Positions 1 through 64,000 of a DNA stretch of 64,000 nt are shown here, in pieces. Made by a program: the position numbers and the translations under genes. The notes under the pieces were generated by a model. That model ran no database searches. It had not been told where the DNA came from and worked only from the letters and a program-made list of their open reading frames with translations. Positions within the stretch are counted from its first letter, which is position 1. Each line of letters opens with the position of its first letter. The stretch comes from Thermoanaerobaculum sp. (GTDB lineage: Bacteria; Acidobacteriota; Thermoanaerobaculia; Multivoradales; UBA5704), in contig JAJKHS010000006.1 in the NCBI GenBank assembly GCA_021154885.1, forward strand, positions 1-64,000, given 5' to 3'.

Positions 1-717
<717 letters not shown>

Positions 718-739
718 AGGTCGAAGGGAGGAAAGACAG

Positions 740-4921
<4,182 letters not shown>

Positions 4922-4948
4922 CCTTGACCCTTTCCGCAGCGAAATCCA

Positions 4949-4975
4949 AGGGCGGCCGCGAGGCCGCCCTTTTTT
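4949..4975 (+). terminator. Rho-independent terminator after rpoC
   Basis: A perfect 9-bp stem (AGGGCGGCC with GGCCGCCCT) closes a GCGA tetraloop and is followed by a run of six T. It lies 28 bases after the rpoC stop and ends the rpoBC transcript. Confidence 0.93.
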
Positions 4976-5037
4976 CTTGCCCCTCTTTGGCTCTCCAGGT
5001 GCTAAAATCAAAAGCGGCAATGAAAGGGGAGCCCGCC

Positions 5038-5886
5038 ATGCGAATCCGTATCCTCCCTGCCTTCCTCCTTCTCCTCCTGACGGCCCTCCCCGTCTTCGCC
5101 GACAACGTCTACCTCGCCAACGGGCGGAAGTTCGAGGACGTGATGGCGGAGACCACCGACTCGCAGGTGCGAATCCACCTGCAGGGCGGAGTGCTCGTGC
5201 TGCCCAAGAGCCAGGTGCTGCGGGTGGAGCCGGGCGACTCCAGCCTGGGCGAGTACCTGCGCCGCAAGGAGGCCCTGAAGAAGAGCCCGTCGACCCGGGC
5301 GGCGGACTGGGTGGAGCTGGCGCGGTGGGCTCAGAGCAAGCAGCTCGACCAGGCCACCCGCGAGTCGGCACTGGCCGCCGCGGCGCTCGATCCCCGCGCC
5401 CCGGGCCTGGCCTCTCTGCTGCGCGGCTACGGCTATGCCCTCGACGAGCAGTTGGACCGCTGGGTGCCCTACGCGGACGCCATGCGTCGGAAGGGCCTCG
5501 TGCAGGCCAACGGCCAGTGGATCTCGCGCGAGGAGTACCAGTCGCGAGCACGGGCTCAAGCCGAAGAGGATGCCCGGCGCCGCGCCGACCGCCAGGAGCA
5601 GGCCCGCGAGGCACGGGAGGAGCGGTTGGCCGTCATGACCGAGCTGGCCCTGACCCGCGAGCTGACGCAGCCCCAGGCTCCCCCCTACCTGGGCCCGGGC
5701 CCCTACACGCCCTGGGGCGAGTCGGTGATCCTGCTCCCCGGCTTCGTGACGATGCCCCCGGGCATGCATCACCACGGTGGGCGGCAGCAGCAGGACCTGT
5801 TCCGTCTGGAGCCGGATTTCGGCTCTCGCGATTTCATCCGGGTCCCCGGGAGCCTGATCCCCGGACGCGTGCCCGGAACCCGCTGA
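5038..5886 (+). CDS. secreted protein with N-terminal SH3-like fold, function unknown
   Basis: The 282-residue product starts with a clear Sec signal peptide (MRIRILPAFLLLLLTALP, cleavage after VFA near residue 21). Next comes a short beta-rich block of the type VYLANGRKFEDV...LPKSQVLRVE, a small motif common in secreted proteins of Acidobacteria and Planctomycetes that converts to a compact beta fold. The middle has TPR-like helices, then a charged Arg/Glu helix around residues 165-205, and the C-terminus is rich in Pro and Gly. An AAGGGGA Shine-Dalgarno 7 bases before the ATG at 5038 favours this start over the in-frame ATG at 5020. No enzymatic motif is visible, and I do not recognise the family. 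Confidence 0.8.
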   Translation: MRIRILPAFLLLLLTALPVFADNVYLANGRKFEDVMAETTDSQVRIHLQGGVLVLPKSQVLRVEPGDSSLGEYLRRKEALKKSPSTRAADWVELARWAQSKQLDQATRESALAAAALDPRAPGLASLLRGYGYALDEQLDRWVPYADAMRRKGLVQANGQWISREEYQSRARAQAEEDARRRADRQEQAREAREERLAVMTELALTRELTQPQAPPYLGPGPYTPWGESVILLPGFVTMPPGMHHHGGRQQQDLFRLEPDFGSRDFIRVPGSLIPGRVPGTR

Positions 5887-5891
5887 GCGGA

Positions 5892-6863
5892 ATGGACGCC
5901 ATCGAGGTCGAAGACCTCCGCAAGACCTACACGGGCGGAGTGGCGGCCTTGCGTGGGATCTCGTTCTCCGTCCGCTCGGGGGAGGTGTTCGCGCTCCTCG
6001 GTCCCAACGGCGCCGGCAAGTCCACCACCGTTCGCATCCTCACCACGCTGTCCGCACCCACGGCGGGCCGCGCCCGGGTAGCCGGCTTCGACGTGGTGTC
6101 GCAACCTCGGGAGGTACGGCGCCGCATCGGCTACGTCGCCCAGGCTTCGGGGGTGGACGTCACCGCCACGGGCCGCGAGAACCTCACTCTCCAGGGGCAG
6201 CTCTTCCGACTCTCTGGCGCCAGGCTGCGCGGCCGGGTGGACGAGCTCCTCGACCTCTTCCAACTCGCGGCCGCCGCGGACCGGCCGGCCCTCACCTATT
6301 CCGGCGGCATGCGGCGCCGGCTCGACGTGGCCATGGGTCTCGTCCACCGCCCCGAGGTGCTGTTCCTGGACGAGCCCACCACCGGCCTCGATCCGGAGAG
6401 CCGCTCGGTGATGTGGAAGGAGGTCCGGCGCCTGGCCCAGGGCGGGCTGACGCTGCTCCTCACCACTCACTACCTGGAGGAGGCGGATCAGCTCGCGCAG
6501 CGCTTGGCCATCGTGGATGGCGGCCGGATCGTGGCCGCCGGCACGCCCGACGAGCTCAAGGGGCGGCTGCGGGGGGACGTGGTCTCGGTGGAGCTCGCCG
6601 ACCGCAGCCGCACGGCCGAGGCTGAGGCCTTGCTCCGCGGCCAGGAGGAGGTGGCAGGGGTGATGGTGGACGGCACCCGCCTTTACGCCCAGGTGGGCCA
6701 CGGCGCCCGGGCCGTGCCTGCCCTGCTGGGCACCCTGGAGAAGGCCGGCCTCGACGTGGCGCAGGTCGCCCTCTCGCGTCCCTCCCTAGAAGACGTCTAC
6801 CTGACCGCCACCGGGCACGCCTACCGCGAAGAAGGCGAGCCGGCCGCGGCGGCTCGGCGCTGA
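5892..6863 (+). CDS. ABC-2 type exporter ATP-binding subunit, DrrA-like
   Basis: Cytoplasmic ATPase of a two-gene exporter, 323 residues. Walker A is GPNGAGKST at residues 37-45, the signature is YSGGMRRR near 136, and Walker B is VLFLDEP with D160 and E161, followed by the TTHYLEEAD H-loop. The extra C-terminal 90 residues after the nucleotide-binding fold are typical of the DrrA/CcmA group that pairs with ABC-2 permeases. It starts 5 bases after the preceding stop, and the permease begins 18 bases downstream. The substrate cannot be told from sequence; family members export antibiotics, lipids or polysaccharide. Confidence 0.93.
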   Translation: MDAIEVEDLRKTYTGGVAALRGISFSVRSGEVFALLGPNGAGKSTTVRILTTLSAPTAGRARVAGFDVVSQPREVRRRIGYVAQASGVDVTATGRENLTLQGQLFRLSGARLRGRVDELLDLFQLAAAADRPALTYSGGMRRRLDVAMGLVHRPEVLFLDEPTTGLDPESRSVMWKEVRRLAQGGLTLLLTTHYLEEADQLAQRLAIVDGGRIVAAGTPDELKGRLRGDVVSVELADRSRTAEAEALLRGQEEVAGVMVDGTRLYAQVGHGARAVPALLGTLEKAGLDVAQVALSRPSLEDVYLTATGHAYREEGEPAAAARR

Positions 6864-6881
6864 GCGACGATCCTCACGACC

Positions 6882-7652
6882 ATGGAATTCCTCCGCGACA
6901 CCTGGCACCTGTTCGTGCGGCTGATCCGGGCGACGATGCGGATGCCCGTGTTCGTCATCATCTCCATCGTCCAGCCGGTCCTCTGGGTATTGCTCTTCGG
7001 CCAGCTTTTCAAGTCGGTGACGACGATCCCCGGTTTCGGGGCGAGCTCGTACGTCCAGTTCCTCGCTCCAGGCATCTCGATCATGACGGCCCTGTTCGGC
7101 GCCGCCTACTCGGGGATGGGCCTGCTGGCCGACATCGACCGCGGGGTGCTCGACCGCCTGCTGGCGACACCGGTCTCGCGCGGCGCGCTGATCGCCGGAC
7201 GCATCCTCCACGCGGCGGTCCAGGTGGTCGTGCAGGCGGGGATCATCCTCCTCGTCGCCTTCATCCTGGGCGCGCGTCCCCATGGTGGTCTGCCCGGCGT
7301 CCTCGCCGTGTTCCTCTCCGCGTCGCTCCTGGGTGCGGCCTTCGCCGGATTCTCCAACGCCCTGGCGCTGATCGCCCGCCGGCAGGAGCTGGTCATCGCG
7401 GCCATGAACTTCGTCGTGCTGCCGAGCACCTTCCTGTCGAGCATGATCATGTCGCGGAACCTGATGCCGGGCTGGATCCGCGGCGCCTCTCGTTTCAATC
7501 CCGTCAACTGGGCGGTGACCGCCGCCCGCGATGGCTTCGAAGGCCGGGCGCCGTCCGAGATGATGCTCTGCCTCGCCCTGCTGGCGGGCTTCGCCCTGAT
7601 CTGCGGCTTCCTGGCAACCCGCTCGTTCGGCCGCTACCGGAAGGCGATGTAG
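6882..7652 (+). CDS. ABC-2 type transporter permease, DrrB-like
   Basis: Inner-membrane partner of the ATPase immediately upstream. The 256 residues hold about six hydrophobic helices (first near residues 22-42, last near 230-250) and the ABC-2 family hallmark ATPVSRGALIAGRI in the cytoplasmic loop, with the conserved P(W)...NPVNWAV near the last extracellular loop. The length is standard. The pair has no linked biosynthetic genes to suggest a cargo; the glucosidase gene follows 7 bases downstream, so the three may be one transcript. Confidence 0.92.
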   Translation: MEFLRDTWHLFVRLIRATMRMPVFVIISIVQPVLWVLLFGQLFKSVTTIPGFGASSYVQFLAPGISIMTALFGAAYSGMGLLADIDRGVLDRLLATPVSRGALIAGRILHAAVQVVVQAGIILLVAFILGARPHGGLPGVLAVFLSASLLGAAFAGFSNALALIARRQELVIAAMNFVVLPSTFLSSMIMSRNLMPGWIRGASRFNPVNWAVTAARDGFEGRAPSEMMLCLALLAGFALICGFLATRSFGRYRKAM

Positions 7653-7659
7653 CTCTTTC

Positions 7660-10380
7660 ATGGCGACCTCCGAGTCTCTCCACCCTCCCCACGATGCCCC
7701 TCCGGCCGATCCGGAGTCGCAGCGTCTCGAAGCCGACTCCCGGCGCGAGGTCAACTGGAAGCGCTGGGGGACCTATCTCTCCGAGCGGCAGTGGGGGACG
7801 GTGCGGGAGGACTACTCGGCCACCGGCGACGCCTGGACCTACCTGCCCCACGACCACGCCCGCAGCCGCGCCTACCGCTGGGGCGAGGACGGCCTGCTGG
7901 GGCTCTGCGACCGCGAGTGCCGCGTCTGCTTCGCCGTCGCCCTGTGGAACGGGCGCGATCCCATCCTGAAAGAACGGCTCTTCGGACTCTCCGGACCCGA
8001 GGGGAACCACGGCGAGGACGTCAAGGAGACCTACTTCTACCTCGACGCGACGCCCACCGGCTGCTACGCCAAGGCCCTCTACAAATATCCGCAGGCTCCA
8101 TTCCCCTACGCCCGGCTGGTCGACGAGAACCGCCGCCGTGGCAAGGGGGACCCGGAATTCGAAATCCTCGACACCGGGATCTTCGACGACAACCGCTACT
8201 TCGACGTTTTCGTGGAGTACGCCAAGGCGTCCCCGAACGACGTCCTGATCCGCATCACCGCCGCCAATCGCGGGCCGGACGAGGCGGCGCTTCACCTCCT
8301 GCCCACCCTCTGGTTCCGTAACACCTGGAGCTGGGGGCGGGCGGGTGAGGAAGGGTACTGGCCCAAGGGCTCGATTGTTCTCGATGGCCGCGACGCCCGG
8401 GACGGCGGCCGGGCCTTGCTGGCGGATCACCCCGGGCTCGGCCGCTGCCGCCTGGTGGCCGAGGAGGCGCCGGCCGAGATCCTGTTCACGGAGAACGAGA
8501 GCAACGCCCAGCGGCTGTTCGGCACCGCCAACCCGACGCCCTACGTGAAGGACGCCTTCCATCGCTACCTGATCGCGGGGGAGAAGGAGGCGGTCAACCC
8601 GGCCGGGACGGGGACGAAGTCGGCGCTCGTCTACCGGCTCACGGTGCCGGCCGGCGGCGAGGCCGCGCTGCGGCTGCGGCTCTCGCTGGTGGAGGAGGCC
8701 CCGACCGAGGCCTTCGGCCCGGGCTTCGACGCCGTCTTCGCCGAGCGTATCCTGGAGGCCGACGAGCACTACGCCCGATTCGTCCCACCGGGCGCCTCTC
8801 CGGACGGCCGGCGCATCGCCCGCCAGGCGGCTGCCGGCCTGCTGTGGTCCCGCCAGTATTACTTCTACGTAGTTAAGGACTGGCTGGACGGCGATCCCAA
8901 CCAGCCGCCGCCTCCGGCCTCCCGCAAGGACGGGAGGAACGCCGGCTGGATGCACCTCCACAGCCGGGACGTGATCTCCATGCCCGACAAATGGGAGTAC
9001 CCCTGGTGGGCGGCCTGGGACCTGGCCTTCCACATGCTGCCGTTCGCCAAGATCGATCCGGAGTTTGCCAAGGAGCAGCTCATCCTGCTGCTGCGCGAAT
9101 GGTACATGCACCCGAACGGTCAGATTCCGGCCTACGAATGGGCGTTCTCGGACGTCAACCCGCCGGTGCACGCCTGGGCCTGCTGGCGGGTCTACAAGAT
9201 GTCGGCGCCGCGAGGGCAGCGCGATCGGCTGTTCCTGGAGCGGACCTTCCAGAAGCTGCTGATGACCTTCACCTGGTGGGTGAATCGCAAGGACGCCGAA
9301 GGCAACCACCTCTTCGCCGGCGGCTTCCTGGGCCTGGACAACATCGGCGTCTTCGACCGCTCGCGCCCGCTGCCCGGCGGCGCCACCCTGGAGCAGGCCG
9401 ACGGCACGGCGTGGATGGCCTTCTTCTGCATCACCATGCTGGCCATGGCTCTGGAGCTGGCTCGCAAGGACCCTGCCTACGAGGACGTGGCCTCCAAGTT
9501 CTTCGAGCACTTCGTGGCCATCAACGACGCCATCAACCGGCTGGGCGGCCTGGGTCTCTGGGACGAGGAGGACGGCTTCTACTACGACCAGATGCTCCTC
9601 GACGGCCGGCGCATCCCGCTGCGTGTGCGCTCGGCGGTGGGCATCATCCCCCTGTTCGCGGTCTCAGCCCTGGCCGAGGAGGTGGTGTTCCGCCGCCTGC
9701 CGGGCTTCGCCAAGCGGATGCGCTGGTTCCTGCGCAACCGCCAGGACCTGGCGCGGGGCATCTCCTTCATGGAGTCCCCTCAGCGGCCGGACGACAATAT
9801 CTACCTTCTGGCCATCCCCTCCCGCGAGCGCCTGGTGCGGGTGCTGCGCTACGTCCTGGACGAGAACGAATTCCTCTCCCCTCACGGCGTGCGTTCCCTG
9901 TCACTGGTCCACCGCGACTATCCCTTCGAGCTGCGGATTGACGGCGAGGTCCACCGCGTCGAGTACGTTCCTGGGGAATCGCGGGACTGGATGTTCGGAG
10001 GGAACTCGAACTGGCGCGGGCCTATCTGGTTCCCCCTCAACTACCTGCTGATCGAGGCCTTGGAGCGCTACCATCACTTCTACCATGACACGCTCAAGGT
10101 GGAGTGCCCCACCGGCTCCGGAAACCTGATGACTCTCGACGAGGTGGCGACCGAGCTGCGCCGCCGCCTCGCCCACCTCTTCCTTGCCGGTCCGGACGGC
10201 AACCGCCCCTGCCACGGCGGCGACCGCCGCTTCGCCGAGGACCCCCACTGGAAAGACCTTCTCCTCTTCCACGAGTACTTCCACGGCGACTCCGGCAAGG
10301 GCCTGGGCGCCGACCACCAGACGGGGTGGACGGCACTCGCGGCGTTGATCTTGAACGACCTGGCGCGGCCTGATAAATGA
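7660..10380 (+). CDS. GH63 / MGH1-like glucosidase
   Basis: Cytoplasmic glycoside hydrolase of 906 residues with no signal peptide. It matches the bacterial glucosidases annotated as MGH1-like, with an (alpha/alpha)6 barrel: WGTYLSERQWGTVREDYS at the N-terminus, DVKETYFYLD, the SRDVISMPDKWEYPWWAAWD block near 440 that holds a likely acidic catalytic residue, and HEYFHGDSGKGLGADHQTGWTALAALILNDL at the C-terminus, where I quote only the pattern HEYFHGD...HQTGW. These enzymes act on alpha-gluco-oligosaccharides or glucosylglycerate-like solutes; the exact substrate is unknown. A degenerate copy of its last 29 codons lies 360 bases further on. Confidence 0.85.
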   Translation: MATSESLHPPHDAPPADPESQRLEADSRREVNWKRWGTYLSERQWGTVREDYSATGDAWTYLPHDHARSRAYRWGEDGLLGLCDRECRVCFAVALWNGRDPILKERLFGLSGPEGNHGEDVKETYFYLDATPTGCYAKALYKYPQAPFPYARLVDENRRRGKGDPEFEILDTGIFDDNRYFDVFVEYAKASPNDVLIRITAANRGPDEAALHLLPTLWFRNTWSWGRAGEEGYWPKGSIVLDGRDARDGGRALLADHPGLGRCRLVAEEAPAEILFTENESNAQRLFGTANPTPYVKDAFHRYLIAGEKEAVNPAGTGTKSALVYRLTVPAGGEAALRLRLSLVEEAPTEAFGPGFDAVFAERILEADEHYARFVPPGASPDGRRIARQAAAGLLWSRQYYFYVVKDWLDGDPNQPPPPASRKDGRNAGWMHLHSRDVISMPDKWEYPWWAAWDLAFHMLPFAKIDPEFAKEQLILLLREWYMHPNGQIPAYEWAFSDVNPPVHAWACWRVYKMSAPRGQRDRLFLERTFQKLLMTFTWWVNRKDAEGNHLFAGGFLGLDNIGVFDRSRPLPGGATLEQADGTAWMAFFCITMLAMALELARKDPAYEDVASKFFEHFVAINDAINRLGGLGLWDEEDGFYYDQMLLDGRRIPLRVRSAVGIIPLFAVSALAEEVVFRRLPGFAKRMRWFLRNRQDLARGISFMESPQRPDDNIYLLAIPSRERLVRVLRYVLDENEFLSPHGVRSLSLVHRDYPFELRIDGEVHRVEYVPGESRDWMFGGNSNWRGPIWFPLNYLLIEALERYHHFYHDTLKVECPTGSGNLMTLDEVATELRRRLAHLFLAGPDGNRPCHGGDRRFAEDPHWKDLLLFHEYFHGDSGKGLGADHQTGWTALAALILNDLARPDK

Positions 10381-10407
10381 GTCGGAGGCGGGTCGACCAA
10401 GACGACC

Positions 10408-10720
10408 TCAGGCTGCTTCGCTGATAACCCGGATTCGCCCCTTGTCGGGACTACTGCTGGGCCTATCCTTGACGACGATCTCCACGTCCTGCCCGAGTGC
10501 AGTCAAGAGCCGCAGCAGGCGATCGGTGGAGAAGCTCGCGAGGCGACCGTTGAGCAGTGCCGACACTTTCGGCTGGTCGATGCCCATGAGCGCTGCAGCA
10601 GCCACCTGGGTCAGCCTCTCGCGGCGGATGACCTACCGGATATGGCTGGCCAGTTGAGCCTTCGTCAGCTCCTCCTCAGGTTCCGCGAAGCCCAGATCGC
10701 GAACACATTGCCGCTGCTCG
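10408..10720 (-). pseudogene. HigA-like XRE-family antitoxin with an internal amber codon
   Basis: Reading the reverse strand, a continuous protein similarity runs from about 10720 (CVRDLGFAEPEEELTKAQLASHIR) through a TAG at 10635-10633 and on into VIRRERLTQVAAAALMGID, QPKVSALLNGRL and FSTDRLLRLLTALGQDVEI. That is the standard arrangement of the small XRE antitoxins whose HTH reads QxxAAxLMGIDQPKVSxLxxGR. The only break is the stop codon, where a glutamine or glutamate codon is usual. A 65-residue downstream piece starting at 10605 could still be translated but would lack helix 1 of the HTH. No toxin gene is adjacent. Confidence 0.75.
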
Positions 10721-10742
10721 GGCTCTTTTCTGGCTTCTGCTG

Positions 10743-10829
10743 GGCGACACCGGCAAGGGGTTGGCGGCCAGCCATCAGACGGGATGGGCGGCTCTGTCGG
10801 CGCTGATCCTCAACGATCTCGCGAGGTAG
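10743..10829 (+). pseudogene. remnant of a second glucosidase gene (3' end only)
   Basis: This stretch translates as GDTGKGLAASHQTGWAALS then ALILNDLAR and stop, which aligns residue for residue with the end of the intact glucosidase (GDSGKGLGADHQTGWTALA then ALILNDLAR). Upstream the similarity stops abruptly at 10743, next to the 5' side of the broken antitoxin gene. It is therefore what is left of a tandem paralogue of the GH63 gene, not part of a working reading frame. Confidence 0.85.
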
Positions 10830-10831
10830 CC

Positions 10832-11089
10832 ATGAAGCCAAGAACGCGAAAGATTCTCGTTGTCACTGCCTGTGCGATCCTTCTGATCCTCGGCGGAGGG
10901 TACGTCGCGTTGCGGACGATGTGGGATTCCATGACGCGGACTGAAACAGATCCCGGAGAATACAGCGCCGAGTTGAAGCAGTGGTCGGCTTCGGCGTCTC
11001 CTGAGGCGCAACGGGCCACCGCCGCGCCTCAGGGTCTCAGGTGGCGGTTACTTCAACACTCGCAAACCAGGCAGCCGTTGAAGACGTGA
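10832..11089 (+). CDS. short membrane-anchored protein, probably truncated
   Basis: 85 residues: a basic start (MKPRTRK), one hydrophobic helix at residues 8-29 (ILVVTACAILLILGGGYVAL), then a polar tail (SMTRTETDPGEYSAELKQW). The tail resembles the start of longer acidobacterial single-pass proteins, as far as I recall, but runs into low-complexity sequence and stops, so this is probably a 3'-truncated gene. The start codon follows the glucosidase remnant by 2 bases, with a weak GAGG ribosome site. Its end overlaps the opposite-strand Cys-rich peptide gene by 37 bases. Function unknown. Confidence 0.4.
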   Translation: MKPRTRKILVVTACAILLILGGGYVALRTMWDSMTRTETDPGEYSAELKQWSASASPEAQRATAAPQGLRWRLLQHSQTRQPLKT

Positions 11090-11208
11090 CAAGGGGCGCC
11101 TGGACAGACCAGAGGACAGTGGATCCGAGGCGCCAGCGGCCGCGGGGCGAGAGACACGAGCGCCAACAGACTGACGACGGCGAGTGAGAGCCATGCGCGA
11201 TTTTTCAC
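11053..11208 (-). CDS. small secreted Cys-rich peptide (51 aa)
   Basis: A GTG start at 11208 sits 7-8 bases after a strong AGGGAGG site. The product has a basic start VKNR, a hydrophobic signal of about 18 residues (AWLSLAVVSLLALVSLA), and a mature part of about 25 residues with six cysteines in the order CX3C, X4, C, X5, C, X2, CXC at the very end. The pattern suggests a disulfide-bonded or metal-binding peptide exported through Sec. A second gene of the same kind, with unrelated sequence, lies at 17892-18131. I recognise no family. The strong ribosome site and signal sequence are the evidence that it is real. Confidence 0.55.
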   Translation of the reverse strand: MKNRAWLSLAVVSLLALVSLAPRPLAPRIHCPLVCPGAPCHVFNGCLVCEC

Positions 11209-11327
11209 GAGCGTTTCCTCCCTGGTAGCTGGGTAGGCTTCTTGCCCATCCACCTTGTGAGTCCCGCGCTCGGCACACGGGGTTCTCGTACCCCCCACGC
11301 GGCTTGGCAGTGGAGGGCGGTGGGCTC

Positions 11328-11384
11328 TATGACCGAGCCGGCGGCGCCAGCCGCCGGGTCCCGGTTTGCCTACCCGGGACGGCA
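11328..11384 (-). promoter_or_regulatory. structured leader upstream of the Cys-rich peptide gene
   Basis: The 120 bases before the Cys-rich peptide gene on the reverse strand hold three close hairpins: GTCCCGGG with CCGGGAC around the loop containing GGCAAACC, then a perfect 8-bp stem CCGGCGGC/GCCGCCGG with a TGGC loop, then GCTC/GAGC. GGCAAACC followed by a hairpin and a GNC...AGCC segment is reminiscent of the core of GEMM (cyclic-di-GMP-I) riboswitches, but the other conserved GEMM elements are not evident. It could equally be the 5' region of the patatin transcript on the other strand. Low confidence. Confidence 0.25.
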
Positions 11385-11405
11385 GGTCGCCGGCGCAGCG
11401 CCGTA

Positions 11406-11434
11406 TTGACGACCACGAGCCCTTGGCGTAAGAT
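11406..11434 (+). promoter_or_regulatory. sigma-70-type promoter for the patatin gene
   Basis: TTGACG, 17 bases, then TAAGAT. The predicted start of transcription near 11441 gives a leader of about 43 bases to the patatin ATG, which has AGGAG in front. Confidence 0.6.
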
Positions 11435-11483
11435 CACAACCGACATTGATTGTCTGCACAGCATTCCAAACCAGGAGAATCCA

Positions 11484-12455
11484 ATGGCCTATACGATCGT
11501 ATCGTTTTGCGGTGGTGGTGTCAGAGGACTGATGTCAGCAATCATTCTGGACAGGCTGTCGAGAATTAATGGGAACATCCTCACCAAGACCAGCCTTTTG
11601 GCAGGAACCTCAACGGGTGCCGGCATCGTCAGTGGTCTGGTTGGCGGCCAAAAAGTCAAGGACATCATCGATACTTTTTACTATGAAGCGGCCGAGTTCT
11701 ATTCGAAGCCCAACGACGACGCCAGCGCTCCCGCCTATCCGAATGACTCGTTCGTCGCCGCCCAGAAAAAACTGCACGGCACAAAACCCATTTCATCTCT
11801 GACCCATCAGCAGGTTCTGTTCACCGCGTTCAACGTGGGATCTGCTCCAGTTGATGGAGGCTCGGCAACGGCGTGGTATCCGCAACTCTTTACGAATGTG
11901 CCCAAGGCTCCAATCCCGACCGAGAGCACCCTCATCGTGGATGCGGTGGTTGCCAGCGGCTCCATGCCAGGAATGCTTCCTTCCTACAACGGGAACGTGG
12001 ACGGAGCCTTTGTCAATCATGATCCGACGCTGGCCGCCATCGCTCTGGCGGTGAATTCGGGCGTCGACATTAACGAGATCGCCGCGATCTGTATCGGTAC
12101 CGGGTTCATGGAGAATTGGATCGGGAGCGATACGGCTCAATGGGGAGCGAGCCAGTGGCTGAATGGCGATGGAACGGGTAACTATAAAACTCCAGCTCTG
12201 CTGGTCAATGAATCCTGCGTCTGTCCCATTCTCAACATTTCCCTGAACGGTACGTCAAGCAATCTGATTCCAATGCTGTCCAAGATGCTGTTGTCGGGCC
12301 GCTATGTGAATCTGAACCCGACCCTCGACCAATACGTTCCTGAGAACGCCCATCTCGCGGAGCAGATCCTGTATCTGGCTTCCCAGGCCGATGCCATTCC
12401 GCAACGTGATTGGGACGCGGCGAAACATCTGCTGAAAACCTATTGGGAACGTTGA
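11484..12455 (+). CDS. patatin-like phospholipase
   Basis: Ser-Asp acyl hydrolase of 323 residues. The oxyanion loop CGGGVRG is at residues 9-15, the nucleophile elbow GTSTG at 41-45 (S43), and the catalytic aspartate is in VDGA (D173). No signal peptide, so cytosolic unless exported by other means. CAGGAG 7 bases before the ATG supports this start. The gene is visibly richer in A and T than its neighbours and carries its own consensus promoter, which points to acquisition by transfer. Patatin-domain proteins serve in lipid turnover, as toxins and in defence; nothing here links it to a nucleotide cyclase or another defence gene. Confidence 0.87.
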   Translation: MAYTIVSFCGGGVRGLMSAIILDRLSRINGNILTKTSLLAGTSTGAGIVSGLVGGQKVKDIIDTFYYEAAEFYSKPNDDASAPAYPNDSFVAAQKKLHGTKPISSLTHQQVLFTAFNVGSAPVDGGSATAWYPQLFTNVPKAPIPTESTLIVDAVVASGSMPGMLPSYNGNVDGAFVNHDPTLAAIALAVNSGVDINEIAAICIGTGFMENWIGSDTAQWGASQWLNGDGTGNYKTPALLVNESCVCPILNISLNGTSSNLIPMLSKMLLSGRYVNLNPTLDQYVPENAHLAEQILYLASQADAIPQRDWDAAKHLLKTYWER

Positions 12456-12509
12456 ACCGCCCTGCACACCCGAGTTACTCCAATCTCGGTTTCGGTATCC
12501 TCGGCGTCG
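12455..12509 (+). pseudogene. 55-bp remnant of a class C beta-lactamase-fold hydrolase gene
   Basis: About 90 percent identical to bases 16641-16694 inside the serine hydrolase gene (the region encoding PEYSNLGFGILGV), with one extra base that breaks the frame. It abuts a duplicated promoter segment (12509-12550), which in the other copy lies downstream of that hydrolase, so an internal deletion joined the two. Confidence 0.85.
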
Positions 12510-12511
12510 GC

Positions 12512-12540
12512 TTGACACCCCACGGACACGCGACTATACT
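12512..12540 (+). promoter_or_regulatory. consensus sigma-70 promoter giving a leaderless antitoxin mRNA
   Basis: TTGACA, 17 bases, TATACT: as close to consensus as bacterial promoters get. Transcription would begin about 7 bases after the -10 box, at 12547-12548, exactly on the ATG of the antitoxin gene, which has no ribosome site. A near-identical promoter is repeated at 17798-17826. Confidence 0.8.
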
Positions 12541-12547
12541 CATGCTT

Positions 12548-12799
12548 ATGAGTATAATCAAGCGTCTTCAGATTCCCGTCAGCGAGCAGGAGTGCTCTCA
12601 CTTTCAGGCCGCCGCGCGCCAGTCGCGCCTGCCGCTCGCCGAGTGGGCGCGACGTCACCTCCGAGAGAGGGCCGACGAGGCGCTCTGGGGAGCTGCCTTC
12701 GGCCCCCGTGAAGCCTTGGAGGTGCTCAAGTCGCTTAACGCCCCGGTCGGTCCCGTGGAGACCATGATTGAGGAGTCGGTCGCCGGGCGCTACTCATGA
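12548..12799 (+). CDS. VapB-like ribbon-helix-helix antitoxin
   Basis: 83 residues. The N-terminal part (IIKRLQIPVSEQECSHFQAA then ARQSRLPLAEWARRHLRERA) has the strand-helix-helix pattern of ribbon-helix-helix DNA-binding antitoxins, with a C-terminal tail that would wrap the toxin. It overlaps the following PIN toxin gene through ATGA, the usual vapBC layout. The start at 12548 is preferred over 12542 because the promoter places the 5' end of the mRNA there. Since the partner toxin is broken, this is an orphan antitoxin that may still repress its own promoter. Confidence 0.75.
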   Translation: MSIIKRLQIPVSEQECSHFQAAARQSRLPLAEWARRHLRERADEALWGAAFGPREALEVLKSLNAPVGPVETMIEESVAGRYS

Positions 12800-12971
12800 T
12801 CCTGATCGACACCAACATCTTCATGTATGCTGCAGGCTTCTTGAGAATCATCCGATCCTGTCCGCCCGGGACTGCGTTCACCTCGGTGTGATGCGGGAGC
12901 ACGGCATCGAAGAGGTTATCTCGTACGACGGCGGCTCGGAGGTTTCCTGGGTCAAGAGGTTCGAATCGTGA
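12796..12971 (+). pseudogene. VapC-like PIN toxin, internally deleted and frameshifted
   Basis: The start is a classic PIN N-terminus, MILIDTNIFMYAAG, holding the first catalytic aspartate. After 14 codons the frame loses similarity, and the C-terminal part reappears in another frame as HPILSARDCVHLGVMREHGI then EEVISYDGG, the usual LSARDxxHLAVM...SYDxGF ending. About 60-70 central codons are missing, including the second acidic residue, so no active RNase can be made. It overlaps the antitoxin stop by 4 bases. Confidence 0.85.
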
Positions 12972-13008
12972 AGCCTTTCCGAGATTCACGCGTTCTCGTT
13001 GTAGACGT

Positions 13009-13042
13009 TGTTCACTGGGCTGCTGAATAGGGAGCACACACC
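13009..13042 (+). repeat. duplicated 5' leader segment, copy 1
   Basis: TTGTTCACTGGGCTGCTGAA and the following 14 bases, including the GGGAG ribosome site of the cytochrome gene, recur at 18210-18244 with one extra A and one substitution. Here the segment is the leader of the cytochrome P460 gene; in copy 2 no gene follows. Confidence 0.9.
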
Positions 13043-13615
13043 ATGAAAGCCAAGCTCTTGATTGCCCTGGTACTGTTGAGTGTGAGCCTGCTCGCCCAGG
13101 AGGCGCCGCCCAACGTGCCGCAATACACGAAGGATGGCGAGCTCATAAAGCCGGAGAATTATCGGGAATGGATCTATCTCAGCTCGGGGCTGGGAATGAC
13201 CTACGGCGCGCCGATCGCGAAGCAGGAGGATGAGGACTTCGACAACGTCTTCGTCACGCCCCAGGCCTACAAGGCCTTTCTTGCCACCGGCACCTGGCCC
13301 GACAAGACCATAATGGCGCTCGAGGTGCGCTACTCGGCGAGCAAAGGATCAATCAACAAGGGCGGGCGTTTCCAGGATAGACTGGCCGGGGTCGAGATCC
13401 ACCTGAAGGACGAAGCGCGATTCCCGGCCACCAAGTGGGCGTTCTTCGGTTTCAACGGCCCCGAGACGACCGCCAAGCCGCTGGCGGCCGACTCGGTCTG
13501 CCAGAAGTGCCATTCCAGCAATGGCGCCGTCGACGAGACGTTCGTGCAGTTCTATCCGACCCTGCTGCCGGTAGCCAAGGCGAAAGGGACGTTCAAGTCG
13601 GGGACCGAGAAGTAG
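13043..13615 (+). CDS. cytochrome P460 family protein
   Basis: Periplasmic c-type haem protein of 190 residues. A Sec signal (MKAKLLIALVLLSVSLLA) is followed by the P460 fold and a single haem-attachment motif CQKCH at residues 153-157 near the C-terminus, where this family has it. The lysine in ATKWAFFGF (K131) is a candidate for the haem cross-link of true P460 cytochromes, which oxidise hydroxylamine; many family members lack that activity, so the reaction is unproven. GGGAG lies 8 bases before the ATG. It stands alone, with its leader shared by a repeat elsewhere. Confidence 0.88.
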   Translation: MKAKLLIALVLLSVSLLAQEAPPNVPQYTKDGELIKPENYREWIYLSSGLGMTYGAPIAKQEDEDFDNVFVTPQAYKAFLATGTWPDKTIMALEVRYSASKGSINKGGRFQDRLAGVEIHLKDEARFPATKWAFFGFNGPETTAKPLAADSVCQKCHSSNGAVDETFVQFYPTLLPVAKAKGTFKSGTEK

Positions 13616-13624
13616 TCCTCCGGC

Positions 13625-14097
13625 CATGGCCGCTTCTCGCGTGGCTGGGCCCTCTCCTCCTTCGGCCGAGGACCTTCTTTCCGGGCCGAGAGGTTCTTCA
13701 CGCGGTGAGGAGAGCTTCTCGCGGCTCCGGGAAACTTTCCCAGGGCCTGGAGACTTTTTCGTACGCCGTGAAAACCTTCTCCGTGATCTGGAAAACTTTT
13801 CCGCGCTCCGAGAAACCTTCCCGGCCGGCTGAGAACCTTCTCCGCGGCCTGAGAAACTTTCCCGCCGCGCGGGAAACCTTCTCCGAAGCCTGAAGAACTT
13901 TTTCGGCGACCGGGAAACCTTCCCAGCCGGCTGAGAACCTTCTCAGCGGCCTGAAAAAGTTTCCCGCCGCCTGGGAAACCTTCTCCGGAGCCTGGAGAAC
14001 TTTTTCGGCAGCCGGGAACCTTCTCAGCGGCCTGGAGAACCTTCTCGGCGGCGCTGAAGACCTTCCCGCCACGCCGGAAACCTTTCACCGGCCGGGC
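13625..14097. repeat. array A: degenerate 20-21-bp units with GGAAA-C-TTTCC dyad cores
   Basis: No gene lies in this 480-base stretch. It consists of some 22 imperfect direct repeats. Taking the C of the core AAC-TT as a marker, copies fall at 13735, 13754, 13775, 13796, 13816, 13836, 13857, 13877, 13898, 13918, 13938, 13959, 13979, 14000, 14019, 14040, 14061 and 14081, that is, steps of 19-21 averaging about 20.4. The core is near-palindromic (GGGAAACTTTCCC, GAAAACTTTTC, GAGAACCTTCTC). The mixed step length rules out a repeated peptide. It sits between convergent genes. Confidence 0.9.
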
Positions 14098-15744
14098 TCA
14101 GCAGACTCCGCGCAGCACGCCTTCCAGCACCGCCTCGGCGACCGCCGCAGGCTCCTGGGTGCGCCAAGCGACGAAACCGTCCGGCCTTACCAGGAGGGCG
14201 CCACGATCCCCGACGCCTGCGGTGCGGGACCACGTGCCTTCCGGATCGATCGCGTCGCCGTCGGCGGCGATCCGGAAGGCTTTCACGTCGAGGCCCAGGC
14301 GGGTCGCAACGGCGCGAGCAGAGGCGCACCAGTCCTCGGCGGCCGCACCGGCGAGGAGGGCAAAACCGGGACCGGCGAGGTCGAGGGTCGAAAGGCGCCG
14401 GCCAGCCCGCTCCAGCCAGGCGTGCGGCACGCGCGAGCCGGGGGTGCCGTCGAGATCCCGTGCGAGCTCGTGGAGCGAAGGCGCCGGTTGCGCGCCGCAG
14501 ACGGCGGAGGAGTCGTAGCGGTAGCCGAGGTGGACCACGGCGTCGTTGGCGATGCCCAGCCGTTCTCGTTCGCCGGTGCGGGATGGGTCCCAGTGGAGGT
14601 CCGGACGCTCCAGGCGCAGCAGTGCCTGCTCCATGGCGAAGCGCGCGACGGGCCGGCGTTCGGCGTCGTAGCTGTCGAGCAGCGCTGAGCCGGCTTGGTG
14701 GCGGAGCGCCATCGCCAGCTTCCAGGCCAGGTTGTGCGCGTCGGCGATCCCCGTGTTCAGGCCGAAGCCTCCCAGTGGCGGCACCACGTGGGCCGCGTCC
14801 CCGGCCAGGAAGGCCCGCCCCTCGCGGAAGCGGTCAGCGAGGCGGGCGGCGACGCGCCAGGGGAGGACGCTGAGGATCTCCACCGGCAGGTCCGGCACGC
14901 CGATCGCGGCGCGCGCCACCAACTCGCGGCAGCGCTCGGGAGTGAAGTCTGCCGCCGTCTCGCCGCGCGCCGGATCGTAGGGGACGTGGAGGACCCAGCG
15001 GTCGCGGCCGTCGATGGCCATCAACAATCCCGGCCGCAGCTCGGCGTTTTCGATGACGCAGAGGAGGAGCTCGTGGCCCTGGGTGACGCCGCGCAGGTCC
15101 GCCCGGAAGAGGATGTTGACGATCGGCCCGCCGAGCGGGCCCGGCCCGGTGGCGGGCACGCCGAGAGCCTCGCGGAGGAGGCCGCCGGAGCCGTCGGCGA
15201 CGATGAGGTAGTCGGCCCGGAGGGTTGAACGCCGGTCGCCGTCCCGCTCGGCCAGTGTCGCCGTCACGCCGTCCGCGTCCTGCTCGACGGCGATCACCTC
15301 GGTGCCGAAACGGACCTCGGCCCCGCGCCCACGGGCGGCGCGGAGCAGGATCTCGTCGAGCAGATCCTGGCTGCAGCGACCGCCCTCGACCGGGCTCAAG
15401 CTCGCGCTGGGGTCCGTCGTCCTATGGGAAGGTCCCGAAGGTCCCGAAGCTCCCGGCGAGAGAGTGGTCCAGTCGGCGCTGGCCAGGGTCTTCACCGAGA
15501 TCCGCCTGAGGCCGGCCGCCAGGTGTCCGCCGGCCGCGCGCACCGGGTCGTCGATGCCCAGCTCCCGGAAGATCTCGACCGTGCGGACGCCGACGCCGAG
15601 CGCCCGCGGATGGATCGAGAGAGCCGCGCGGCGCTCGACGGCCAGGGCCGGTACGCCATGATGGGCCAGGAAAAGGGCCGCCGACAGACCGACCGAGCCG
15701 CCGCCGGCGATCAGGACGGGGACGTGCTGGTGAGATCCCCTCAC
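14098..15744 (-). CDS. FAD-dependent aromatic monooxygenase (PheA/TfdB type)
   Basis: 548 residues. The FAD-binding dinucleotide fold begins VLIAGGGSVGLSAALFLA, the DG motif is YLIVADGSGGLLREALG near 190, and the GD motif FLAGDAAHVVPPLGGFGLNTG lies near 310 (given here at 20 or fewer residues as FLAGDAAHVVPP...GLNTG). The C-terminal thioredoxin-like domain of phenol and polyketide hydroxylases follows. It would use NAD(P)H and O2 to hydroxylate a phenolic or polycyclic aromatic compound. No catabolic or polyketide genes are adjacent, so the substrate is open. The GTG start has little ribosome site; the frame stays open upstream into the broken AbrB gene. Confidence 0.87.
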   Translation of the reverse strand: MRGSHQHVPVLIAGGGSVGLSAALFLAHHGVPALAVERRAALSIHPRALGVGVRTVEIFRELGIDDPVRAAGGHLAAGLRRISVKTLASADWTTLSPGASGPSGPSHRTTDPSASLSPVEGGRCSQDLLDEILLRAARGRGAEVRFGTEVIAVEQDADGVTATLAERDGDRRSTLRADYLIVADGSGGLLREALGVPATGPGPLGGPIVNILFRADLRGVTQGHELLLCVIENAELRPGLLMAIDGRDRWVLHVPYDPARGETAADFTPERCRELVARAAIGVPDLPVEILSVLPWRVAARLADRFREGRAFLAGDAAHVVPPLGGFGLNTGIADAHNLAWKLAMALRHQAGSALLDSYDAERRPVARFAMEQALLRLERPDLHWDPSRTGERERLGIANDAVVHLGYRYDSSAVCGAQPAPSLHELARDLDGTPGSRVPHAWLERAGRRLSTLDLAGPGFALLAGAAAEDWCASARAVATRLGLDVKAFRIAADGDAIDPEGTWSRTAGVGDRGALLVRPDGFVAWRTQEPAAVAEAVLEGVLRGVC

Positions 15745-15991
15745 GGCGCGGATCTCGATGGGTAGCCCAAGGTCGAGCCAGATCCGGTCGGCGGTCCGGC
15801 GGGGATGTGCGCGAAGCGCCGGCGCCGCTGGAGCACGGCTTCACGCTTCTTGAGCACGAGGCGGTCATCCTCGACGATGGCGATGAGGACGTCTCCGGGA
15901 GCGATCCCCAACTGGCGGCGGATCTCGGAAGGGATCACGAGGCGGCTTGGGGCCCGACGGAAACCTTGGTCGAAGCAGGAGGCTCTTTCAT
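15741..15991 (-). pseudogene. AbrB/MazE-type antitoxin with a frameshift
   Basis: From an ATG at 15991 with GGGAG just before it, the frame reads MKEPPASTKVSVGPQ and then hits TGA. One base further along, the SpoVT-AbrB fold continues without a gap: RLVIPSEIRRQLGIAPGDVL then IAIVEDDRLVLKKREAVLQ. A single missing base near 15944-15948 (in the codon that should give the GR of the GRxVIP hairpin) explains the break. The C-terminal toxin-binding tail (FAHIPAG) then also runs off in an atypical frame. No PIN or MazF partner is nearby. Confidence 0.75.
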
Positions 15992-16022
15992 AGCTCCCTA
16001 TGATGCCGCAGAATACTCCGTC

Positions 16023-16054
16023 GTGCCACTTCCCCTCAGAGTGGCACGTGCCAC
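16023..16054. promoter_or_regulatory. inverted repeat in the divergent promoter region
   Basis: GTGCCACT, 9 bases, AGTGGCAC, then immediately another GTGCCAC. It lies between the divergent AbrB pseudogene and the serine hydrolase gene, and looks like an operator with a third half-site. No regulator can be assigned. Confidence 0.4.
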
Positions 16055-16138
16055 GGGGTCCTCCCGCCGGATGGAAACCATGATAGCGTGACACTTTTCC
16101 TGGCTAACATCGTGGTGCGGCTCAATGCCGGAGGTTCC

Positions 16139-17776
16139 ATGCTCATACGATTGCTTTTCTCTGTTCTGCTCCTGCCTTTGGGCACGACGCTCGGCGCGGC
16201 CGAGCTGCCGCCGCTCGGCGAGCAGGCGTCCGGGTGGGCCGCGAGTCTTGGCCACGGGGCGGTCGCGACGGCGGAGAAGCGCGAGGGCCGGTGGACGTTT
16301 GCGATCTCCGGCCAGCCGTTCGCGGCGGGACATGCCGCGGTCCCACCCCAGGAGGTGCTCTTCGAGATCGGCTCCATCACCAAGGTCTTCACCGGTATCC
16401 TGCTCGCCGATGCCGTCAGAGAGGGTAAGCTCGGCCTCGACGATACGCTGGCCCAGCGGCTGCCCGTGAAGCTCAATCATCCCGACACCGGCGCCGTGAC
16501 GCTCAAGCAACTGGCGACTCATACCTCCTGCCTGCCGCGGCTCCCCGACAACATGATGAACACCGGCGGCGACGACCCCTACGCGCAGTATGACAAGAAG
16601 GCGATGTTCGAGTATCTGGCCAGTGCGAAGCTGGCAGCCAAACCGCCCTGCACGCCCGAGTACTCGAACCTCGGTTTCGGTATCCTCGGCGTCGTTCTCG
16701 AGACGGCCTACGGCAAGCCGTGGGCCGCTTTGATCCAGGAGAAGATCACCCGCCCGCTCGGCATGGTCGACACGGTCCAGGAGCTCTCGCCCGCGCAGCA
16801 GTCACGTTTCGCGGAGCCCTGGGACGGCGAAAAGCGGGCGCACCCGTGGACGTTCATGGCCGTCGCGGGAGCGGGTGCGCTGCGCTCTTCTCTCGCCGAC
16901 ATGAGCAAGCTCGCGGACGCGCTGCTCGCGGGGCCCAAGGGCCCGCTGGGCAACGTCTGGCCCCTGCTCGCCGGCGACCACGCCGACATGCCGGCGGTGG
17001 GCGGCAAGATCGGTCTCGGGCTCATCCACGCCAAGGCCAACGGCGAGGAGAGCTATTCGCACGACGGCGGGACCGGAGGCTTCCGCAGCATGATCTCCGT
17101 TCGTCCGGCCAGCGGCCGCGCCGTCGTGGTGCTGGCGAGCAACGCGGCGGCGAACCCGGCGGCGTGGCTCGCGGCGTGGGAAGCGAAGGGACGGCAGCCC
17201 GTGATCCGCTCGGAGGTCACGCTGCCGGCCGCGGTGCTGGATGAATACGTGGGCGTCTATCCCATCGACAAGTCGGCGCGCTTCACACTGATTCGCCGCG
17301 GCGATGGTCTGGTTGCGCGGCTCACCGGTCAGCCTTTTCTCCCGGTCTTCGCCAGCGCGAAGGACGAGTTCTTCTACAAGGCCGTGGACGCGCAGCTCAG
17401 CTTTCATCGCAACGCGGCGGGCAAGGTCGCCGGCTTGACGCTGCACCAGAACGGCCGCGACATTTCTGCCTCCCGCGACACCGTTCCGGCGCCGCACGTC
17501 GAGTTTCCCAACGCTGCCGCGCTCGCGGAGTATGCTGGGGAGTATGACTTCGGCCAGTTCCAGCCCGGCGCCACGATCACGGTGCGTGCGACGCCCGAGG
17601 TGCTCCTGGTGACGCTCACCGGGCAACCGGCGTATCCCGTATTCAGCGTTGGCAAGGACCGGTTCGACTACGACGTCGTCACGGCCACGTTGACCTTCGA
17701 GCGCGACCCGGCCGGCAAGGTCGTGGCCGTCGTCCTGCATCAGAACGGTCGGGATATGAAGGCGCCGAAACGGTGA
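16139..17776 (+). CDS. secreted class C beta-lactamase-fold serine hydrolase
   Basis: 545 residues with a Sec signal (MLIRLLFSVLLLPLGTTLGA). The nucleophile motif is S79-I-T-K82, the second motif Y175-S-N177, and HDGGTGGF near 315 replaces the KTG triad strand. After the hydrolase fold there are two similar C-terminal domains, each starting LxEYxGxY and ending LHQNGRD (about residues 365-455 and 460-545), as in D-aminopeptidases and esterases of this family. It is an exported esterase or peptidase rather than a drug-resistance beta-lactamase. GGAGG lies 4 bases before the ATG. A 54-base piece of it is repeated at 12455. Confidence 0.87.
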   Translation: MLIRLLFSVLLLPLGTTLGAAELPPLGEQASGWAASLGHGAVATAEKREGRWTFAISGQPFAAGHAAVPPQEVLFEIGSITKVFTGILLADAVREGKLGLDDTLAQRLPVKLNHPDTGAVTLKQLATHTSCLPRLPDNMMNTGGDDPYAQYDKKAMFEYLASAKLAAKPPCTPEYSNLGFGILGVVLETAYGKPWAALIQEKITRPLGMVDTVQELSPAQQSRFAEPWDGEKRAHPWTFMAVAGAGALRSSLADMSKLADALLAGPKGPLGNVWPLLAGDHADMPAVGGKIGLGLIHAKANGEESYSHDGGTGGFRSMISVRPASGRAVVVLASNAAANPAAWLAAWEAKGRQPVIRSEVTLPAAVLDEYVGVYPIDKSARFTLIRRGDGLVARLTGQPFLPVFASAKDEFFYKAVDAQLSFHRNAAGKVAGLTLHQNGRDISASRDTVPAPHVEFPNAAALAEYAGEYDFGQFQPGATITVRATPEVLLVTLTGQPAYPVFSVGKDRFDYDVVTATLTFERDPAGKVVAVVLHQNGRDMKAPKR

Positions 17777-17794
17777 GGTTCGGAGCCGAGGGTT

Positions 17795-17836
17795 GGCTTG
17801 ACAACCCACGGATCCGCCATCATACTCATGCCCATG
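17795..17836 (+). promoter_or_regulatory. duplicated promoter and decayed antitoxin start
   Basis: TTGACA (17798-17803), 17 bases, CATACT (17821-17826), matching 12509-12550 over the whole 42 bases. After the -10 box an ATG occurs at the same place as the antitoxin start, but the frame reads MRRF and stops. This is the promoter stub of a lost second antitoxin gene and may now drive the small peptide gene at 17892. Confidence 0.8.
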
Positions 17837-17891
17837 CGTAGATTCTGAAGAACATCCATCACCACCTGCGAGCACCCGGGGAGGGGCGATA

Positions 17892-18131
17892 ATGAAGAAC
17901 CTCGTGAGCTTGATCTTCGTACTAGGGGCTGTTTTCTCTCTCAACGTTTCCACACCGGAGTCTCGTCCGGCCAGACCGCGACATACAACCTACAAGGTCG
18001 TTGGCTTTGACATATGTGTGCCCGAGATAGGGCCGATGTGTGTTTGCAGGACTTGTGTCTATAACGACGACGGGACATGCTCCTGCCCGGCTGAGCAATT
18101 AGACAGAGCAGCGAAGCGCAGAGAGCTCTGA
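17892..18131 (+). CDS. small secreted Cys-rich peptide (79 aa)
   Basis: ATG preceded by GGGGAGGGG. A signal peptide (MKNLVSLIFVLGAVFSLNVS) leads to a basic linker and then a compact cysteine cluster: C, X8, CXC, X2, C, X7, CXC, followed by a charged tail. Six cysteines, as in the 51-residue peptide at 11053-11208, but spacing and sequence differ. The composition is less GC-rich than the neighbours. No family recognised; metal binding or a disulfide-stabilised peptide are both possible. It occupies the place where the duplicated copy of this region has vapBC. Confidence 0.6.
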   Translation: MKNLVSLIFVLGAVFSLNVSTPESRPARPRHTTYKVVGFDICVPEIGPMCVCRTCVYNDDGTCSCPAEQLDRAAKRREL

Positions 18132-18209
18132 CAGAAGCGGCGATTGAGCGCGCGCGGGGGCCGGAGAGATGTGCTCGGCCTCGACGCGGCCGCGGCGGTC
18201 CCTGACTGC

Positions 18210-18244
18210 TTGTTCACTGGGCTGCTGAATAAGGGAGCACACGC
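18210..18244 (+). repeat. duplicated 5' leader segment, copy 2 (no gene follows)
   Basis: Matches 13009-13042, which is the cytochrome P460 leader, with one inserted A and one substitution. The ribosome site is kept, but no ATG follows and the next gene is on the other strand. It marks the downstream edge of the duplicated region. Confidence 0.88.
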
Positions 18245-18291
18245 CAAGTAGAGATCACCCAACTTCGAATAGGCCGTCGCCGCCGCCGCCT

Positions 18292-18927
18292 TCAACGAGA
18301 TTTCTGGATCACCACCTCGACGCGGCGGTTCTTCTGACGGCCGGCTTCGGTCGAGTTGTCCGCCACCGGCCGGCTCTTGCCGGCGCCGCGGGTGGTGATC
18401 CGGTCTGCCGCGATCTTTTCCCTCTCGACCAGCCAGCTCTTCACCGACTCCGCCCGGCGCTCCGACAACTTCTGGTTGTAGGCGTCGTTCCCTTTGGCGT
18501 CGGTGTGCCCCTCGATCGCGACCCGGCCCGTGGGGTAGCCGCGAATCACCGTGGCGAGCCGGCCGAGCGCCTGCGCGGCGTCGGGTCGCACGTCCGCCTT
18601 GTCGAAATCGAAGAGGACGTCCGCCGGGAGCTCCACCTTCACTTCGAGTGCCGACTCGGTGGCGCCGAGGGCCTGCATCGCCTGGTGGACCTCTTGGACC
18701 GTGGCCACGATCCCGCTGCCCCCGCTGGAGATGCCGACCGCGAGGCCGACGATCTTCAACACCTGCGGCCGGATTTCGAGCGCGCGCACGGCACCCATCC
18801 GGACGACCGCCGCTTCGGCCGCGGCCTCCGTCGCCGGGTCCCACGGCCCGGCATAGGGCGGCTCCGCGGCGAGCGCCGGCGCGCACGCCAGCACCAACAG
18901 GGCACCTGCCAACCGATCGCGAAACAT
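18292..18927 (-). CDS. OmpA-family outer-membrane/periplasmic protein
   Basis: 211 residues: a signal peptide (LAGALLVLACAPALA), a helical stretch up to residue 95, then a complete OmpA C-terminal peptidoglycan-binding domain (VLFDFDKADVRPDAAQALG, IEGHTDAKGNDAYNQKLSERRA, RVEVVIQK). The GHTD aspartate and the NxxLSxxRA arginine that contact diaminopimelate are present. There is no N-terminal beta barrel, so it acts as a periplasmic cell-wall anchor. Its ATG shares one base with the stop of the upstream lipoprotein gene (TGATG), so the two are translationally coupled. Confidence 0.88.
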   Translation of the reverse strand: MFRDRLAGALLVLACAPALAAEPPYAGPWDPATEAAAEAAVVRMGAVRALEIRPQVLKIVGLAVGISSGGSGIVATVQEVHQAMQALGATESALEVKVELPADVLFDFDKADVRPDAAQALGRLATVIRGYPTGRVAIEGHTDAKGNDAYNQKLSERRAESVKSWLVEREKIAADRITTRGAGKSRPVADNSTEAGRQKNRRVEVVIQKSR

Positions 18928-19550
18928 CACGAATCCTGAATCGCCAGGTCTTCGAAGGGCGGCATGCCCGGGAGCTGCAGGGTCACCGTCTTGACGTCCG
19001 GGGGAGGTGCCGGGAACTTCACCCAGATCGTGTAGGTGGCCCCCGGCGCCAGCCTCTGGTACCACCGGTCGGAGTAGCCCGAACGGAGAGCGGCGATGTA
19101 GGTGCCCTTCTCGTCCTTGAGGGGCTCGTACTTCTTGCCGGCCGCGGCGTCCATTACATACACCTCGCCATAGTGGATGTCGGGCTCGGCCTCGGCGCCC
19201 GCCTGGTTGCGCAGGACCACGCGCGCCGTCAGGGTCGAGCCCTTGCGGCGGAACTCGGTGACGTCGGCGACGATCCCCGGCCAGTTGGTCTGCTGGCTGG
19301 CCAGGGCCCCGGCCGGAGCCGCTGCGGCGGGAGACGCCGTACCGGCCTGCGGAGCCGGCGTGGTGGCCGGCGGCGGCGCGGCGGTCGCAGGCGGAGGAGG
19401 AGTGGTCGTGGTGGTGACTGGCGGCGCCGTGACAGGTGCCGGCGTGGTGCTCGCGGGATTGGGTTGCTGGCCTTCTGGCTCGCGAGCCTTGCAGCCCGCG
19501 GTCACTACGAGAAGCACGGCGATGGCAAACTGAAAATCCCTCGTTCGCAT
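18927..19550 (-). CDS. lipoprotein with Pro/Thr-rich linker and beta-sandwich domain
   Basis: 207 residues. A type II signal ends in the lipobox VTAGC near residue 20. A Pro/Thr/Ala-rich linker (residues about 28-85) is followed by a roughly 110-residue beta-sandwich domain with GSTLTARVVLRNQAG and GATYTIWVKFPAPP, similar to the DUF4352-type domains that sit on cell surfaces. GAGGAG precedes the ATG. It is coupled to the OmpA-like gene, so the two probably form an envelope complex. No enzymatic motif. Confidence 0.75.
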   Translation of the reverse strand: MRTRDFQFAIAVLLVVTAGCKAREPEGQQPNPASTTPAPVTAPPVTTTTTPPPPATAAPPPATTPAPQAGTASPAAAAPAGALASQQTNWPGIVADVTEFRRKGSTLTARVVLRNQAGAEAEPDIHYGEVYVMDAAAGKKYEPLKDEKGTYIAALRSGYSDRWYQRLAPGATYTIWVKFPAPPPDVKTVTLQLPGMPPFEDLAIQDS

Positions 19551-19688
19551 GGCATCTCTCCTCAGGAAGGCACTCAGACGAGACAACGCGGGAGCTGCGG
19601 CTCCCAAGGGGAAGGATACACCTTGACGCCACGGCGCGACGGACGGCCAATCCAGTCGCAGATCCCGCTGAGCCGGCCGCCGTGTTCC

Positions 19689-20255
19689 TCGCGGCATTTG
19701 ATCCTCCATCTGCCACAACGAGAGTCGTCATCGCGGCAATTGCCCTCGACGACGCGGCGATGGGTCCGTCCCGTTGAACGGCGGCCCGGCAATTTGCCAC
19801 GACGTGAGTGTCCCATGGCTCGCAGGACGTATACCTTGCGGCATGTGCTCCTCTCTTTGAGATGCGTGCCCGTCTTCAGGGCTCGCTTTCCTCGTCCCAC
19901 GGCTTGCAGGGCCGGGACGATGCGGCAATCAGTCCGGACTTCGCGTCATTTGGACCTCATGAGGTGGCAAATGGAGGAGCGATCGCCGCAGGTAGAGCGG
20001 CGCGTGTCTCTCGGGCAGGGGCAGTTGCGGGAAGAAGTGGAGAGGAGCAGGCGCGGGACGGACATGTCGTGGCAGATGGCGTGGAAGGCGCGGCGAATGG
20101 TGTGCCGCTTGTGGCAAAGGGTCTGTCAAATACCGCGTGTGACATGTCCTTTGCAGTAAAGAGAGTGTCCGTTGTGGCATTTGATGTGCTCAGTGCCGCG
20201 TATGCCATGTCATTGGCCACGAGTTGGCGAGAGCGGCAGGCAGGGGCTTTGTCAG
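19689..20255. repeat. array B: 27 units of exactly 21 bp with TTGCGGCAA dyad cores
   Basis: The 800-base gap between divergent genes holds units that start at 19689 and every 21 bases thereafter, with no insertion or deletion through unit 27. Across the first 26 units, position 3 is G in 23 and position 7 is C in 22, and position 8 is a purine in 25. The best copies read TTGTGGCAAAG, TTGCGGCATGTG, TTGTGGCATTTG; some read in the opposite sense (TTGCCACGA), because the core TTGC-S-GCAA is itself a palindrome. No frame stays open on either strand throughout. 19551-19688 holds weaker, out-of-register sequence; 20256-20350 holds only the ribosome site of the next gene. Confidence 0.92.
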
Positions 20256-20350
20256 AAAGCCGGCGCGGACCGCGAAGACCCTTGTGCGCAGCGGATTGAA
20301 GCAGGCGCGGATGGACCGAGCTCTACGAAACCGCTGGCAAGGAGAAAACC

Positions 20351-22090
20351 ATGGCACAGGGAAACATTGACGCGCTGCGCGAGAGCGCCCTCGCGTCGCT
20401 GTCCAAGCAGTGGGAAGGGAAGAAGGCGGAGATCGTGCACGAGACGACCGACACCGTTCCCTCCTCCAAGGAGTCCATCTACCGGTTCGTCGTCCGGCCC
20501 GCCGGCGAGCCCAACGGTCCTCAATCGACGGTCGTGCTGGACGCGGCAGGCAAGCCGGTCGACTTGGCTAAGCTGTCGGCGGCGGAAGGCCGGGCCTTCT
20601 TCCCCGTCGCCGAGCACAAGGTCGAGCTGTCGGAGGCGCTGCTCGCCAGGCGCGTTTCCATCAACCCCAGGGTCAACGACGTCCACCTCTCCGAATGCGG
20701 CTTCCGGGAGACGGTCACGGTCACGATCCCGGCCCAGCCGATCGCCGAGAAGATCGACGTCTACTTCCTGGCCGACAACACCTTCAGCATGAACCTCGCG
20801 ATCGGCAACGTGCAAGGGGGGGCAACCTCGATCCTGAACGCCCTGGCGGGGACGGGCCTCGACATCCAGTTCGGCGTCGGCAACTATCACGACTTTGGCG
20901 ACCCCAGCCACTTCCAGAATCAGCAGGTCATCACCGCCAGCAAGCCGGCCGTGATCAGCGCCATCAACGCCTGGTCGGCCAACGATGGCGGCGACCTTCC
21001 GGAGGCCGCGCTGTTCGCTCTGCACGAGGTCAAGACCGTGGCGGGATGGCGCCCGGGAGCCCTGAAGTTCATCGTCTGGTTCGGAGATGCTCCGAGCCAT
21101 GAGCCGATCTGCAAGGCCGTTTGGGGCGGCTTGTTCGACATCACCCGCGCCACGGTGATCGCCGACCTCACGTCCGTGACCACGCCGGCTCAGCCCAAGG
21201 GCATCGCCGTTCTCGCCATCTCGGTCAACAGCGGCTTCAGCAGCACCGGTCTGGATGGCGCCAGCACGGATGGCTACCCCGGGTGCCCCAGCAACGGCCT
21301 TTCCAACCAGGCCACCGACATCACCACGGCCACCGGCGGCTCGCTGACGCTCGGCGTCGACCCGTCGGCCGTCGCCAACGCGATCCTCGCTGCGCTGACC
21401 ACGGCCATTCAGATCCACAACGTCAGCCTCGTGCCGTCGGGCGCGATCACCCCGTTCGTGACCGCGATCACTCCGGCCGCCGGTTACGGCCCCCTGGACC
21501 CGAGGGTCCCCCATACCCTGACCTTCGACGTCGTCTTCGAGCGCCATGGCGAAACGTGCTCGCTGCGCGACCAGGTCTTCACGGGCTCGCTCGACGTCGT
21601 GATGGATCACGTCGTGGTGGCGAGGAAGCCCACGAAGATCACCATCCCGAAATGCCGCTATCACTACGTGGCCAAGTTCGTCTGCGGCGTCAGCGAGCAG
21701 GAGAAAGAAGACTGCTGCAGCCCGGTTCGGCCCGGCCGCTATGCCACGGAGATCAACGTCTACAACGGCTACTGCTCCGACGCGGTGATCGAGAAGTACG
21801 TCACGCCCGTGGTCCTGAGAGGTGAGCCCATCGGCCGCGAGCCTCGCTTGGGCAAGGCGATGGCCCGGGACAAGATCACGCTGTCTCCACAAACGGCGAC
21901 GATGGACGACTGCTGCCGGCTCGCCGAGCTGCTCAAACAGCCGGTGACCTTGAACGGCCCGCTCACCATCGGCTTCCTGGAGATCGTCAGCAGCGTGCCG
22001 CTGACGGTGACTGCGGTCTACACGGCCTCCGGCCTCAGGGAAGAGGCCGTCAGCATCGAGGTCGAGCAGATCCACGAGACCCGCCGGTGA
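20351..22090 (+). CDS. von Willebrand factor A (integrin-beta-like) domain protein
   Basis: 579 residues with AAGGAG 6 bases before the ATG and no obvious signal peptide. A vWA domain starts IDVYFLADNTFSMNLAIGNV near 138 (metal-site DxTxS type, here DNTFS), continues with FGVGNYHDFGDPS and GDLPEAALFALHEV, and ends near 340. A C-terminal part of about 230 residues is rich in cysteine, including DCC pairs (EKEDCCSPV, MDDCCRLAE), and has beta-sandwich character. The order recalls integrin beta I domains. It probably binds another protein in a Mg-dependent way. The upstream region is array B. Function unknown. Confidence 0.75.
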   Translation: MAQGNIDALRESALASLSKQWEGKKAEIVHETTDTVPSSKESIYRFVVRPAGEPNGPQSTVVLDAAGKPVDLAKLSAAEGRAFFPVAEHKVELSEALLARRVSINPRVNDVHLSECGFRETVTVTIPAQPIAEKIDVYFLADNTFSMNLAIGNVQGGATSILNALAGTGLDIQFGVGNYHDFGDPSHFQNQQVITASKPAVISAINAWSANDGGDLPEAALFALHEVKTVAGWRPGALKFIVWFGDAPSHEPICKAVWGGLFDITRATVIADLTSVTTPAQPKGIAVLAISVNSGFSSTGLDGASTDGYPGCPSNGLSNQATDITTATGGSLTLGVDPSAVANAILAALTTAIQIHNVSLVPSGAITPFVTAITPAAGYGPLDPRVPHTLTFDVVFERHGETCSLRDQVFTGSLDVVMDHVVVARKPTKITIPKCRYHYVAKFVCGVSEQEKEDCCSPVRPGRYATEINVYNGYCSDAVIEKYVTPVVLRGEPIGREPRLGKAMARDKITLSPQTATMDDCCRLAELLKQPVTLNGPLTIGFLEIVSSVPLTVTAVYTASGLREEAVSIEVEQIHETRR

Positions 22091-22094
22091 TTTC

Positions 22095-22141
22095 ACCCCC
22101 CGCCCCTGGCAGCGCGGATGCGCGCTGCAGGGGCGGGGGTG
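22095..22141. terminator. bidirectional hairpin between convergent genes
   Basis: CACCCCC-CGCCCCT-GGCAGCGCG pairs with the complementary GCGCGCTGC-AGGGGCG-GGGGTG around a GAT loop, a stem of about 20 bp with one bulged C. There is no T-run, so it may act as a processing or attenuation block for both converging transcripts. Confidence 0.75.
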
Positions 22142-22159
22142 ACGGTTTGGGCTCCCGCT

Positions 22160-23071
22160 TCACGGCCCTGCCGGGCTGCCGAAGTCCTGCACCCAGATCA
22201 CGGTATCGCCCATGGCCGCGTTGCGCCCGACGACGACGCCGATCCCTAAGTGGGTGAAGCCGGGGAGGAGGAGGTTGTGCCGGTGGCCGGTGCTCCCCAT
22301 CCAGTTGTCCATCACCTCCCGGACGGCCACGGGACCGCGGGCGATGTTCTCGCCCACGATGCGGCCGGTGTAGCCGCTCTTGAGCGTCCGGGTCTTGGGG
22401 CTGGTCCCGTCCGGCGAGATGTGATCGTAGTAGGAGCGCACCAGCATGTCCTCGGCGTGGCGCTGGGCGGCCTCGTCGAGCCGCGCATCGCGGAGCAGCG
22501 GGGGGAGGCCGGCCGCGGCCCGCTCGGCGTTGACCCGGACGAGCATCTCCGCGCGCACCCGCTCCAGGTCGCCGAGGCCGGCGGTCTCGCGGGCGAACGA
22601 CTCGCTCTCGCGCCAGGCCAGGAAGAAGGTGTAGAGGGGGGACCCCCTGAGGTCGCTGACGCCCACCCCCAGCTCCCGGTAGTCGGGATCGAGCAGGGCG
22701 TGGAAGGTTTCGGGGAGACCGCTCTTGACCCAGGCCAGCACCTCGCCGGCGTCGCCCGGCGCCGCCGCGAACTCCTGGTGCCAGCCGTGGGCCACGTAGC
22801 CCGTCTTGCGCAGCCGCTGCTGGATCCTGGGGATGGATTTCTCGTCATAGTGGACGCCGCCCGCGTCCCGCACCTCTTCGGCGTTCTGCTGCGCCACCCG
22901 GTTCAGGGGCTCGGCCAGGGAGAGGGGGCGGGCGCCCGCCGCCGCCCGCGCCTCGTTCAGGCGGGCCAGGAACTCGTGGCGGACCTGGTCCGGGGACGGG
23001 GGACCCGCGGCGGCGGCGATCTTCGCGGCCTGGGCGGCGAAGAGCAGGAGGAGGAGCGCGGCGATCGGCAT
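22160..23071 (-). CDS. secreted protein with two CAP (SCP/PR-1) domains
   Basis: 303 residues with a signal peptide (IAALLLLLFAAQAAKIAAAA). Domain 2 (from about residue 168) is a full CAP domain: MLVRVNAERAAAGLPPL, HAEDMLVRSYYDHISPDG, GENIARG, NWMGSTGHRHNLL and FTHLGIGVV, with the histidine and glutamate cavity residues kept. Domain 1 (about 28-150) has the same outline (FLARLNEARAAAGARPL, YRELGVGVSDL) but lacks the DH...SP and GEN motifs, so it is a degenerate copy. Bacterial CAP proteins are extracellular and their activities are poorly defined. Confidence 0.85.
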   Translation of the reverse strand: MPIAALLLLLFAAQAAKIAAAAGPPSPDQVRHEFLARLNEARAAAGARPLSLAEPLNRVAQQNAEEVRDAGGVHYDEKSIPRIQQRLRKTGYVAHGWHQEFAAAPGDAGEVLAWVKSGLPETFHALLDPDYRELGVGVSDLRGSPLYTFFLAWRESESFARETAGLGDLERVRAEMLVRVNAERAAAGLPPLLRDARLDEAAQRHAEDMLVRSYYDHISPDGTSPKTRTLKSGYTGRIVGENIARGPVAVREVMDNWMGSTGHRHNLLLPGFTHLGIGVVVGRNAAMGDTVIWVQDFGSPAGP

Positions 23072-23144
23072 CCGGCAATTCTAAACGTGGTCCGCCGATT
23101 GCTTGTTCCCGGCCGCAGGCGAGTTTCCGAAAGCGAGGAGAGAG

Positions 23145-24050
23145 ATGGGGATCACGGTGCTGGTGAATCGCGGCTCGGGCACGGTCAAGAAAAAACGGCT
23201 GACCGCCGAGGGTTTGCGGGAGATGTTCCAGAAGGCCGGAACCGAGGCGGACGTCCGGCTCCTCGCCGGCGAGCAGATCGTCGACGCGGCGCGCGCGGCG
23301 GTGAAGGCCGGGGCCGAGGCGGTGGTGGCCGGGGGCGGGGATGGCACCGTCCGCGGCGTGGCCTCGGTGCTGGCCGGCGGCGAGGTTCCCCTGGGGGTCC
23401 TGCCGCTCGGGACGCTGAACCACTTCGCCACGGACCTGAAGATCCCCATCGATCTCGAGGCCGCCGTCCGCCTGATTTCGGAGGGGGAGGTCCGCGCTCT
23501 CGACGTCGGCGAGGTCAACGGCGAGATCTTCCTCAACAACTCGTCGCTCGGGTTCTACCCGCCGATCGTCCAGGCGCGCGATCAGGAGATGCGGCGCTCC
23601 AGGCACGGCAAGTGGATGGCGATGGCCATTGCCACGTTCAAGCTGCTGCCGCGGCTCTCCTCGTTGCGGCTGAAGATCTCGTCCGGCGACTGGCAGGCCG
23701 AGCGGCGGACCGAGGTCCTCTTCGTCGGCACCAGCGAGTATCAGATGAGCCTGCTGGCCCATGGCGCTCCCAACCGTCTGGAGGGCGGCGGCCAACTCTA
23801 TGTCTACCTCGCGCGCAGCCGCAGCCGCCTGGGCCTCATCGGCCTGGCGCTCGCCGGCCTGGTGCGCGACGTCAAGCAGACCCGGATGGTCGAGGACTGG
23901 CGTCTGCCCGAGCTCAAGGTCGAGGTGCGGAAGAAGCGAGCGATCCCGGTCGCCTTCGACGGCGAGGTCAGTCGGATGAAGCCCCCGCTCCTGTACCGGA
24001 AGCGCCCGCGCGATCTGCGGGTGATCCTGCCGCCGCAAGCTCCCGCTTGA
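23145..24050 (+). CDS. diacylglycerol/lipid kinase family protein
   Basis: 301 residues, with GAGGAG before the ATG. The ATP-binding loop GGGDGT is at 63-68, followed by PLGTLNHFATDL (the conserved GTxNxxA motif) and NNSSLGFYP; the C-terminal beta-sandwich ends with the AFDGE motif (here VAFDGEV) used for metal binding. This is the YegS/DgkB/LCB5 fold that phosphorylates diacylglycerol or a related lipid at the inner membrane face. The last 83 bases overlap, tail to tail, with the peptidase gene on the other strand. Confidence 0.9.
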   Translation: MGITVLVNRGSGTVKKKRLTAEGLREMFQKAGTEADVRLLAGEQIVDAARAAVKAGAEAVVAGGGDGTVRGVASVLAGGEVPLGVLPLGTLNHFATDLKIPIDLEAAVRLISEGEVRALDVGEVNGEIFLNNSSLGFYPPIVQARDQEMRRSRHGKWMAMAIATFKLLPRLSSLRLKISSGDWQAERRTEVLFVGTSEYQMSLLAHGAPNRLEGGGQLYVYLARSRSRLGLIGLALAGLVRDVKQTRMVEDWRLPELKVEVRKKRAIPVAFDGEVSRMKPPLLYRKRPRDLRVILPPQAPA

Positions 24051-26409
24051 GGAGCTCGACCGCCCGCTCCAGCACCTCGTCCCTGCCGTCGCGGATCCCC
24101 CGCAGGGTGGGGGCTACAAGGACGTCGGGCACCAGGCCGATGCGCTGGAGCTGGCGGCCGTCGGCGTGGCGCACCTCGTGGCCGCTGAAGCGGACGGAGG
24201 CGATCCCCGGCAGGGTGAACCAGGTGACGTCGCCGTTGGCTCCGGCCGTCGGGGTGCCGACGAATTTCGTGCCGTTGGCCGCCTCGAAGAGGAGCCCCAG
24301 GTGCTCGGACTGGCTGACCGTCCGCTCGTCGATCAGCAGCACGGTCTTGCCCATGTACTTCGGCGCTTCGGCGGCAGGGATCGGCTGCGCGAAGGAGACG
24401 CTGGTCTGCTCCGTCTGCTCGTCGTCGTCGCCCAGCCCTGAGACCAGCGGCCGGCGGAAGAGCGCGCCGAAGCGGGCGCCGCGAACGTTGAGCCGGGCGG
24501 CGATCGGCCAGCCGGTGAGATTGGGATAGCCGCGCATGTCGAAGACGATCCCCCGGGTGCCCTTCAGCCGTTCGAACATCGCGTCCACCTCGCCGAGGGT
24601 CAGCCGGCCGAGGTCGACATAGCCAATATCGCCGGGGTTGCCGGCCAGTATCCGGACGGTCTCGCCGATGGGCTTCGGGGTCCACGGCCCGCGCCGCAGC
24701 CGGACCGTCTTCACCCGGCCGTCCCGCCCCCGCACGGCCAGCGCCATCTGGGAGCCCTGGGGGCCGGAGAGGAGCCGGTCGGCGATCTTGCGCCGCAGCC
24801 CCGCCTCGGTGGAGGTGGCGAGGTGGCGGCGCAGCAGCTCCTCCCGGGTGGCCACCGGGATGCCGTCGAGGCTCAGCACGACGTCGCCGACCTCGACGAA
24901 TTCGCCGGCCTTGCCGGCCGCTTCACTCTCGTCCTCCTCGCCGGGCTCGGGCTCGCCGCCGGAGCTGCGGATGGCCGGATCGTCGCTCACGGCCGTGACC
25001 ACCCAGGCCCCCTCGATCCAACGGATCAGGAGCGGCAACGGGGCCTCACCGTAGAGCTGGTCGAGCGTCGGGTTGCCGGTGAGGCTGGTGTGGCCGTCGC
25101 CGGTGCGTGCCGCCATCTCCGCCATGGCCAATGCGTACTCCCGGCCGTCGCGCACCGCGATCATGCGGGCGATGAATTCCGGCAGCACGGCGTCCCACTC
25201 GCCGGCGAGCTCGATGTAGGGATGGAAGTAGTGGAAGACGTTCCAGAGGCGGAAGACGGCCAGCAACCGGTACTCGATAGACGGATCGGTCATCTCCGTG
25301 TAGGGCTTGTCGGGGCGCCCGGAGGGCTGCGGCAGAGGCTCGGGGATGGCAGGGGATGGCGCGGGCCAGCCGTCGTGGGCCAGCTTCACGGCCGCCGCGA
25401 AGGCCGCGTCGGCCTCCCCGGGTTTTCCGGAGCTCCCGGGCTGGCCGGGCACCACCTCCAGATCCGCATGCACGCCCGGCCAGCCCGGAGCCGGCACGAC
25501 CTCCGTCGTCCGTACCAGGGCCTCGAAGCCCTCGCCGAGCGCGACCGTCCGCTGCCGGACGAGCCCCTCCTCGCCGATCTTCCCCTCGGCCACGATGGCG
25601 CCCTGGCCCGCGGCCTGGAGCGCCGCGACCAGGGGCGGGATCACGGTCTCCGGGCTCACCAGGAAGACGATGCGCTGCGGCGCCGGCCCGGCCGCCGCGG
25701 CAAAGCTCTCGGGAAAGAGGGTGAGGAAACCGGAGGAGTAGCTCCCTGGCCGGCCGGGCAACTGGCTGCGATAGCCGGAGTGGAGAAGGTAGCGCTGGAG
25801 CGGAGCCGTCGCCGGCCGGCCGGGGAGCAGGCCTTCGATCTCCGACAGCAGGTACTGGGGGTAGAAAGGCCAGCCGCCCGCTCCCCGGAGGTCCACGATC
25901 ATCGTCTTCGCCTGCGGGATCTCCGCGCGCGCGGCGGCCAGCTTGCCGGCCATCTCCTCATAGGTCCTGGCGGCGTTGGGCCGGCAGTAGAGGGCGAGCA
26001 CGCCGGGCTCGATCCACCGGACGAGGGAGGCCCGGTCGTCCGGCGGCAGGCTGGCCCCGGGGTCGCCCGTGAGCACGGACCGCACGCGGGTGACCGGATC
26101 GCCCAGCGCGCCGAGCATCGTCTGCACGGCGGCGGCGTACTGGTCGGCCGTCCGGGCGGCCCGCACCCGGGGGATGGCCTGGACGAGGGCCGCGTCCCAG
26201 TCGATCTCCTGGTAGGCGAGCCAGGGGTGGAGATAGCGCACCGCCCCCCAGAGCCGGGCGAGGTGGCTGAGCCGCTCGACGGCGGCGGCCGGCTTCGCGG
26301 CGGCCGGGATGGGGACCGGCTGGGCGAGCGCGGGGGGGGCGCCGGAAGATAGGGCCAGGAGACCGAACAGGGCCGGCCAGACGGGAGCCGGAGACGGCCG
26401 GGAGATCAT
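23968..26409 (-). CDS. S41 family peptidase with a duplicated, inactive first half
   Basis: 813 residues with a signal peptide (WPALFGLLALSSGAPPALA). The second half has a normal tail-specific protease layout: helical cap (RLWNVFHYFHPYIELAGEWD), a PDZ-like part, FDMRGYPN and the nucleophile region LLIDERTVSQSEHLGLLFEA with S in VSQSE. The first half repeats the cap (RLWGAVRYLHPWLAYQEIDW) and a catalytic-like fold (MIVDLRGAGG...FLVSPETVIPPLV), but the serine position reads ETVIPPL, so it cannot be active. The start is the ATG at 26409, with a poor ribosome site. The end overlaps the lipid kinase gene by 83 bases. Confidence 0.87.
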   Translation of the reverse strand: MISRPSPAPVWPALFGLLALSSGAPPALAQPVPIPAAAKPAAAVERLSHLARLWGAVRYLHPWLAYQEIDWDAALVQAIPRVRAARTADQYAAAVQTMLGALGDPVTRVRSVLTGDPGASLPPDDRASLVRWIEPGVLALYCRPNAARTYEEMAGKLAAARAEIPQAKTMIVDLRGAGGWPFYPQYLLSEIEGLLPGRPATAPLQRYLLHSGYRSQLPGRPGSYSSGFLTLFPESFAAAAGPAPQRIVFLVSPETVIPPLVAALQAAGQGAIVAEGKIGEEGLVRQRTVALGEGFEALVRTTEVVPAPGWPGVHADLEVVPGQPGSSGKPGEADAAFAAAVKLAHDGWPAPSPAIPEPLPQPSGRPDKPYTEMTDPSIEYRLLAVFRLWNVFHYFHPYIELAGEWDAVLPEFIARMIAVRDGREYALAMAEMAARTGDGHTSLTGNPTLDQLYGEAPLPLLIRWIEGAWVVTAVSDDPAIRSSGGEPEPGEEDESEAAGKAGEFVEVGDVVLSLDGIPVATREELLRRHLATSTEAGLRRKIADRLLSGPQGSQMALAVRGRDGRVKTVRLRRGPWTPKPIGETVRILAGNPGDIGYVDLGRLTLGEVDAMFERLKGTRGIVFDMRGYPNLTGWPIAARLNVRGARFGALFRRPLVSGLGDDDEQTEQTSVSFAQPIPAAEAPKYMGKTVLLIDERTVSQSEHLGLLFEAANGTKFVGTPTAGANGDVTWFTLPGIASVRFSGHEVRHADGRQLQRIGLVPDVLVAPTLRGIRDGRDEVLERAVELLKRELAAAGSPADRAGASGTGAGASSD

Positions 26410-26499
26410 GGCCAGGGAGTGTAAGCCAGTCCCAGATGGCTGAGCCCATTTTCCGACATTGCCGGCGAGCGAATCGCCCCGTTTTTTACCGGATGGCTT

Positions 26500-26505
26500 T
26501 ATAAT
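26500..26505 (+). promoter_or_regulatory. -10 box of the matrixin gene
   Basis: A perfect TATAAT in a GC-rich context, 56 bases before the ATG. No good -35 box lies 16-18 bases upstream, so activation or another sigma may be needed. Confidence 0.4.
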
Positions 26506-26561
26506 GGTGGGATTATGGTCCCGCGGCATCCCCCCGATTCAAAACTCTAGGAGCTGTACTC

Positions 26562-29090
26562 ATGTCAAAGCGCCTCGCCCTCCTGATGATCCTCCTGCTG
26601 GCCTTGACGGCCCTCCCGGCCACGGCCACGACCGTGGTGGTGGGTACCGACGAGGACCTGTTCGACCAGGCGCCCCTGGTGCTCGAGGGCACCGTGCTCG
26701 GCTCCGCTCCCGCTCACGGCAGCCCCGCCACCGAGTACCGGGTGCGGGTCGAGCGCACTGTGAAGGGCCGGGTCACCGCCGGCGAGGTGGTGGTGCGGGT
26801 CATCGGCGGCGACGACGGCAGCGGCATGCACCTGATGGTCTGGGGCGCCCCCGCGCTGCAGACCGGCGAGCGCGCCCTGCTCTTCCTCGTCCCCCAGGCC
26901 GACGGCACCTACGGCCCCCTCCACCTGGCCCTCGGCGCCTTCCACGAGGTGCAGACGGCGGCCGGCCAGAAGGTGGCGGTCCGCGATCTGCACGACATGC
27001 AGGACGTGACCGCCGGCGCCGGGCCGGCGCGGGATTCCGTCCGCGACGCCGGGCGCTTCGCCGGCTGGCTCGCCGACCGCGCGGCCGGTCTGAAGCGGTC
27101 TGCCGACTACTTCGTCGCGCTGCCGGCATCCGAGCTGCGGCGCATCCAGGAGAAGTTCACCTATCTGGGAGGCGTGAAGTCGCGCTGGCTTCAGTTCGAC
27201 GCCGACCAGGCCGTGGGCTGGCGCAGCCAGGACTCCGGCCAGCCGGGCCTGGACGACGGCGGCGTCTCCGAGTTCCAGAGCGCCCTGGCGGCCTGGGACA
27301 CCAATCCCGGCACCAACATCAAGTACCGCTACGACGGCACGACCACCGCCACCGCCGGCTTCACCCACCCCGACGGCGTCAACGCCATCATCTTCGAAGA
27401 CCCCAACAACGAAATGCCGGGCGCCTTCACCTGCATCAGCCCCGGCCGCGGCAGCGGCATCCTGGCCATCGGCGGCGGCTGGACCCATCCGGGTGCGAAC
27501 GGCGTCGGCGTGATCACCGAGGGCGACGTCATCACCAACGACGGCGTCGGCTGCTGGTTCAACACCCCGGCGCGGGCGGCGCAGGTCTTCACCCACGAGC
27601 TCGGTCACAGCCTCGGCCTCGGCCACTCCTGCGGCGACTCCGCCAGCGGCCCCTGCGTGCCGGGCTCCCCGGAGGACGATGCCATCATGCGGGCCAACGC
27701 CCACGCCGACGAGCGCGGCGCCCGACTGGGCGACGACGACCGCGCCGGCATCCTCACCCTCTATGCCGGCGCGAACCCGCCACCTTCCACCGCGCCGGCC
27801 ACGCCGACCAGCCTGGTGGCCACCGCGACCTCGCCCACCTCGATCCAACTGACCTGGACCGACAACGCCACCAACGAGACCTCCTACCGGGTGCAGAAGA
27901 AGGAGGGCAACGGCAATTTCACGACGGCCTCGAACCTGGGCGCCAACGTCACCACGACGGTCGTCAGCAGCCTGAAACCGGGGACCGCCTACACCTTCCG
28001 CGTCGAGGCCCTCAACGGCAATTCCGCGTCGGCCTTCTCCAACCAGGTGCAAGTCACCACGCCGACCTCCGCCCAGCCGCCCGCCGCGCCGTCGGGCCTC
28101 ACGGTCACCCCGGTCTCCACCACCTCGATCCGCCTCGACTGGCAGGACAACTCGAGCAACGAGACCGGGTTCGTCCTCCAGGGGAGCTCGCCGGATGGCG
28201 CCCTCGCGCTGACGGCGGTGATCCCGGCCAACACCCAGACCTTCACCGTCACCGGGCTCAATCCCACCACGCCCTACACCTTCCGTGTCATCGCCCAGAA
28301 CGCCGCCGGCAATTCGGCCGCCTCGAACGAGGCGAGCGCCACCACCCAGGGCCTCGCCGCCGGACCCTGCGTGGCGGGACCGTCGAACCTCTGCCTCCAG
28401 AACCGCTTCCGCGTCTCCGCCCGCTGGCGTGCCAACAACACGGCCGGCAACGGCACGGCCGTTTCCCAGTCGAACCAGACCGGTCTGTTCTGGTTCTTCG
28501 ACGCCTCCAACATCGAGCTGATCGTCAAGATGATCGACGGCCGTGGCGTGAACAATTTCTTCTGGACCTTCTACGGCGGTCTCTCCGACGTGGAGTACTG
28601 GATCACCGTCACCGATACCCAGAACGGCGCCAGCAAGACCTATCACAACGATCCGGGCAGCCTCTGTGGCCTGGGCGACGTCAGCGCCTTCGCGGGTCCC
28701 TCGACCGGATCGGCGTCCGCCCCCGTCAGCGTCGAGGCCGCCGTCCCCGACAAGGCGTGCGCGGCGGGTAGCCTCTGCCTGTTCGGCGGCCGGTTCCAGG
28801 CGACCGTCACCTGGCATACCCCCGACGGCCACACCGGCGCCGGCACCCCCCTGACCCTCACCGACGTGAGCGGCATGTTCTGGTTCTTCGATCCGACCAA
28901 CGTCGAGCTGGTGGTCAAGGTGATCGACGCCCGCACCCTGAACGGCAAGTTCTGGGTCTTCTACGGCGCCCTCTCGGACGTGCAGTACGACCTGACGGTG
29001 ACCGACACGACGACCGGGTTCTCGCACACCTACCACAACAACCAGGGCAACCTCTGCGGCAAGGGGGATACGGGGACGTTCCCCGGCTGA
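26562..29090 (+). CDS. secreted matrixin-type metalloprotease with FN3 domains
   Basis: 842 residues. A signal peptide (RLALLMILLLALTALPATA) is followed by a beta-rich propeptide-like region to about 195, then the catalytic domain with zinc motif HELGHSLGLGH (H345, E346, H349, H355) and a downstream Met-turn (AIMRANAH). Two fibronectin type III domains follow (about 410-500 and 505-595; both have TSIxLxWxDNxxNE). The last 240 residues are two copies of a Cys-containing domain starting LCLxxRFxVxxxW and ending YHNxxGxLCGxGD. Such modular ends are typical of secreted acidobacterial proteases. It acts outside the cell. Confidence 0.9.
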   Translation: MSKRLALLMILLLALTALPATATTVVVGTDEDLFDQAPLVLEGTVLGSAPAHGSPATEYRVRVERTVKGRVTAGEVVVRVIGGDDGSGMHLMVWGAPALQTGERALLFLVPQADGTYGPLHLALGAFHEVQTAAGQKVAVRDLHDMQDVTAGAGPARDSVRDAGRFAGWLADRAAGLKRSADYFVALPASELRRIQEKFTYLGGVKSRWLQFDADQAVGWRSQDSGQPGLDDGGVSEFQSALAAWDTNPGTNIKYRYDGTTTATAGFTHPDGVNAIIFEDPNNEMPGAFTCISPGRGSGILAIGGGWTHPGANGVGVITEGDVITNDGVGCWFNTPARAAQVFTHELGHSLGLGHSCGDSASGPCVPGSPEDDAIMRANAHADERGARLGDDDRAGILTLYAGANPPPSTAPATPTSLVATATSPTSIQLTWTDNATNETSYRVQKKEGNGNFTTASNLGANVTTTVVSSLKPGTAYTFRVEALNGNSASAFSNQVQVTTPTSAQPPAAPSGLTVTPVSTTSIRLDWQDNSSNETGFVLQGSSPDGALALTAVIPANTQTFTVTGLNPTTPYTFRVIAQNAAGNSAASNEASATTQGLAAGPCVAGPSNLCLQNRFRVSARWRANNTAGNGTAVSQSNQTGLFWFFDASNIELIVKMIDGRGVNNFFWTFYGGLSDVEYWITVTDTQNGASKTYHNDPGSLCGLGDVSAFAGPSTGSASAPVSVEAAVPDKACAAGSLCLFGGRFQATVTWHTPDGHTGAGTPLTLTDVSGMFWFFDPTNVELVVKVIDARTLNGKFWVFYGALSDVQYDLTVTDTTTGFSHTYHNNQGNLCGKGDTGTFPG

Positions 29091-29136
29091 CGGAGAGGCT
29101 GACAGGTGTATGGCCGGTGCTACACCGGGGCCGGGG

Positions 29137-29202
29137 ACCCTCATCACCCCGGCCCTCTTCTCCCGCCCCCTCCCACCCCCTCACCGGGAGAAGAGGGAGA
29201 GG
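29137..29202 (+). repeat. REP1 dispersed palindromic repeat, copy a
   Basis: Begins ACCCTCATCACCCCGGCC and forms a hairpin CCTCTTCTCCC/GGGAGAAGAGG. Other copies: 36734 (+), 57086 (-), 58823 (+), 58910 (-). 29203-29342 holds nothing I can assign besides the ribosome region of the next gene. Confidence 0.88.
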
Positions 29203-29359
29203 TTAGTCTCAAGAAAAAGCGACAGAACGTCCTCTCCGGCGCTGGTCACGTCCTCTGGCGAGGCCGTTTCGGGGACCTTCTTTGAATGCGTGCGTCCTGT
29301 GGGAGACCTGGCATCGAGGTTGCTCCGGAATTTGGGCGTGGTATGAAAAGGAGAGAGAA

Positions 29360-30088
29360 ATGATTGCCAGAACCGCACGCGTCCTCTTCGCCCTGTCCGG
29401 GCTTCTCGCCGTCACGGCCTTGCCGGCTTCCGCCCAGTACCGCCACCACAGCTACTATGGGTCGGACCGGGACGGTGAGTTCCGCATCCACGTGGGCTCG
29501 TTCCGTCCGGACGGCAAGTCCGATTACTGGGACGGGATCCGCAACGACTTCACCGGCTCCGACCCCAGCGACTTCGACAACGCCAACTTCGGCCTCGACT
29601 ACATCCTGCCTCTGAACGGCCCGATCAGCCTGATGTTCTCGGGCTCGGTCTACGAGGGGAGCTCCAGCAACGCCTACCGCAACTTCGCGGACAACTTCGG
29701 CGGCCGCATCCGGCATGACACGACGCTGGACATCGCCTCGGTCAGCGCCGGCCTGTTGTTCCACCTGGCCCCCCGCAGCGCTCCCGTCCAGCCCTACGTC
29801 GGGGTCGGCGGCGGCATCTACCCCTGGCGGCTCAAGGAGTCGGGCGACTTCATCGACTTCAACCAGGCCAGCCGGCCGGTCTTCTCGGCCGACCTGAAGT
29901 CGGACGGCACCGCCTTCGGCTACTACGGGCTGGTCGGCCTGGAAGTGCCGGTCTCCCGCCGCCTCAACCTCTTCGCCGAGGGTCGGTGGACCCGCGTCGA
30001 CGACAAGCTCAACAAGGACTTCGAAGGCTTCGGCAAGCTCGACCTCTCCGGCCGCGAGATCGCAGCCGGGCTGTCCTGGACCCTGTAA
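29360..30088 (+). CDS. outer-membrane beta-barrel protein
   Basis: 242 residues. A signal peptide ends ALPASAQ; the rest alternates polar and aromatic strands with Gly turns (FRIHVGSFRPDGKSDYW, ANFGLDYILPL, PYVGVGGGIYPW, YYGLVGLEVPV) and ends in the terminal strand REIAAGLSWTL, whose final residue L rather than F is slightly unusual. The pattern fits an 8-10 stranded OmpX/OmpW-like barrel. AAAGGAG lies 8 bases before the chosen ATG; another ATG at 29343 would give a short extension without a ribosome site. Confidence 0.8.
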   Translation: MIARTARVLFALSGLLAVTALPASAQYRHHSYYGSDRDGEFRIHVGSFRPDGKSDYWDGIRNDFTGSDPSDFDNANFGLDYILPLNGPISLMFSGSVYEGSSSNAYRNFADNFGGRIRHDTTLDIASVSAGLLFHLAPRSAPVQPYVGVGGGIYPWRLKESGDFIDFNQASRPVFSADLKSDGTAFGYYGLVGLEVPVSRRLNLFAEGRWTRVDDKLNKDFEGFGKLDLSGREIAAGLSWTL

Positions 30089-30111
30089 CCCAGGAAACCC
30101 ACCTGCCTCCG

Positions 30112-30137
30112 AGGCCCTCACCTCCAGGTGAGGGCCT
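30112..30137. terminator. hairpin between convergent genes
   Basis: AGGCCCTCACCT and AGGTGAGGGCCT are complementary across two bases, an 11-12 bp stem with a tiny loop. It covers the last two bases of the anti-sigma gene and separates it from the barrel gene on the other strand. No T-run. Confidence 0.6.
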
Positions 30138-30972
30138 ACCGCGTCACCTGAATCGCAATCTCCCCCGCCGGCGAGGCGTGCCCCTTCGCATCCACCGCCT
30201 CCAGCCGCAGCTTGTACGAACCCGGCGCGAGGAGGGTGGAGTAGAGGGCGATGGCCACGGTGCCGTCCGCTCCGGCCTTCAGCCCTTCGCCCTTCCAGAC
30301 GGTACGGCCGGCGGCCGTGGCCAGGGTGGCGCGGTAGGTGGGCGCCTCCTCGGCCGGCAGCTCCACGGCGAGGACGATCCACTCGGGATCGCGCCGCAGG
30401 GCGATGCGGTTGGCGGGGCCCTCGCCGCCGCGCACGAGCCCCAGGGAGAAGATGGCAGTGTTGACCTGCGGCTGCGTCAGCCGGGCGAGCTGCTCGGCGA
30501 GACGGGAACGGGCATCGCGCTCGGTGCGCAGCTCGGCCTCCAGCTTCCCGCGCTCCGGATCGGGAGGCGCCGGTGGGGGAGTGGGCTGCGGCCGGGGCCG
30601 GGCCACGGCGGACTGGAGCTGGGCGATCTGACCTCTCAGTCGCGCCTGCTCGCGGAGGAGCCCCGTGATCCCCAGGATGGGGAAGGCCAGCAGGAGGAGG
30701 ACGGCCGCGGCCAGCAGCCAGCCGGCGGCGCGGTGGCGGGCCAGCCAGGCGAGCAGTCCCACGCGGACGATCGCGGCCCGCGCCGCGGTGTCCGCGGCAT
30801 CCGCGGCCACGGCGTGGAGCGAATTCTGTAGATCCTCCTCCCACTCCACCTGCCGGCGGCAGTCCTGGCACTCCAGAAGGTGCTCCTCGAAGAGCTCCTC
30901 CTCCTCGGGCGTCAGCCGCCCCATCAGATAGCGCTCGACGACGTTCTGCTCTGCGATCTGTTCGTGATCCAT
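30136..30972 (-). CDS. membrane-anchored zinc-type anti-sigma factor
   Basis: 278 residues. The N-terminus has the anti-sigma zinc motif: VERYLMGRLTPEEEELFEEH followed by LLECQDCRRQ (HX3CX2C). One transmembrane helix lies at about 83-104 (GWLLAAAVLLLLAFPILGI). Next come a coiled-coil and Pro-rich stalk (LREQARLRGQIAQLQSAV, PQPTPPPAPPDPE) and a periplasmic beta domain of about 120 residues. It follows the sigma gene by 7 bases and should hold that sigma factor at the membrane until an envelope signal arrives. Confidence 0.85.
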   Translation of the reverse strand: MDHEQIAEQNVVERYLMGRLTPEEEELFEEHLLECQDCRRQVEWEEDLQNSLHAVAADAADTAARAAIVRVGLLAWLARHRAAGWLLAAAVLLLLAFPILGITGLLREQARLRGQIAQLQSAVARPRPQPTPPPAPPDPERGKLEAELRTERDARSRLAEQLARLTQPQVNTAIFSLGLVRGGEGPANRIALRRDPEWIVLAVELPAEEAPTYRATLATAAGRTVWKGEGLKAGADGTVAIALYSTLLAPGSYKLRLEAVDAKGHASPAGEIAIQVTR

Positions 30973-30979
30973 CTCGGCC

Positions 30980-31576
30980 TCACTGTCCCCGCCCGCCCAG
31001 GCGCTCCTCGAACAGCTTGCGGTAGCGTTGGCGCGCGCGGAAGAGCACGACGTTGAACTCCGGGCCGGTGAGCCCCAGGTCGGCGCAGATCCTCTCCTTC
31101 TCCTCCTCCGCGATATAGAAACGAAAGAGCACCTGCCGGTCGCGGTCCGAGGCCAGCTCGCCGATCAGGCGGCGGACCAGCCCGGCCTTCTCGGCGGCGA
31201 GCAGGCGCGTCAAAGGCTCCATCGTGTCCCCCCCGGGGACGGCGGTCGTGGTGTCGTCCAACTCGCGCTCCCGGTCCTCCCGGGTCGAGCCCCGGCGGTA
31301 GTGATGAGTCGCCAGGTTCCTGGCCAGCGACCGCAGGAAGCCCGCCAGCTTGTCCGGCTCCCGCACCTCACCCTTGCGGATCTTCTCGAGGGCCAGGCGC
31401 AGGGTCTCCTGATAGAGGTCCTCGGCCGTGGCGCGGTCACGCGTCCAGCGGCGCAGCAGGAAGACCAGGCCCTCGCCGAACCGCTCGACCAGCTCCGCCT
31501 CGGCGCCGCGGTCGCCGGCCATGATGCGGCGAACGAGGTCGCCCCCGGCGGCGGACGGGGCAGGGGCCTCGATCAC
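30980..31576 (-). CDS. ECF-type RNA polymerase sigma factor
   Basis: 198 residues from a GTG at 31576 that has AAGGAG 6 bases upstream; this gives the standard ECF length. The frame is open further upstream (a GTG near 31651 is an alternative). Region 2 is RDRATAEDLYQETLRLALE then LAGFLRSLARNLATHHYRR; region 4 is EEEKERICADLGLTGPEFNV then VLFRARQRYRK. It is transcribed together with its anti-sigma gene. The start region contains the inverted repeat TTGTA-N6-TACAA on the coding strand, overlapping the ribosome site, which may affect translation. Confidence 0.85.
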   Translation of the reverse strand: MIEAPAPSAAGGDLVRRIMAGDRGAEAELVERFGEGLVFLLRRWTRDRATAEDLYQETLRLALEKIRKGEVREPDKLAGFLRSLARNLATHHYRRGSTREDRERELDDTTTAVPGGDTMEPLTRLLAAEKAGLVRRLIGELASDRDRQVLFRFYIAEEEKERICADLGLTGPEFNVVLFRARQRYRKLFEERLGGRGQ

Positions 31577-31731
31577 CGGCCGCTCCTTGTAGAACCGTAC
31601 AAGGCGCAGCGGGATGGGTTCGCAACGGACGAAGGCGTCGAGCTCCACCAAGGCGTTCCCCCTCTGCTGAAAATCCCGAGGGAGCATCTCCCTCTGGATG
31701 TCAGGTGAGGGGAGGAGGCCGGGAATTTCAT

Positions 31732-33120
31732 CTAGGGCTGGGGGGCCGGTGCGTCGGCGGCGCTCTGGGCCATCACGGTCCCCGCCCGCACCTCCAGCAC
31801 CCACCACGGCGTCTGCCCGAGCGACGCGCGTGGCGTCCCGGTCTGGGCGCGCAGGAAGAGCCGGTGGGGATCACCCAGCGCGGCGAGCGGGATGCGGGCC
31901 GCGAGGCGCTGCCCCCCGGTGCTGGCCCAGACGGTGGCACGGGGGAGAAGGCGCTCCTGGTCCCGGACCCGCCAGGCGTGGGGCTCGACGCGGATCGCCA
32001 GCTTCGGCATCGCGCCGAAGGGGCGGTCCGGCCGGTAACCGAAGGCGTAGAGGGTCACGGCGGATCTCTCTGAAAGGGGCTGCGCGAGGTGCGCAGCGAT
32101 CTCCAACTGATCTTTCACGATCCGCACGGTCATGTCCTGGAGGTGGATGGCGTCGCCGCCGGGAACCAGGGCCGGGACGGCGAGGTCGCCGTACAGCTCG
32201 TTGGCGCGGACGAACGGGAGGAGGCGCGAGGCGCTGTAGCCGTACTGGGTGTGGTGGGCCGCGAGGGCTTGGCGCTTGGCGTCGACGTCCTCGCCGGTCA
32301 GCTCCCGGGTCTGCCAGCGGAAGCCGGCCAGCAGCTTCGGCGGCGGCGCCAGCTCCTCGCCGGGGTGAAACCCCTTCTCTCCGGGCCAGCGTGGATAGTG
32401 CACCAGGAAGGGATGGACGGTCGCCGAGACCTTGCCCTCGAGATCCCAGAGGGCCACGCGGGTGAAGAGGTAGAGGGCCGCGTGATCCGGATGCTGATCG
32501 GCCGGGTGGGAGACGAAGATCCGGGTCGGCCGGAACTCGCGCAGGATGGCTTCGAGGTCGGCGAGGATCTCCTCGCCCTTGAACGGCGCTCCGGGCCGGT
32601 ACGCGGTGGGGTAGGGGACCGCCGTGGCGCGGGTGAGGCGGCCGCGGTCCGGCGGCCGGGCTCCCCAGTGGTCGCGCCAGATGGCGAGGGTGCCGTAGTC
32701 GGGATAACCGAGAAAAGAGACGTCGCGCGCCCGGACCCCCAGGGCCCCGGTCGCCGTCAGCGCCTCCTGCCGTCGCATCGTCCCCATGGCCAGGACGGCT
32801 CGCGGCAGGATCACCGGGCGCTTGTGATAGGCGAGGAACGACCACTCGTTGCTGTCGCCGTTGGTGAGGAAGACGACGCGCGTGGGCAGCCCCCGCCGCA
32901 CCGCCTCCCGCAGCACGCCCCCCGCTCCCAGCACCTCGTCGTCCGGATGGGGGGCGAGAACCAGGATGCGGTCGCCCTCCCCGAGCTGAATGGAGCCGGA
33001 CGAGGGCCTGGTGGCCGGAGCCGCCGCCGGCCGGCACCCCGCGCAGAGGGCGACCGCCAGGAGCAGGATCCCAGCCAGGGGGTGGACGAAGGCCGTGCGG
33101 CCACGGGGCGCGAGTTTCAT
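31732..33120 (-). CDS. PIG-L family deacetylase lipoprotein
   Basis: 462 residues. A lipobox (ALCAGC, C29) anchors it to the envelope. The LmbE/PIG-L fold starts LVLAPHPDDEVLGAGG with the zinc-binding PHPDDE at 57-62, then FLTNGDSNEWSF and SHPADQHPDHAALY (HPDH). About 150 residues beyond the fold form a beta-sandwich domain. Such proteins remove acetyl groups from N-acetylglucosamine-like sugars. The export signal distinguishes it from the cytoplasmic PIG-L enzyme at 56285. It has no obvious operon partner. Confidence 0.87.
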   Translation of the reverse strand: MKLAPRGRTAFVHPLAGILLLAVALCAGCRPAAAPATRPSSGSIQLGEGDRILVLAPHPDDEVLGAGGVLREAVRRGLPTRVVFLTNGDSNEWSFLAYHKRPVILPRAVLAMGTMRRQEALTATGALGVRARDVSFLGYPDYGTLAIWRDHWGARPPDRGRLTRATAVPYPTAYRPGAPFKGEEILADLEAILREFRPTRIFVSHPADQHPDHAALYLFTRVALWDLEGKVSATVHPFLVHYPRWPGEKGFHPGEELAPPPKLLAGFRWQTRELTGEDVDAKRQALAAHHTQYGYSASRLLPFVRANELYGDLAVPALVPGGDAIHLQDMTVRIVKDQLEIAAHLAQPLSERSAVTLYAFGYRPDRPFGAMPKLAIRVEPHAWRVRDQERLLPRATVWASTGGQRLAARIPLAALGDPHRLFLRAQTGTPRASLGQTPWWVLEVRAGTVMAQSAADAPAPQP

Positions 33121-33240
33121 CGGCGAGACCTGGACCTATTGTAAACGGTCCGGCGGCGGATGGCGCACCCTGCCCGCCGCGGCGGGTGCGCGGACGCGCC
33201 TGGGGCGTACGCGGTAGAAAGGCTCGCAGGCAGCGTTGGT

Positions 33241-33335
33241 GCAGGACAACAGGGACATCAGGGACATGAAAATCTGGTCGAGACCGGAGATTTTTCGTCC
33301 CTGCTGTCTCTGGTGTCCCTGCTGTCCCTGTCCTC
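33241..33335 (+). repeat. REP2 element, copy 1: GGGACA-type repeats around a palindrome
   Basis: Left arm has CAGGGACATCAGGGACATG; the centre GAAAATCTGGTC/GACCGGAGATTTTTC pairs around GA; the right arm carries GTCCCTGCTGTC and GTCCCTGCTGTCCCTG in the reverse sense. The whole 95 bases can fold into one long hairpin. A related element is at 52311-52495. Confidence 0.85.
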
Positions 33336-33354
33336 GGTTTTTCTGCCGCGCAGG

Positions 33355-33718
33355 CTCCTAGCGCGGCCCTTCAGGCGGAAACCCGATGTCACGGTCTATC
33401 TGCCGGGCGGCCGCCGGCCTCCGGCGCGCGGTCTGATCCGCGTTCCGCCCGACATCGCCATCGAGATCGTCTCGCCGACACCCCGCGACGGCCGGCGACC
33501 GGGTGGAGAAGCTGGCGGACTACGCGGCCTTCGGGGTGTCCTGGTACTGCCTCCTCGACCCGCAGTTGCGCAGCCTGGAGATCCTCGATCTCGACGCCCA
33601 GGGCCGCTACCTCCACGTCCTGGGGGCCAGCACCGGCACCCTGCGGCAGATCCCGGGCTGCGCCGGGCTGACGCTCGACCTCGACGTGCTCTGGGCGGAG
33701 ATCGACAGCCTCGAGTAA
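33355..33718 (+). pseudogene. Uma2 family endonuclease-like gene, truncated and frameshifted
   Basis: The middle and end of a Uma2 (PDDEXK-fold) protein are readable. First frame: [14 protein letters not shown] then [19 protein letters not shown]; after one extra base near 33499 the second frame continues [20 protein letters not shown] and [18 protein letters not shown] to a stop at 33718. The N-terminal third is absent, and in its place upstream stands the REP2 element at 33241-33335. Catalytic D and ExV remain but sit in the broken frame. 33121-33240 holds no gene. Confidence 0.8.
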
Positions 33719-33777
33719 TCGGAATACCCCCTCCGCCCCCGCTCGTTGTTTGCCTCAGAACCGGAGGCCGAATCCCC

Positions 33778-34962
33778 ATGTCATTCCATCCAGCGCGCTT
33801 CAGGTCCCGACAGCTCTCCCTCTTCCTGCTCCTCCTCCTCGTCCTGGCCGCCGTGCCGGCGCTCGCCCGGCCGCGGACCATCCTCGACGACCCCGAGTTC
33901 CGCGCCGAGGCCCAACGCGGCCTCGACCGCCTCTACGACATGGATTTCAACGGTGCCGACGCCATCTTCGCCGGCATCTCGAAGCGCTATCCGGAGCATC
34001 CCGTCGGTCCCTTCCTCGAAGCCCTTTCGCCCTGGTGGCAGATCCAGGTCAACATCTACGACGAGTCGCGGGACGACGCCTTCTTGAAGGCCATGGACAC
34101 GGTCCTGGACCGCTGCGAGCACCGGCTGAAGAAGGACCGGGAGGACCTCGACGGCATGTTCTTCGAGGCCGGTGCCCACGCTCTGCGCGGCCGCCTCTAC
34201 GCCGACCGCGAGCGCTATTTCAAGGCCGCCCGCGACGGCCAGAAGGCGCTCCATTATCTCGAAGAGGTCCGCAAGCGCGATCCGCAGAACCCCGACCTGC
34301 TGCTGGGCATCGGCCTCTTCGACTACCTGGTGGACGTGGTGCCCAAGCAGCACCCGTTCCTGAAGATCTTCACCAGCTTTTTTCCGAAGGGGAGCCGCGA
34401 GCGGGGGCTCGCCGAGCTCTCCCAGGCCGCCGAGAAGGGGCAGTTCGTCTCCACCGAGGCGGCGTTCTCCCTGCTCCAGATCTACTTCGTGTTCGAGGAC
34501 GACTACGCGACCTCCCTCCACTACGCCCGCCTGCTGCGCGACCGCTATCCCGACAACTCCCTCTTCCACGTCTACGAGGGCCGTTCCTTCGCCCGCCTGA
34601 ACCTGTGGGACGAGGCGCGCCGGACGCTTCAGGAGGTCGCGGAGCGGCAGGCCGAGGGGAAACCCGGCTACCGCGGCGATGTGGCCGAGCAGGCCCTCTA
34701 CCTCCTCTCCCGCGACGCCGTGCGCCGCCGGCAGTACGCCGAGGCCCTGGACCTGTTGCAACGCCTGGAGCGCCAGCCGCAGCACGGCCGGGAGGAGAGC
34801 GTCTACAAGACCCTGGGCCGCCTCTACCGCGGCATGGCTCTCGACGCCCTCGGCCAGCGCGACGAGGCCGTCCGTTTCTACAAGATGGTGCGGTCGGCCA
34901 AGGGGCCGGACTCGGCCCGGGACATCGCCAAGAACCTTCTCAAGGCGCCGTATCCGGGGTAG
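33778..34962 (+). CDS. secreted TPR-repeat protein
   Basis: 394 residues with a signal peptide ([16 protein letters not shown]). The mature chain is all-helical with TPR-like pairs ([76 protein letters not shown]). The stretch [20 protein letters not shown] is typical of the bacterial homologues of the TPR39/Iml2 group. It is likely a periplasmic scaffold. GGAGG lies about 9 bases before the ATG. Its end overlaps the opposite-strand permease gene by 23 bases. Confidence 0.8.
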
Positions 34963-36274
34963 CCGGACGCCGCCGGAAAGCGTAGATCACCCCGCCGGCG
35001 GCTAGGGCGATGGCGCCGGCGATGAGGTTCCTGACCTCCGCGCTGGCCGCGAAGACGACGCAGAGGATCGCCGCGGCGATGGGGATCGTCCATCCGCCGG
35101 GCAGGCGCACGGCGGGCTCTTTCGTGAGCTTGTGGCGCAGCACCGGCACGGCGAGCGCCGTGCCGAAGTAGGTGGCGAGCCGGGCCACGGCCGACAGGGT
35201 GGCCAGCGCCTCGAACGAGCCGGTGAAGGCCAGCGGCAGGGCGATGGCCGTCTGCGCCAGCACGGCGATCCAGGGGGTCCGGTACTTCGGATGGAGGTCC
35301 GTCAGGATGCGGGGGCCGAAGCCGTCCCGCGCCAGGGCCCAGAGATAGCGCGGTCCGGAGAGCACGGTGTTGCTGTTGGTCCCCAGGATGGAGATGGCGC
35401 CGCCGACGGTCATCAGCAGCCCCCCGCCGTGGCCGAGGAAGCGCTGGGCGGCGTCGGCGAGCGGCGTCTGGGAGCTCGCCACACCCGGCAGCGTGCCGAG
35501 GGCCACCCACTGCACGGCGGTGTAGATCAAGGTGACGAGGACGATCTGGACGATCAGCGCGAAGGGCACGTCCCGCCGCGGATTCTTGAACTCTCCGGCC
35601 GGCGCGGCCGTGTTCTCGAAACCGGCGTAGGCGAAGAGGAGAAGGAGGACCGCGTCGCCCAGGTGCCCGGGGTTCGTCGCCTGCACGGACCGGGCGAGGC
35701 TCGGCGAGGCGAAGAAGATGCCGGCGCCGATGAAGATCAGCAGCGGCAGCGTCTTGGTGATCGCCAGGAAGACCGCCGTGCGCACCCCCGACTTCACCCC
35801 CACGACGTTGATGGCGGTGAGAGCCAGGACGGGCAGCGAGATCGAGAGCGCCCGGCCATATCCCAGGTTGGCCGCCGGCCACACGTAGCCCAGGGCGCGG
35901 GCGAATCCCACGGAGAGGGAGGCCACGGAGGAGACCCGGGCGAGCCAGGTCATCCACCCCACCTCGAACCCCACCAGCTCGCCGAACGCCTCCCGGGTGT
36001 AGAGATAGGCGCTGCCGGGGCGGTCGAAGTAGCTCCCCGCCTCCGCGAAGCAGAGCACCAGCAGGAGAACGGCGAAGCCGGCCAGCACCACCGCGCCGAC
36101 GCTCAGGTACCCGAGGTACCCGGCCGCCGCAGCCGGCAGCAGGTAGACGCCGCTGCCGATCACGTCGTTGACGGAGAAGCCGACGATCTCCCAGCGCGAG
36201 ACCGCCCGGCGGAAGCCGGGGCGCGGCGGCACGGGGGAGGAGGGCGAATCGATCAAGGCGAGAGATACTATCAC
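34940..36274 (-). CDS. APC-family amino acid permease
   Basis: 444 residues with about 12 transmembrane helices. Helix 1 holds the APC signature [13 protein letters not shown], which forms the amine-binding bend, and helix 6 reads [17 protein letters not shown], with FENxxxxAGE typical of the YfnA/CAT group. The substrate is an amino acid or polyamine taken up with protons. The start is uncertain: GTG at 36274 or TTG at 36256, neither with a good ribosome site. It is divergent from cytidine deaminase with 37 bases between the starts. Confidence 0.88.
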
Positions 36275-36311
36275 CGCCCCGGCTCAACCCTCCGTGTTAC
36301 AGTCGCGGATC

Positions 36312-36698
36312 ATGGATTGGGAGCCCCTGATCGCCGCCGCGGCCGCGGCCCGCGCCCACGCCTACGCGCCCTACAGCCGCTTCGCCGTCGGCGCCGCCGT
36401 GCTGATGGAGGACGGCTCCATCCACGCCGCGGCCAATGTCGAGAACTGCCTCCCGGCCCTCGGCATCTGCGCCGAGCGCAACGCCATCGCCGCCGCGGCC
36501 TCGACGGGCCTGCGCCGCCCCCAGGCCGTTGCCGTGATCGCCGACATGAGCCCCCCCGCCACACCCTGCGGCCTCTGCCGCCAGACCCTCGCCGAGTTCG
36601 CCGGCGACCTCCCCATCCTGATGGTCAACCTGCAGGGGGAGCGCGTGGAATCGACGCTGGCGGAGCTGTTGCCGCAGCCGTTCTCGCTGCGGGGGTAG
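36312..36698 (+). CDS. cdd: cytidine deaminase
   Basis: 128 residues, the short homotetrameric form that salvages cytidine and deoxycytidine to uridine. Substrate residues NVENC are at 42-46, the zinc and proton-shuttle motif CAE at C53-E55, and PCGLC at 85-89 gives zinc ligands C86 and C89. Everything needed for activity is present. The gene stands alone, divergent from the permease. 36699-36917 holds a REP1 copy and no gene. Confidence 0.95.
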   Translation: MDWEPLIAAAAAARAHAYAPYSRFAVGAAVLMEDGSIHAAANVENCLPALGICAERNAIAAAASTGLRRPQAVAVIADMSPPATPCGLCRQTLAEFAGDLPILMVNLQGERVESTLAELLPQPFSLRG

Positions 36699-36733
36699 GG
36701 GGCCTCGCCCCGACGAAACGCCCCCCTCCCAAG

Positions 36734-36799
36734 ACCCTCATCACCCCGGCCCTCTTCTCCCGCCCCCTCCCGCCCCCCTCCCCGGGAGAAGAGGGAGAA
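36734..36799 (+). repeat. REP1 dispersed palindromic repeat, copy b
   Basis: Nearly identical to 29137-29202: ACCCTCATCACCCCGGCC then CCTCTTCTCCC paired with GGGAGAAGAGG. It lies 36 bases after the cytidine deaminase stop and could serve as its transcription end. Confidence 0.88.
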
Positions 36800-36917
36800 C
36801 AGCAAGACGGCTCCAACCGGGTCCCAGCGAGGATGAAGAAAAGTCTTCCGTAGCGCTCCGTTTCGCACTACTCTTATGGGCTGAAATTCTTCTCAGTCTG
36901 GAGGGTCGTGCCACCGC

Positions 36918-39599
36918 ATGGAATGTCCCGGTCCGCTCCCGGCGCCGGACTCCGGCGCGCTGCCCGGCGACGTCGCCGCCGCGCTGACGCCGCTCGTGGA
37001 GCGGATCTCGGCCCTCCTGACTCCGCCCGAAGCGGGGCCCGGGCGGCTGTCGCTGGCCGTCTTCGACTCCGGCCCCGGCCAGCTCGGCTCGCCGCGAGTG
37101 GCGCAGGTCGCCGCGTGGATCGCCCTGGCCCGCCGGGCCGCGACGGCCGGGCTCGGCTTCGCCTGGGGGGTGCTGCAGGAGCCCGGGGAGGCGCCGGCCT
37201 CCGGAACGACGGCCGAGGACCTCGGCCGCCTGCTGGGCTCCCGCACTCCGCACGAAGCCGGCGGTGAGCAGCTCGCGGCCTGGCGCCAGCGACTGGAGGC
37301 GGTGGCCGACGTGGCGGAAGTGTGGATGATCGGTCCGCCGCGCATCGGCTCTCCGCCCACCCTGCCGGGCGCCTCCCGGCTCCAGGTCTGGGACGACCTC
37401 ACCCCGGGCGAGCGACGGGTGGGAGTCGCCGTCCGCACCGGCTCCGGGATCGCGGCCCAAGCCCTCCTCGACCTGCCGGACGAGGCCGACTGCGTCCGCC
37501 TGTTGCGTCTTGGGGCTTCATCCGCCGGGCCGGCCCCGTCGTGGCCGGCGAGCCCCGCCGTGGAGGTCGAGCCGGCCGAACCGGTCCTCCCCCCGTCGGC
37601 TCCGCCCGTCCGCGACCCCCTCCCGGAGCCGGTCCACCACCGTGAGAACACGGGGACCGGAGGACGGTTCGCCGCCGCTTTCCACCGGCTCACCGGCCGC
37701 ACGACCCTGGCCTCGCGCTTCTCGCGGGCGGTCAGCCGCCACCACGCGGCCTACCTCAACCGGCTGATGGAGATGTTCGAGAGTGGCGACTTCGACAACG
37801 CCCTGCATCACGCCGTGCCCCTGGCGGTGCCTGCCGAGGCCGGTCCCCGGCGGCTGCCGTTGCGCCCCCTGTCGCCGCGCGCCGAGCTGCGCATCCGCCC
37901 CGAGCGGTCGCGTCCGTGGTCCTCCTCCGGTATCTCCCCCGAGGTGTACGGCGAGCTGCGCCGCCTTTACCGCGAGGCCTTCCAGCGCCTGGAAGCGCAG
38001 GAACGGATCGAGGAGGCCGCCTACCTGCTCGCCGAGGTCCTCCACGCGCATGAAGAGGCGGTGGGCTTCCTGGAGCGGCACGGCCGCTTCCGCCTCGCCG
38101 CCGAGATGGCCGAGGCCCGCGACCTCCCGCCGGGACTGGTGGTGCGGCAGTGGTTCCTGGCCGGCGACCGCGAGCGGGCCCTGCGCCTCGCCCGGCGCAC
38201 CGGCGCCTTCGCCGACGCCGTGACTCGCCTCGAACGGAGCCGCCAGCCGGAGGAGGCCCGCGAGCTCCGCCGGCTCTGGGCCCAGGAGCTCGCCCGGGCG
38301 GGCGACTACGCCGCCGCCGTGGACGCCCTCTGGCCGCTGGAGACCGAGCGCCACCGGGCCCTCACCTGGATGGACCGCGCCATCGAACAGGGAGGCCCCC
38401 CCGCCGGCCGCATGCTGGCCCGCAAGGTGGCCCTGGCGCCGGAGCCCTTCGGGAAGGTCCGGGACGCCTCGCTGGCCCTCCTGGAGAGCTGGCGCGCCGA
38501 GGGGGCGGCGGCCCGCCTGAGCTTCGCCGACACTCTCCGCCGGGGGCCGCGCACGCCGGCGGCCCAGTCTCTGGCGCGGGCCGCGGTGCGAGCCCTCGCC
38601 CGCGACTCCGGCCGGCTCGGCGCCCGGCTGGAGCCCGCCGAGTTGCGCCAGCTCGTGACCTTCGCCGGCGACGCCGCCCTCAAGGCCGATGCGCCCGCTC
38701 TCCCTCTGCCGCCGCGAGAGCCCTGGATCTCGCGCCCGGGTCTCTGGCGGGTGGAGATCACCGGCCGCGATGCCGGCACCATGCCGGCGCACGATGCCGC
38801 CTTCCTCCCCAATGGCCTCACCGTCGTCGCCCTGGGCGAGGCGGGAGTGCGCCTGCTCTCGCGCGACGGCCGGGCGGTGGCCGAATTCGATCCGCCGGCT
38901 CACCGGCTCGCCGTCTCCGATCACGGCGACCGCGCCCTGGCCCTGGCCAGGCGGGGCGAGGTCTGGCGCGTGACGAAGATCGACTTCGTCAGCCGCACGG
39001 CCGAGGACTGGTGCGACGCCCGCCTCGAAAGTTTTGCCCCGGATTTCGACGGCGGCCTCTGGTTCGTGGCCGAGCCGAACGGCCTGTCGGCGATCGAGAC
39101 CACCGCCGGCGGCTTCGACGGCGTCTGGGCCACGCCCCTGCCCGGCCCGGCCCTCGCGATCGCCCGCTCCGCCACTCACTGCTCGCTGCTGGTGGCCTCC
39201 CACGAGCTTGAGGTCTGGACCTACGAGCTGCCCAGCCTCACCCTGCGGCACCGCGAAACCGTGCCGCCCGGCCCGCCGTTGCGCTCCCGGCATCTGGGGA
39301 TCTCGCCCGAAGGCCGGCTCGTCGAACCGCCCGCCGACCTCTTGCCCGCGGGCTCCCGGCCGGGCCCGCCCGCCGTCGCCGGGGATTGGATCGCCTTCCC
39401 CGTGCACTCCAAAGCCGGATTCGTGATCCACCTCCACCATTGCCCGAGCGGCGGCGTGCGGGCGGAGGTCGTCCTCGAACGGGCGACGCGCGTCACCCTC
39501 CACCTCACGCCGCAGACCCTCACCCTGGCGGACGACCGCGGCCGGGTGCTGGTGCTCGATCTGGAGTACGGCCAGGTGCGGCGGGACCTGCGGCTCTAG
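36918..39599 (+). CDS. large helical and beta-propeller protein, bpX6-like
   Basis: 893 residues without signal or membrane helices. The N-terminal 210 residues hold an alpha/beta domain with a Pro-rich linker to about 250. The centre (about 265-590) is helical repeats: SRHHAAYLNRLMEMFESGD, EAAYLLAEVLHAHEEAVGFL and LVVRQWFLAGDRERALRLAR. The C-terminal 250 residues are short beta strands as in a degenerate beta-propeller. From memory this matches the bpX6-type subunit of MoxR-vWA-beta-propeller ternary systems, thought to act in biological conflict. No MoxR ATPase or vWA partner lies beside it, so the assignment is tentative. Its stop shares CTAG with the Uma2 gene facing it. Confidence 0.5.
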   Translation: MECPGPLPAPDSGALPGDVAAALTPLVERISALLTPPEAGPGRLSLAVFDSGPGQLGSPRVAQVAAWIALARRAATAGLGFAWGVLQEPGEAPASGTTAEDLGRLLGSRTPHEAGGEQLAAWRQRLEAVADVAEVWMIGPPRIGSPPTLPGASRLQVWDDLTPGERRVGVAVRTGSGIAAQALLDLPDEADCVRLLRLGASSAGPAPSWPASPAVEVEPAEPVLPPSAPPVRDPLPEPVHHRENTGTGGRFAAAFHRLTGRTTLASRFSRAVSRHHAAYLNRLMEMFESGDFDNALHHAVPLAVPAEAGPRRLPLRPLSPRAELRIRPERSRPWSSSGISPEVYGELRRLYREAFQRLEAQERIEEAAYLLAEVLHAHEEAVGFLERHGRFRLAAEMAEARDLPPGLVVRQWFLAGDRERALRLARRTGAFADAVTRLERSRQPEEARELRRLWAQELARAGDYAAAVDALWPLETERHRALTWMDRAIEQGGPPAGRMLARKVALAPEPFGKVRDASLALLESWRAEGAAARLSFADTLRRGPRTPAAQSLARAAVRALARDSGRLGARLEPAELRQLVTFAGDAALKADAPALPLPPREPWISRPGLWRVEITGRDAGTMPAHDAAFLPNGLTVVALGEAGVRLLSRDGRAVAEFDPPAHRLAVSDHGDRALALARRGEVWRVTKIDFVSRTAEDWCDARLESFAPDFDGGLWFVAEPNGLSAIETTAGGFDGVWATPLPGPALAIARSATHCSLLVASHELEVWTYELPSLTLRHRETVPPGPPLRSRHLGISPEGRLVEPPADLLPAGSRPGPPAVAGDWIAFPVHSKAGFVIHLHHCPSGGVRAEVVLERATRVTLHLTPQTLTLADDRGRVLVLDLEYGQVRRDLRL

Positions 39600-40369
39600 G
39601 AGCCCTCGCCGAGCCGGGCCCGCAGACGCGCCAACTCGGCCTCGGCGGCGTCGGCGCGCTGGCGCTCGGCTTCGGCGCGCCGGTGCTCGGCTTTGGCTTG
39701 CTGGCGCTCGGCGTCGGCACTCTCCTTCGCGGTCGGCACCAGTCGGCCGTCCGGATGGAAGAGACGTACCCACGTAGCCCTGTGCCGCCGGTAGACGCCC
39801 TGCCAGAGACCGAGCTCCAAGCCGAGACGTTCGCTCCAGAAACGCCCTCGAGCATTGAGCGCGATCGGCTGATACGACGAGCCGGCCAAGCGGAAGCCTT
39901 CCAGCCTCACCTTGTCGGGGTCGTGGTAGAAGTACTCCGACGTGCGGAACGTCCGGGCATAGAGATCTTTCTTGACGGTGCGATCGATCTTGGCTGTCGA
40001 GGGGGACAGCAACTCTACGATCAAGTCGGGATAGCGACCCGCCTCTTCCCATACCACCCAGTATTTCCTCTCCGTCGGACCGTCCACGCCCCCAACGTAG
40101 AACACGTCCGGACCCCGGTAATGGCGAGGATCATTGATGCCGGCCTTGACGTCCTCCGCAACCTCCCTTGCCTGCTCCTCGGAGTAGTACACGAACATGT
40201 TGCCACCGGCGAAGTAGTCGCTGCGTCCCCGTTCCTCCATAGCCTGCTCGATCGATTCCACGAGCAGGTTGATCTGGAGGTAGTGCCAGCGTGTTTCCAA
40301 GGGTTCCCCGTCGTCTTCGACGAGCTCGAAAGGAAGAGGGTCGAGCGCCGCAACGGCTGGCTGGCTCAT
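39596..40369 (-). CDS. Uma2 family PDDEXK protein with C-terminal coiled coil
   Basis: 257 residues from an ATG that has GGGAG 7 bases upstream; an in-frame ATG further up has no ribosome site. The restriction-endonuclease-like fold is visible as RGPDVFYVGGV, RYPDLIVELLSPSTAKIDRT and KKDLYARTFRTSEYFYHD (D...ExL...K), all three acidic/lysine positions kept. The last 45 residues form an Ala/Glu/Arg heptad coiled coil. Uma2 proteins are abundant in cyanobacteria and soil bacteria, with no settled role. This copy is intact, unlike the one at 33355. Confidence 0.85.
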   Translation of the reverse strand: MSQPAVAALDPLPFELVEDDGEPLETRWHYLQINLLVESIEQAMEERGRSDYFAGGNMFVYYSEEQAREVAEDVKAGINDPRHYRGPDVFYVGGVDGPTERKYWVVWEEAGRYPDLIVELLSPSTAKIDRTVKKDLYARTFRTSEYFYHDPDKVRLEGFRLAGSSYQPIALNARGRFWSERLGLELGLWQGVYRRHRATWVRLFHPDGRLVPTAKESADAERQQAKAEHRRAEAERQRADAAEAELARLRARLGEGS

Positions 40370-40468
40370 GGATGGCTCCCGTTCAGAGTCGTTCTTTCTC
40401 GCAACTTTATCCGACATGGCGGGCCGAGGCAACCCCATTTCTCCTCGGAGCCAGGATACCACGCGTGC

Positions 40469-40963
40469 TCAGTCTCCGCCCCCGCCCTCCGGCTTCTTCT
40501 TCGCCTTTTCCAGCTCCTCGCCGCGGGCGTGGATCATCGTCTCCAGCTCGGCCTTGTGTTGCTGCGTGACCTCCATGCCGATCTGCATCCCCTGCTGCAT
40601 CAGGACCGGCATCTTGGCCAGCGCCTTCTGCCCCGTCGGGGTCTTGTAGAAGGCGATGAGGTCGCGGATCTCAGGCTCGGTGAAAGCCGCCTCGTAGAGG
40701 TCCGTCATGCGCGGTCCCACGGCGTCCCAGGTGAGGTATTTCTCCACCCACTTCTGGACCACGTCGCGATAGGGCGCGAACCCGGGGTTGCTCTGTGCCT
40801 GGGCGTCGAGCATGGAGCTCGCCCCCGCGATCATGGCGTTCTCCATGTTCATCGCCTTGAGCAGCTCCACGGCCGCCTGCCGGTGACTGTCCGGCTCCGC
40901 ACACCAGGCCGCCAGGGGGGAGAGACCAAGAAGGAGCACGGTCGTCAGCGTCAGTCTTTTCAT
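40469..40963 (-). CDS. DUF2059 domain secreted protein
   Basis: 164 residues: a signal peptide (LTLTTVLLLGLSPLAAWCA) and a helical domain with YEAAFTEPEIRDLIAFYKTP then TGQKALAKMPVLMQQ, the hallmark of DUF2059, where the motif FTxxElxxlixFYkSPvGqK is constant. A charged C-terminal helix (KAKKKPEGGGGD) ends the chain. Found across Gram-negative bacteria in the periplasm; function unknown. Confidence 0.85.
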   Translation of the reverse strand: MKRLTLTTVLLLGLSPLAAWCAEPDSHRQAAVELLKAMNMENAMIAGASSMLDAQAQSNPGFAPYRDVVQKWVEKYLTWDAVGPRMTDLYEAAFTEPEIRDLIAFYKTPTGQKALAKMPVLMQQGMQIGMEVTQQHKAELETMIHARGEELEKAKKKPEGGGGD

Positions 40964-41028
40964 CGTGAAGCCCTCGCAGCGCCGATGGCGCGGTCGTTCA
41001 GGATCAGGTGATTGGATCATACTCCCGC

Positions 41029-41445
41029 TCATCGGATGAAACGGATAGGACAGATCGCCGCTTGCGCGATCGGATCGAGCTCGTGGTGATCGCTGGTCAG
41101 AACGGTGCCGTCTTCCAAGAGGGCGAGGGCGAGGGCGACACAGTCCGCCAGCGACACTCGGCGCCACTCGGCTTTGAGGTTTCCGGCAGTTCGCCAGAGA
41201 GCGGACGGGATGGTTTCCACCAGCTCGATGCCGGCGGTCGCGAGGACCTCCTCAAGAGCGGATGCGTCCCCTTCACCGCTGCGGCGGTAGATGTCGTAAT
41301 AGACCTCGCAGGCATTGAGCGCGTGGATGAGGCAGCGGTTCAAGGGATCTTTCAGAATTTCCGCCACGATCTCGGCGCCGGGCTCACGCTGCAGGAAGGC
41401 GACGGCGGCGCACGAGTCGATGACGTAAAGGCCGTCAACGGCCAA
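41029..41445 (-). CDS. PIN-domain toxin, VapC-like
   Basis: 138 residues. The four acidic positions of a PIN RNase are in place: YVIDSCAAVAF (D), NACEVYYDIY (E), SLADCVALALA (D) and VLTSDHHELD (D). It starts with TTG at 41445, inside the end of the antitoxin gene (11-base overlap) with GAGGAA as ribosome site, so it is translated with its partner. It should cleave an RNA, and is kept in check by the product of 41435-41776. Confidence 0.85.
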   Translation of the reverse strand: MAVDGLYVIDSCAAVAFLQREPGAEIVAEILKDPLNRCLIHALNACEVYYDIYRRSGEGDASALEEVLATAGIELVETIPSALWRTAGNLKAEWRRVSLADCVALALALLEDGTVLTSDHHELDPIAQAAICPIRFIR

Positions 41446-41776
41446 GTTTCCGTTCCTCGCTCTCGATCTCCTCGAGCTTCCGTCTGGCGAATTCTTCGCT
41501 CGTCGACATCAACCCGCGGCCTGCTCCCATCACTTTCTCGATCCGAGCGCTGCGCTCCTCAGGAGAGAGCTCGCGAAACGGCCGAGCATCCCTTGCGAGC
41601 TCTGCGGCCAGGGCTGCCAGCCGGCCCTGCCCCGCGGGTTTGTGGACCTCTTCCGCTTCGTTCTCCGGTGGCACGAGCACGATCAGCTCCACCGGGCCGG
41701 AGCGAATCGTCTCCGGGAACTCGACGATCGCCCGGTGATCTTCCGGAACCACCACGCGCATCCTGTGGGCTTGCAT
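41435..41776 (-). CDS. antitoxin partner of the PIN toxin
   Basis: 113 residues with AAGGAG 8 bases before the ATG. The N-terminal half (MRVVVPEDHRAIVEFPETI then ELIVLVPPE) is beta-rich, suggesting dimerisation and DNA binding of an AbrB- or Phd-like sort; the C-terminal half is charged helix (ELSPEERSARIEKVMGAGRG, then EEFARRKLEEIESEERKLGR), as in antitoxins that unfold around PIN toxins. I infer its role from the overlap with the PIN gene. The exact family is not clear. Confidence 0.7.
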   Translation of the reverse strand: MQAHRMRVVVPEDHRAIVEFPETIRSGPVELIVLVPPENEAEEVHKPAGQGRLAALAAELARDARPFRELSPEERSARIEKVMGAGRGLMSTSEEFARRKLEEIESEERKLGR

Positions 41777-41870
41777 CGCTCGGTCTCCTTGCAGACAGCC
41801 ATCCACAAATCCTCCCGAATCGTACCATGGGAGGTATCGTCGATCTCTCGTGCTTCGATGGACCTGATGG

Positions 41871-42518
41871 CTATAAGGTCGCCACCAGCTCCTCCGCCCT
41901 CTCCACCCTGAGGTCGGCCTTAATGCCGTCCAGCTTCGGCGGCCGGGGGAAGCCCCATGCGACGAGGGCGAAGGCGCAGCCGGCGTTGCGGGCGGTCTCG
42001 GCGTCGATCCAGGTGTCGCCCACCAGCAGGAGGCGCGCAACGGGGACGCCGAGCCGGTCGGCCAGGACGTGCAGGCCCGCGGGGTCCGGCTTGCGGCTGG
42101 GGAGGCTGTCGCCGCCCAGGATTTCGCGAAAGTGAGAGGTGAGGCCGAGGCCGTCCAGGACCTTGCGCGACAGGGCCTCCCCCTTGTTGCTCAGCAGGGC
42201 CAGGGGATAGCGACCGGCGAGCGCCACGAGCATGGCCTCGACGCCGGGGTAGGGCTTCGTCGCCTCCAGGCAGACGTCCCAGTAGTAGCCGAGGTATCTC
42301 TCCAGCGCCCGATCGATGCGGTCCGGCGACCACCCGGGTCCGAGGGCCCGCTCCACCAGCAGGCGGGCGCCCTCTCCCACCATCGTCACCACCTGCTCCA
42401 GGGCGAGCGGCGGCAACCCCAGATCGGCGCGCATCCGATTGACGGCGGTGGTGATGTCGCGGCGGGAGTCGATCAGCGTCCCGTCGAGGTCGAAGACGAG
42501 AGCCTCGGGCCGGATCAT
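41871..42518 (-). CDS. HAD hydrolase, phosphoglycolate phosphatase-like
   Basis: 215 residues with the complete HAD set: DLDGTLIDS (nucleophile D10 and acid D12), LLSNKG (motif II), KPDP with the lysine of motif III, and LLVGDTWIDAETARNAGC (motif IV). The helical cap of subfamily I is present. It would dephosphorylate 2-phosphoglycolate or a similar small phosphate. It follows mqnD by 9 bases in the same operon. Confidence 0.88.
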   Translation of the reverse strand: MIRPEALVFDLDGTLIDSRRDITTAVNRMRADLGLPPLALEQVVTMVGEGARLLVERALGPGWSPDRIDRALERYLGYYWDVCLEATKPYPGVEAMLVALAGRYPLALLSNKGEALSRKVLDGLGLTSHFREILGGDSLPSRKPDPAGLHVLADRLGVPVARLLLVGDTWIDAETARNAGCAFALVAWGFPRPPKLDGIKADLRVERAEELVATL

Positions 42519-42527
42519 GCCAGCCCG

Positions 42528-43385
42528 TCAGATGCCGACGAACTCGGCCTCGACGTGGCGCGGCAGCACGCCGGCCTCGAAGCCGCGGTCGAGGAGGAGC
42601 TGCACGGCCCGGCGGCCGGCTTCGCCGTAGTCGCGCGTCCAGTCGTTGACGTACATGCCCACGAAGCGGTCCGAGCGCACGGGATCGTCCTCCAGGCCGC
42701 GGGCGTAGCGCGTGGCATAGCGGAGGGCCTCCTGCCGGTGGTCGAGGCCGTAGTTGATGCTCTCGGTCAGCAGGCGGCAGAGGCGGCGCTTGAGGTCGGG
42801 GTCGAGGTCGCGCTTGATGCCGTTGCCCCCCAGCGGCAGGGGCAGGCCGGTCTCCCCCTTCCACCACTCCCCGAGATCGACGACCGAACGCAGGCCGAGG
42901 TCGCCGTAGGTGAGCTGCCCCTCGTGGATCACCACGCCGGCGTCCGCCTCGCCGGAGAGCACCACGTCGAGGATGCGGTCGAAAGGGACGATCTCGGTGG
43001 TGACGTCCGGCTGCCAGAGGCGCAGGGCGAGGTGGGCGGTGGTGAGCTGGCCCGGGATGGCCACCTTGAGCCCCGGCAGGTCGGCCCGGCCGAGCGGCTG
43101 GCGGGAGACGACGACGGGGCCGTAGCCGTCGCCGAAGCTCGCGCCCGAGGGCATGAGCTGGTAGCGGTCCGCGAGATGGGCGTAGCCGTGGAAGGAGAGG
43201 GCGGTGATCTCGTAGGTCCCCTGGAAGGCGGCCTGGTTCAGGCTCTCGATGTCCTGGAGGACGTGGCGGATCTCCAGTCCCTCGACGTCCAGCAACCCTT
43301 GAGTCAGCGCGTAGAACATGAAGGCATCGTCCGAATCCGGGCTGTGGGCGATGCGGATGGTGGTCAGTGTCCGGGTCTCCGTCAT
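42528..43385 (-). CDS. mqnD: 1,4-dihydroxy-6-naphthoate synthase (futalosine menaquinone pathway)
   Basis: 285 residues. The periplasmic-binding-protein-like fold begins IRIAHSPDSDDAFMFYALTQ; YEITALSFHGYAHLADRYQL and GYGPVVVSRQPL follow; VVIHEGQLTY holds the conserved histidine of the MqnD active site. It converts cyclic dehypoxanthinyl futalosine to dihydroxynaphthoate, so the organism makes menaquinone by the futalosine route. No other mqn genes are in the window. The start is the ATG at 43385. Confidence 0.85.
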   Translation of the reverse strand: MTETRTLTTIRIAHSPDSDDAFMFYALTQGLLDVEGLEIRHVLQDIESLNQAAFQGTYEITALSFHGYAHLADRYQLMPSGASFGDGYGPVVVSRQPLGRADLPGLKVAIPGQLTTAHLALRLWQPDVTTEIVPFDRILDVVLSGEADAGVVIHEGQLTYGDLGLRSVVDLGEWWKGETGLPLPLGGNGIKRDLDPDLKRRLCRLLTESINYGLDHRQEALRYATRYARGLEDDPVRSDRFVGMYVNDWTRDYGEAGRRAVQLLLDRGFEAGVLPRHVEAEFVGI

Positions 43386-43629
43386 GGCCCGGAGGGTATC
43401 AGAATCGAGGACGCACGTGCTCCGGGCGAGCCCTGGCGATCGTCCTCCACCGAGGACGGGGATGCGAGGAGGGGGATTCGGACCGGAGATGGCAAGCTCT
43501 TTGTTTTCAGCATTTCCGGCACATGGCACGGCCTTTGAACTAAAAGACTGGTGAATCTGAGGGGGCGAGCGGCGCGGCCGGAGCCCCATCCACTCCAACC
43601 AATCAGCCAGTCAGCCAGGAGGCACAGCC

Positions 43630-44331
43630 ATGAATTCAACGACTCGACGATACGCGAAGATGTCCGGGGCGGCCCTGCTCCTCACGGCGGTGCTGTCGCT
43701 GCCGGCAGAGGCCCAGCGCTACCAGCGCCACAGTTGGGACGGTTGGGACCGCGGGCGCGGCAACGGCGCCTTCGAGCTCGACGGCACCTATGTCGGCATG
43801 CAGCAGGGGTGCGCGCTGATCCGCGACCGCCAGGGGAACGTCGTCCCGCTGCTGGGCAACCCCGGCGACCTGCAGAACGGCGACCATCTTCTCCTGCGCG
43901 GGCAGGTGCAGTCCAACAGCGTCTGCGGTCCGGCGTTCCGGGTGGCCCAGGTGGAGAAGCTCTGGGCCGACTCGGGCTACCGCAACCTGATCTATGACAG
44001 CCGCCGCGACGGCGACTACGTGGCCCGCAACGGCTGGTGGGACCGCTACAACCGGGACCACTACGGCAACGGCCAGGGCCAGAACGGCCGGAACGGCTAT
44101 GACAACCGTGGCGGCAATGATCGCAGCGACCGCCGGGCCATCTCGGTGTCGGGCCGGCTTGAGAGCGACCGTTGCCCCGTGCTCCGCACGAACCAGGGTG
44201 AGGTCTACGGCCTCGACGGCGATCTCGCGGGCCACGGCCGGGGCGACTGGGTGCGAGTGAGCGGCTTCGTGGAAAGTGGCACCCGCTGCGGCCACCGCGC
44301 CTTCCGGGTGGAAGACGTCCGCGGCCGGTAG
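43630..44331 (+). CDS. secreted protein with two DUF5818-like domains
   Basis: 233 residues. The ribosome site CAGGAGG is 8 bases before the ATG; the signal peptide ends SLPAEAQ. Two similar small beta domains each carry a Cys pair: residues about 45-100 (GCALIRDRQGNVVPLLGNPG, then RGQVQSNSVCGPAFRVAQVE) and about 170-230 (RCPVLRTNQGEVYGLDGDL, then SGFVESGTRCGHRAFRVEDV). Between them lies a Gly/Asn/Arg/Tyr-rich stretch (NGQGQNGRNGYDNRGGND). The domain resembles DUF5818 of acidobacterial secreted proteins. Function unknown. Confidence 0.75.
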   Translation: MNSTTRRYAKMSGAALLLTAVLSLPAEAQRYQRHSWDGWDRGRGNGAFELDGTYVGMQQGCALIRDRQGNVVPLLGNPGDLQNGDHLLLRGQVQSNSVCGPAFRVAQVEKLWADSGYRNLIYDSRRDGDYVARNGWWDRYNRDHYGNGQGQNGRNGYDNRGGNDRSDRRAISVSGRLESDRCPVLRTNQGEVYGLDGDLAGHGRGDWVRVSGFVESGTRCGHRAFRVEDVRGR

Positions 44332-44362
44332 ATCGAGCTCCCCTCTCCCAGTCTTCACAGGT

Positions 44363-44390
44363 CCCCCTTTCTCCTCACGGCGAGAGGGGG
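44363..44390. terminator. hairpin terminator between convergent genes
   Basis: CCCCC-TT-TCTC pairs with GAGA-GGGGG around an 8-base loop, followed by CTTTCCATTT. It ends the DUF5818-like gene and lies just beyond the stop of the FAD oxidase on the other strand. Confidence 0.65.
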
Positions 44391-44398
44391 CTTTCCAT

Positions 44399-45847
44399 TT
44401 ACTCGTACTGAATGAATCCCGGCGCCATGATCCCATCGGGATCGAACTTCTTCTTGGCTTCGAGGATGCGCGGCCAGCGGTCGCCGAAGTGCGCGGCCCA
44501 CTTCTCGGCCGTGTCGAAGGTGATGAAGCCGGAGAGGTAGCGCTTGCCGCCGTAGTAGATGGACAGCTCGCTCGCCATGTCGAGCTGGGCGAGGGCGCGG
44601 TCCAGGAAACGGGCCGGTACGCCGGGGAGAATGCCCCAGCCCATCACGTACTCCCCCCCGGGGTGCATGAAGAGCGGCGCCTCGGAGGTGGGAGTGTAGG
44701 CCGGCCAGAGGAGGATGTGGCCGCCCGGTCCCAGGGCCTGGGGCGGCGTCTGGGCGAGCACCGACTCGATGAACTCCCGCGAGGTGTCCCAGGGGAGGAT
44801 GGTCTCCATCCAGGGATGGGCCATGTCCCAGTAGCCGCTGCGCCGCCAGAGCTCGAAGACCGGGTCCATGCGGTTGCAGAACTCGTGCTGGGTGAAGTCC
44901 TCGGTGTGGACGCGGCGATAGGGGGTGAGGCCCGCCAGCACCGCGGCGTCATCCGGATGTTCGCCGGGGTCTCCGGCATTGAATTCGACCGTCAGGTGGA
45001 GCGGGTAGAACCAGGCGGCGAAGGTCTGCATCCCCTCGCCCAACTCCATCCCCTCGCCGATCTTCCTGATGCCCTGGAGGCACGGCGTGCACCACGATTC
45101 CAGGGAGGAGAAGGTGGGGTTCGCCGGGTCCATCACCTTCCTGAGATCCTCCATCACCGCGCCGAGGTCGTCGTAGAGCAGGTAGTACTTGCGCACCACG
45201 CTCTTCGCCCGGCGCAGACGGACCGTGGCCCGGGTGATGACGCCGAACTGCCCGAGACCGGAGCGCACGACGTCGAAGAGGTCGCGGTGGCGATCGGGCG
45301 AGCAGGTGACGATCTCGCCGGTGCCGGTGACCACCTCGATCTCGGTGACGTTGTCCACCTGGGCGCCGTAGCGGAAGCTGGCGACGCCGAGGCCGGCCAT
45401 CGACAGGGTGCCCGAGATCTGCACCCCCAGATTGTTGGTGAGGACGCGGGGGATCAGCCCCTTCTCCAGGGTGGCGGCCACCAGGTCGCGCCAGAGGACG
45501 CCGCAGTCCACCGTGGCGGTCTCCGCCGCCTCGTCGATCTCGTGGATGGCGCTCATGGCCGAGGTGTCCAGCAGCAGGCCGCCCTCAATGGTGGCCTGGC
45601 CGCTCTGGGTGTGGGCCTGGCCGCGGGGGACGAGGGGGATCCTGCGCTCGCGGCAGAAGCGCACGACCGCGGCGACCTCCGCGGCCGAGGTGCAGCGGGC
45701 CACGGCGCCGGGCAGCCGGCTCACCTGGCGTCCGAAGTCGGAACGGAAGAGGGAGCGAGTCTCCTCGTCCAGCAGGAGGCGGTCGCCCAGAAGACCTTTG
45801 AGCTCGCCGAGGGCTTCGGCGGTGGAGAGCGGTGAATGCACGGTCAT
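44399..45847 (-). CDS. FAD-linked oxidase, cytokinin-dehydrogenase-like
   Basis: 482 residues, cytoplasmic. The FAD-binding (PCMH) domain covers about 40-225: VVRFCRERRIPLVPRGQAHT, GGLLLDTSAMSAI, LGVQISGTLSMAGLG and GQFGVITRATVRLR. The C-terminal part resembles the substrate domain of cytokinin dehydrogenases and ends WPRILEAKKKFDPDGIMAPG, typical of the BBE/CKX group. RGQAHTQSG stands where some members have the histidine for covalent FAD. Substrate unknown. It is the last gene of the reverse-strand run from STAS onward. Confidence 0.83.
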   Translation of the reverse strand: MTVHSPLSTAEALGELKGLLGDRLLLDEETRSLFRSDFGRQVSRLPGAVARCTSAAEVAAVVRFCRERRIPLVPRGQAHTQSGQATIEGGLLLDTSAMSAIHEIDEAAETATVDCGVLWRDLVAATLEKGLIPRVLTNNLGVQISGTLSMAGLGVASFRYGAQVDNVTEIEVVTGTGEIVTCSPDRHRDLFDVVRSGLGQFGVITRATVRLRRAKSVVRKYYLLYDDLGAVMEDLRKVMDPANPTFSSLESWCTPCLQGIRKIGEGMELGEGMQTFAAWFYPLHLTVEFNAGDPGEHPDDAAVLAGLTPYRRVHTEDFTQHEFCNRMDPVFELWRRSGYWDMAHPWMETILPWDTSREFIESVLAQTPPQALGPGGHILLWPAYTPTSEAPLFMHPGGEYVMGWGILPGVPARFLDRALAQLDMASELSIYYGGKRYLSGFITFDTAEKWAAHFGDRWPRILEAKKKFDPDGIMAPGFIQYE

Positions 45848-45866
45848 GTCGGTTCTCCCTGCAAAT

Positions 45867-46463
45867 TCAAGAAGCGGCGGCGCCGCGGAGGATCGGGGGC
45901 GGCGGTGGAGGCGGCGGCAGCTCCGGAGTCTCGGCCTCGGGGACCGGCCGCGGTTTCTCCCCGGGCTTCAGGGGGCGCACCGGGCTCGGGGTCAGCCGGC
46001 CCGCGGCTGCCGCAGGCAGCACGGTCTTGAAGCCGGCGTGGATCCAGGCGTCGATGCCGCCGTCCATCAGGATGGCATTCTCGAAGCCGCTGGAGAGCAG
46101 GACGGCGATGGCCTGGTCGCCGCAGGTGTCCGCCCGGCAGTAGACCAGGAAGGTCTCGCCACGGTAGGAGCTGATCTCCAGGATTCGATAGGGGAGGCGC
46201 TCCAGGGGGATGTTCTGCGCCCGCCGGAGGTGGCCGGTCTCGCCGTTGTACTCCTCCGGCGTGCGCAGGTCGAGGATCAGCATGTCGGGGTTGTCCCGGA
46301 TCAGCTCATAGGCCACCGGCGGGCTCAGCTTGCGATAGGGCTGGCGCTGGGCGTCGCGAGGGCGGAGGTACGAGCAGCCCGCGGGCAGCAGGAGGACCAG
46401 GAGGGGGACGATCCGGCGCAGGAGGCGGCTGGTCCGGGGCAGGCGGTGGGCGGGCTCTCTCAT
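45867..46463 (-). CDS. rhodanese-domain lipoprotein
   Basis: 198 residues. The lipobox LLPAGC places it on the envelope. The rhodanese fold runs from about residue 45 to 145: LILDLRTPEEYNGETGH, the active-site loop LVYCRADTCGDQA with the persulfide cysteine, and ILMDGGIDAWIHAGF. The C-terminus is Pro-rich (PPPPPPPPI). It would carry sulfur or bind thiols in the periplasm. The ATG at 46463 is preferred; a TTG 12 bases upstream is possible. It follows the asparaginase gene by 14 bases. Confidence 0.85.
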   Translation of the reverse strand: MREPAHRLPRTSRLLRRIVPLLVLLLPAGCSYLRPRDAQRQPYRKLSPPVAYELIRDNPDMLILDLRTPEEYNGETGHLRRAQNIPLERLPYRILEISSYRGETFLVYCRADTCGDQAIAVLLSSGFENAILMDGGIDAWIHAGFKTVLPAAAAGRLTPSPVRPLKPGEKPRPVPEAETPELPPPPPPPPILRGAAAS

Positions 46464-46477
46464 GCCGGGGACCAAGT

Positions 46478-47503
46478 CTACACCTCCTCCAGGTCGACCT
46501 CGGGCCGCACCTCGCCCACCCGCAGCCCGCGGTGATTGTGGAGAACCGGGCGGTGGAGGTCCTCCAACTCGGCAAACTCGGCGCCGGCGAGCGATCCGAG
46601 CTGGCGCAGCACGTCGAGCACCACGCCGTCGCGGCAGCGCTCGCCGCCGTCGGCGATCTTGATGGCGATTCCCAAGGCGACGGGCCCCCGCACCGCCAGG
46701 CCATAGAGACCCTCGGCCCCCTCCTTGCCCAGCACCCGGCCGCCGGTGGCCGCCATCAGCCGGGTGGTGAACCGCCCCGGGCCCGCCACCATGGCCGGCT
46801 CGCCGGTCATCGCGCGGACGATGGCGTCCACCGCCGGCGCCACGTCCGGCGCCAGCCCGGCCGCCCGCGGGTCGGCCAGCGCCGCGTACCCCCGGGCCGC
46901 CGTCGCCAGCGGCACGCGATAGGTGGGGACGCTGCAGCCGTCGACGGCCTGGCCGATCGCCTCCGGCGGCAGGCCGCAGAAGCCGGCCACGTGCTTCAGG
47001 ATCCTTTGCTGCCAGGGGTGATCAGCGGCCACGTAGTCCTCGACCGGCAGGCCGAGCAGGCGGCAGGCCAGGAGCATGCCGGCGTGCTTGCCCGAGCAGT
47101 TGTTATGGAGGGGCGTCGGGGTCTCTCCCGCCTGTCGCAGCGCCTCGGCCGCCTGGGGATCCAGGGGCCAGTGGGCGCCGCAGAGCAGGTCTTCGCTGCC
47201 GAAGCCGCCGCGGGCGAGGAGGTCCCCGGCCCGGCGCGCGTGCTCCGGCGTGCCGCCGTGCGAGGCACAGATCAGGGCGATGTCCGCCGCCGTCAGGCCG
47301 AAGCGCCCGGCGGCGCCGGCCAGCAGCAGCGGCAGGCACTGGAAGGGCTTGGCCGCCGAGCGCAGGAAGGTCGCGGCCTGGGGGTCCCCCTGGAACGCCA
47401 CCAGGCGACCCTCGGGAGTGACGGCGGCCACGGCACCGGCATGCCAGGACTCCGGCTGGCCGTTGCGGACGACCGTGGCGAGCGGGGCGAAGAGGGGGGT
47501 CAA
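46478..47503 (-). CDS. L-asparaginase, Rhizobium type (AnsA-II fold)
   Basis: 341 residues of the thermolabile Rhizobium etli-type asparaginase family, unrelated to the classical E. coli enzymes. Marks: ESWHAGAVAAV, FLRSAAKPFQCLPLL (the SxxK pair), ICASHGGTPEHA, LHNNCSGKHAGMLLACR (Ser-Lys with Cys) and HPWQQRIL. It hydrolyses asparagine to aspartate and ammonia in the cytoplasm. The TTG start overlaps the stop of the STAS gene (GTTGA), so the two are translationally coupled. Confidence 0.87.
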   Translation of the reverse strand: MTPLFAPLATVVRNGQPESWHAGAVAAVTPEGRLVAFQGDPQAATFLRSAAKPFQCLPLLLAGAAGRFGLTAADIALICASHGGTPEHARRAGDLLARGGFGSEDLLCGAHWPLDPQAAEALRQAGETPTPLHNNCSGKHAGMLLACRLLGLPVEDYVAADHPWQQRILKHVAGFCGLPPEAIGQAVDGCSVPTYRVPLATAARGYAALADPRAAGLAPDVAPAVDAIVRAMTGEPAMVAGPGRFTTRLMAATGGRVLGKEGAEGLYGLAVRGPVALGIAIKIADGGERCRDGVVLDVLRQLGSLAGAEFAELEDLHRPVLHNHRGLRVGEVRPEVDLEEV

Positions 47504-47838
47504 CGTTTCGCGGAGATGGCCGCTGCCACCGAGTCGTAGGTGGGGAACAGCTCGTCGAGGCGGGCCACGTGCAGGAGCTTGCGGATGCGATCGGAAGGAT
47601 TGACCAGGATCAGCTCCCGCTTCGAGTTGCGGAATCGCCCCAGGTAGCCCACCAGCTCGCCGATGCCCGTGGAGTCGATGAAGTTGATCTGGGAGAAGTC
47701 GATGATGACGTGGCCGTGGTCGTCGGACAGGGTGCGCTCCAGCGTCTGAGCGAAGAACTGGGCGCTCTCCCCGAGCTTGATGACCCCTTCCACGTTGAGA
47801 AGGGTGAATCCGTCCAGGTGGCGTTTTTCGACGATCAT
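47500..47838 (-). CDS. STAS-domain anti-sigma factor antagonist
   Basis: 112 residues, a lone STAS domain. The phosphorylatable serine lies in INFIDSTGIGELVGYLGRF (DSTGIG loop), as in SpoIIAA and RsbV. Start at ATG 47838; the ribosome site is weak. No kinase or anti-sigma factor of the SpoIIAB type is in the window, and the coupling to an asparaginase gene is unexpected for a partner-switch protein. Confidence 0.87.
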   Translation of the reverse strand: MIVEKRHLDGFTLLNVEGVIKLGESAQFFAQTLERTLSDDHGHVIIDFSQINFIDSTGIGELVGYLGRFRNSKRELILVNPSDRIRKLLHVARLDELFPTYDSVAAAISAKR

Positions 47839-47927
47839 TTTTCTACGATCATGGCGGTCGTCAGGGGCCTTCAAGTCTAGCACGGCCGGCGGTCGTGACG
47901 CGGTGCCGGGCCATCGGGCAAGGCAGG

Positions 47928-49043
47928 TCAGGAGGGCGCCTGCGGCGAGGTCCGCACCAGCCGCCGGCCCGCCTCATACCACCGCCAGGCCGCATCGGGC
48001 CCCTGGAGGTGGACGCCGCCCAGCCAGCGGTCGATGCCACGGATGCGCACCCAGTCGTCGCGGCCGTCGAGGACGTCGCGGCCGGTGGTGGTGAGGGCGA
48101 TCTTCTGCGGATAGGGCGAGCCGGTGACGGCCGGCTCCAGGCGGACGAGGGGGCGGGGGGACGAGGCCAGCTCGCGCAGCACGCGCAGAAACGAGCTGTC
48201 GCCCATATAGACCCGCTCCTCCATGCGCTGGGTGGCGTGGAACAGCTCCTCGAAGCTGCCGGCCCCGTCCGCCAGACCGCGGAGGATCTGGCGCTCGGTG
48301 CGGGCCAGGCCGTTGAACGTCGAGGGGAACTCCTCCAGGTGCCGGCGCAGGGCCCCGGCGAGGAAGGGGAGGGGAGAGGTGTCCCGGCGCAGCAGCCCCT
48401 CGAGGGCGGTGGGGTCAGGGGCGCAGAAGGCCCGCCAGGCGTCGCGGGCCAGGAGCTTCTGCCCCTCGTTGACCCGCTGCCGGCGGTCGAGGAGACTGGC
48501 CATCTGCGGCGGCGAGAGCTGGCCCAGGCCGTGGAAGGGAACGATCCCCGGGAACTCGCCGATGCAGATCAGCGACAGCTCGGTGCCGGCAAGGTTGCGG
48601 CCGGCGAAGCCGTCGAGCGCCCGGATCAGCAGGAGCTGATCGAAGAGGTCGTGCTCGAACCAGAGGACGATCTCGTCGTAGGAGCGGAAGTCCTCCAGCG
48701 TGCGGTCCCACTGGGTGAGCCCGGCAAGGCAGGAGTCGTAGTCGTCGTAGCCGCTCTCGGCGAGGTAGCGGGCGCGCACCTTGCGCCAGCGCTCGGGGGC
48801 GAGGCCGCCGGGGGTGGGGCCTTCATGCAGCACGTCCGCCGTGACCGTGACCATCCCTCCGACGCTGGATTGCCGGAGGGTCTCCGCCGCGGAGTCGCCG
48901 TTGGTGACGTGCAGCAGCGCCTTGGAGGTCACCGTCATGCGGGGTCCTGCGGCGACCGCGGCCACGCGCGCGGCCGGAGCCGGAAACCGGAACCCGAGCT
49001 GCCGCATCAGCTCGGCGGCGGGAGTGCGAGTCGATTCGGACAT
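47928..49043 (-). CDS. DUF1835 domain protein
   Basis: 371 residues. The N-terminal half has the DUF1835 marks LLHVTNGDSAAETLRQSSVG and EIVLWFEHDLFDQLLLIRAL; the C-terminal half is mostly helical, with a winged-helix look near the end (LVRLEPAVTGSPYPQKIALT then TTGRDVLDG). Function unknown. The ATG at 49043 is taken as start; MTVTSKALLHV at 48938 is an alternative that begins right at the conserved fold. Confidence 0.8.
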   Translation of the reverse strand: MSESTRTPAAELMRQLGFRFPAPAARVAAVAAGPRMTVTSKALLHVTNGDSAAETLRQSSVGGMVTVTADVLHEGPTPGGLAPERWRKVRARYLAESGYDDYDSCLAGLTQWDRTLEDFRSYDEIVLWFEHDLFDQLLLIRALDGFAGRNLAGTELSLICIGEFPGIVPFHGLGQLSPPQMASLLDRRQRVNEGQKLLARDAWRAFCAPDPTALEGLLRRDTSPLPFLAGALRRHLEEFPSTFNGLARTERQILRGLADGAGSFEELFHATQRMEERVYMGDSSFLRVLRELASSPRPLVRLEPAVTGSPYPQKIALTTTGRDVLDGRDDWVRIRGIDRWLGGVHLQGPDAAWRWYEAGRRLVRTSPQAPS

Positions 49044-49112
49044 GGGAGGCGAGGGCCGCGCGGGGTGAGCTCATGCAGCCCTGCCTACATTCTACGACGG
49101 CCGGCGGTCAGC

Positions 49113-49718
49113 TTACTTCCCCTTCTTCTCAGCCCCTCCGTCGGCCTTGGTCTCGAGGTTGACGTCGACCTTCACGTCCTCGCCCAGGAGCACGCCGCCG
49201 TTGTCGAGCGCCTTGTTCCAGTTGATGCCGTAGTCCTTGCGGTTGAGGGTCGTCTCGGTCTCGAAGCCGGCGCGGGTATTGCCCCCGGGGTCCTTGGCCT
49301 GGCCCAGGAACGACACGGGCAGCGTGACCTTCTTGCTGACGCCGTGCATGGTCAGGGTGCCGGTGACGTTGTACTTGTCCTTGCCGGCGGGCGCGATCGA
49401 GTCGCTCTTGAACACGATCTCCGGATACTTCTCGGCGTCGAAGAAGTCGGCCGAGCGCAGGTGCTTGTCGCGGTCGGGTACACCGGTGTCGATGCTCGCG
49501 GTCTTGATGTGGAACTCCACCGAGGAGGCCGGCAGGTTCTTCGGGTCCATGTTGACCTTGCCCCCGAAGTCGTTGAAGCGGCCGCGAACGTTGGTGACCA
49601 TGTGGCGGACGGTGAACGAGACCCCCGAATGGCCGGGGTCGACGGAGTAGGTCTCGGCCGCGAGCGGCAGGGCGGCGAGGGCGGTGATGGCGGCGGCGGC
49701 GAACAGTTTGCGGTTCAT
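49113..49718 (-). CDS. YceI family periplasmic lipid-binding protein
   Basis: 201 residues. A signal peptide (AAAAITALAALPLAAET) is followed by a full YceI beta-barrel: YSVDPGHSGVSFTVRHMVTN, RGRFNDFGG, DKHLRSADFFDAEKYPEI and NVTGTLTMHGVSKKVTLPV. Such proteins bind polyisoprenoid or amide lipids in the periplasm and respond to stress. It lies 56 bases after the marR gene with AAGGAGAG before its ATG, so the two form an operon. Confidence 0.93.
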   Translation of the reverse strand: MNRKLFAAAAITALAALPLAAETYSVDPGHSGVSFTVRHMVTNVRGRFNDFGGKVNMDPKNLPASSVEFHIKTASIDTGVPDRDKHLRSADFFDAEKYPEIVFKSDSIAPAGKDKYNVTGTLTMHGVSKKVTLPVSFLGQAKDPGGNTRAGFETETTLNRKDYGINWNKALDNGGVLLGEDVKVDVNLETKADGGAEKKGK

Positions 49719-49774
49719 GGGGTTTCTCTCCTTGTTTTTTCACGGTCCCTGATGGGATGTTGTTCAGACGAAAT

Positions 49775-50254
49775 TCAACGATGTCCGGCGCGGATGGCCT
49801 CCAGCAGGCGGAGGAGCCGCTCCTGGTCCTCCTCGCCGAGCATCGCGACGGCCTCGCGGTCCGCGGTGTCGATCGGGTCGTCCAGCCGCTCCACGATCGA
49901 CAGGCCGGCGGGGGTGAGCCAGCACAGCACCTGGCGCCGGTCCTGCGGGCAGCGCTCGCGACGCACCAGCCCCTTGGCCTCCAGCCGGTCGAGCAGCCGG
50001 GTGATGCCGGGCGCCTGCTCGAGCATCCGGCCGCCGATCTCCAGCGTCGGCAGGCCCTCCTCGCCGGCCCCGCGCAGGATGCGCAGGACGTTGTACTGTT
50101 GCGGCGTGATGTCGTACGGGGCGAGGGTGCGGTCGACGGCCCGCCGCACGAGGTCCGCCGTGCGCAGCAGGCCCACCACCAGCTCCTGCCCCCGCGAGCG
50201 GAAGGGCTTGCGCTGCTGGATCTCCCGCTGCAAGGTGCTCGTCTCGTCCGGCAT
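49775..50254 (-). CDS. MarR family transcriptional regulator
   Basis: 159 residues with the winged helix of MarR proteins: ITPQQYNVLRILRGAGEEGL then LPTLEIGGRMLEQAPGITRL, and LVRRERCPQDRRQVLCWLTP in the wing (DRR motif). A dimer should bind the 12-bp palindrome at 50279-50290 just upstream and control itself and the YceI gene behind it. The -10 box ends 6 bases before the ATG, so the mRNA is probably leaderless. Confidence 0.9.
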   Translation of the reverse strand: MPDETSTLQREIQQRKPFRSRGQELVVGLLRTADLVRRAVDRTLAPYDITPQQYNVLRILRGAGEEGLPTLEIGGRMLEQAPGITRLLDRLEAKGLVRRERCPQDRRQVLCWLTPAGLSIVERLDDPIDTADREAVAMLGEEDQERLLRLLEAIRAGHR

Positions 50255-50260
50255 GGCGAA

Positions 50261-50290
50261 AGAATACGGTATCAATAGTTGACATGTCAA
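50261..50290 (-). promoter_or_regulatory. marR promoter with palindromic operator
   Basis: On the reverse strand TTGACA, 18 bases, TATTCT. The -35 box is the left half of the perfect palindrome TTGACATGTCAA (50279-50290), the size and symmetry expected of a MarR operator. A bound repressor would block RNA polymerase directly. The ATG begins 6 bases after the -10 box. Confidence 0.75.
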
Positions 50291-50311
50291 GCATTCGGGA
50301 GGAGGTCCGAT

Positions 50312-50575
50312 GAAGACCCCTCTCTCCAGCGCGGCCCTGTGTAAGGCTCCGCGGATCCTGTGTAGGGCCTCGCGAGCCCTTCACGAGAATTCGGGAGCCC
50401 TCGTCCGGGGCTCGCGAGGCCTGCTCCGGGGCTCGCGAAATCTCGTAACGGGCTGGCGAGTTTTTCTCGCGGCCTCGCGGGCCCCGGTGCGGGGATGGTG
50501 AGCCCCGGTCCGGGCCTCGCGAGCCCGTACACAGAATTCCCGAGTTTCTACACCGGGCGTCCGGTCCGCCGTTTG
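50312..50575. repeat. array C: 21-bp units with GGGCTCGCGAGCCC dyad cores
   Basis: The 300 bases between marR and the next gene hold about 12 units. The base at the core centre (A of GCGAG) falls at 50375, 50396, 50417, 50438, 50459, 50480, 50501, 50522 and 50543, an exact step of 21; weaker units extend on both sides. The consensus GGGCTCGCGAGCCC is its own reverse complement. Units vary freely outside the core (CTTCACGAGAATT, TGCTCC, ACACAGAATT). Confidence 0.9.
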
Positions 50576-50591
50576 CAGCCGCCCAAGCCGC

Positions 50592-52463
50592 ATGCTGGTC
50601 TACGGCGACGCCAAGCGGGTCGAGTCCCCCCGGGAGAAGGCCGCACGAATGCGCGCGGGTCTCGAAGCCGCCGCGCTCCCCATCGAGCGCCACGCCCTGC
50701 TGGCGGAGATGCTGGTCGAAGCGGGGGAGTTGGAGCAGGGGCTCCTGGACCACGAGCTCGCCCTCTTTGGCGAGGAACGGCCGTCCACCCTGGGGGAGGC
50801 CGCCGGGCGTCTGACCCGGGAGGTGGCCGGCGCGCTGCTCGCCTCATTCCGCTCCTGCCCGTTCGTCCCGACTCCCCTGGTCTTCGCCCTGGACGAGCTG
50901 CTGGCCCTGGAGCTTCCGGAGACGGTGACGGTCTCGGTACCCGAGGGATTCGCCTTCTACGGCCTCTACCCCGAGACCTTCTTCCAAGCCGCTCAAGCCG
51001 CGAGAAGCGAGGGCCCCCTGCGGGTGATCGGCATCCGCAGCATCGGTACGGCCCTGGCCGCGGCTGTGGCGGCAGTGGCAGGGGAGAGCGCGACGGTCTT
51101 CAGCGTGCGGCCACAGGGCCACCCCTTCGACCGCCGTCTGACCGTGAGCCCGTCGCTGGAGCGGGAGATCCTCGCCGGCGCGTCTGAGTTCGTCATCGCG
51201 GACGAGGGGCCGGGCCTCTCCGGCAGTTCCTTCGGCTGCGTGGCGGACTGGCTGGAAGACCGCGGCGTCGAACCAGGCGCCATCTCCTTTTTCCCCAGTC
51301 ACCACGGCAGCCTTGGCCCCTACGCCGGAGAGCGGCACCGGCGCCGGTGGGAGGGAGCCCGGCGCCACGTGGCCGAATTCGAGGAGGTCTTTGCAGCGGC
51401 CGATTCCCGCTGGCCCGTCCACCGCTGGGCCGAGGACCTGACGGGGCCGGCCGACAGGCCGGCCGAGGACCTGAGCGCTGGGCGCTGGCGGGAGCGGCTG
51501 TTCCCCGACCGCTCGCGCTGGCCGGCCGCCGACCTCCAGGGAGAGCGGCGCAAGCTCCTGGTGACGGCAGGAGGCCGGCCCTGGCTCCTCAAGTTCGCCG
51601 GGCTCGGCCGTTACGGCCGGGAGAAGCTGGAGCTGGCCGAGGCCCTGGGCGAGGCGGGCCTGAGTCCCCCGGTGTCCGGTCTGCGGCACGGCTTCCTGGT
51701 AGGCCCCTGGCTGGAGGATGCCCGACCGCTCCCCCTCGTGTCCGGCTTCGACCGCTCCGCCCTGCTGGAGGCCCTCGGCCGCTATCTCGCCTTGCGCATC
51801 CGGCGGTTCCCAGCCTCGGAGGCGGAGCGCGGCGCGGCCCCCGAGAAACTCTTCGAGATGGCCGTCTTCAATACCGGTCGCCTCCTCGGATCCGCGTCGG
51901 TGGAGGAGTGGCGAGGGCGGCTGCCGGAGATCGCGCGGCTGGAGCGGCCCCTCCTAACCGACAACAAAATGCACGCCTGGGAGTGGCTGGTCCTGCCTGA
52001 TGGTCGGATTCTGAAGGCCGACGCCGTGGACCACCACCGCGCCAACGACCTCGTGGGACCCCAGGACATCGCCTGGGACCTGGCCGGCGCCGCCGTGGAG
52101 CTGGAGCTTGACGAAGGCGAGCTGAACCTCCTCGCCACCGCCACCCGGACGACGCCCGTGCAGCTCGGCTTCTACACCCTGGCCTACCTCGCCTTCCAAG
52201 CCGGGCGCTGCAGCCTGGCGGCCCAGGCGGTGGAGGCCTTCGCCCCGGAGGAGGCGGGGCGTCTGCAGAGGGAGGTGGCGCGGTATTCGGAGCGGCTGCG
52301 CGGTGAAGCAGGGACTTCAGGGACTCCAGGGACTCCAGGGACTCCAGGGACTTCAGGGACTCCAGGGACTCCAGGGACTCCAGGGACTCCAGGGACTTCA
52401 GGGACTTCAGGGACTCCAGGGACTCCAGGGACATGGAACCCCCTGGGGCTTCTTCGTCTCTGA
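50592..52463 (+). CDS. phosphoribosyltransferase-like and kinase-like fusion protein with Gly-Thr-Pro tail
   Basis: 623 residues, cytoplasmic. The first half has a PRTase-like fold: [19 protein letters not shown], then [16 protein letters not shown], the PRPP-loop style of the PRTase domains found in StiP/tellurite-type conflict operons. The second half has a kinase-like look: [32 protein letters not shown] and [20 protein letters not shown] then [11 protein letters not shown]. The last 50 residues are 13 GTP/GTS triplets, encoded by 9-base repeats from the REP2 element, so the natural end is probably near residue 573. A small HAD phosphatase faces it. Function unknown. Confidence 0.6.
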
Positions 52464-52495
52464 AGTCCCTGCTGTCCCTGAAGTCCCTGTCTTCC
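52311..52495 (+). repeat. REP2 element, copy 2: 13 GGGACTYCA nonamers and inverted arm
   Basis: Thirteen 9-base units (52311-52427) in frame with the coding sequence are followed by a palindromic centre (AACCCCCTGGGGCTT) and an inverted arm TGAAGTCCCTGCTGTCCCTG (52458 onward). The arms can pair into a long hairpin, which would also serve as transcription terminator for the converging genes. Compare 33241-33335. Confidence 0.9.
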
Positions 52496-52839
52496 TACTT
52501 CTCCCAGTGAGCCCGGAACCGCTGAATCTCCTTGAGAGTTTCCCCAAAATCCCCCCGAAAGCAGACCGCCCGATCGTCCACGAAGACGTGGGCGGCGGGT
52601 TTCTTGTCGGTCACCTCGGAGACCCAGCGGTCGAGGCCGTGCTGGGCGAGCCAGGCTTGAGCGTCGTCCGCCCAGCGGGTGGTGAAGACGACCACCCGAA
52701 ACCCCCTGTCGTGCAAATCCCGCAGGAACTCCCCTGCCCCCGGGCGCGGCGGGTCCCAGTGCTTCTCGTGCTTCCAGCCGGTGTAACTGTCGAGCACGCC
52801 GTTCAGATCGACGCAGACGACGGGACGCGGATCGCTCAT
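52495..52839 (-). CDS. small HAD-fold phosphatase
   Basis: 114 residues, a minimal HAD domain without a cap. Motif I is [11 protein letters not shown] (the second acid is replaced by N, as in several small phosphatases), motif II VVFTTRW, and motifs III-IV are [14 protein letters not shown]. Such capless HADs act on large or sugar-phosphate substrates. It lies between the PRTase-like gene (convergent) and the inositol-phosphate synthase gene (divergent, 85 bases apart), so it could serve either. Confidence 0.8.
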
Positions 52840-52924
52840 GGACGGGATTTTCCAACATCTTCATGGCACATGGGTTGCACAGCTTTGTAGAAGCCTCAAC
52901 CTCGGATCGTGCGGAGGAGATCTC

Positions 52925-54231
<1,307 letters not shown>

Positions 54232-54247
<16 letters not shown>

Positions 54248-55251
54248 GGCCGGAGGACCCGCCGGAACGTCTCCCGGTCCCTCGCCCCCCACCAGTATTT
54301 ATAGGGCTCCCGTCCGCGGAGGAAATCGAGCCGCCGCGCGCCCCGGCGAATCACGTCCTCGACGACTCCGCCCACCACCATCACCCCTGGGCTGAGCTTC
54401 GCCCAGGAGGAGTCGAACCCCTGCATGTAGAAGTAGAAGGTGTCCTTCTCCCAGAATCCGTAGAGGGCGGCGAGGTTGCGGCTGTCGAGGCAGAGGACAT
54501 AGAGACCAAGGGCGCCGCGGGCGTGGAAACCGGCGGCGACCTCCCGGTGGAAGGCGCGCAGGTCGTTGGCGCCGAGCAGCCCCGCCTGGCCCGTCTCGCT
54601 CCGGCGGGCGAGATGGAATCCGATCAGGATCTCCAGCAGCTCCTCCCATCTCCGGGTTTCGACGGTCTCCAGACGGAGCTCCCCAAGCTCCCCGGCCTTG
54701 CGGCGGTATTTCCGGAGATTGGAGAGCTGCCGGGTGGGAACCAGGCCCCGGAGATCGTCGAGCTGGTCGGGCAGGTCCAGCACCGGGCAGACGTCGCGCG
54801 GCTCGGTGCGGGCCGACAGGCCGTCCGGCGGTGGGACGCGGAGGAGCGGGCTCTCCGCCGGGACCGGCTCGAAGTCGGCGGCCTCCCAGCGGTCGCGCCG
54901 GACCGCGATATGCGCCAGCAGGGCCGCGACCGCCCCGTCCTCCTCCGCCGGGTCCGTCACCACGTCCAGGTAGTCTGAGACGCCTCCGCCGCAGAAGGCG
55001 ACGGTGCGTTCCCCATCCTTTATATACAGGAGCAGGGGAGCCAGGGCGGCGAGGCGCCCCTCTCGCCGCACGGCCAGCACCCAGGGCTCCCCCGGCGGGA
55101 AGGCGCGCCACCAGGGGAGCAGCCACTCGGGGCGCTGGAACGGCGTGGCCCGCGGCGATCGGTCGCACAGGACGGTCCACTCCTCCCGGAGCGCCTCCAG
55201 GGCATGGATGCGTGTAATTTCTTCTACGCTCCAGGAATCGTTTGCAGGCAT
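54232..55251 (-). CDS. GNAT acyltransferase, CelD/BioF2-like
   Basis: 339 residues with the double-GNAT layout of the CelD group: FQRPEWLLPWWRAF, LAALAPLLLYIKDGERTVAF, LSNLRKYRRKAGELGELRLE, GLYVLCLDSRNLAALYGFWE and KDTFYFYMQGFD, and a final LDFLRGREPYKYWWG that matches the family signature DFLxGxExYK. It would transfer an acyl group to an amino sugar or peptide. It is the last gene of a seven-gene operon, overlapping the GT4 gene by 28 bases. Confidence 0.83.
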
Positions 55252-56288
55252 AGCCGGCCATAAAGGTCGAGGTAGCGGGCGGTCATGACGTCGGCCGAGA
55301 AGCGTCGCTCGGCCTCGCGCCGGCATTCGGCGGAATCGAGGGCGTCCACGCGGCGGAGCGCTTCGGCCATCTCCGGGACCGTGGAGACGAGGAAGCCTGT
55401 GCGTCCGTGATCCACGATCTCGGGCAGAGCGCCGAGGGGCGAGGCCACCACCGGGGTGCCACAGGCGAGGGCCTCGAGGCCGACCAAAGGACAGGCTTCG
55501 GCGATCTGGCTGGGCACCATCACGCAACGGGCCGCGGCGAGCAGATACCGTTTCCGCTCCAGGCCCACGGGGCCGAGGAACCGGCGCAGGAGGTCGAGAC
55601 GGGGCGCGATCTCCTCGCGGAAGTAGCGCTGGTGATCCGGGTACGGGAAGACCTCGCCGCCCAGCAGGAGGGGGACGCCCGCCGCCTTCGCCGCGTCGAG
55701 GGCCAGATGGAACCCTTTCTCGGGGCAGATCCGTCCCAGAGCCAGGGCGAATCCTGCCCTGGGAGATCCGGGGAGGAGGCGCTGCAGGTCGACGCCGTTT
55801 GGGATGGGATCGAGCAGGGGCGCGCCGGGCGGGCAGTCCCGGTGCTGCGAGTCGGAGACGGCGTGGAGCCAGGTGTCGGGACGGGACGGGAAGAGGGCCT
55901 CGCGAGGATACAGGCGCGGCGAGAGATGGAGCGTCGCCAGCACTGGAGGACCCGGCGGTGGCAGATAGGCCGCGAAGTCGAGCCCGTGCAGGTGGATCAG
56001 GTCGACCGGCCACTGCCGCAGGGCCTCGGCGATCGTCCGCCGGTGGTGCTCGCGCGCGGTCTCGCGAAGGGACTCGTCTGCCAGGTCCCAGCGCAGGTCC
56101 CAGCGTGGGGTGGGGATCAGCGTTCCCCGGCAGACCGAGCCCTCGCAGGCAATCACCAGCGAGCGGTGGCCGGCGCGGACCACCGCCTCCTCGACGGCCG
56201 TCAGCACCTGCTCGGCCCCGCCGACGGCGTCCGTCCCCACTGGCGCGAAGGGGAAGGCGACGCTGAGGATGGTCAGACGGTCTCTCAT
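55224..56288 (-). CDS. GT4-family glycosyltransferase
   Basis: 354 residues. N-terminal acceptor domain: FAPVGTDAVGGAEQVLTAVE (with GGAE) and DLIHLHGLDFAAYL. C-terminal donor domain: ALALGRICPEKGFHLALDA (the R...K pair that holds the nucleotide diphosphate) and SQIAEACPLVGLEALACGTP, the EX7E motif of GT-B retaining enzymes. MshA, which joins GlcNAc to inositol phosphate, belongs to this family, but so do many others. Its ATG shares ATGA with the PIG-L stop. Confidence 0.87.
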   Translation of the reverse strand: MRDRLTILSVAFPFAPVGTDAVGGAEQVLTAVEEAVVRAGHRSLVIACEGSVCRGTLIPTPRWDLRWDLADESLRETAREHHRRTIAEALRQWPVDLIHLHGLDFAAYLPPPGPPVLATLHLSPRLYPREALFPSRPDTWLHAVSDSQHRDCPPGAPLLDPIPNGVDLQRLLPGSPRAGFALALGRICPEKGFHLALDAAKAAGVPLLLGGEVFPYPDHQRYFREEIAPRLDLLRRFLGPVGLERKRYLLAAARCVMVPSQIAEACPLVGLEALACGTPVVASPLGALPEIVDHGRTGFLVSTVPEMAEALRRVDALDSAECRREAERRFSADVMTARYLDLYGRLCLQTIPGA

Positions 56289-57088
56289 TCCAGCCTCAAC
56301 TCCCCGCTCGCCTCCCGGGCCAGCTCCCGCCAGCGCTCGCCCGTCACCGGGAAGCTCCACAGCTCGTATTGCAGTTTCCCGGCGTGGGGAGGCCGGGTGA
56401 AGTCGTAGGCCGGGGCACGGCGGAAGCTCTCGTGGATGGGTGGGAGGAACCAGGCCACGATATGACGCTGGGTGGTGAAGCAGTCGCACATCCGCAGCTT
56501 CAGATCCCGCTCCTCCGGGGCGAGCTCCCGCCGCACTGCCTCGCCAGGAGATGGCAGGAACTGCTGCTTGACCAGGTCGTCTCCCCGCGTCGTCCCGGGC
56601 CGCGCGTGGTAGAGCGGCATCTCGACAATTTCCGGGGCGTCCTCGCCCTGCCGGCGCAGCAGCTCCACCGCGGCGTGGACGACGAAGGCCGCCGCGTCGT
56701 GGTCCGGGTGTCCCCCCTCGTAGGCGAGGGTGAGCACGATGCCGGGCCGCAGCTCGCGGCAGAGGCGCGCGACCTCCCGCGCCAGGCGGGGGAGGGCGAG
56801 GCACGCCTCCTGGTCCACCACCCCCTCGACGCGGAACAGGCGCTCCGGCCCGACGCCGGCCACGGCCATGGCAGAGGCGAGCTCGCTCCGGCGCGCGGCG
56901 GCGTACTCTTCCCGGGTCCCCACGAAACCCTCGACGAATCGGGCCTCGCGCGTGGCGCCGTCGGTGAGGTGGAGGAGCCGGCAGTCCGGCAGGCGCGCGA
57001 GCAGGGCGCCGGCGCCGATCGTCTCGTCGTCCTGGTGGGCCACCACGACGAGGACCGGGGGCGGGTCCTGAGACAGGAGCTTTTTCAC
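56285..57088 (-). CDS. PIG-L family deacetylase (cytoplasmic)
   Basis: 267 residues from a GTG at 57088. Zinc motif AHQDDE at 17-22, followed by LLHLTDGATREARFVEGFVG and EGGHPDHDAAAF. Without a signal peptide it acts in the cytosol, as MshB and BshB do, removing acetyl from an N-acetylglucosamine-type intermediate. An ATG at 57151 would add a Pro/Ser-rich leader read through a REP1 element, so I prefer the GTG, which the REP1 sequence supplies with a GGGAGAGGGG ribosome site. Confidence 0.85.
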   Translation of the reverse strand: MKKLLSQDPPPVLVVVAHQDDETIGAGALLARLPDCRLLHLTDGATREARFVEGFVGTREEYAAARRSELASAMAVAGVGPERLFRVEGVVDQEACLALPRLAREVARLCRELRPGIVLTLAYEGGHPDHDAAAFVVHAAVELLRRQGEDAPEIVEMPLYHARPGTTRGDDLVKQQFLPSPGEAVRRELAPEERDLKLRMCDCFTTQRHIVAWFLPPIHESFRRAPAYDFTRPPHAGKLQYELWSFPVTGERWRELAREASGELRLE

Positions 57089-57150
57089 CCCCTCTCCCGG
57101 TGAGGGGGGTAGGGAGGGGGCGGGAGAGGGGGCCGGGGGGTGAGGGTCCA
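57086..57150 (-). repeat. REP1 dispersed palindromic repeat, copy c
   Basis: Reverse-oriented and more diverged: on the minus strand ACCCTCACCCCCCGG, then CCCTCTCCCGCCCCCTCCC, then CACCGGGAGAGGG. It overlaps the first codon of the PIG-L gene and donates its ribosome site. Confidence 0.85.
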
Positions 57151-57152
57151 TT

Positions 57153-58034
57153 TCACGCGTAGCGCCGCGTCATCCGCGCGCAGAAGTCCGCGAACTCTCC
57201 GGCGCACTTGGGCGGGCTGGTATGGTGGGGACGGATGCCGCAGTGCTCGGGGGTGAAGCAGTAGGTGATCGTGACGTCGAATTCATCCAGGGCCTTCATC
57301 TGGCGGTCGAACCAGGCGTCGGCACCGGGACGGAAGCTGTCCGCCCAGGAGAGGCCGGTGCGCAGCTTCTTCACCCCCAGCTCGCGCAGCCAGCGCACGG
57401 CGTCGTCCAGACGGTGGTCCTCGAAATGGAACCACTGGCAGATCCCCAGCTCCGGCGTGTAGTCGGCGAAGTGCCGCAGGGCGAGCTTGGGGGTGCCATC
57501 CTCACGCAACAGGCCCATGTAGAAGTGACGGTAGTACGAGGAGCCCTCGGCCTCGCGGTGACGGGTGGTGGCCGGCCAGGCCCGCGGCAGGTCGTAGAGG
57601 CTGTACCAGTGGACGCGGGGCGCCCGGCCGATGAGCAGCTCGGCCGTGCGGCGCAGGCCGAACTCCTGCACCTCCTCGGCGCCGAAGGTGGAGACCCCCA
57701 CCTCCGTCACCCAGACCGGGAGGTCGGTCAGCGCCTGGATCTCCGCCAGACGGTCGGGCCACTCGTGGATCTGCCAGTGGTTCCAATCGAGCGGAAAGCC
57801 GTGGACGGCGACGGCGTCCACATGGTCGAGCACCCCCTGGTCCTTCATGTTGGTGATGAACTTGGCATCGATGGGGGAGATGCCGCCGAGGACCCGGGGG
57901 AGCGGGCTCTCGGTCCGCACCGCGTCGCCCGCCAGCTTCGCCAGGGCGGCGAAGGCCTGCCACTCGGGATCGATCTCGAAGTCCCAGTGCGACATGTTGT
58001 TCGGCTCGTTCCACAGCTTCACGGCTTCGATCAC
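57153..58034 (-). CDS. GH39-like glycoside hydrolase
   Basis: 293 residues, cytoplasmic. It starts with the acid/base motif of clan A hydrolases, VKLWNEPNNMSHW (NEP), within the first 12 residues, then VDAVAVHGFPLDWNHW and DLPVWVTEVGVSTFGAEEVQ (nucleophile E in TEVG), and the TIM barrel ends TYCFTPEHCGIRPHHTSPP. The order looks like a barrel that begins at strand 4, possibly a circular permutation of GH39/GH5-type enzymes. GTG start overlaps the stop of the upstream gene (GTGA). It may trim or edit the product of the operon. Confidence 0.72.
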   Translation of the reverse strand: MIEAVKLWNEPNNMSHWDFEIDPEWQAFAALAKLAGDAVRTESPLPRVLGGISPIDAKFITNMKDQGVLDHVDAVAVHGFPLDWNHWQIHEWPDRLAEIQALTDLPVWVTEVGVSTFGAEEVQEFGLRRTAELLIGRAPRVHWYSLYDLPRAWPATTRHREAEGSSYYRHFYMGLLREDGTPKLALRHFADYTPELGICQWFHFEDHRLDDAVRWLRELGVKKLRTGLSWADSFRPGADAWFDRQMKALDEFDVTITYCFTPEHCGIRPHHTSPPKCAGEFADFCARMTRRYA

Positions 58035-58783
58035 ACCAACACCTCGCGCCGCTCCAGGAGCTGGATCGCCTCGTGGTAGCCGTGGAGGGTTCCCACGTCG
58101 ACGTAGGACTCCCCGGCGCGGATGCCCCAGGCCTCGCCGCCCCGCGCCAGCCAGGCGTTGATCAGGGTGCCCACGTACACGTCGCGCTCACCGCCATCGG
58201 CGCGCTCGCGCCAGAGCCCGTGGAGCTCGCGGAAGACTCCGGCCGGCATGCGGAAGGCCCCCCAGACCCACCGGGAGGCGGCGTCCGGGCGCTTGACCTG
58301 GATCTCCAGCACGCGGCCGTCGTCGTTCGTGACCACCGCGTCGAACAGCTCGGGACGCTGGACGGGGAAGAGGAGGAAGGAGAGCGCGTCGCGGCCGAGG
58401 CGGCCCAGGCCGTCCTCGGGGAACCAGACGGTGTCCGGCAGGCCGATCAGCACCTGGTCGTCCGGCCCCAGGAGGGGGAGGGCACGGAACAGGGCGTCGC
58501 AGAGCCCCCGCGGCTCCGGCTGGACGACGTAGCAGATGTGGGCCGGTCCGAGGCTGCCGCCGTAGTACTCGACGATGTCGGACTTGCCGTGCGAGATCAC
58601 CATGCAGATCTTGGTGGCGCCGGCGAGGATCATCCGCTCCAGCAGGTACTCGGAGACGGCCTTGGGGCGTTCCGTCTCGCCGTCCGTGCGGCTCCCCACG
58701 GGGAGCAGCTCTTTGGAGAAGGCCAGGGGCTGGATGCGGCTGCCGGTGCCCGCGGCCGGCACGATCCCCCAGATGCTGGTCAT
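58031..58783 (-). CDS. NDP-sugar nucleotidyltransferase
   Basis: 250 residues. The nucleotide-binding start is IWGIVPAAGTGSRIQPLAFS then KELLPVG (the GxGxRxxPxTxxxPKxxxP type, here SKELLP), followed by KAVSEYLLERMILAG, VLIGLPDTVWFP (metal D) and SYVDVGTLHGYHEAI. It activates a sugar-1-phosphate with UTP, dTTP or CTP. It overlaps both neighbours by 4 bases, so it is made together with the glycosyltransferases. Confidence 0.88.
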   Translation of the reverse strand: MTSIWGIVPAAGTGSRIQPLAFSKELLPVGSRTDGETERPKAVSEYLLERMILAGATKICMVISHGKSDIVEYYGGSLGPAHICYVVQPEPRGLCDALFRALPLLGPDDQVLIGLPDTVWFPEDGLGRLGRDALSFLLFPVQRPELFDAVVTNDDGRVLEIQVKRPDAASRWVWGAFRMPAGVFRELHGLWRERADGGERDVYVGTLINAWLARGGEAWGIRAGESYVDVGTLHGYHEAIQLLERREVLV

Positions 58784-60018
58784 GCCGAGGCTCCTTTCTC
58801 GTCGCCAGATTCCCCCTCCCAGGCCCTCATCACCCCGGCCCTCTTCTCCCGCTCCCTCCCACCCCCCTCACCGGGAGAAGAGGGAGAAAGGCAAGAACCC
58901 CGAGCTGCGTTCCCCTCTCCCGGTCGGGGGGAGGGCGGCGGGAGAGGGGATAGGGGCGAGGGCCCGGCCAGGATCTCCACCATCTCTGCCGCCCGCCGCT
59001 CCGCGGTGTGCTCGGCGAGCGTCCGCTCGCGGGCGGCACCGGCCACGCGGCGGATCTCCGCGAGCGGCAGCGACAGGGCCGCGACCGCCTCCTCCGTGGA
59101 CTCCGCGGTGAGGATCTCCCGGCCGGGCTCGAAGAAGCGGTCCAGCCCCTCCCAGGTGTCGGAGAGGACGGCGGCGCCGCAGGCCGCGGCCTCGAACAGC
59201 CGGCCCGAGGGGCACCAGCCCATGGCGGCCATGGCGCCGCGGGTGATGTTCAGGGTCAGGGGCGAGGAGGCGAAGAAGGCCGGGTGGTCGGCCGGCGGCA
59301 GGTGGCGGACGAACCAGACGTTCTCTCCCCAGGGGAAATCCGTCGGATACTGGGCGCCGCCGATGACGAAACGCTGGCCCGGCAGGCGGCGGGCGGGCTG
59401 GAGGAAGAGCTTTTCCAGGGCCTCCTGCCGGTCGGCGGCGTAGGTGCCGAGATAGGAGAGGTCTCCCTGAAAGGACGGCACGGGCGCCGCGGGGCGGTGG
59501 AGCTCGGGGTCGACGCTGCCATAGAGGGGGGCCACCCGCCGCGCTCCCAGCCGCTCCTTCAACTCTTCCAGCGCCGGGCCGCCGGTATAGGAGAGGACGA
59601 GGTCGAAGCCGCCGAGCCCGCCGGGCGGGAGGTAGGGGACCTCCTCGCCGGCCCGCAGCCGCTCCAGGGTGATCGGGGTGTCCAGGTCGTAGAAGACCGG
59701 CACGGGGCCGGTGCTCCTGAGGACCAGCTCCGAGGCGGCGACCCCGTCCGGACAGTAGGAGGTCACCAGGGCCGCGTCGGCGTCCGCCACCTCACGACGG
59801 GCCGCGGGGAGCGCCTCCTCCCAGCTCGGGTACAGCCTCAGGTCGACCCCCTCCGGATCTTTCAGGTCGCGGTGGAGCGCATAGTAGGGGACGTCCCGCT
59901 CGAAGAAGACGACGCGGTGACCCTGGCGGCCCAGGGCCCGGCACAGCCCCCGCCAGAGAGTGGCGTGGCCGTTGCCCCAGGACGAGCTGATCGTCAGGCC
60001 GAAGATCACCAGCTTCAT
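58780..60018 (-). CDS. CgeB-like glycosyltransferase with REP1-encoded tail
   Basis: 412 residues. The GT-B fold starts LVIFGLTISSSWGNGHATLW; DVPYYALHRDLKDPEGVDLR and LGTYAADRQEALEKLFLQPA are CgeB-family marks, and NITRGAMAAMGWCPSGRLFE with AACGAAVLSDTWEGLDRFFE give the donor site. The fold ends near residue 350. The last 60 residues (PLSPLPPPSPRPGEG, SPGEGGGREREKRAG) are translated through two REP1 copies and are probably not functional. ATGA overlap with the HD gene upstream. Confidence 0.83.
   Translation of the reverse strand: MKLVIFGLTISSSWGNGHATLWRGLCRALGRQGHRVVFFERDVPYYALHRDLKDPEGVDLRLYPSWEEALPAARREVADADAALVTSYCPDGVAASELVLRSTGPVPVFYDLDTPITLERLRAGEEVPYLPPGGLGGFDLVLSYTGGPALEELKERLGARRVAPLYGSVDPELHRPAAPVPSFQGDLSYLGTYAADRQEALEKLFLQPARRLPGQRFVIGGAQYPTDFPWGENVWFVRHLPPADHPAFFASSPLTLNITRGAMAAMGWCPSGRLFEAAACGAAVLSDTWEGLDRFFEPGREILTAESTEEAVAALSLPLAEIRRVAGAARERTLAEHTAERRAAEMVEILAGPSPLSPLPPPSPRPGEGNAARGSCLSPSSPGEGGGREREKRAGVMRAWEGESGDEKGASA
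58823..58963. repeat. REP1 copies d and e in inverted orientation
   Basis: Copy d (58823-58888, plus sense) and copy e (58910-58963, minus sense, diverged) lie 21 bases apart, inside the 3' end of the CgeB-like gene. Together they can form a large cruciform. The reading frame of the gene runs through both. Confidence 0.85.
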
Positions 60019-61010
60019 GCGACGTTCTCCTCCGGGGCCTGCTCTGCCAAGGCGGCCCTCACCGCGGGGACCAGCCGCATTTCGTCCAGGTGGCGCCGCG
60101 CCGCCGGCCGCAGCCGCCGCAGGGTCCAGGCGACTTTGCGCCGGGTCGGCTCGGGTCCGAAGTAATCGAGATAGCCCACGCTGTTGAGCGAGAAGAACGA
60201 CAGCGCATCGGCGTCGTTGAGCAGGGCGAGGCCGGGCGCCTCCGGATCGCCGGCGGCCGGCGGATGCTCGTGGCCCGCGATCAGCCGCGCGACGCGGGCG
60301 GCTGTCGCGGGGTCCACCCCGGCCGCGGCGAGGGCCTCCGCCGCCTGCTCCGCCCCCCGCCGGGCATGGTCGTCCTTGAATCCCTGGTACCCGCGAACAC
60401 CGCGAGCGCGGTGCTCGATCCGCGCGTCCGCCTCCGTGGCCAGCCGCTCCACGTCGTGGAACAGCGCCGCGAACTGGGCGGCGAGGTCCGCCTCAGGCTC
60501 CAGCCGCAACGTCCACTGCCAGGTGTCCAGGGCATGGTTCCAGTCGGCGCGGACGAGGGGCTTCGCGAGGTCGTGCATCTCCCGGTGGACCGCCAGCACC
60601 CGGTCGAATGCCATTCCCCGGGACGCCGCGTTGCGTCGGTCCATGTGGCGCTGGCAGCGGGTGAGCACCTCGCCGAGAGCCCTGGGAAGACGTTCGGGAG
60701 CCCCGGCGAGGATCACCGCGCAGGCGCCCGCCGCCGCCAGACCGTCGAACTGGAAATCGAAGTCGTAAAAATTGAAAAAAGGGGAATCCCAGTCCTCGAT
60801 CCGGAGGCGCAGACTGGGAAGCTCCGACGCAGGCTCGTCCTGCGAATGGATGGCGACCGCAGGGAACGATCCATCGCACCCTTGCATGCCGCTACGGAAA
60901 ATCACCTTCAGCTCGGTAATCGCCACGCCCCTCGCATCAAGCCCACACCAGAACGTGTTTCGTATTTGCAAGCCGCGAGCCATCTTTTCTTGGTCGCCGC
61001 TCATGCCCAT
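60015..61010 (-). CDS. HD-domain protein, first gene of the sugar operon
   Basis: 331 residues. The first 150 residues have no recognised fold (FFNFYDFDFQFDGLAAAGA). From about residue 185 an HD phosphohydrolase domain is seen: FAALFHDVERLATEADARIE (HD), RGYQGFKDDHARRGAEQAAE and LIAGHEHP, with an ALLNDADALSFFSLNS aspartate. It would hydrolyse a phosphate ester or nucleotide. The start is the ATG at 61010; MARGLQIRN at 60983 is an alternative. It reads divergently from a membrane protein gene with 31 bases between them, so the operon promoter is in that gap or in the neighbouring coding region. Confidence 0.75.
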   Translation of the reverse strand: MGMSGDQEKMARGLQIRNTFWCGLDARGVAITELKVIFRSGMQGCDGSFPAVAIHSQDEPASELPSLRLRIEDWDSPFFNFYDFDFQFDGLAAAGACAVILAGAPERLPRALGEVLTRCQRHMDRRNAASRGMAFDRVLAVHREMHDLAKPLVRADWNHALDTWQWTLRLEPEADLAAQFAALFHDVERLATEADARIEHRARGVRGYQGFKDDHARRGAEQAAEALAAAGVDPATAARVARLIAGHEHPPAAGDPEAPGLALLNDADALSFFSLNSVGYLDYFGPEPTRRKVAWTLRRLRPAARRHLDEMRLVPAVRAALAEQAPEENVA

Positions 61011-61041
61011 GCCATAATCCGCCCTCCCTCGGGACGACCTC

Positions 61042-61725
61042 ATGGCCCTGCGCGAATCCCAGCCTCCGACCGCGGCGGCCCCCAACCGCTTCCTTGTCTA
61101 TGCGACAGGCGTCGTGCTGTTCCTGTTCATCCCCCTGGTGCTGTTCCTCTTCGTCCGTCACCCGGCGCCGGTGGGGGTGAGCCTGGGGGTGGGCGTGCTG
61201 CTCATGGTGGGCCACCGCCTCCTCGCCCGGCCCTACATGATCCGGGTAGCGCCGGTGAAGTGCGTATGGTGCAATCGCGTCCTCCCGGAGGCTCCGCAGG
61301 GGAAGCGGGCCGGGGAGACCTCCCTCCTGGAGCTGCGTTCCGGCGGCAGGATCGTCCAGGCCCGGTGCTGCGCCGTCCATCGCCAGCCGGCGACGAAATT
61401 CTTCACCTTTCTCCACGCTTGGCGCTGGCCGCTGCGGCTGGGAATCTTCGTCCCCCTCCTCTTTCTGCTCACGTCCCTCGCCGCCTACGCCGCCGGACAG
61501 CCGGCGCCGGTGAGCCTCGCCACCGCCTGGTTCAAGCTGGTGGTGGGGATTACCGTCAACCTCGCGGCTCTCGGCTACTTCGCGTCCCGGGAGGACAGCC
61601 GCCTCGACGTCCCCTTCCCGGTCCACAACTTCTTCCTCCTGGGCGTCCGCAACCTGCTCTGGGTCTTCCGCCTGGTGGGGCTGTGGTGGATCTGGCAGGG
61701 GCTCGCCTACGTGCTGAGCCAATAG
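61042..61725 (+). CDS. membrane protein with Cys-rich cytoplasmic loop
   Basis: 227 residues and four or five transmembrane helices (about 19-38, 45-62, 130-155, 160-185 and 200-222). Between helices 2 and 3 is a polar part with KCVWCNRVLP and ARCCAVHRQ, a likely zinc site of the CX2C...CCX2H type. I recall no named family. It is divergent from the sugar operon and could be its partner or simply a neighbour. Confidence 0.7.
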   Translation: MALRESQPPTAAAPNRFLVYATGVVLFLFIPLVLFLFVRHPAPVGVSLGVGVLLMVGHRLLARPYMIRVAPVKCVWCNRVLPEAPQGKRAGETSLLELRSGGRIVQARCCAVHRQPATKFFTFLHAWRWPLRLGIFVPLLFLLTSLAAYAAGQPAPVSLATAWFKLVVGITVNLAALGYFASREDSRLDVPFPVHNFFLLGVRNLLWVFRLVGLWWIWQGLAYVLSQ

Positions 61726-61816
61726 CGGCACGCTTATTGCTGCGAATTCGAGGCCATAAAACCTGCCGCGCTGCTGTTGGCGTGGGTCCGCGCGGCCCAA
61801 CACAAGGAGTCGAACC

Positions 61817-62431
61817 ATGATCCGTAGAACGCTGATCGGCGTCTGTACGTGCTTCGCTCTGCTCCTGCTCGCCGCGGGAGCGGGGCACGCCCAGACGACC
61901 TCGACGACCGAGACCAAGAAGACGACGACCTCCACGGTGGTGAAGCCGGCGCCGGCCCAGTGCGGCGGCATCGCAGGCCTGAAGTGCCCGGACGGGGAGG
62001 CCTGCAAGTACCCAGTCGGCAAGTGCAACGTCGCGGACCTGTCCGGGACCTGCGTGAAGGTGCCGGACACCTGCCCCAAGAACAGAGCTCCCGTCTGCGG
62101 CTGCGACGGGAAGACCTATGACAATCAGTGCGAGCTGCTGAAAGCCGGCGTCCGGGAAGATCACAAGGGCGCCTGCGGCGGTGGCAGCTACAGCGGCGGC
62201 ACGGGTACCATGGCGTGCCAGACCGACGCGGACTGCAAGAGCAACCAGTTCTGCCAGGACAAGGCCGGCGCCTGCAAGCCGCCCGGCAAGTGCACGGTCA
62301 AGCCGCAGGTCTGTCCCCAGATTTTCAAGCCCGTCTGCGGCTGCGACGGCAAGACTTACCCCAATGACTGCCAGCGCCAGGAGGCGGGCGTCTCCCTGAA
62401 GGCGCAGGGCGAGTGCCCCAAGACGCAGTAG
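61817..62431 (+). CDS. secreted protein with two Kazal-type inhibitor domains
   Basis: 204 residues: a signal peptide ending AGAGHAQ, a Thr/Lys linker, then two Kazal domains, APVCGCDGKTYDNQCELLKA (about 92-117) and KPVCGCDGKTYPNDCQRQEA (about 174-198), separated by a Cys-rich segment (CQTDADCKSNQFCQDKAGAC). The CGCDGKTYxNxC core is fully conserved. Such proteins inhibit serine proteases outside the cell, which could protect against the organism's own secreted enzymes or those of predators. AGGAG before the ATG. Confidence 0.9.
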   Translation: MIRRTLIGVCTCFALLLLAAGAGHAQTTSTTETKKTTTSTVVKPAPAQCGGIAGLKCPDGEACKYPVGKCNVADLSGTCVKVPDTCPKNRAPVCGCDGKTYDNQCELLKAGVREDHKGACGGGSYSGGTGTMACQTDADCKSNQFCQDKAGACKPPGKCTVKPQVCPQIFKPVCGCDGKTYPNDCQRQEAGVSLKAQGECPKTQ

Positions 62432-62538
62432 CGCTCAGATCCTCCAGGGCGCCCGGCCTGGGCGCCCTGCCTTTCCCGCCTCATTCCGAACATCTACTGT
62501 GGCCGAAGGTGCGGGAGCTGGGTGCTATCATGGCGGTC

Positions 62539-62787
62539 ATGGAGACCTATACCTACACCGTGCATCTAGAACCCGCCGAAGAGGGCGGCTATGTCGTCAC
62601 GGTACCAGCGCTTCCGGGGTGTATCACCGAGGGCGAAACCTATGGAGACGCTCTCGCGATGGCCGGGGACTGTATTCGAGGTTTCCTCGAAGCCTTGGTG
62701 AAGGCCGGCCAACCCATCCCCAGAGAGGTGGAGCAGCACAGGCCGGTTGAAGCCCTGGTCCAGGTCGAGGTCCCCGCTTCTGCATGA
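62539..62787 (+). CDS. hicB: HicB antitoxin
   Basis: 82 residues from the ATG at 62539 (an in-frame ATG at 62530 is possible). The HicB fold is plain: YTVHLEPAEEGGYVVTVPAL, PGCITEGETYGDALAMAGDC and IRGFLEALVKAGQPIP. This form has only the RNase-H-like domain without a DNA-binding tail. It neutralises HicA by direct binding. It overlaps hicA by ATGA. The gene order hicB-hicA is the less common one. Confidence 0.93.
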   Translation: METYTYTVHLEPAEEGGYVVTVPALPGCITEGETYGDALAMAGDCIRGFLEALVKAGQPIPREVEQHRPVEALVQVEVPASA

Positions 62788-63008
62788 GCCGCCTGCCGAC
62801 GCTGCAACCAAGGCAGCTTGTCGCGGCACTCAAGCGAGCTGGATTCATCGAGCACCACCAGACCGGCAGTCATCTCTATCTCTGGCATCCGTCCAGAAAG
62901 CGGATGACTTCGATCCCCATGCACCCCGGAGACCTCAAGCGGGGCACCGCCAGCGCCATCCTCAAACAGGCAGGCCTGACAGAAGACGAGCTACGGGATC
63001 TCCTGTGA
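62784..63008 (+). CDS. hicA: HicA mRNA interferase toxin
   Basis: 74 residues. The double-stranded-RNA-binding-like fold reads LVAALKRAGFIEHHQTGSH with the catalytic histidine H30 in the GSH motif, then RMTSIPMHPGDLKRGTASAI then LKQAGLTEDEL. The gene looks intact, so this is the one complete small toxin pair here besides the PIN module. Its end overlaps the opposing hydrolase gene by 18 bases. Confidence 0.93.
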   Translation: MSRLPTLQPRQLVAALKRAGFIEHHQTGSHLYLWHPSRKRMTSIPMHPGDLKRGTASAILKQAGLTEDELRDLL

Positions 63009-64000
63009 CAGAACCGCCAGGCCCAGATCCTGGTAAATCTCGTCCAGCGTCGCCCGGATCCGCCGTTCGTGCCGCTCGTGGCTCGGTGTGCCGTTGAAGG
63101 CCAGGGCCACGGCGAGCCCCCGCTCGGGATCGGCGAAACCGGTCGACGAGCGGTAGCCGCTGTGGCCGAAGGTGCGGGCGGAGGCGTGGTGGCCGTAGTC
63201 GTAGGGTACGGTCTCCGCGCCGTACTGGACGGAGTTGAGGATGAACCCCAGCCCCCAGTCCAGGACGTGCTTGAAGGTGGCATCCACCATCCCCGCCCGG
63301 TGGCGCGCCGTCAGGGCCTCGACAGCCTGCGGCGAGAGGACGCGGCGGCCGTCGCGGGTCCCCCGGGCCAGCAGCGTCTCGTAGAAGCGGCCGAGCTCGC
63401 GCACCGGGCCGTAGCCGTTCCCCCCGGGGTTGGGCCGGACGCAGCGCTCCTCGCTGTCCCAGCCGTGAGGCTTCGGCTCCGGCCCCGCGGTATTCCACAT
63501 CGCGCCGAGCCTCCCCGCGCCTTTGTAGAAAAGATAGCGCTCCGGCGGCATCCCCACCCAGGAGTCCTGCATTCCCAGCGGCTCGAAGACCTCCTCCCGT
63601 ACGTAGCGGTCGAACGGCCGGCCGACCAGCCGCCGGATCACCTCGCCCAGCACGAACCAGCTCGAGGCGGTGTGGTAGCCCGCCTTCTCGCCCGGCACCC
63701 AGCGCGGCTCGGGGCGCATGGCGCAGATCTTCGCCAGGACCTCCTCCCAGGGGCGCTCGGGCCAGCCCACGTCCAGCATGCGGATGCCGGCGGTATGGGT
63801 GAGGAGATGGCGCAGCGTAATCCGCTCCTTGCCGTGGACGCCGAATTCAGGGATGTGACGCGCCACCGGGTCGTCCAGCTCCAGCCGGCCCTGCTCCCAG
63901 AGCTGGGCGATGGCGACGGCTCCCACGGGCTTGGTGGAGGAGAGCCAGAGCATCAGGTGGTCCGCAGTCAGGGGGGCGCCCGGCCGGTTCTCGCCAACGG
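62991..64000 (-). CDS. beta-lactamase-fold serine hydrolase, partial
   Basis: About 336 residues are visible; the frame is open to the window edge, so the N-terminus is missing. The nucleophile motif SSTK lies in LMLWLSSTKPVGAVAIAQLW near the edge; HLLTHTAGI, VPGEKAGYHTASSWFVLGEV (with YHT in the YxN position) and YGHHASARTFGHSGYRSS (HSG in the KTG position) follow. It is an esterase or peptidase of the class C fold, like the gene at 16139 but not closely related. No link to hicBA other than the tail-to-tail overlap. Confidence 0.87.
   Translation of the reverse strand, partial: VGENRPGAPLTADHLMLWLSSTKPVGAVAIAQLWEQGRLELDDPVARHIPEFGVHGKERITLRHLLTHTAGIRMLDVGWPERPWEEVLAKICAMRPEPRWVPGEKAGYHTASSWFVLGEVIRRLVGRPFDRYVREEVFEPLGMQDSWVGMPPERYLFYKGAGRLGAMWNTAGPEPKPHGWDSEERCVRPNPGGNGYGPVRELGRFYETLLARGTRDGRRVLSPQAVEALTARHRAGMVDATFKHVLDWGLGFILNSVQYGAETVPYDYGHHASARTFGHSGYRSSTGFADPERGLAVALAFNGTPSHERHERRIRATLDEIYQDLGLAVLSQEIP

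What the first reader, a model, noticed from the sequence alone, without database searches (positions are those of the whole stretch)
19689..20255. Array B: 27 exactly phased 21-bp degenerate palindromic units between divergent genes
Units start at 19689 and repeat every 21 bases with no slip over 567 bases, yet individual units differ at half their positions. In the first 26 units position 3 is G in 23, position 7 is C in 22 and position 8 is a purine in 25. The conserved core approximates TTGCSGCAA, a palindrome. An old minisatellite would normally drift out of register by insertions and deletions; here register is kept while sequence is not. 21 bp equals two helical turns, so every core faces the same side of the DNA. 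That suggests selection for spacing, for example cooperative binding of a dimeric DNA-binding protein or a chain of small RNA hairpins.
Basis: seen in the sequence. Interest (0 to 1): 0.85.

Follow-up and report, generated by a model that had tools for sequence, protein, structure and literature searches.

The report
Genome-wide arrays of phased DNA palindromes
The window holds one of roughly two hundred intergenic arrays in this bacterium, each built of short near-palindromic DNA words placed 20-21 base pairs (two turns of the helix) apart; they come and go between related species, and look-alikes occur in unrelated bacteria, which suggests landing strips for an unknown paired DNA-binding protein rather than ordinary decayed repeats.

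Summary
In detail: lag-21 self-match 0.40 against 0.27 +/- 0.02 in shuffles, 26 unit spacings all exactly 21. It is not a single curiosity. In 841 kb of the same genome 25 non-coding periodic regions were found; leaving out three inside one repetitive gene, 20 of 22 have units of 20-21 bp. The window alone holds three (A 13654-14096, B 19679-20224, C 50334-50558). Each family has its own near-palindromic core. Palindromic symmetry is significant in 34 of 36 arrays, but pairing arms do not covary, so hairpin chains are not supported. Codon-position composition argues against coding. Arrays turn over fast: C and one other are absent at the same site in same-genus genomes, and C-type arrays occur as dispersed homologous copies whose TCGCGA core changes three times slower than the rest. 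An unrelated Bacillus carries arrays of TTCGCGAA at 20-21 bp with unrelated spacers. Best reading: dispersed arrays of symmetric binding sites on one face of the helix, for an unidentified dimeric protein. The factor and the function are not shown. For B itself neither insertion nor binding is shown; its one relative found is G000:C80.

The parts
19679..20224 (.). Array B: 26 units of exactly 21 bp, near-palindromic core about TTGCSGCAA, second dyad 10.5 bp away (GTGTCC/GGACAT)
   Evidence: Autocorrelation; profile HMM fit and column-permutation test; spacings
18927..19552 (-). left flanking gene, a predicted lipoprotein (MRTRDFQFAIAVLLVVTAGCK...)
   Evidence: ORF list
20351..22090 (+). right flanking gene, 579 aa; no match in the same-genus genomes G001 and G002 nor in G003
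   Evidence: ORF list; search of 40 relatives
13654..14096 (.). Array A: about 22 units of 20-21 bp (mean about 20.4), GGAGAACCTTCTCC-like units, between convergent genes
   Evidence: homologous array at G000:C144:136507-136952 (70% over 328 bp)
50334..50558 (.). Array C: about 10 units of 21 bp, core CTCGCGAG, between divergent genes; absent at this site in G001, G002, G003
   Evidence: 235-bp 82% reverse copy at G000:C90:11870-12103

Best explanation
Array B belongs to a genome-wide class of non-coding intergenic arrays whose units are near-palindromic cores repeated every 20-21 bp. Shown: the class, its spacing, its symmetry, its non-coding composition, dispersal of at least one core family as homologous copies, presence/absence differences between species for two arrays, and slower change in the core than in the spacers. 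Inferred: the core is a symmetric recognition site for a dimeric DNA-binding protein; two-turn spacing places all sites on one face of the helix so that dimers bind side by side and coat the array; whole-unit duplication and unequal exchange grow arrays without loss of register; dispersal copies arrays to new intergenic sites. The consequence (silencing, insulation, nucleoid folding, or the spread of a selfish site) is unknown. For array B itself only the sequence-level properties and one relative are shown.
For: Periods 12-99 were scanned without preference: of 25 non-coding hits, 23 have lags at 20-21 or their multiples (3 of these lie in one repetitive gene), and 2 have lag 18. 406 unit spacings: 21 in 313, 20 in 84, 22 in 7 (that HMM allowed only 20 or 21 as unit length). 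Palindromic symmetry p<0.05 in 34 of 36 arrays. The pattern CTCGCGA...TCGCGAG has 29 hits against 2 for the reversed control, 18 of them at 21 bp, 3 at 20 and 6 at 41. Between homologous copies the TCGCGA core differs at 15/286 sites and the rest at 195/1290 (Fisher p about 2e-6, though the pairs share sequences). Bacillus massilionigeriensis: 99 forward hits against 1 control hit; core spacing 20 in 56 and 21 in 30 of 97; core columns 0.73-0.98 identical within arrays, mid-spacer columns 0.31-0.41. B and its relative G000:C80:151926-152524 keep exactly 21 bp through 26 and 28 units, at about 0.40 unit-to-unit identity in B.
Against: No binding protein was identified and no binding data exist. 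At least ten different cores in one genome would need many specificities, or recognition of symmetry and phase alone. Cores are lineage-specific (the TCGCGA triple pattern is absent from G001-G003) and arrays are not kept at the same sites, which argues against a fixed regulatory role for neighbouring genes. The indel count between homologous copies (about 8 per 210 substitutions) is low but was not compared with a neutral rate for this lineage.
Confidence: 0.5

Rival explanations
1. A dispersed minisatellite without host function: units arise by slippage and unequal exchange, arrays are copied to new sites as selfish or neutral DNA, and the 20-21 bp unit reflects a mechanical preference of the amplifying machinery (two helical turns, symmetric loop) rather than a bound protein.
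For: Multi-unit blocks are repeated in tandem (a five-unit block of about 104 bp three times in G002); homologous arrays are dispersed in both orientations; arrays are lineage-specific; there is no preference for one gene arrangement (tandem 16, convergent 8, divergent 5).
Against: The core is about three times more conserved than the rest between dispersed copies, and the Bacillus arrays keep the core while spacers are near random; the similarity of units is flat with distance in B.
Confidence: 0.33
2. Chain of small hairpins acting as RNA or as DNA cruciforms.
For: Units are palindromic; both strands of B fold better than shuffles (z -2.9 and -3.6).
Against: Arms of the same unit are no more complementary than arms of different units (mean difference -0.05 of 5 positions, 33 of 72 dyads positive); the minimum-energy fold of B is long-range; no Rfam match in the window.
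Confidence: 0.08
3. Decayed or real gene for a heptad-repeat protein (21 bp = 7 codons).
For: One frame of the relative C80 is open through all units and reads as degenerate heptads.
Against: GC per codon position is flat (C80 0.62/0.63/0.62; B 0.68/0.58/0.58) against 0.61/0.47/0.90 in the neighbouring gene; B has stops in every frame; arrays of 20 bp and mixed 20/21 bp cannot be heptads.
Confidence: 0.03
4. CRISPR-like or TIGR-like guide array.
For: The Bacillus arrays have constant cores and variable spacers.
Against: About 20 arrays in 841 kb, and no cas or Nop-domain gene was seen beside array B (the other arrays were not searched for one). TIGR units give 36-nt guides with edge and loop repeats and lie beside a Tas protein (PMC12045711). 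Spacers of about 12 bp in Bacillus are short for guides, and in this genome the spacers are related, not unique.
Confidence: 0.04

Closest known systems
Dispersed non-coding satellites of prokaryotes (for example Leptospira interrogans, Chloroflexus aurantiacus; PMC6749651)
   Same: Short tandem arrays, intergenic, copied to many places, species-specific
   Different: Those described have other unit lengths (46-nt families in Leptospira; a 14-nt family in Chloroflexus), and the passages read report no palindromic core or uniform two-turn spacing across families of unrelated sequence
REP/REPIN elements with RAYT transposases (PMC3733652, PMC3116915)
   Same: Short palindromes, intergenic, many copies, lineage-specific
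   Different: REPs are 20-40 bp stem-loops tagged GTAG or CGTC, mostly single or paired; here GTAG is depleted (15 GTAG+CTAC against about 43 expected in 6632 bp) and palindromes are head-to-tail at fixed 20-21 bp
Plasmid iterons and operator arrays (from general knowledge)
   Same: Repeated protein-binding sites at about 20-22 bp, same face of the helix
   Different: Iterons sit at one replication origin beside a rep gene; here arrays are many, dispersed and without a common neighbour seen
TIGR arrays (PMC12045711)
   Same: Repeats with short variable spacers in tandem
   Different: Different unit length and motifs, adjacent Tas protein

Membership tests
REP/REPIN (GTAG or CGTC tagged) | GTAG/CGTC tetranucleotide at one end of each palindrome | tested here: not met
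   20 arrays, 6632 bp: GTAG+CTAC 15 against about 43 expected; CGTC 53 against 40 expected; array B has 1 GTAG and 5 CGTC in 26 units. RAYT-type genes do exist in the genome (12 Y1_Tnp matches).
REP/REPIN (GTAG or CGTC tagged) | stem pairing maintained | tested here: not met
   No covariation between arms in 36 arrays
CRISPR array | near-identical repeats with unique spacers of similar length, beside cas genes | tested here: not met
   Units of 20-21 bp, B units about 40% identical; the same scan did recover a CRISPR array in G029. cas genes were not searched for by profile.
Dispersed prokaryotic satellite/minisatellite | tandem units, non-coding, several related arrays at different loci | tested here: met
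   C-type arrays at 12 or more loci, four of them 81-89% alike end to end; one relative for B
Array of binding sites for a dimeric protein | symmetric core under constraint at helical spacing | tested here: met
   met for the class, for B by symmetry, register and uneven column conservation only
Array of binding sites for a dimeric protein | a protein that binds it | not testable with these tools
   No binding data; no candidate gene found
Protein-coding heptad repeat | open frame with the codon composition of the genome | tested here: not met
TIGR array | adjacent Nop-domain Tas gene | not tested
   Not searched for by profile; the ORFs beside array B do not suggest one

The most novel reading that the evidence does not exclude
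Many unrelated bacteria carry an undescribed class of chromosomal element: phased-palindrome arrays in which a lineage-specific symmetric core is set every two helical turns, read by a dimeric coat protein, and spread and replaced as a unit. Array B would be an old member whose register, but not its sequence, is kept by selection.
Probability: 0.35. Interest if true: 0.87.

Novelty: new variant of a known kind. Interest (0 to 1): 0.7.

Why it matters
If the reading holds, some bacterial genomes contain a couple of hundred protein-binding lattices that no annotation records and that turn over between sister species. They would be testable by pull-down, RNA-seq and ChIP in a cultured carrier such as Bacillus massilionigeriensis. 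Even if the arrays are selfish or neutral, a uniform two-turn unit across unrelated sequences asks for a physical explanation that ordinary minisatellite models do not give.

Tried and rejected
Coding gene or decayed heptad protein: disfavoured by codon-position GC and by stops. Hairpin chain: disfavoured by lack of covariation. REP elements: no GTAG tag. Rfam: no match in the window. Orthologue of the B locus: the right-hand gene has no match in G001-G003 and the region around B was not found there, so insertion could not be tested for B; array C144:233808 was likewise not informative, and array C144:223060 lies inside a larger stretch missing from G001. The genome contigs DNA scan was mis-set to a 20-bp period instead of 21; its 65 hits show that such arrays exist elsewhere but say nothing on preferred spacing, which is why spacing in Bacillus was then measured with an open gap. 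400 kb from 10 genomes of the same order gave no 20-21 bp array. Literature searches (10, open-access papers only) found no description of such arrays.

Full report
WHAT WAS CHECKED. The 567 bases at 19689-20255 match themselves at lag 21 in 39.9% of positions, at lag 42 in 41.7% and at lag 63 in 38.1%. Mononucleotide shuffles give 26.6% with a maximum of 34.2% in 2000 trials at lag 21, and dinucleotide-preserving shuffles have maxima of 33.5, 32.8 and 32.9% in 1000 trials. A cyclic profile HMM puts the array at 19679-20224, with all unit spacings equal to 21. The symmetry of the columns is not reached by any of 5000 column permutations.

NOT ALONE. A scan of the window for any period finds two more intergenic arrays: A at 13654-14096 (units of 20-21 bp, between convergent genes) and C at 50334-50558 (21 bp, core CTCGCGAG, between divergent genes). 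In 841 kb of the same genome the scan of periods 12 to 99 gave 25 regions without a coding signature. Three are 63-base peaks in what looks like one repetitive gene at C144:20-22 kb (judged from its sequence). Of the other 22, 20 have a unit of 20-21 bp. That extrapolates to about 200 in the 8.2-Mb genome; the extrapolation is mine. In 30 arrays fitted, 406 unit spacings are 21 (313), 20 (84), 22 (7), 19 (1) and 18 (1). That HMM was offered only 20 or 21 as unit length, so the unbiased support for the length is the scan and, for the TCGCGA family, the open-gap pattern search in the whole genome: 29 hits against 2 for the control, 18 at 21 bp, 3 at 20 and 6 at 41.

SYMMETRY WITHOUT PAIRING. Column symmetry is significant (p<0.05) in 34 of 36 arrays. 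Yet the two arms in one unit are no more complementary than arms drawn from different units: the mean difference is -0.05 of 5 positions, positive in 33 of 72 dyads. Units therefore resemble symmetric half-sites that change independently, as expected for a dimeric protein site and not for a hairpin. RNA folding of B is somewhat better than shuffles on both strands (z -2.9, -3.6), as self-complementary DNA must be, but the structure is long-range.

NOT CODING. GC at codon positions is flat in B (0.68/0.58/0.58) and in its relative C80 (0.62/0.63/0.62); the neighbouring gene shows 0.61/0.47/0.90. B has stops in all six frames, although one frame of C80 is open throughout. Arrays with 20 or mixed 20/21 bp units cannot encode heptads.

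FAMILIES AND TURNOVER. Arrays with the TCGCGA core are homologous copies: four align over 190-231 bp at 81-89% in both orientations, and array C aligns to G000:C90 at 82% over 235 bp, reversed. B has one relative found in the sampled DNA, G000:C80:151926-152524, with the same consensus and 28 spacings of exactly 21, in the divergent region beside a gene that looks like ftsK. Array C is missing at the same site in same-genus G001 and G002 (18-28 bp between the matching flanks instead of about 270-300) and in G003; array C144:306564-306803 is missing in G001 and G002 (58 and 75 bp instead of about 304 and 327). G001 has an array at a place where G000 has none. Phased TCGCGA triples are absent from G001, G002 and G003, which carry arrays with other cores. 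No outgroup was used to separate gain from loss; absence in both genus mates and in G003 favours gain for C. For B no orthologous locus was found, so its insertion is not shown. 400 kb from ten other genomes of the order gave no such array, while the method did find a CRISPR array.

CONSTRAINT. Between homologous copies the TCGCGA core differs at 15 of 286 sites and the rest at 195 of 1290. The pairs share sequences, and cores were defined as sites where at least one copy is intact, so the p value (2e-6) is optimistic. Array B shows uneven column conservation (chi2 47.2, df 20, p 5e-4) and a unit similarity that is flat with distance, 0.38-0.44 over one to seven units.

ELSEWHERE. A scan of genome contigs for three phased cores (period mis-set to 20) hit 65 stretches, among them Microbacterium, Isoptericola, Filobacillus and Bacillus massilionigeriensis. 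In the last, an open-gap search gave 99 forward hits against 1 control hit. Arrays of TTCGCGAA have spacings of 20 (56), 21 (30) and 19 (7) of 97; core columns are 0.73-0.98 identical within arrays, and the middle of the spacer 0.31-0.41. The eleven arrays read there were fetched because they matched, so they say nothing about density; the one in L272 is the array already seen in L238. This is the clearest case of a fixed core, fixed spacing and free spacer. In the other taxa the foreign arrays were selected by the core and mostly short, and palindromic symmetry beyond the core was significant in only a few of the 44 tested before the script stopped.

MECHANISM. The most likely reading is an array of symmetric sites on one face of the helix bound by a dimeric protein, dispersed and renewed as a unit. 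Shown: class, spacing, symmetry, non-coding composition, dispersal and presence/absence for the TCGCGA family, slower core change. Inferred: the protein, cooperative binding, the dispersal mechanism, and any effect on the cell. A neutral or selfish minisatellite with a mechanical unit preference remains a serious rival (0.33).

COMPARISON. Dispersed prokaryotic satellites are known (PMC6749651), as are REP elements (PMC3733652), guide arrays (PMC12045711) and a survey that left many interspaced periodic repeats unexplored (PMC6344855). None of the passages read describes palindromic cores at a uniform 20-21 bp. The library holds open-access papers only, so an existing description cannot be excluded.

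Noticed in passing
window 20245-20282: 38-bp stretch just after array B, 89% identical to G000:C144:26870-26907, which also lies shortly upstream of a gene start; perhaps a shared promoter or leader element.
   Followed up: partly
window 29130-29209: About 70-bp repeat with dozens of dispersed copies in G001 and G002.
   Followed up: no
window 52309-52432: Nearly perfect 9-bp tandem repeat (CAGGGACTC) at the 3' end of an ORF; related repeats are dispersed in G001 and G002.
   Followed up: no
L032:6419-6519: About 100-bp element with many copies in G002 and G003, often as inverted pairs about 10-30 bp apart, REPIN-like in layout.
   Followed up: no
L180:300-2500: G029 carries a CRISPR array with repeat GTCAATCCCCGCGGGCACGGGGACACC and 61-bp period.
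   Followed up: no
L145:5155-5480: In G002 a five-unit block of palindromes (AGACCTGGCCAGGTCT and AAACCTCCCGAGGTTT types) is repeated three times almost unchanged, showing block duplication inside an array.
   Followed up: partly
window 15727-16048: Stretch similar to a G002 region directly beside the G002:C814 array and to G000:C108:82980-83694; possibly a small toxin-antitoxin-like gene pair, not tested.
   Followed up: no
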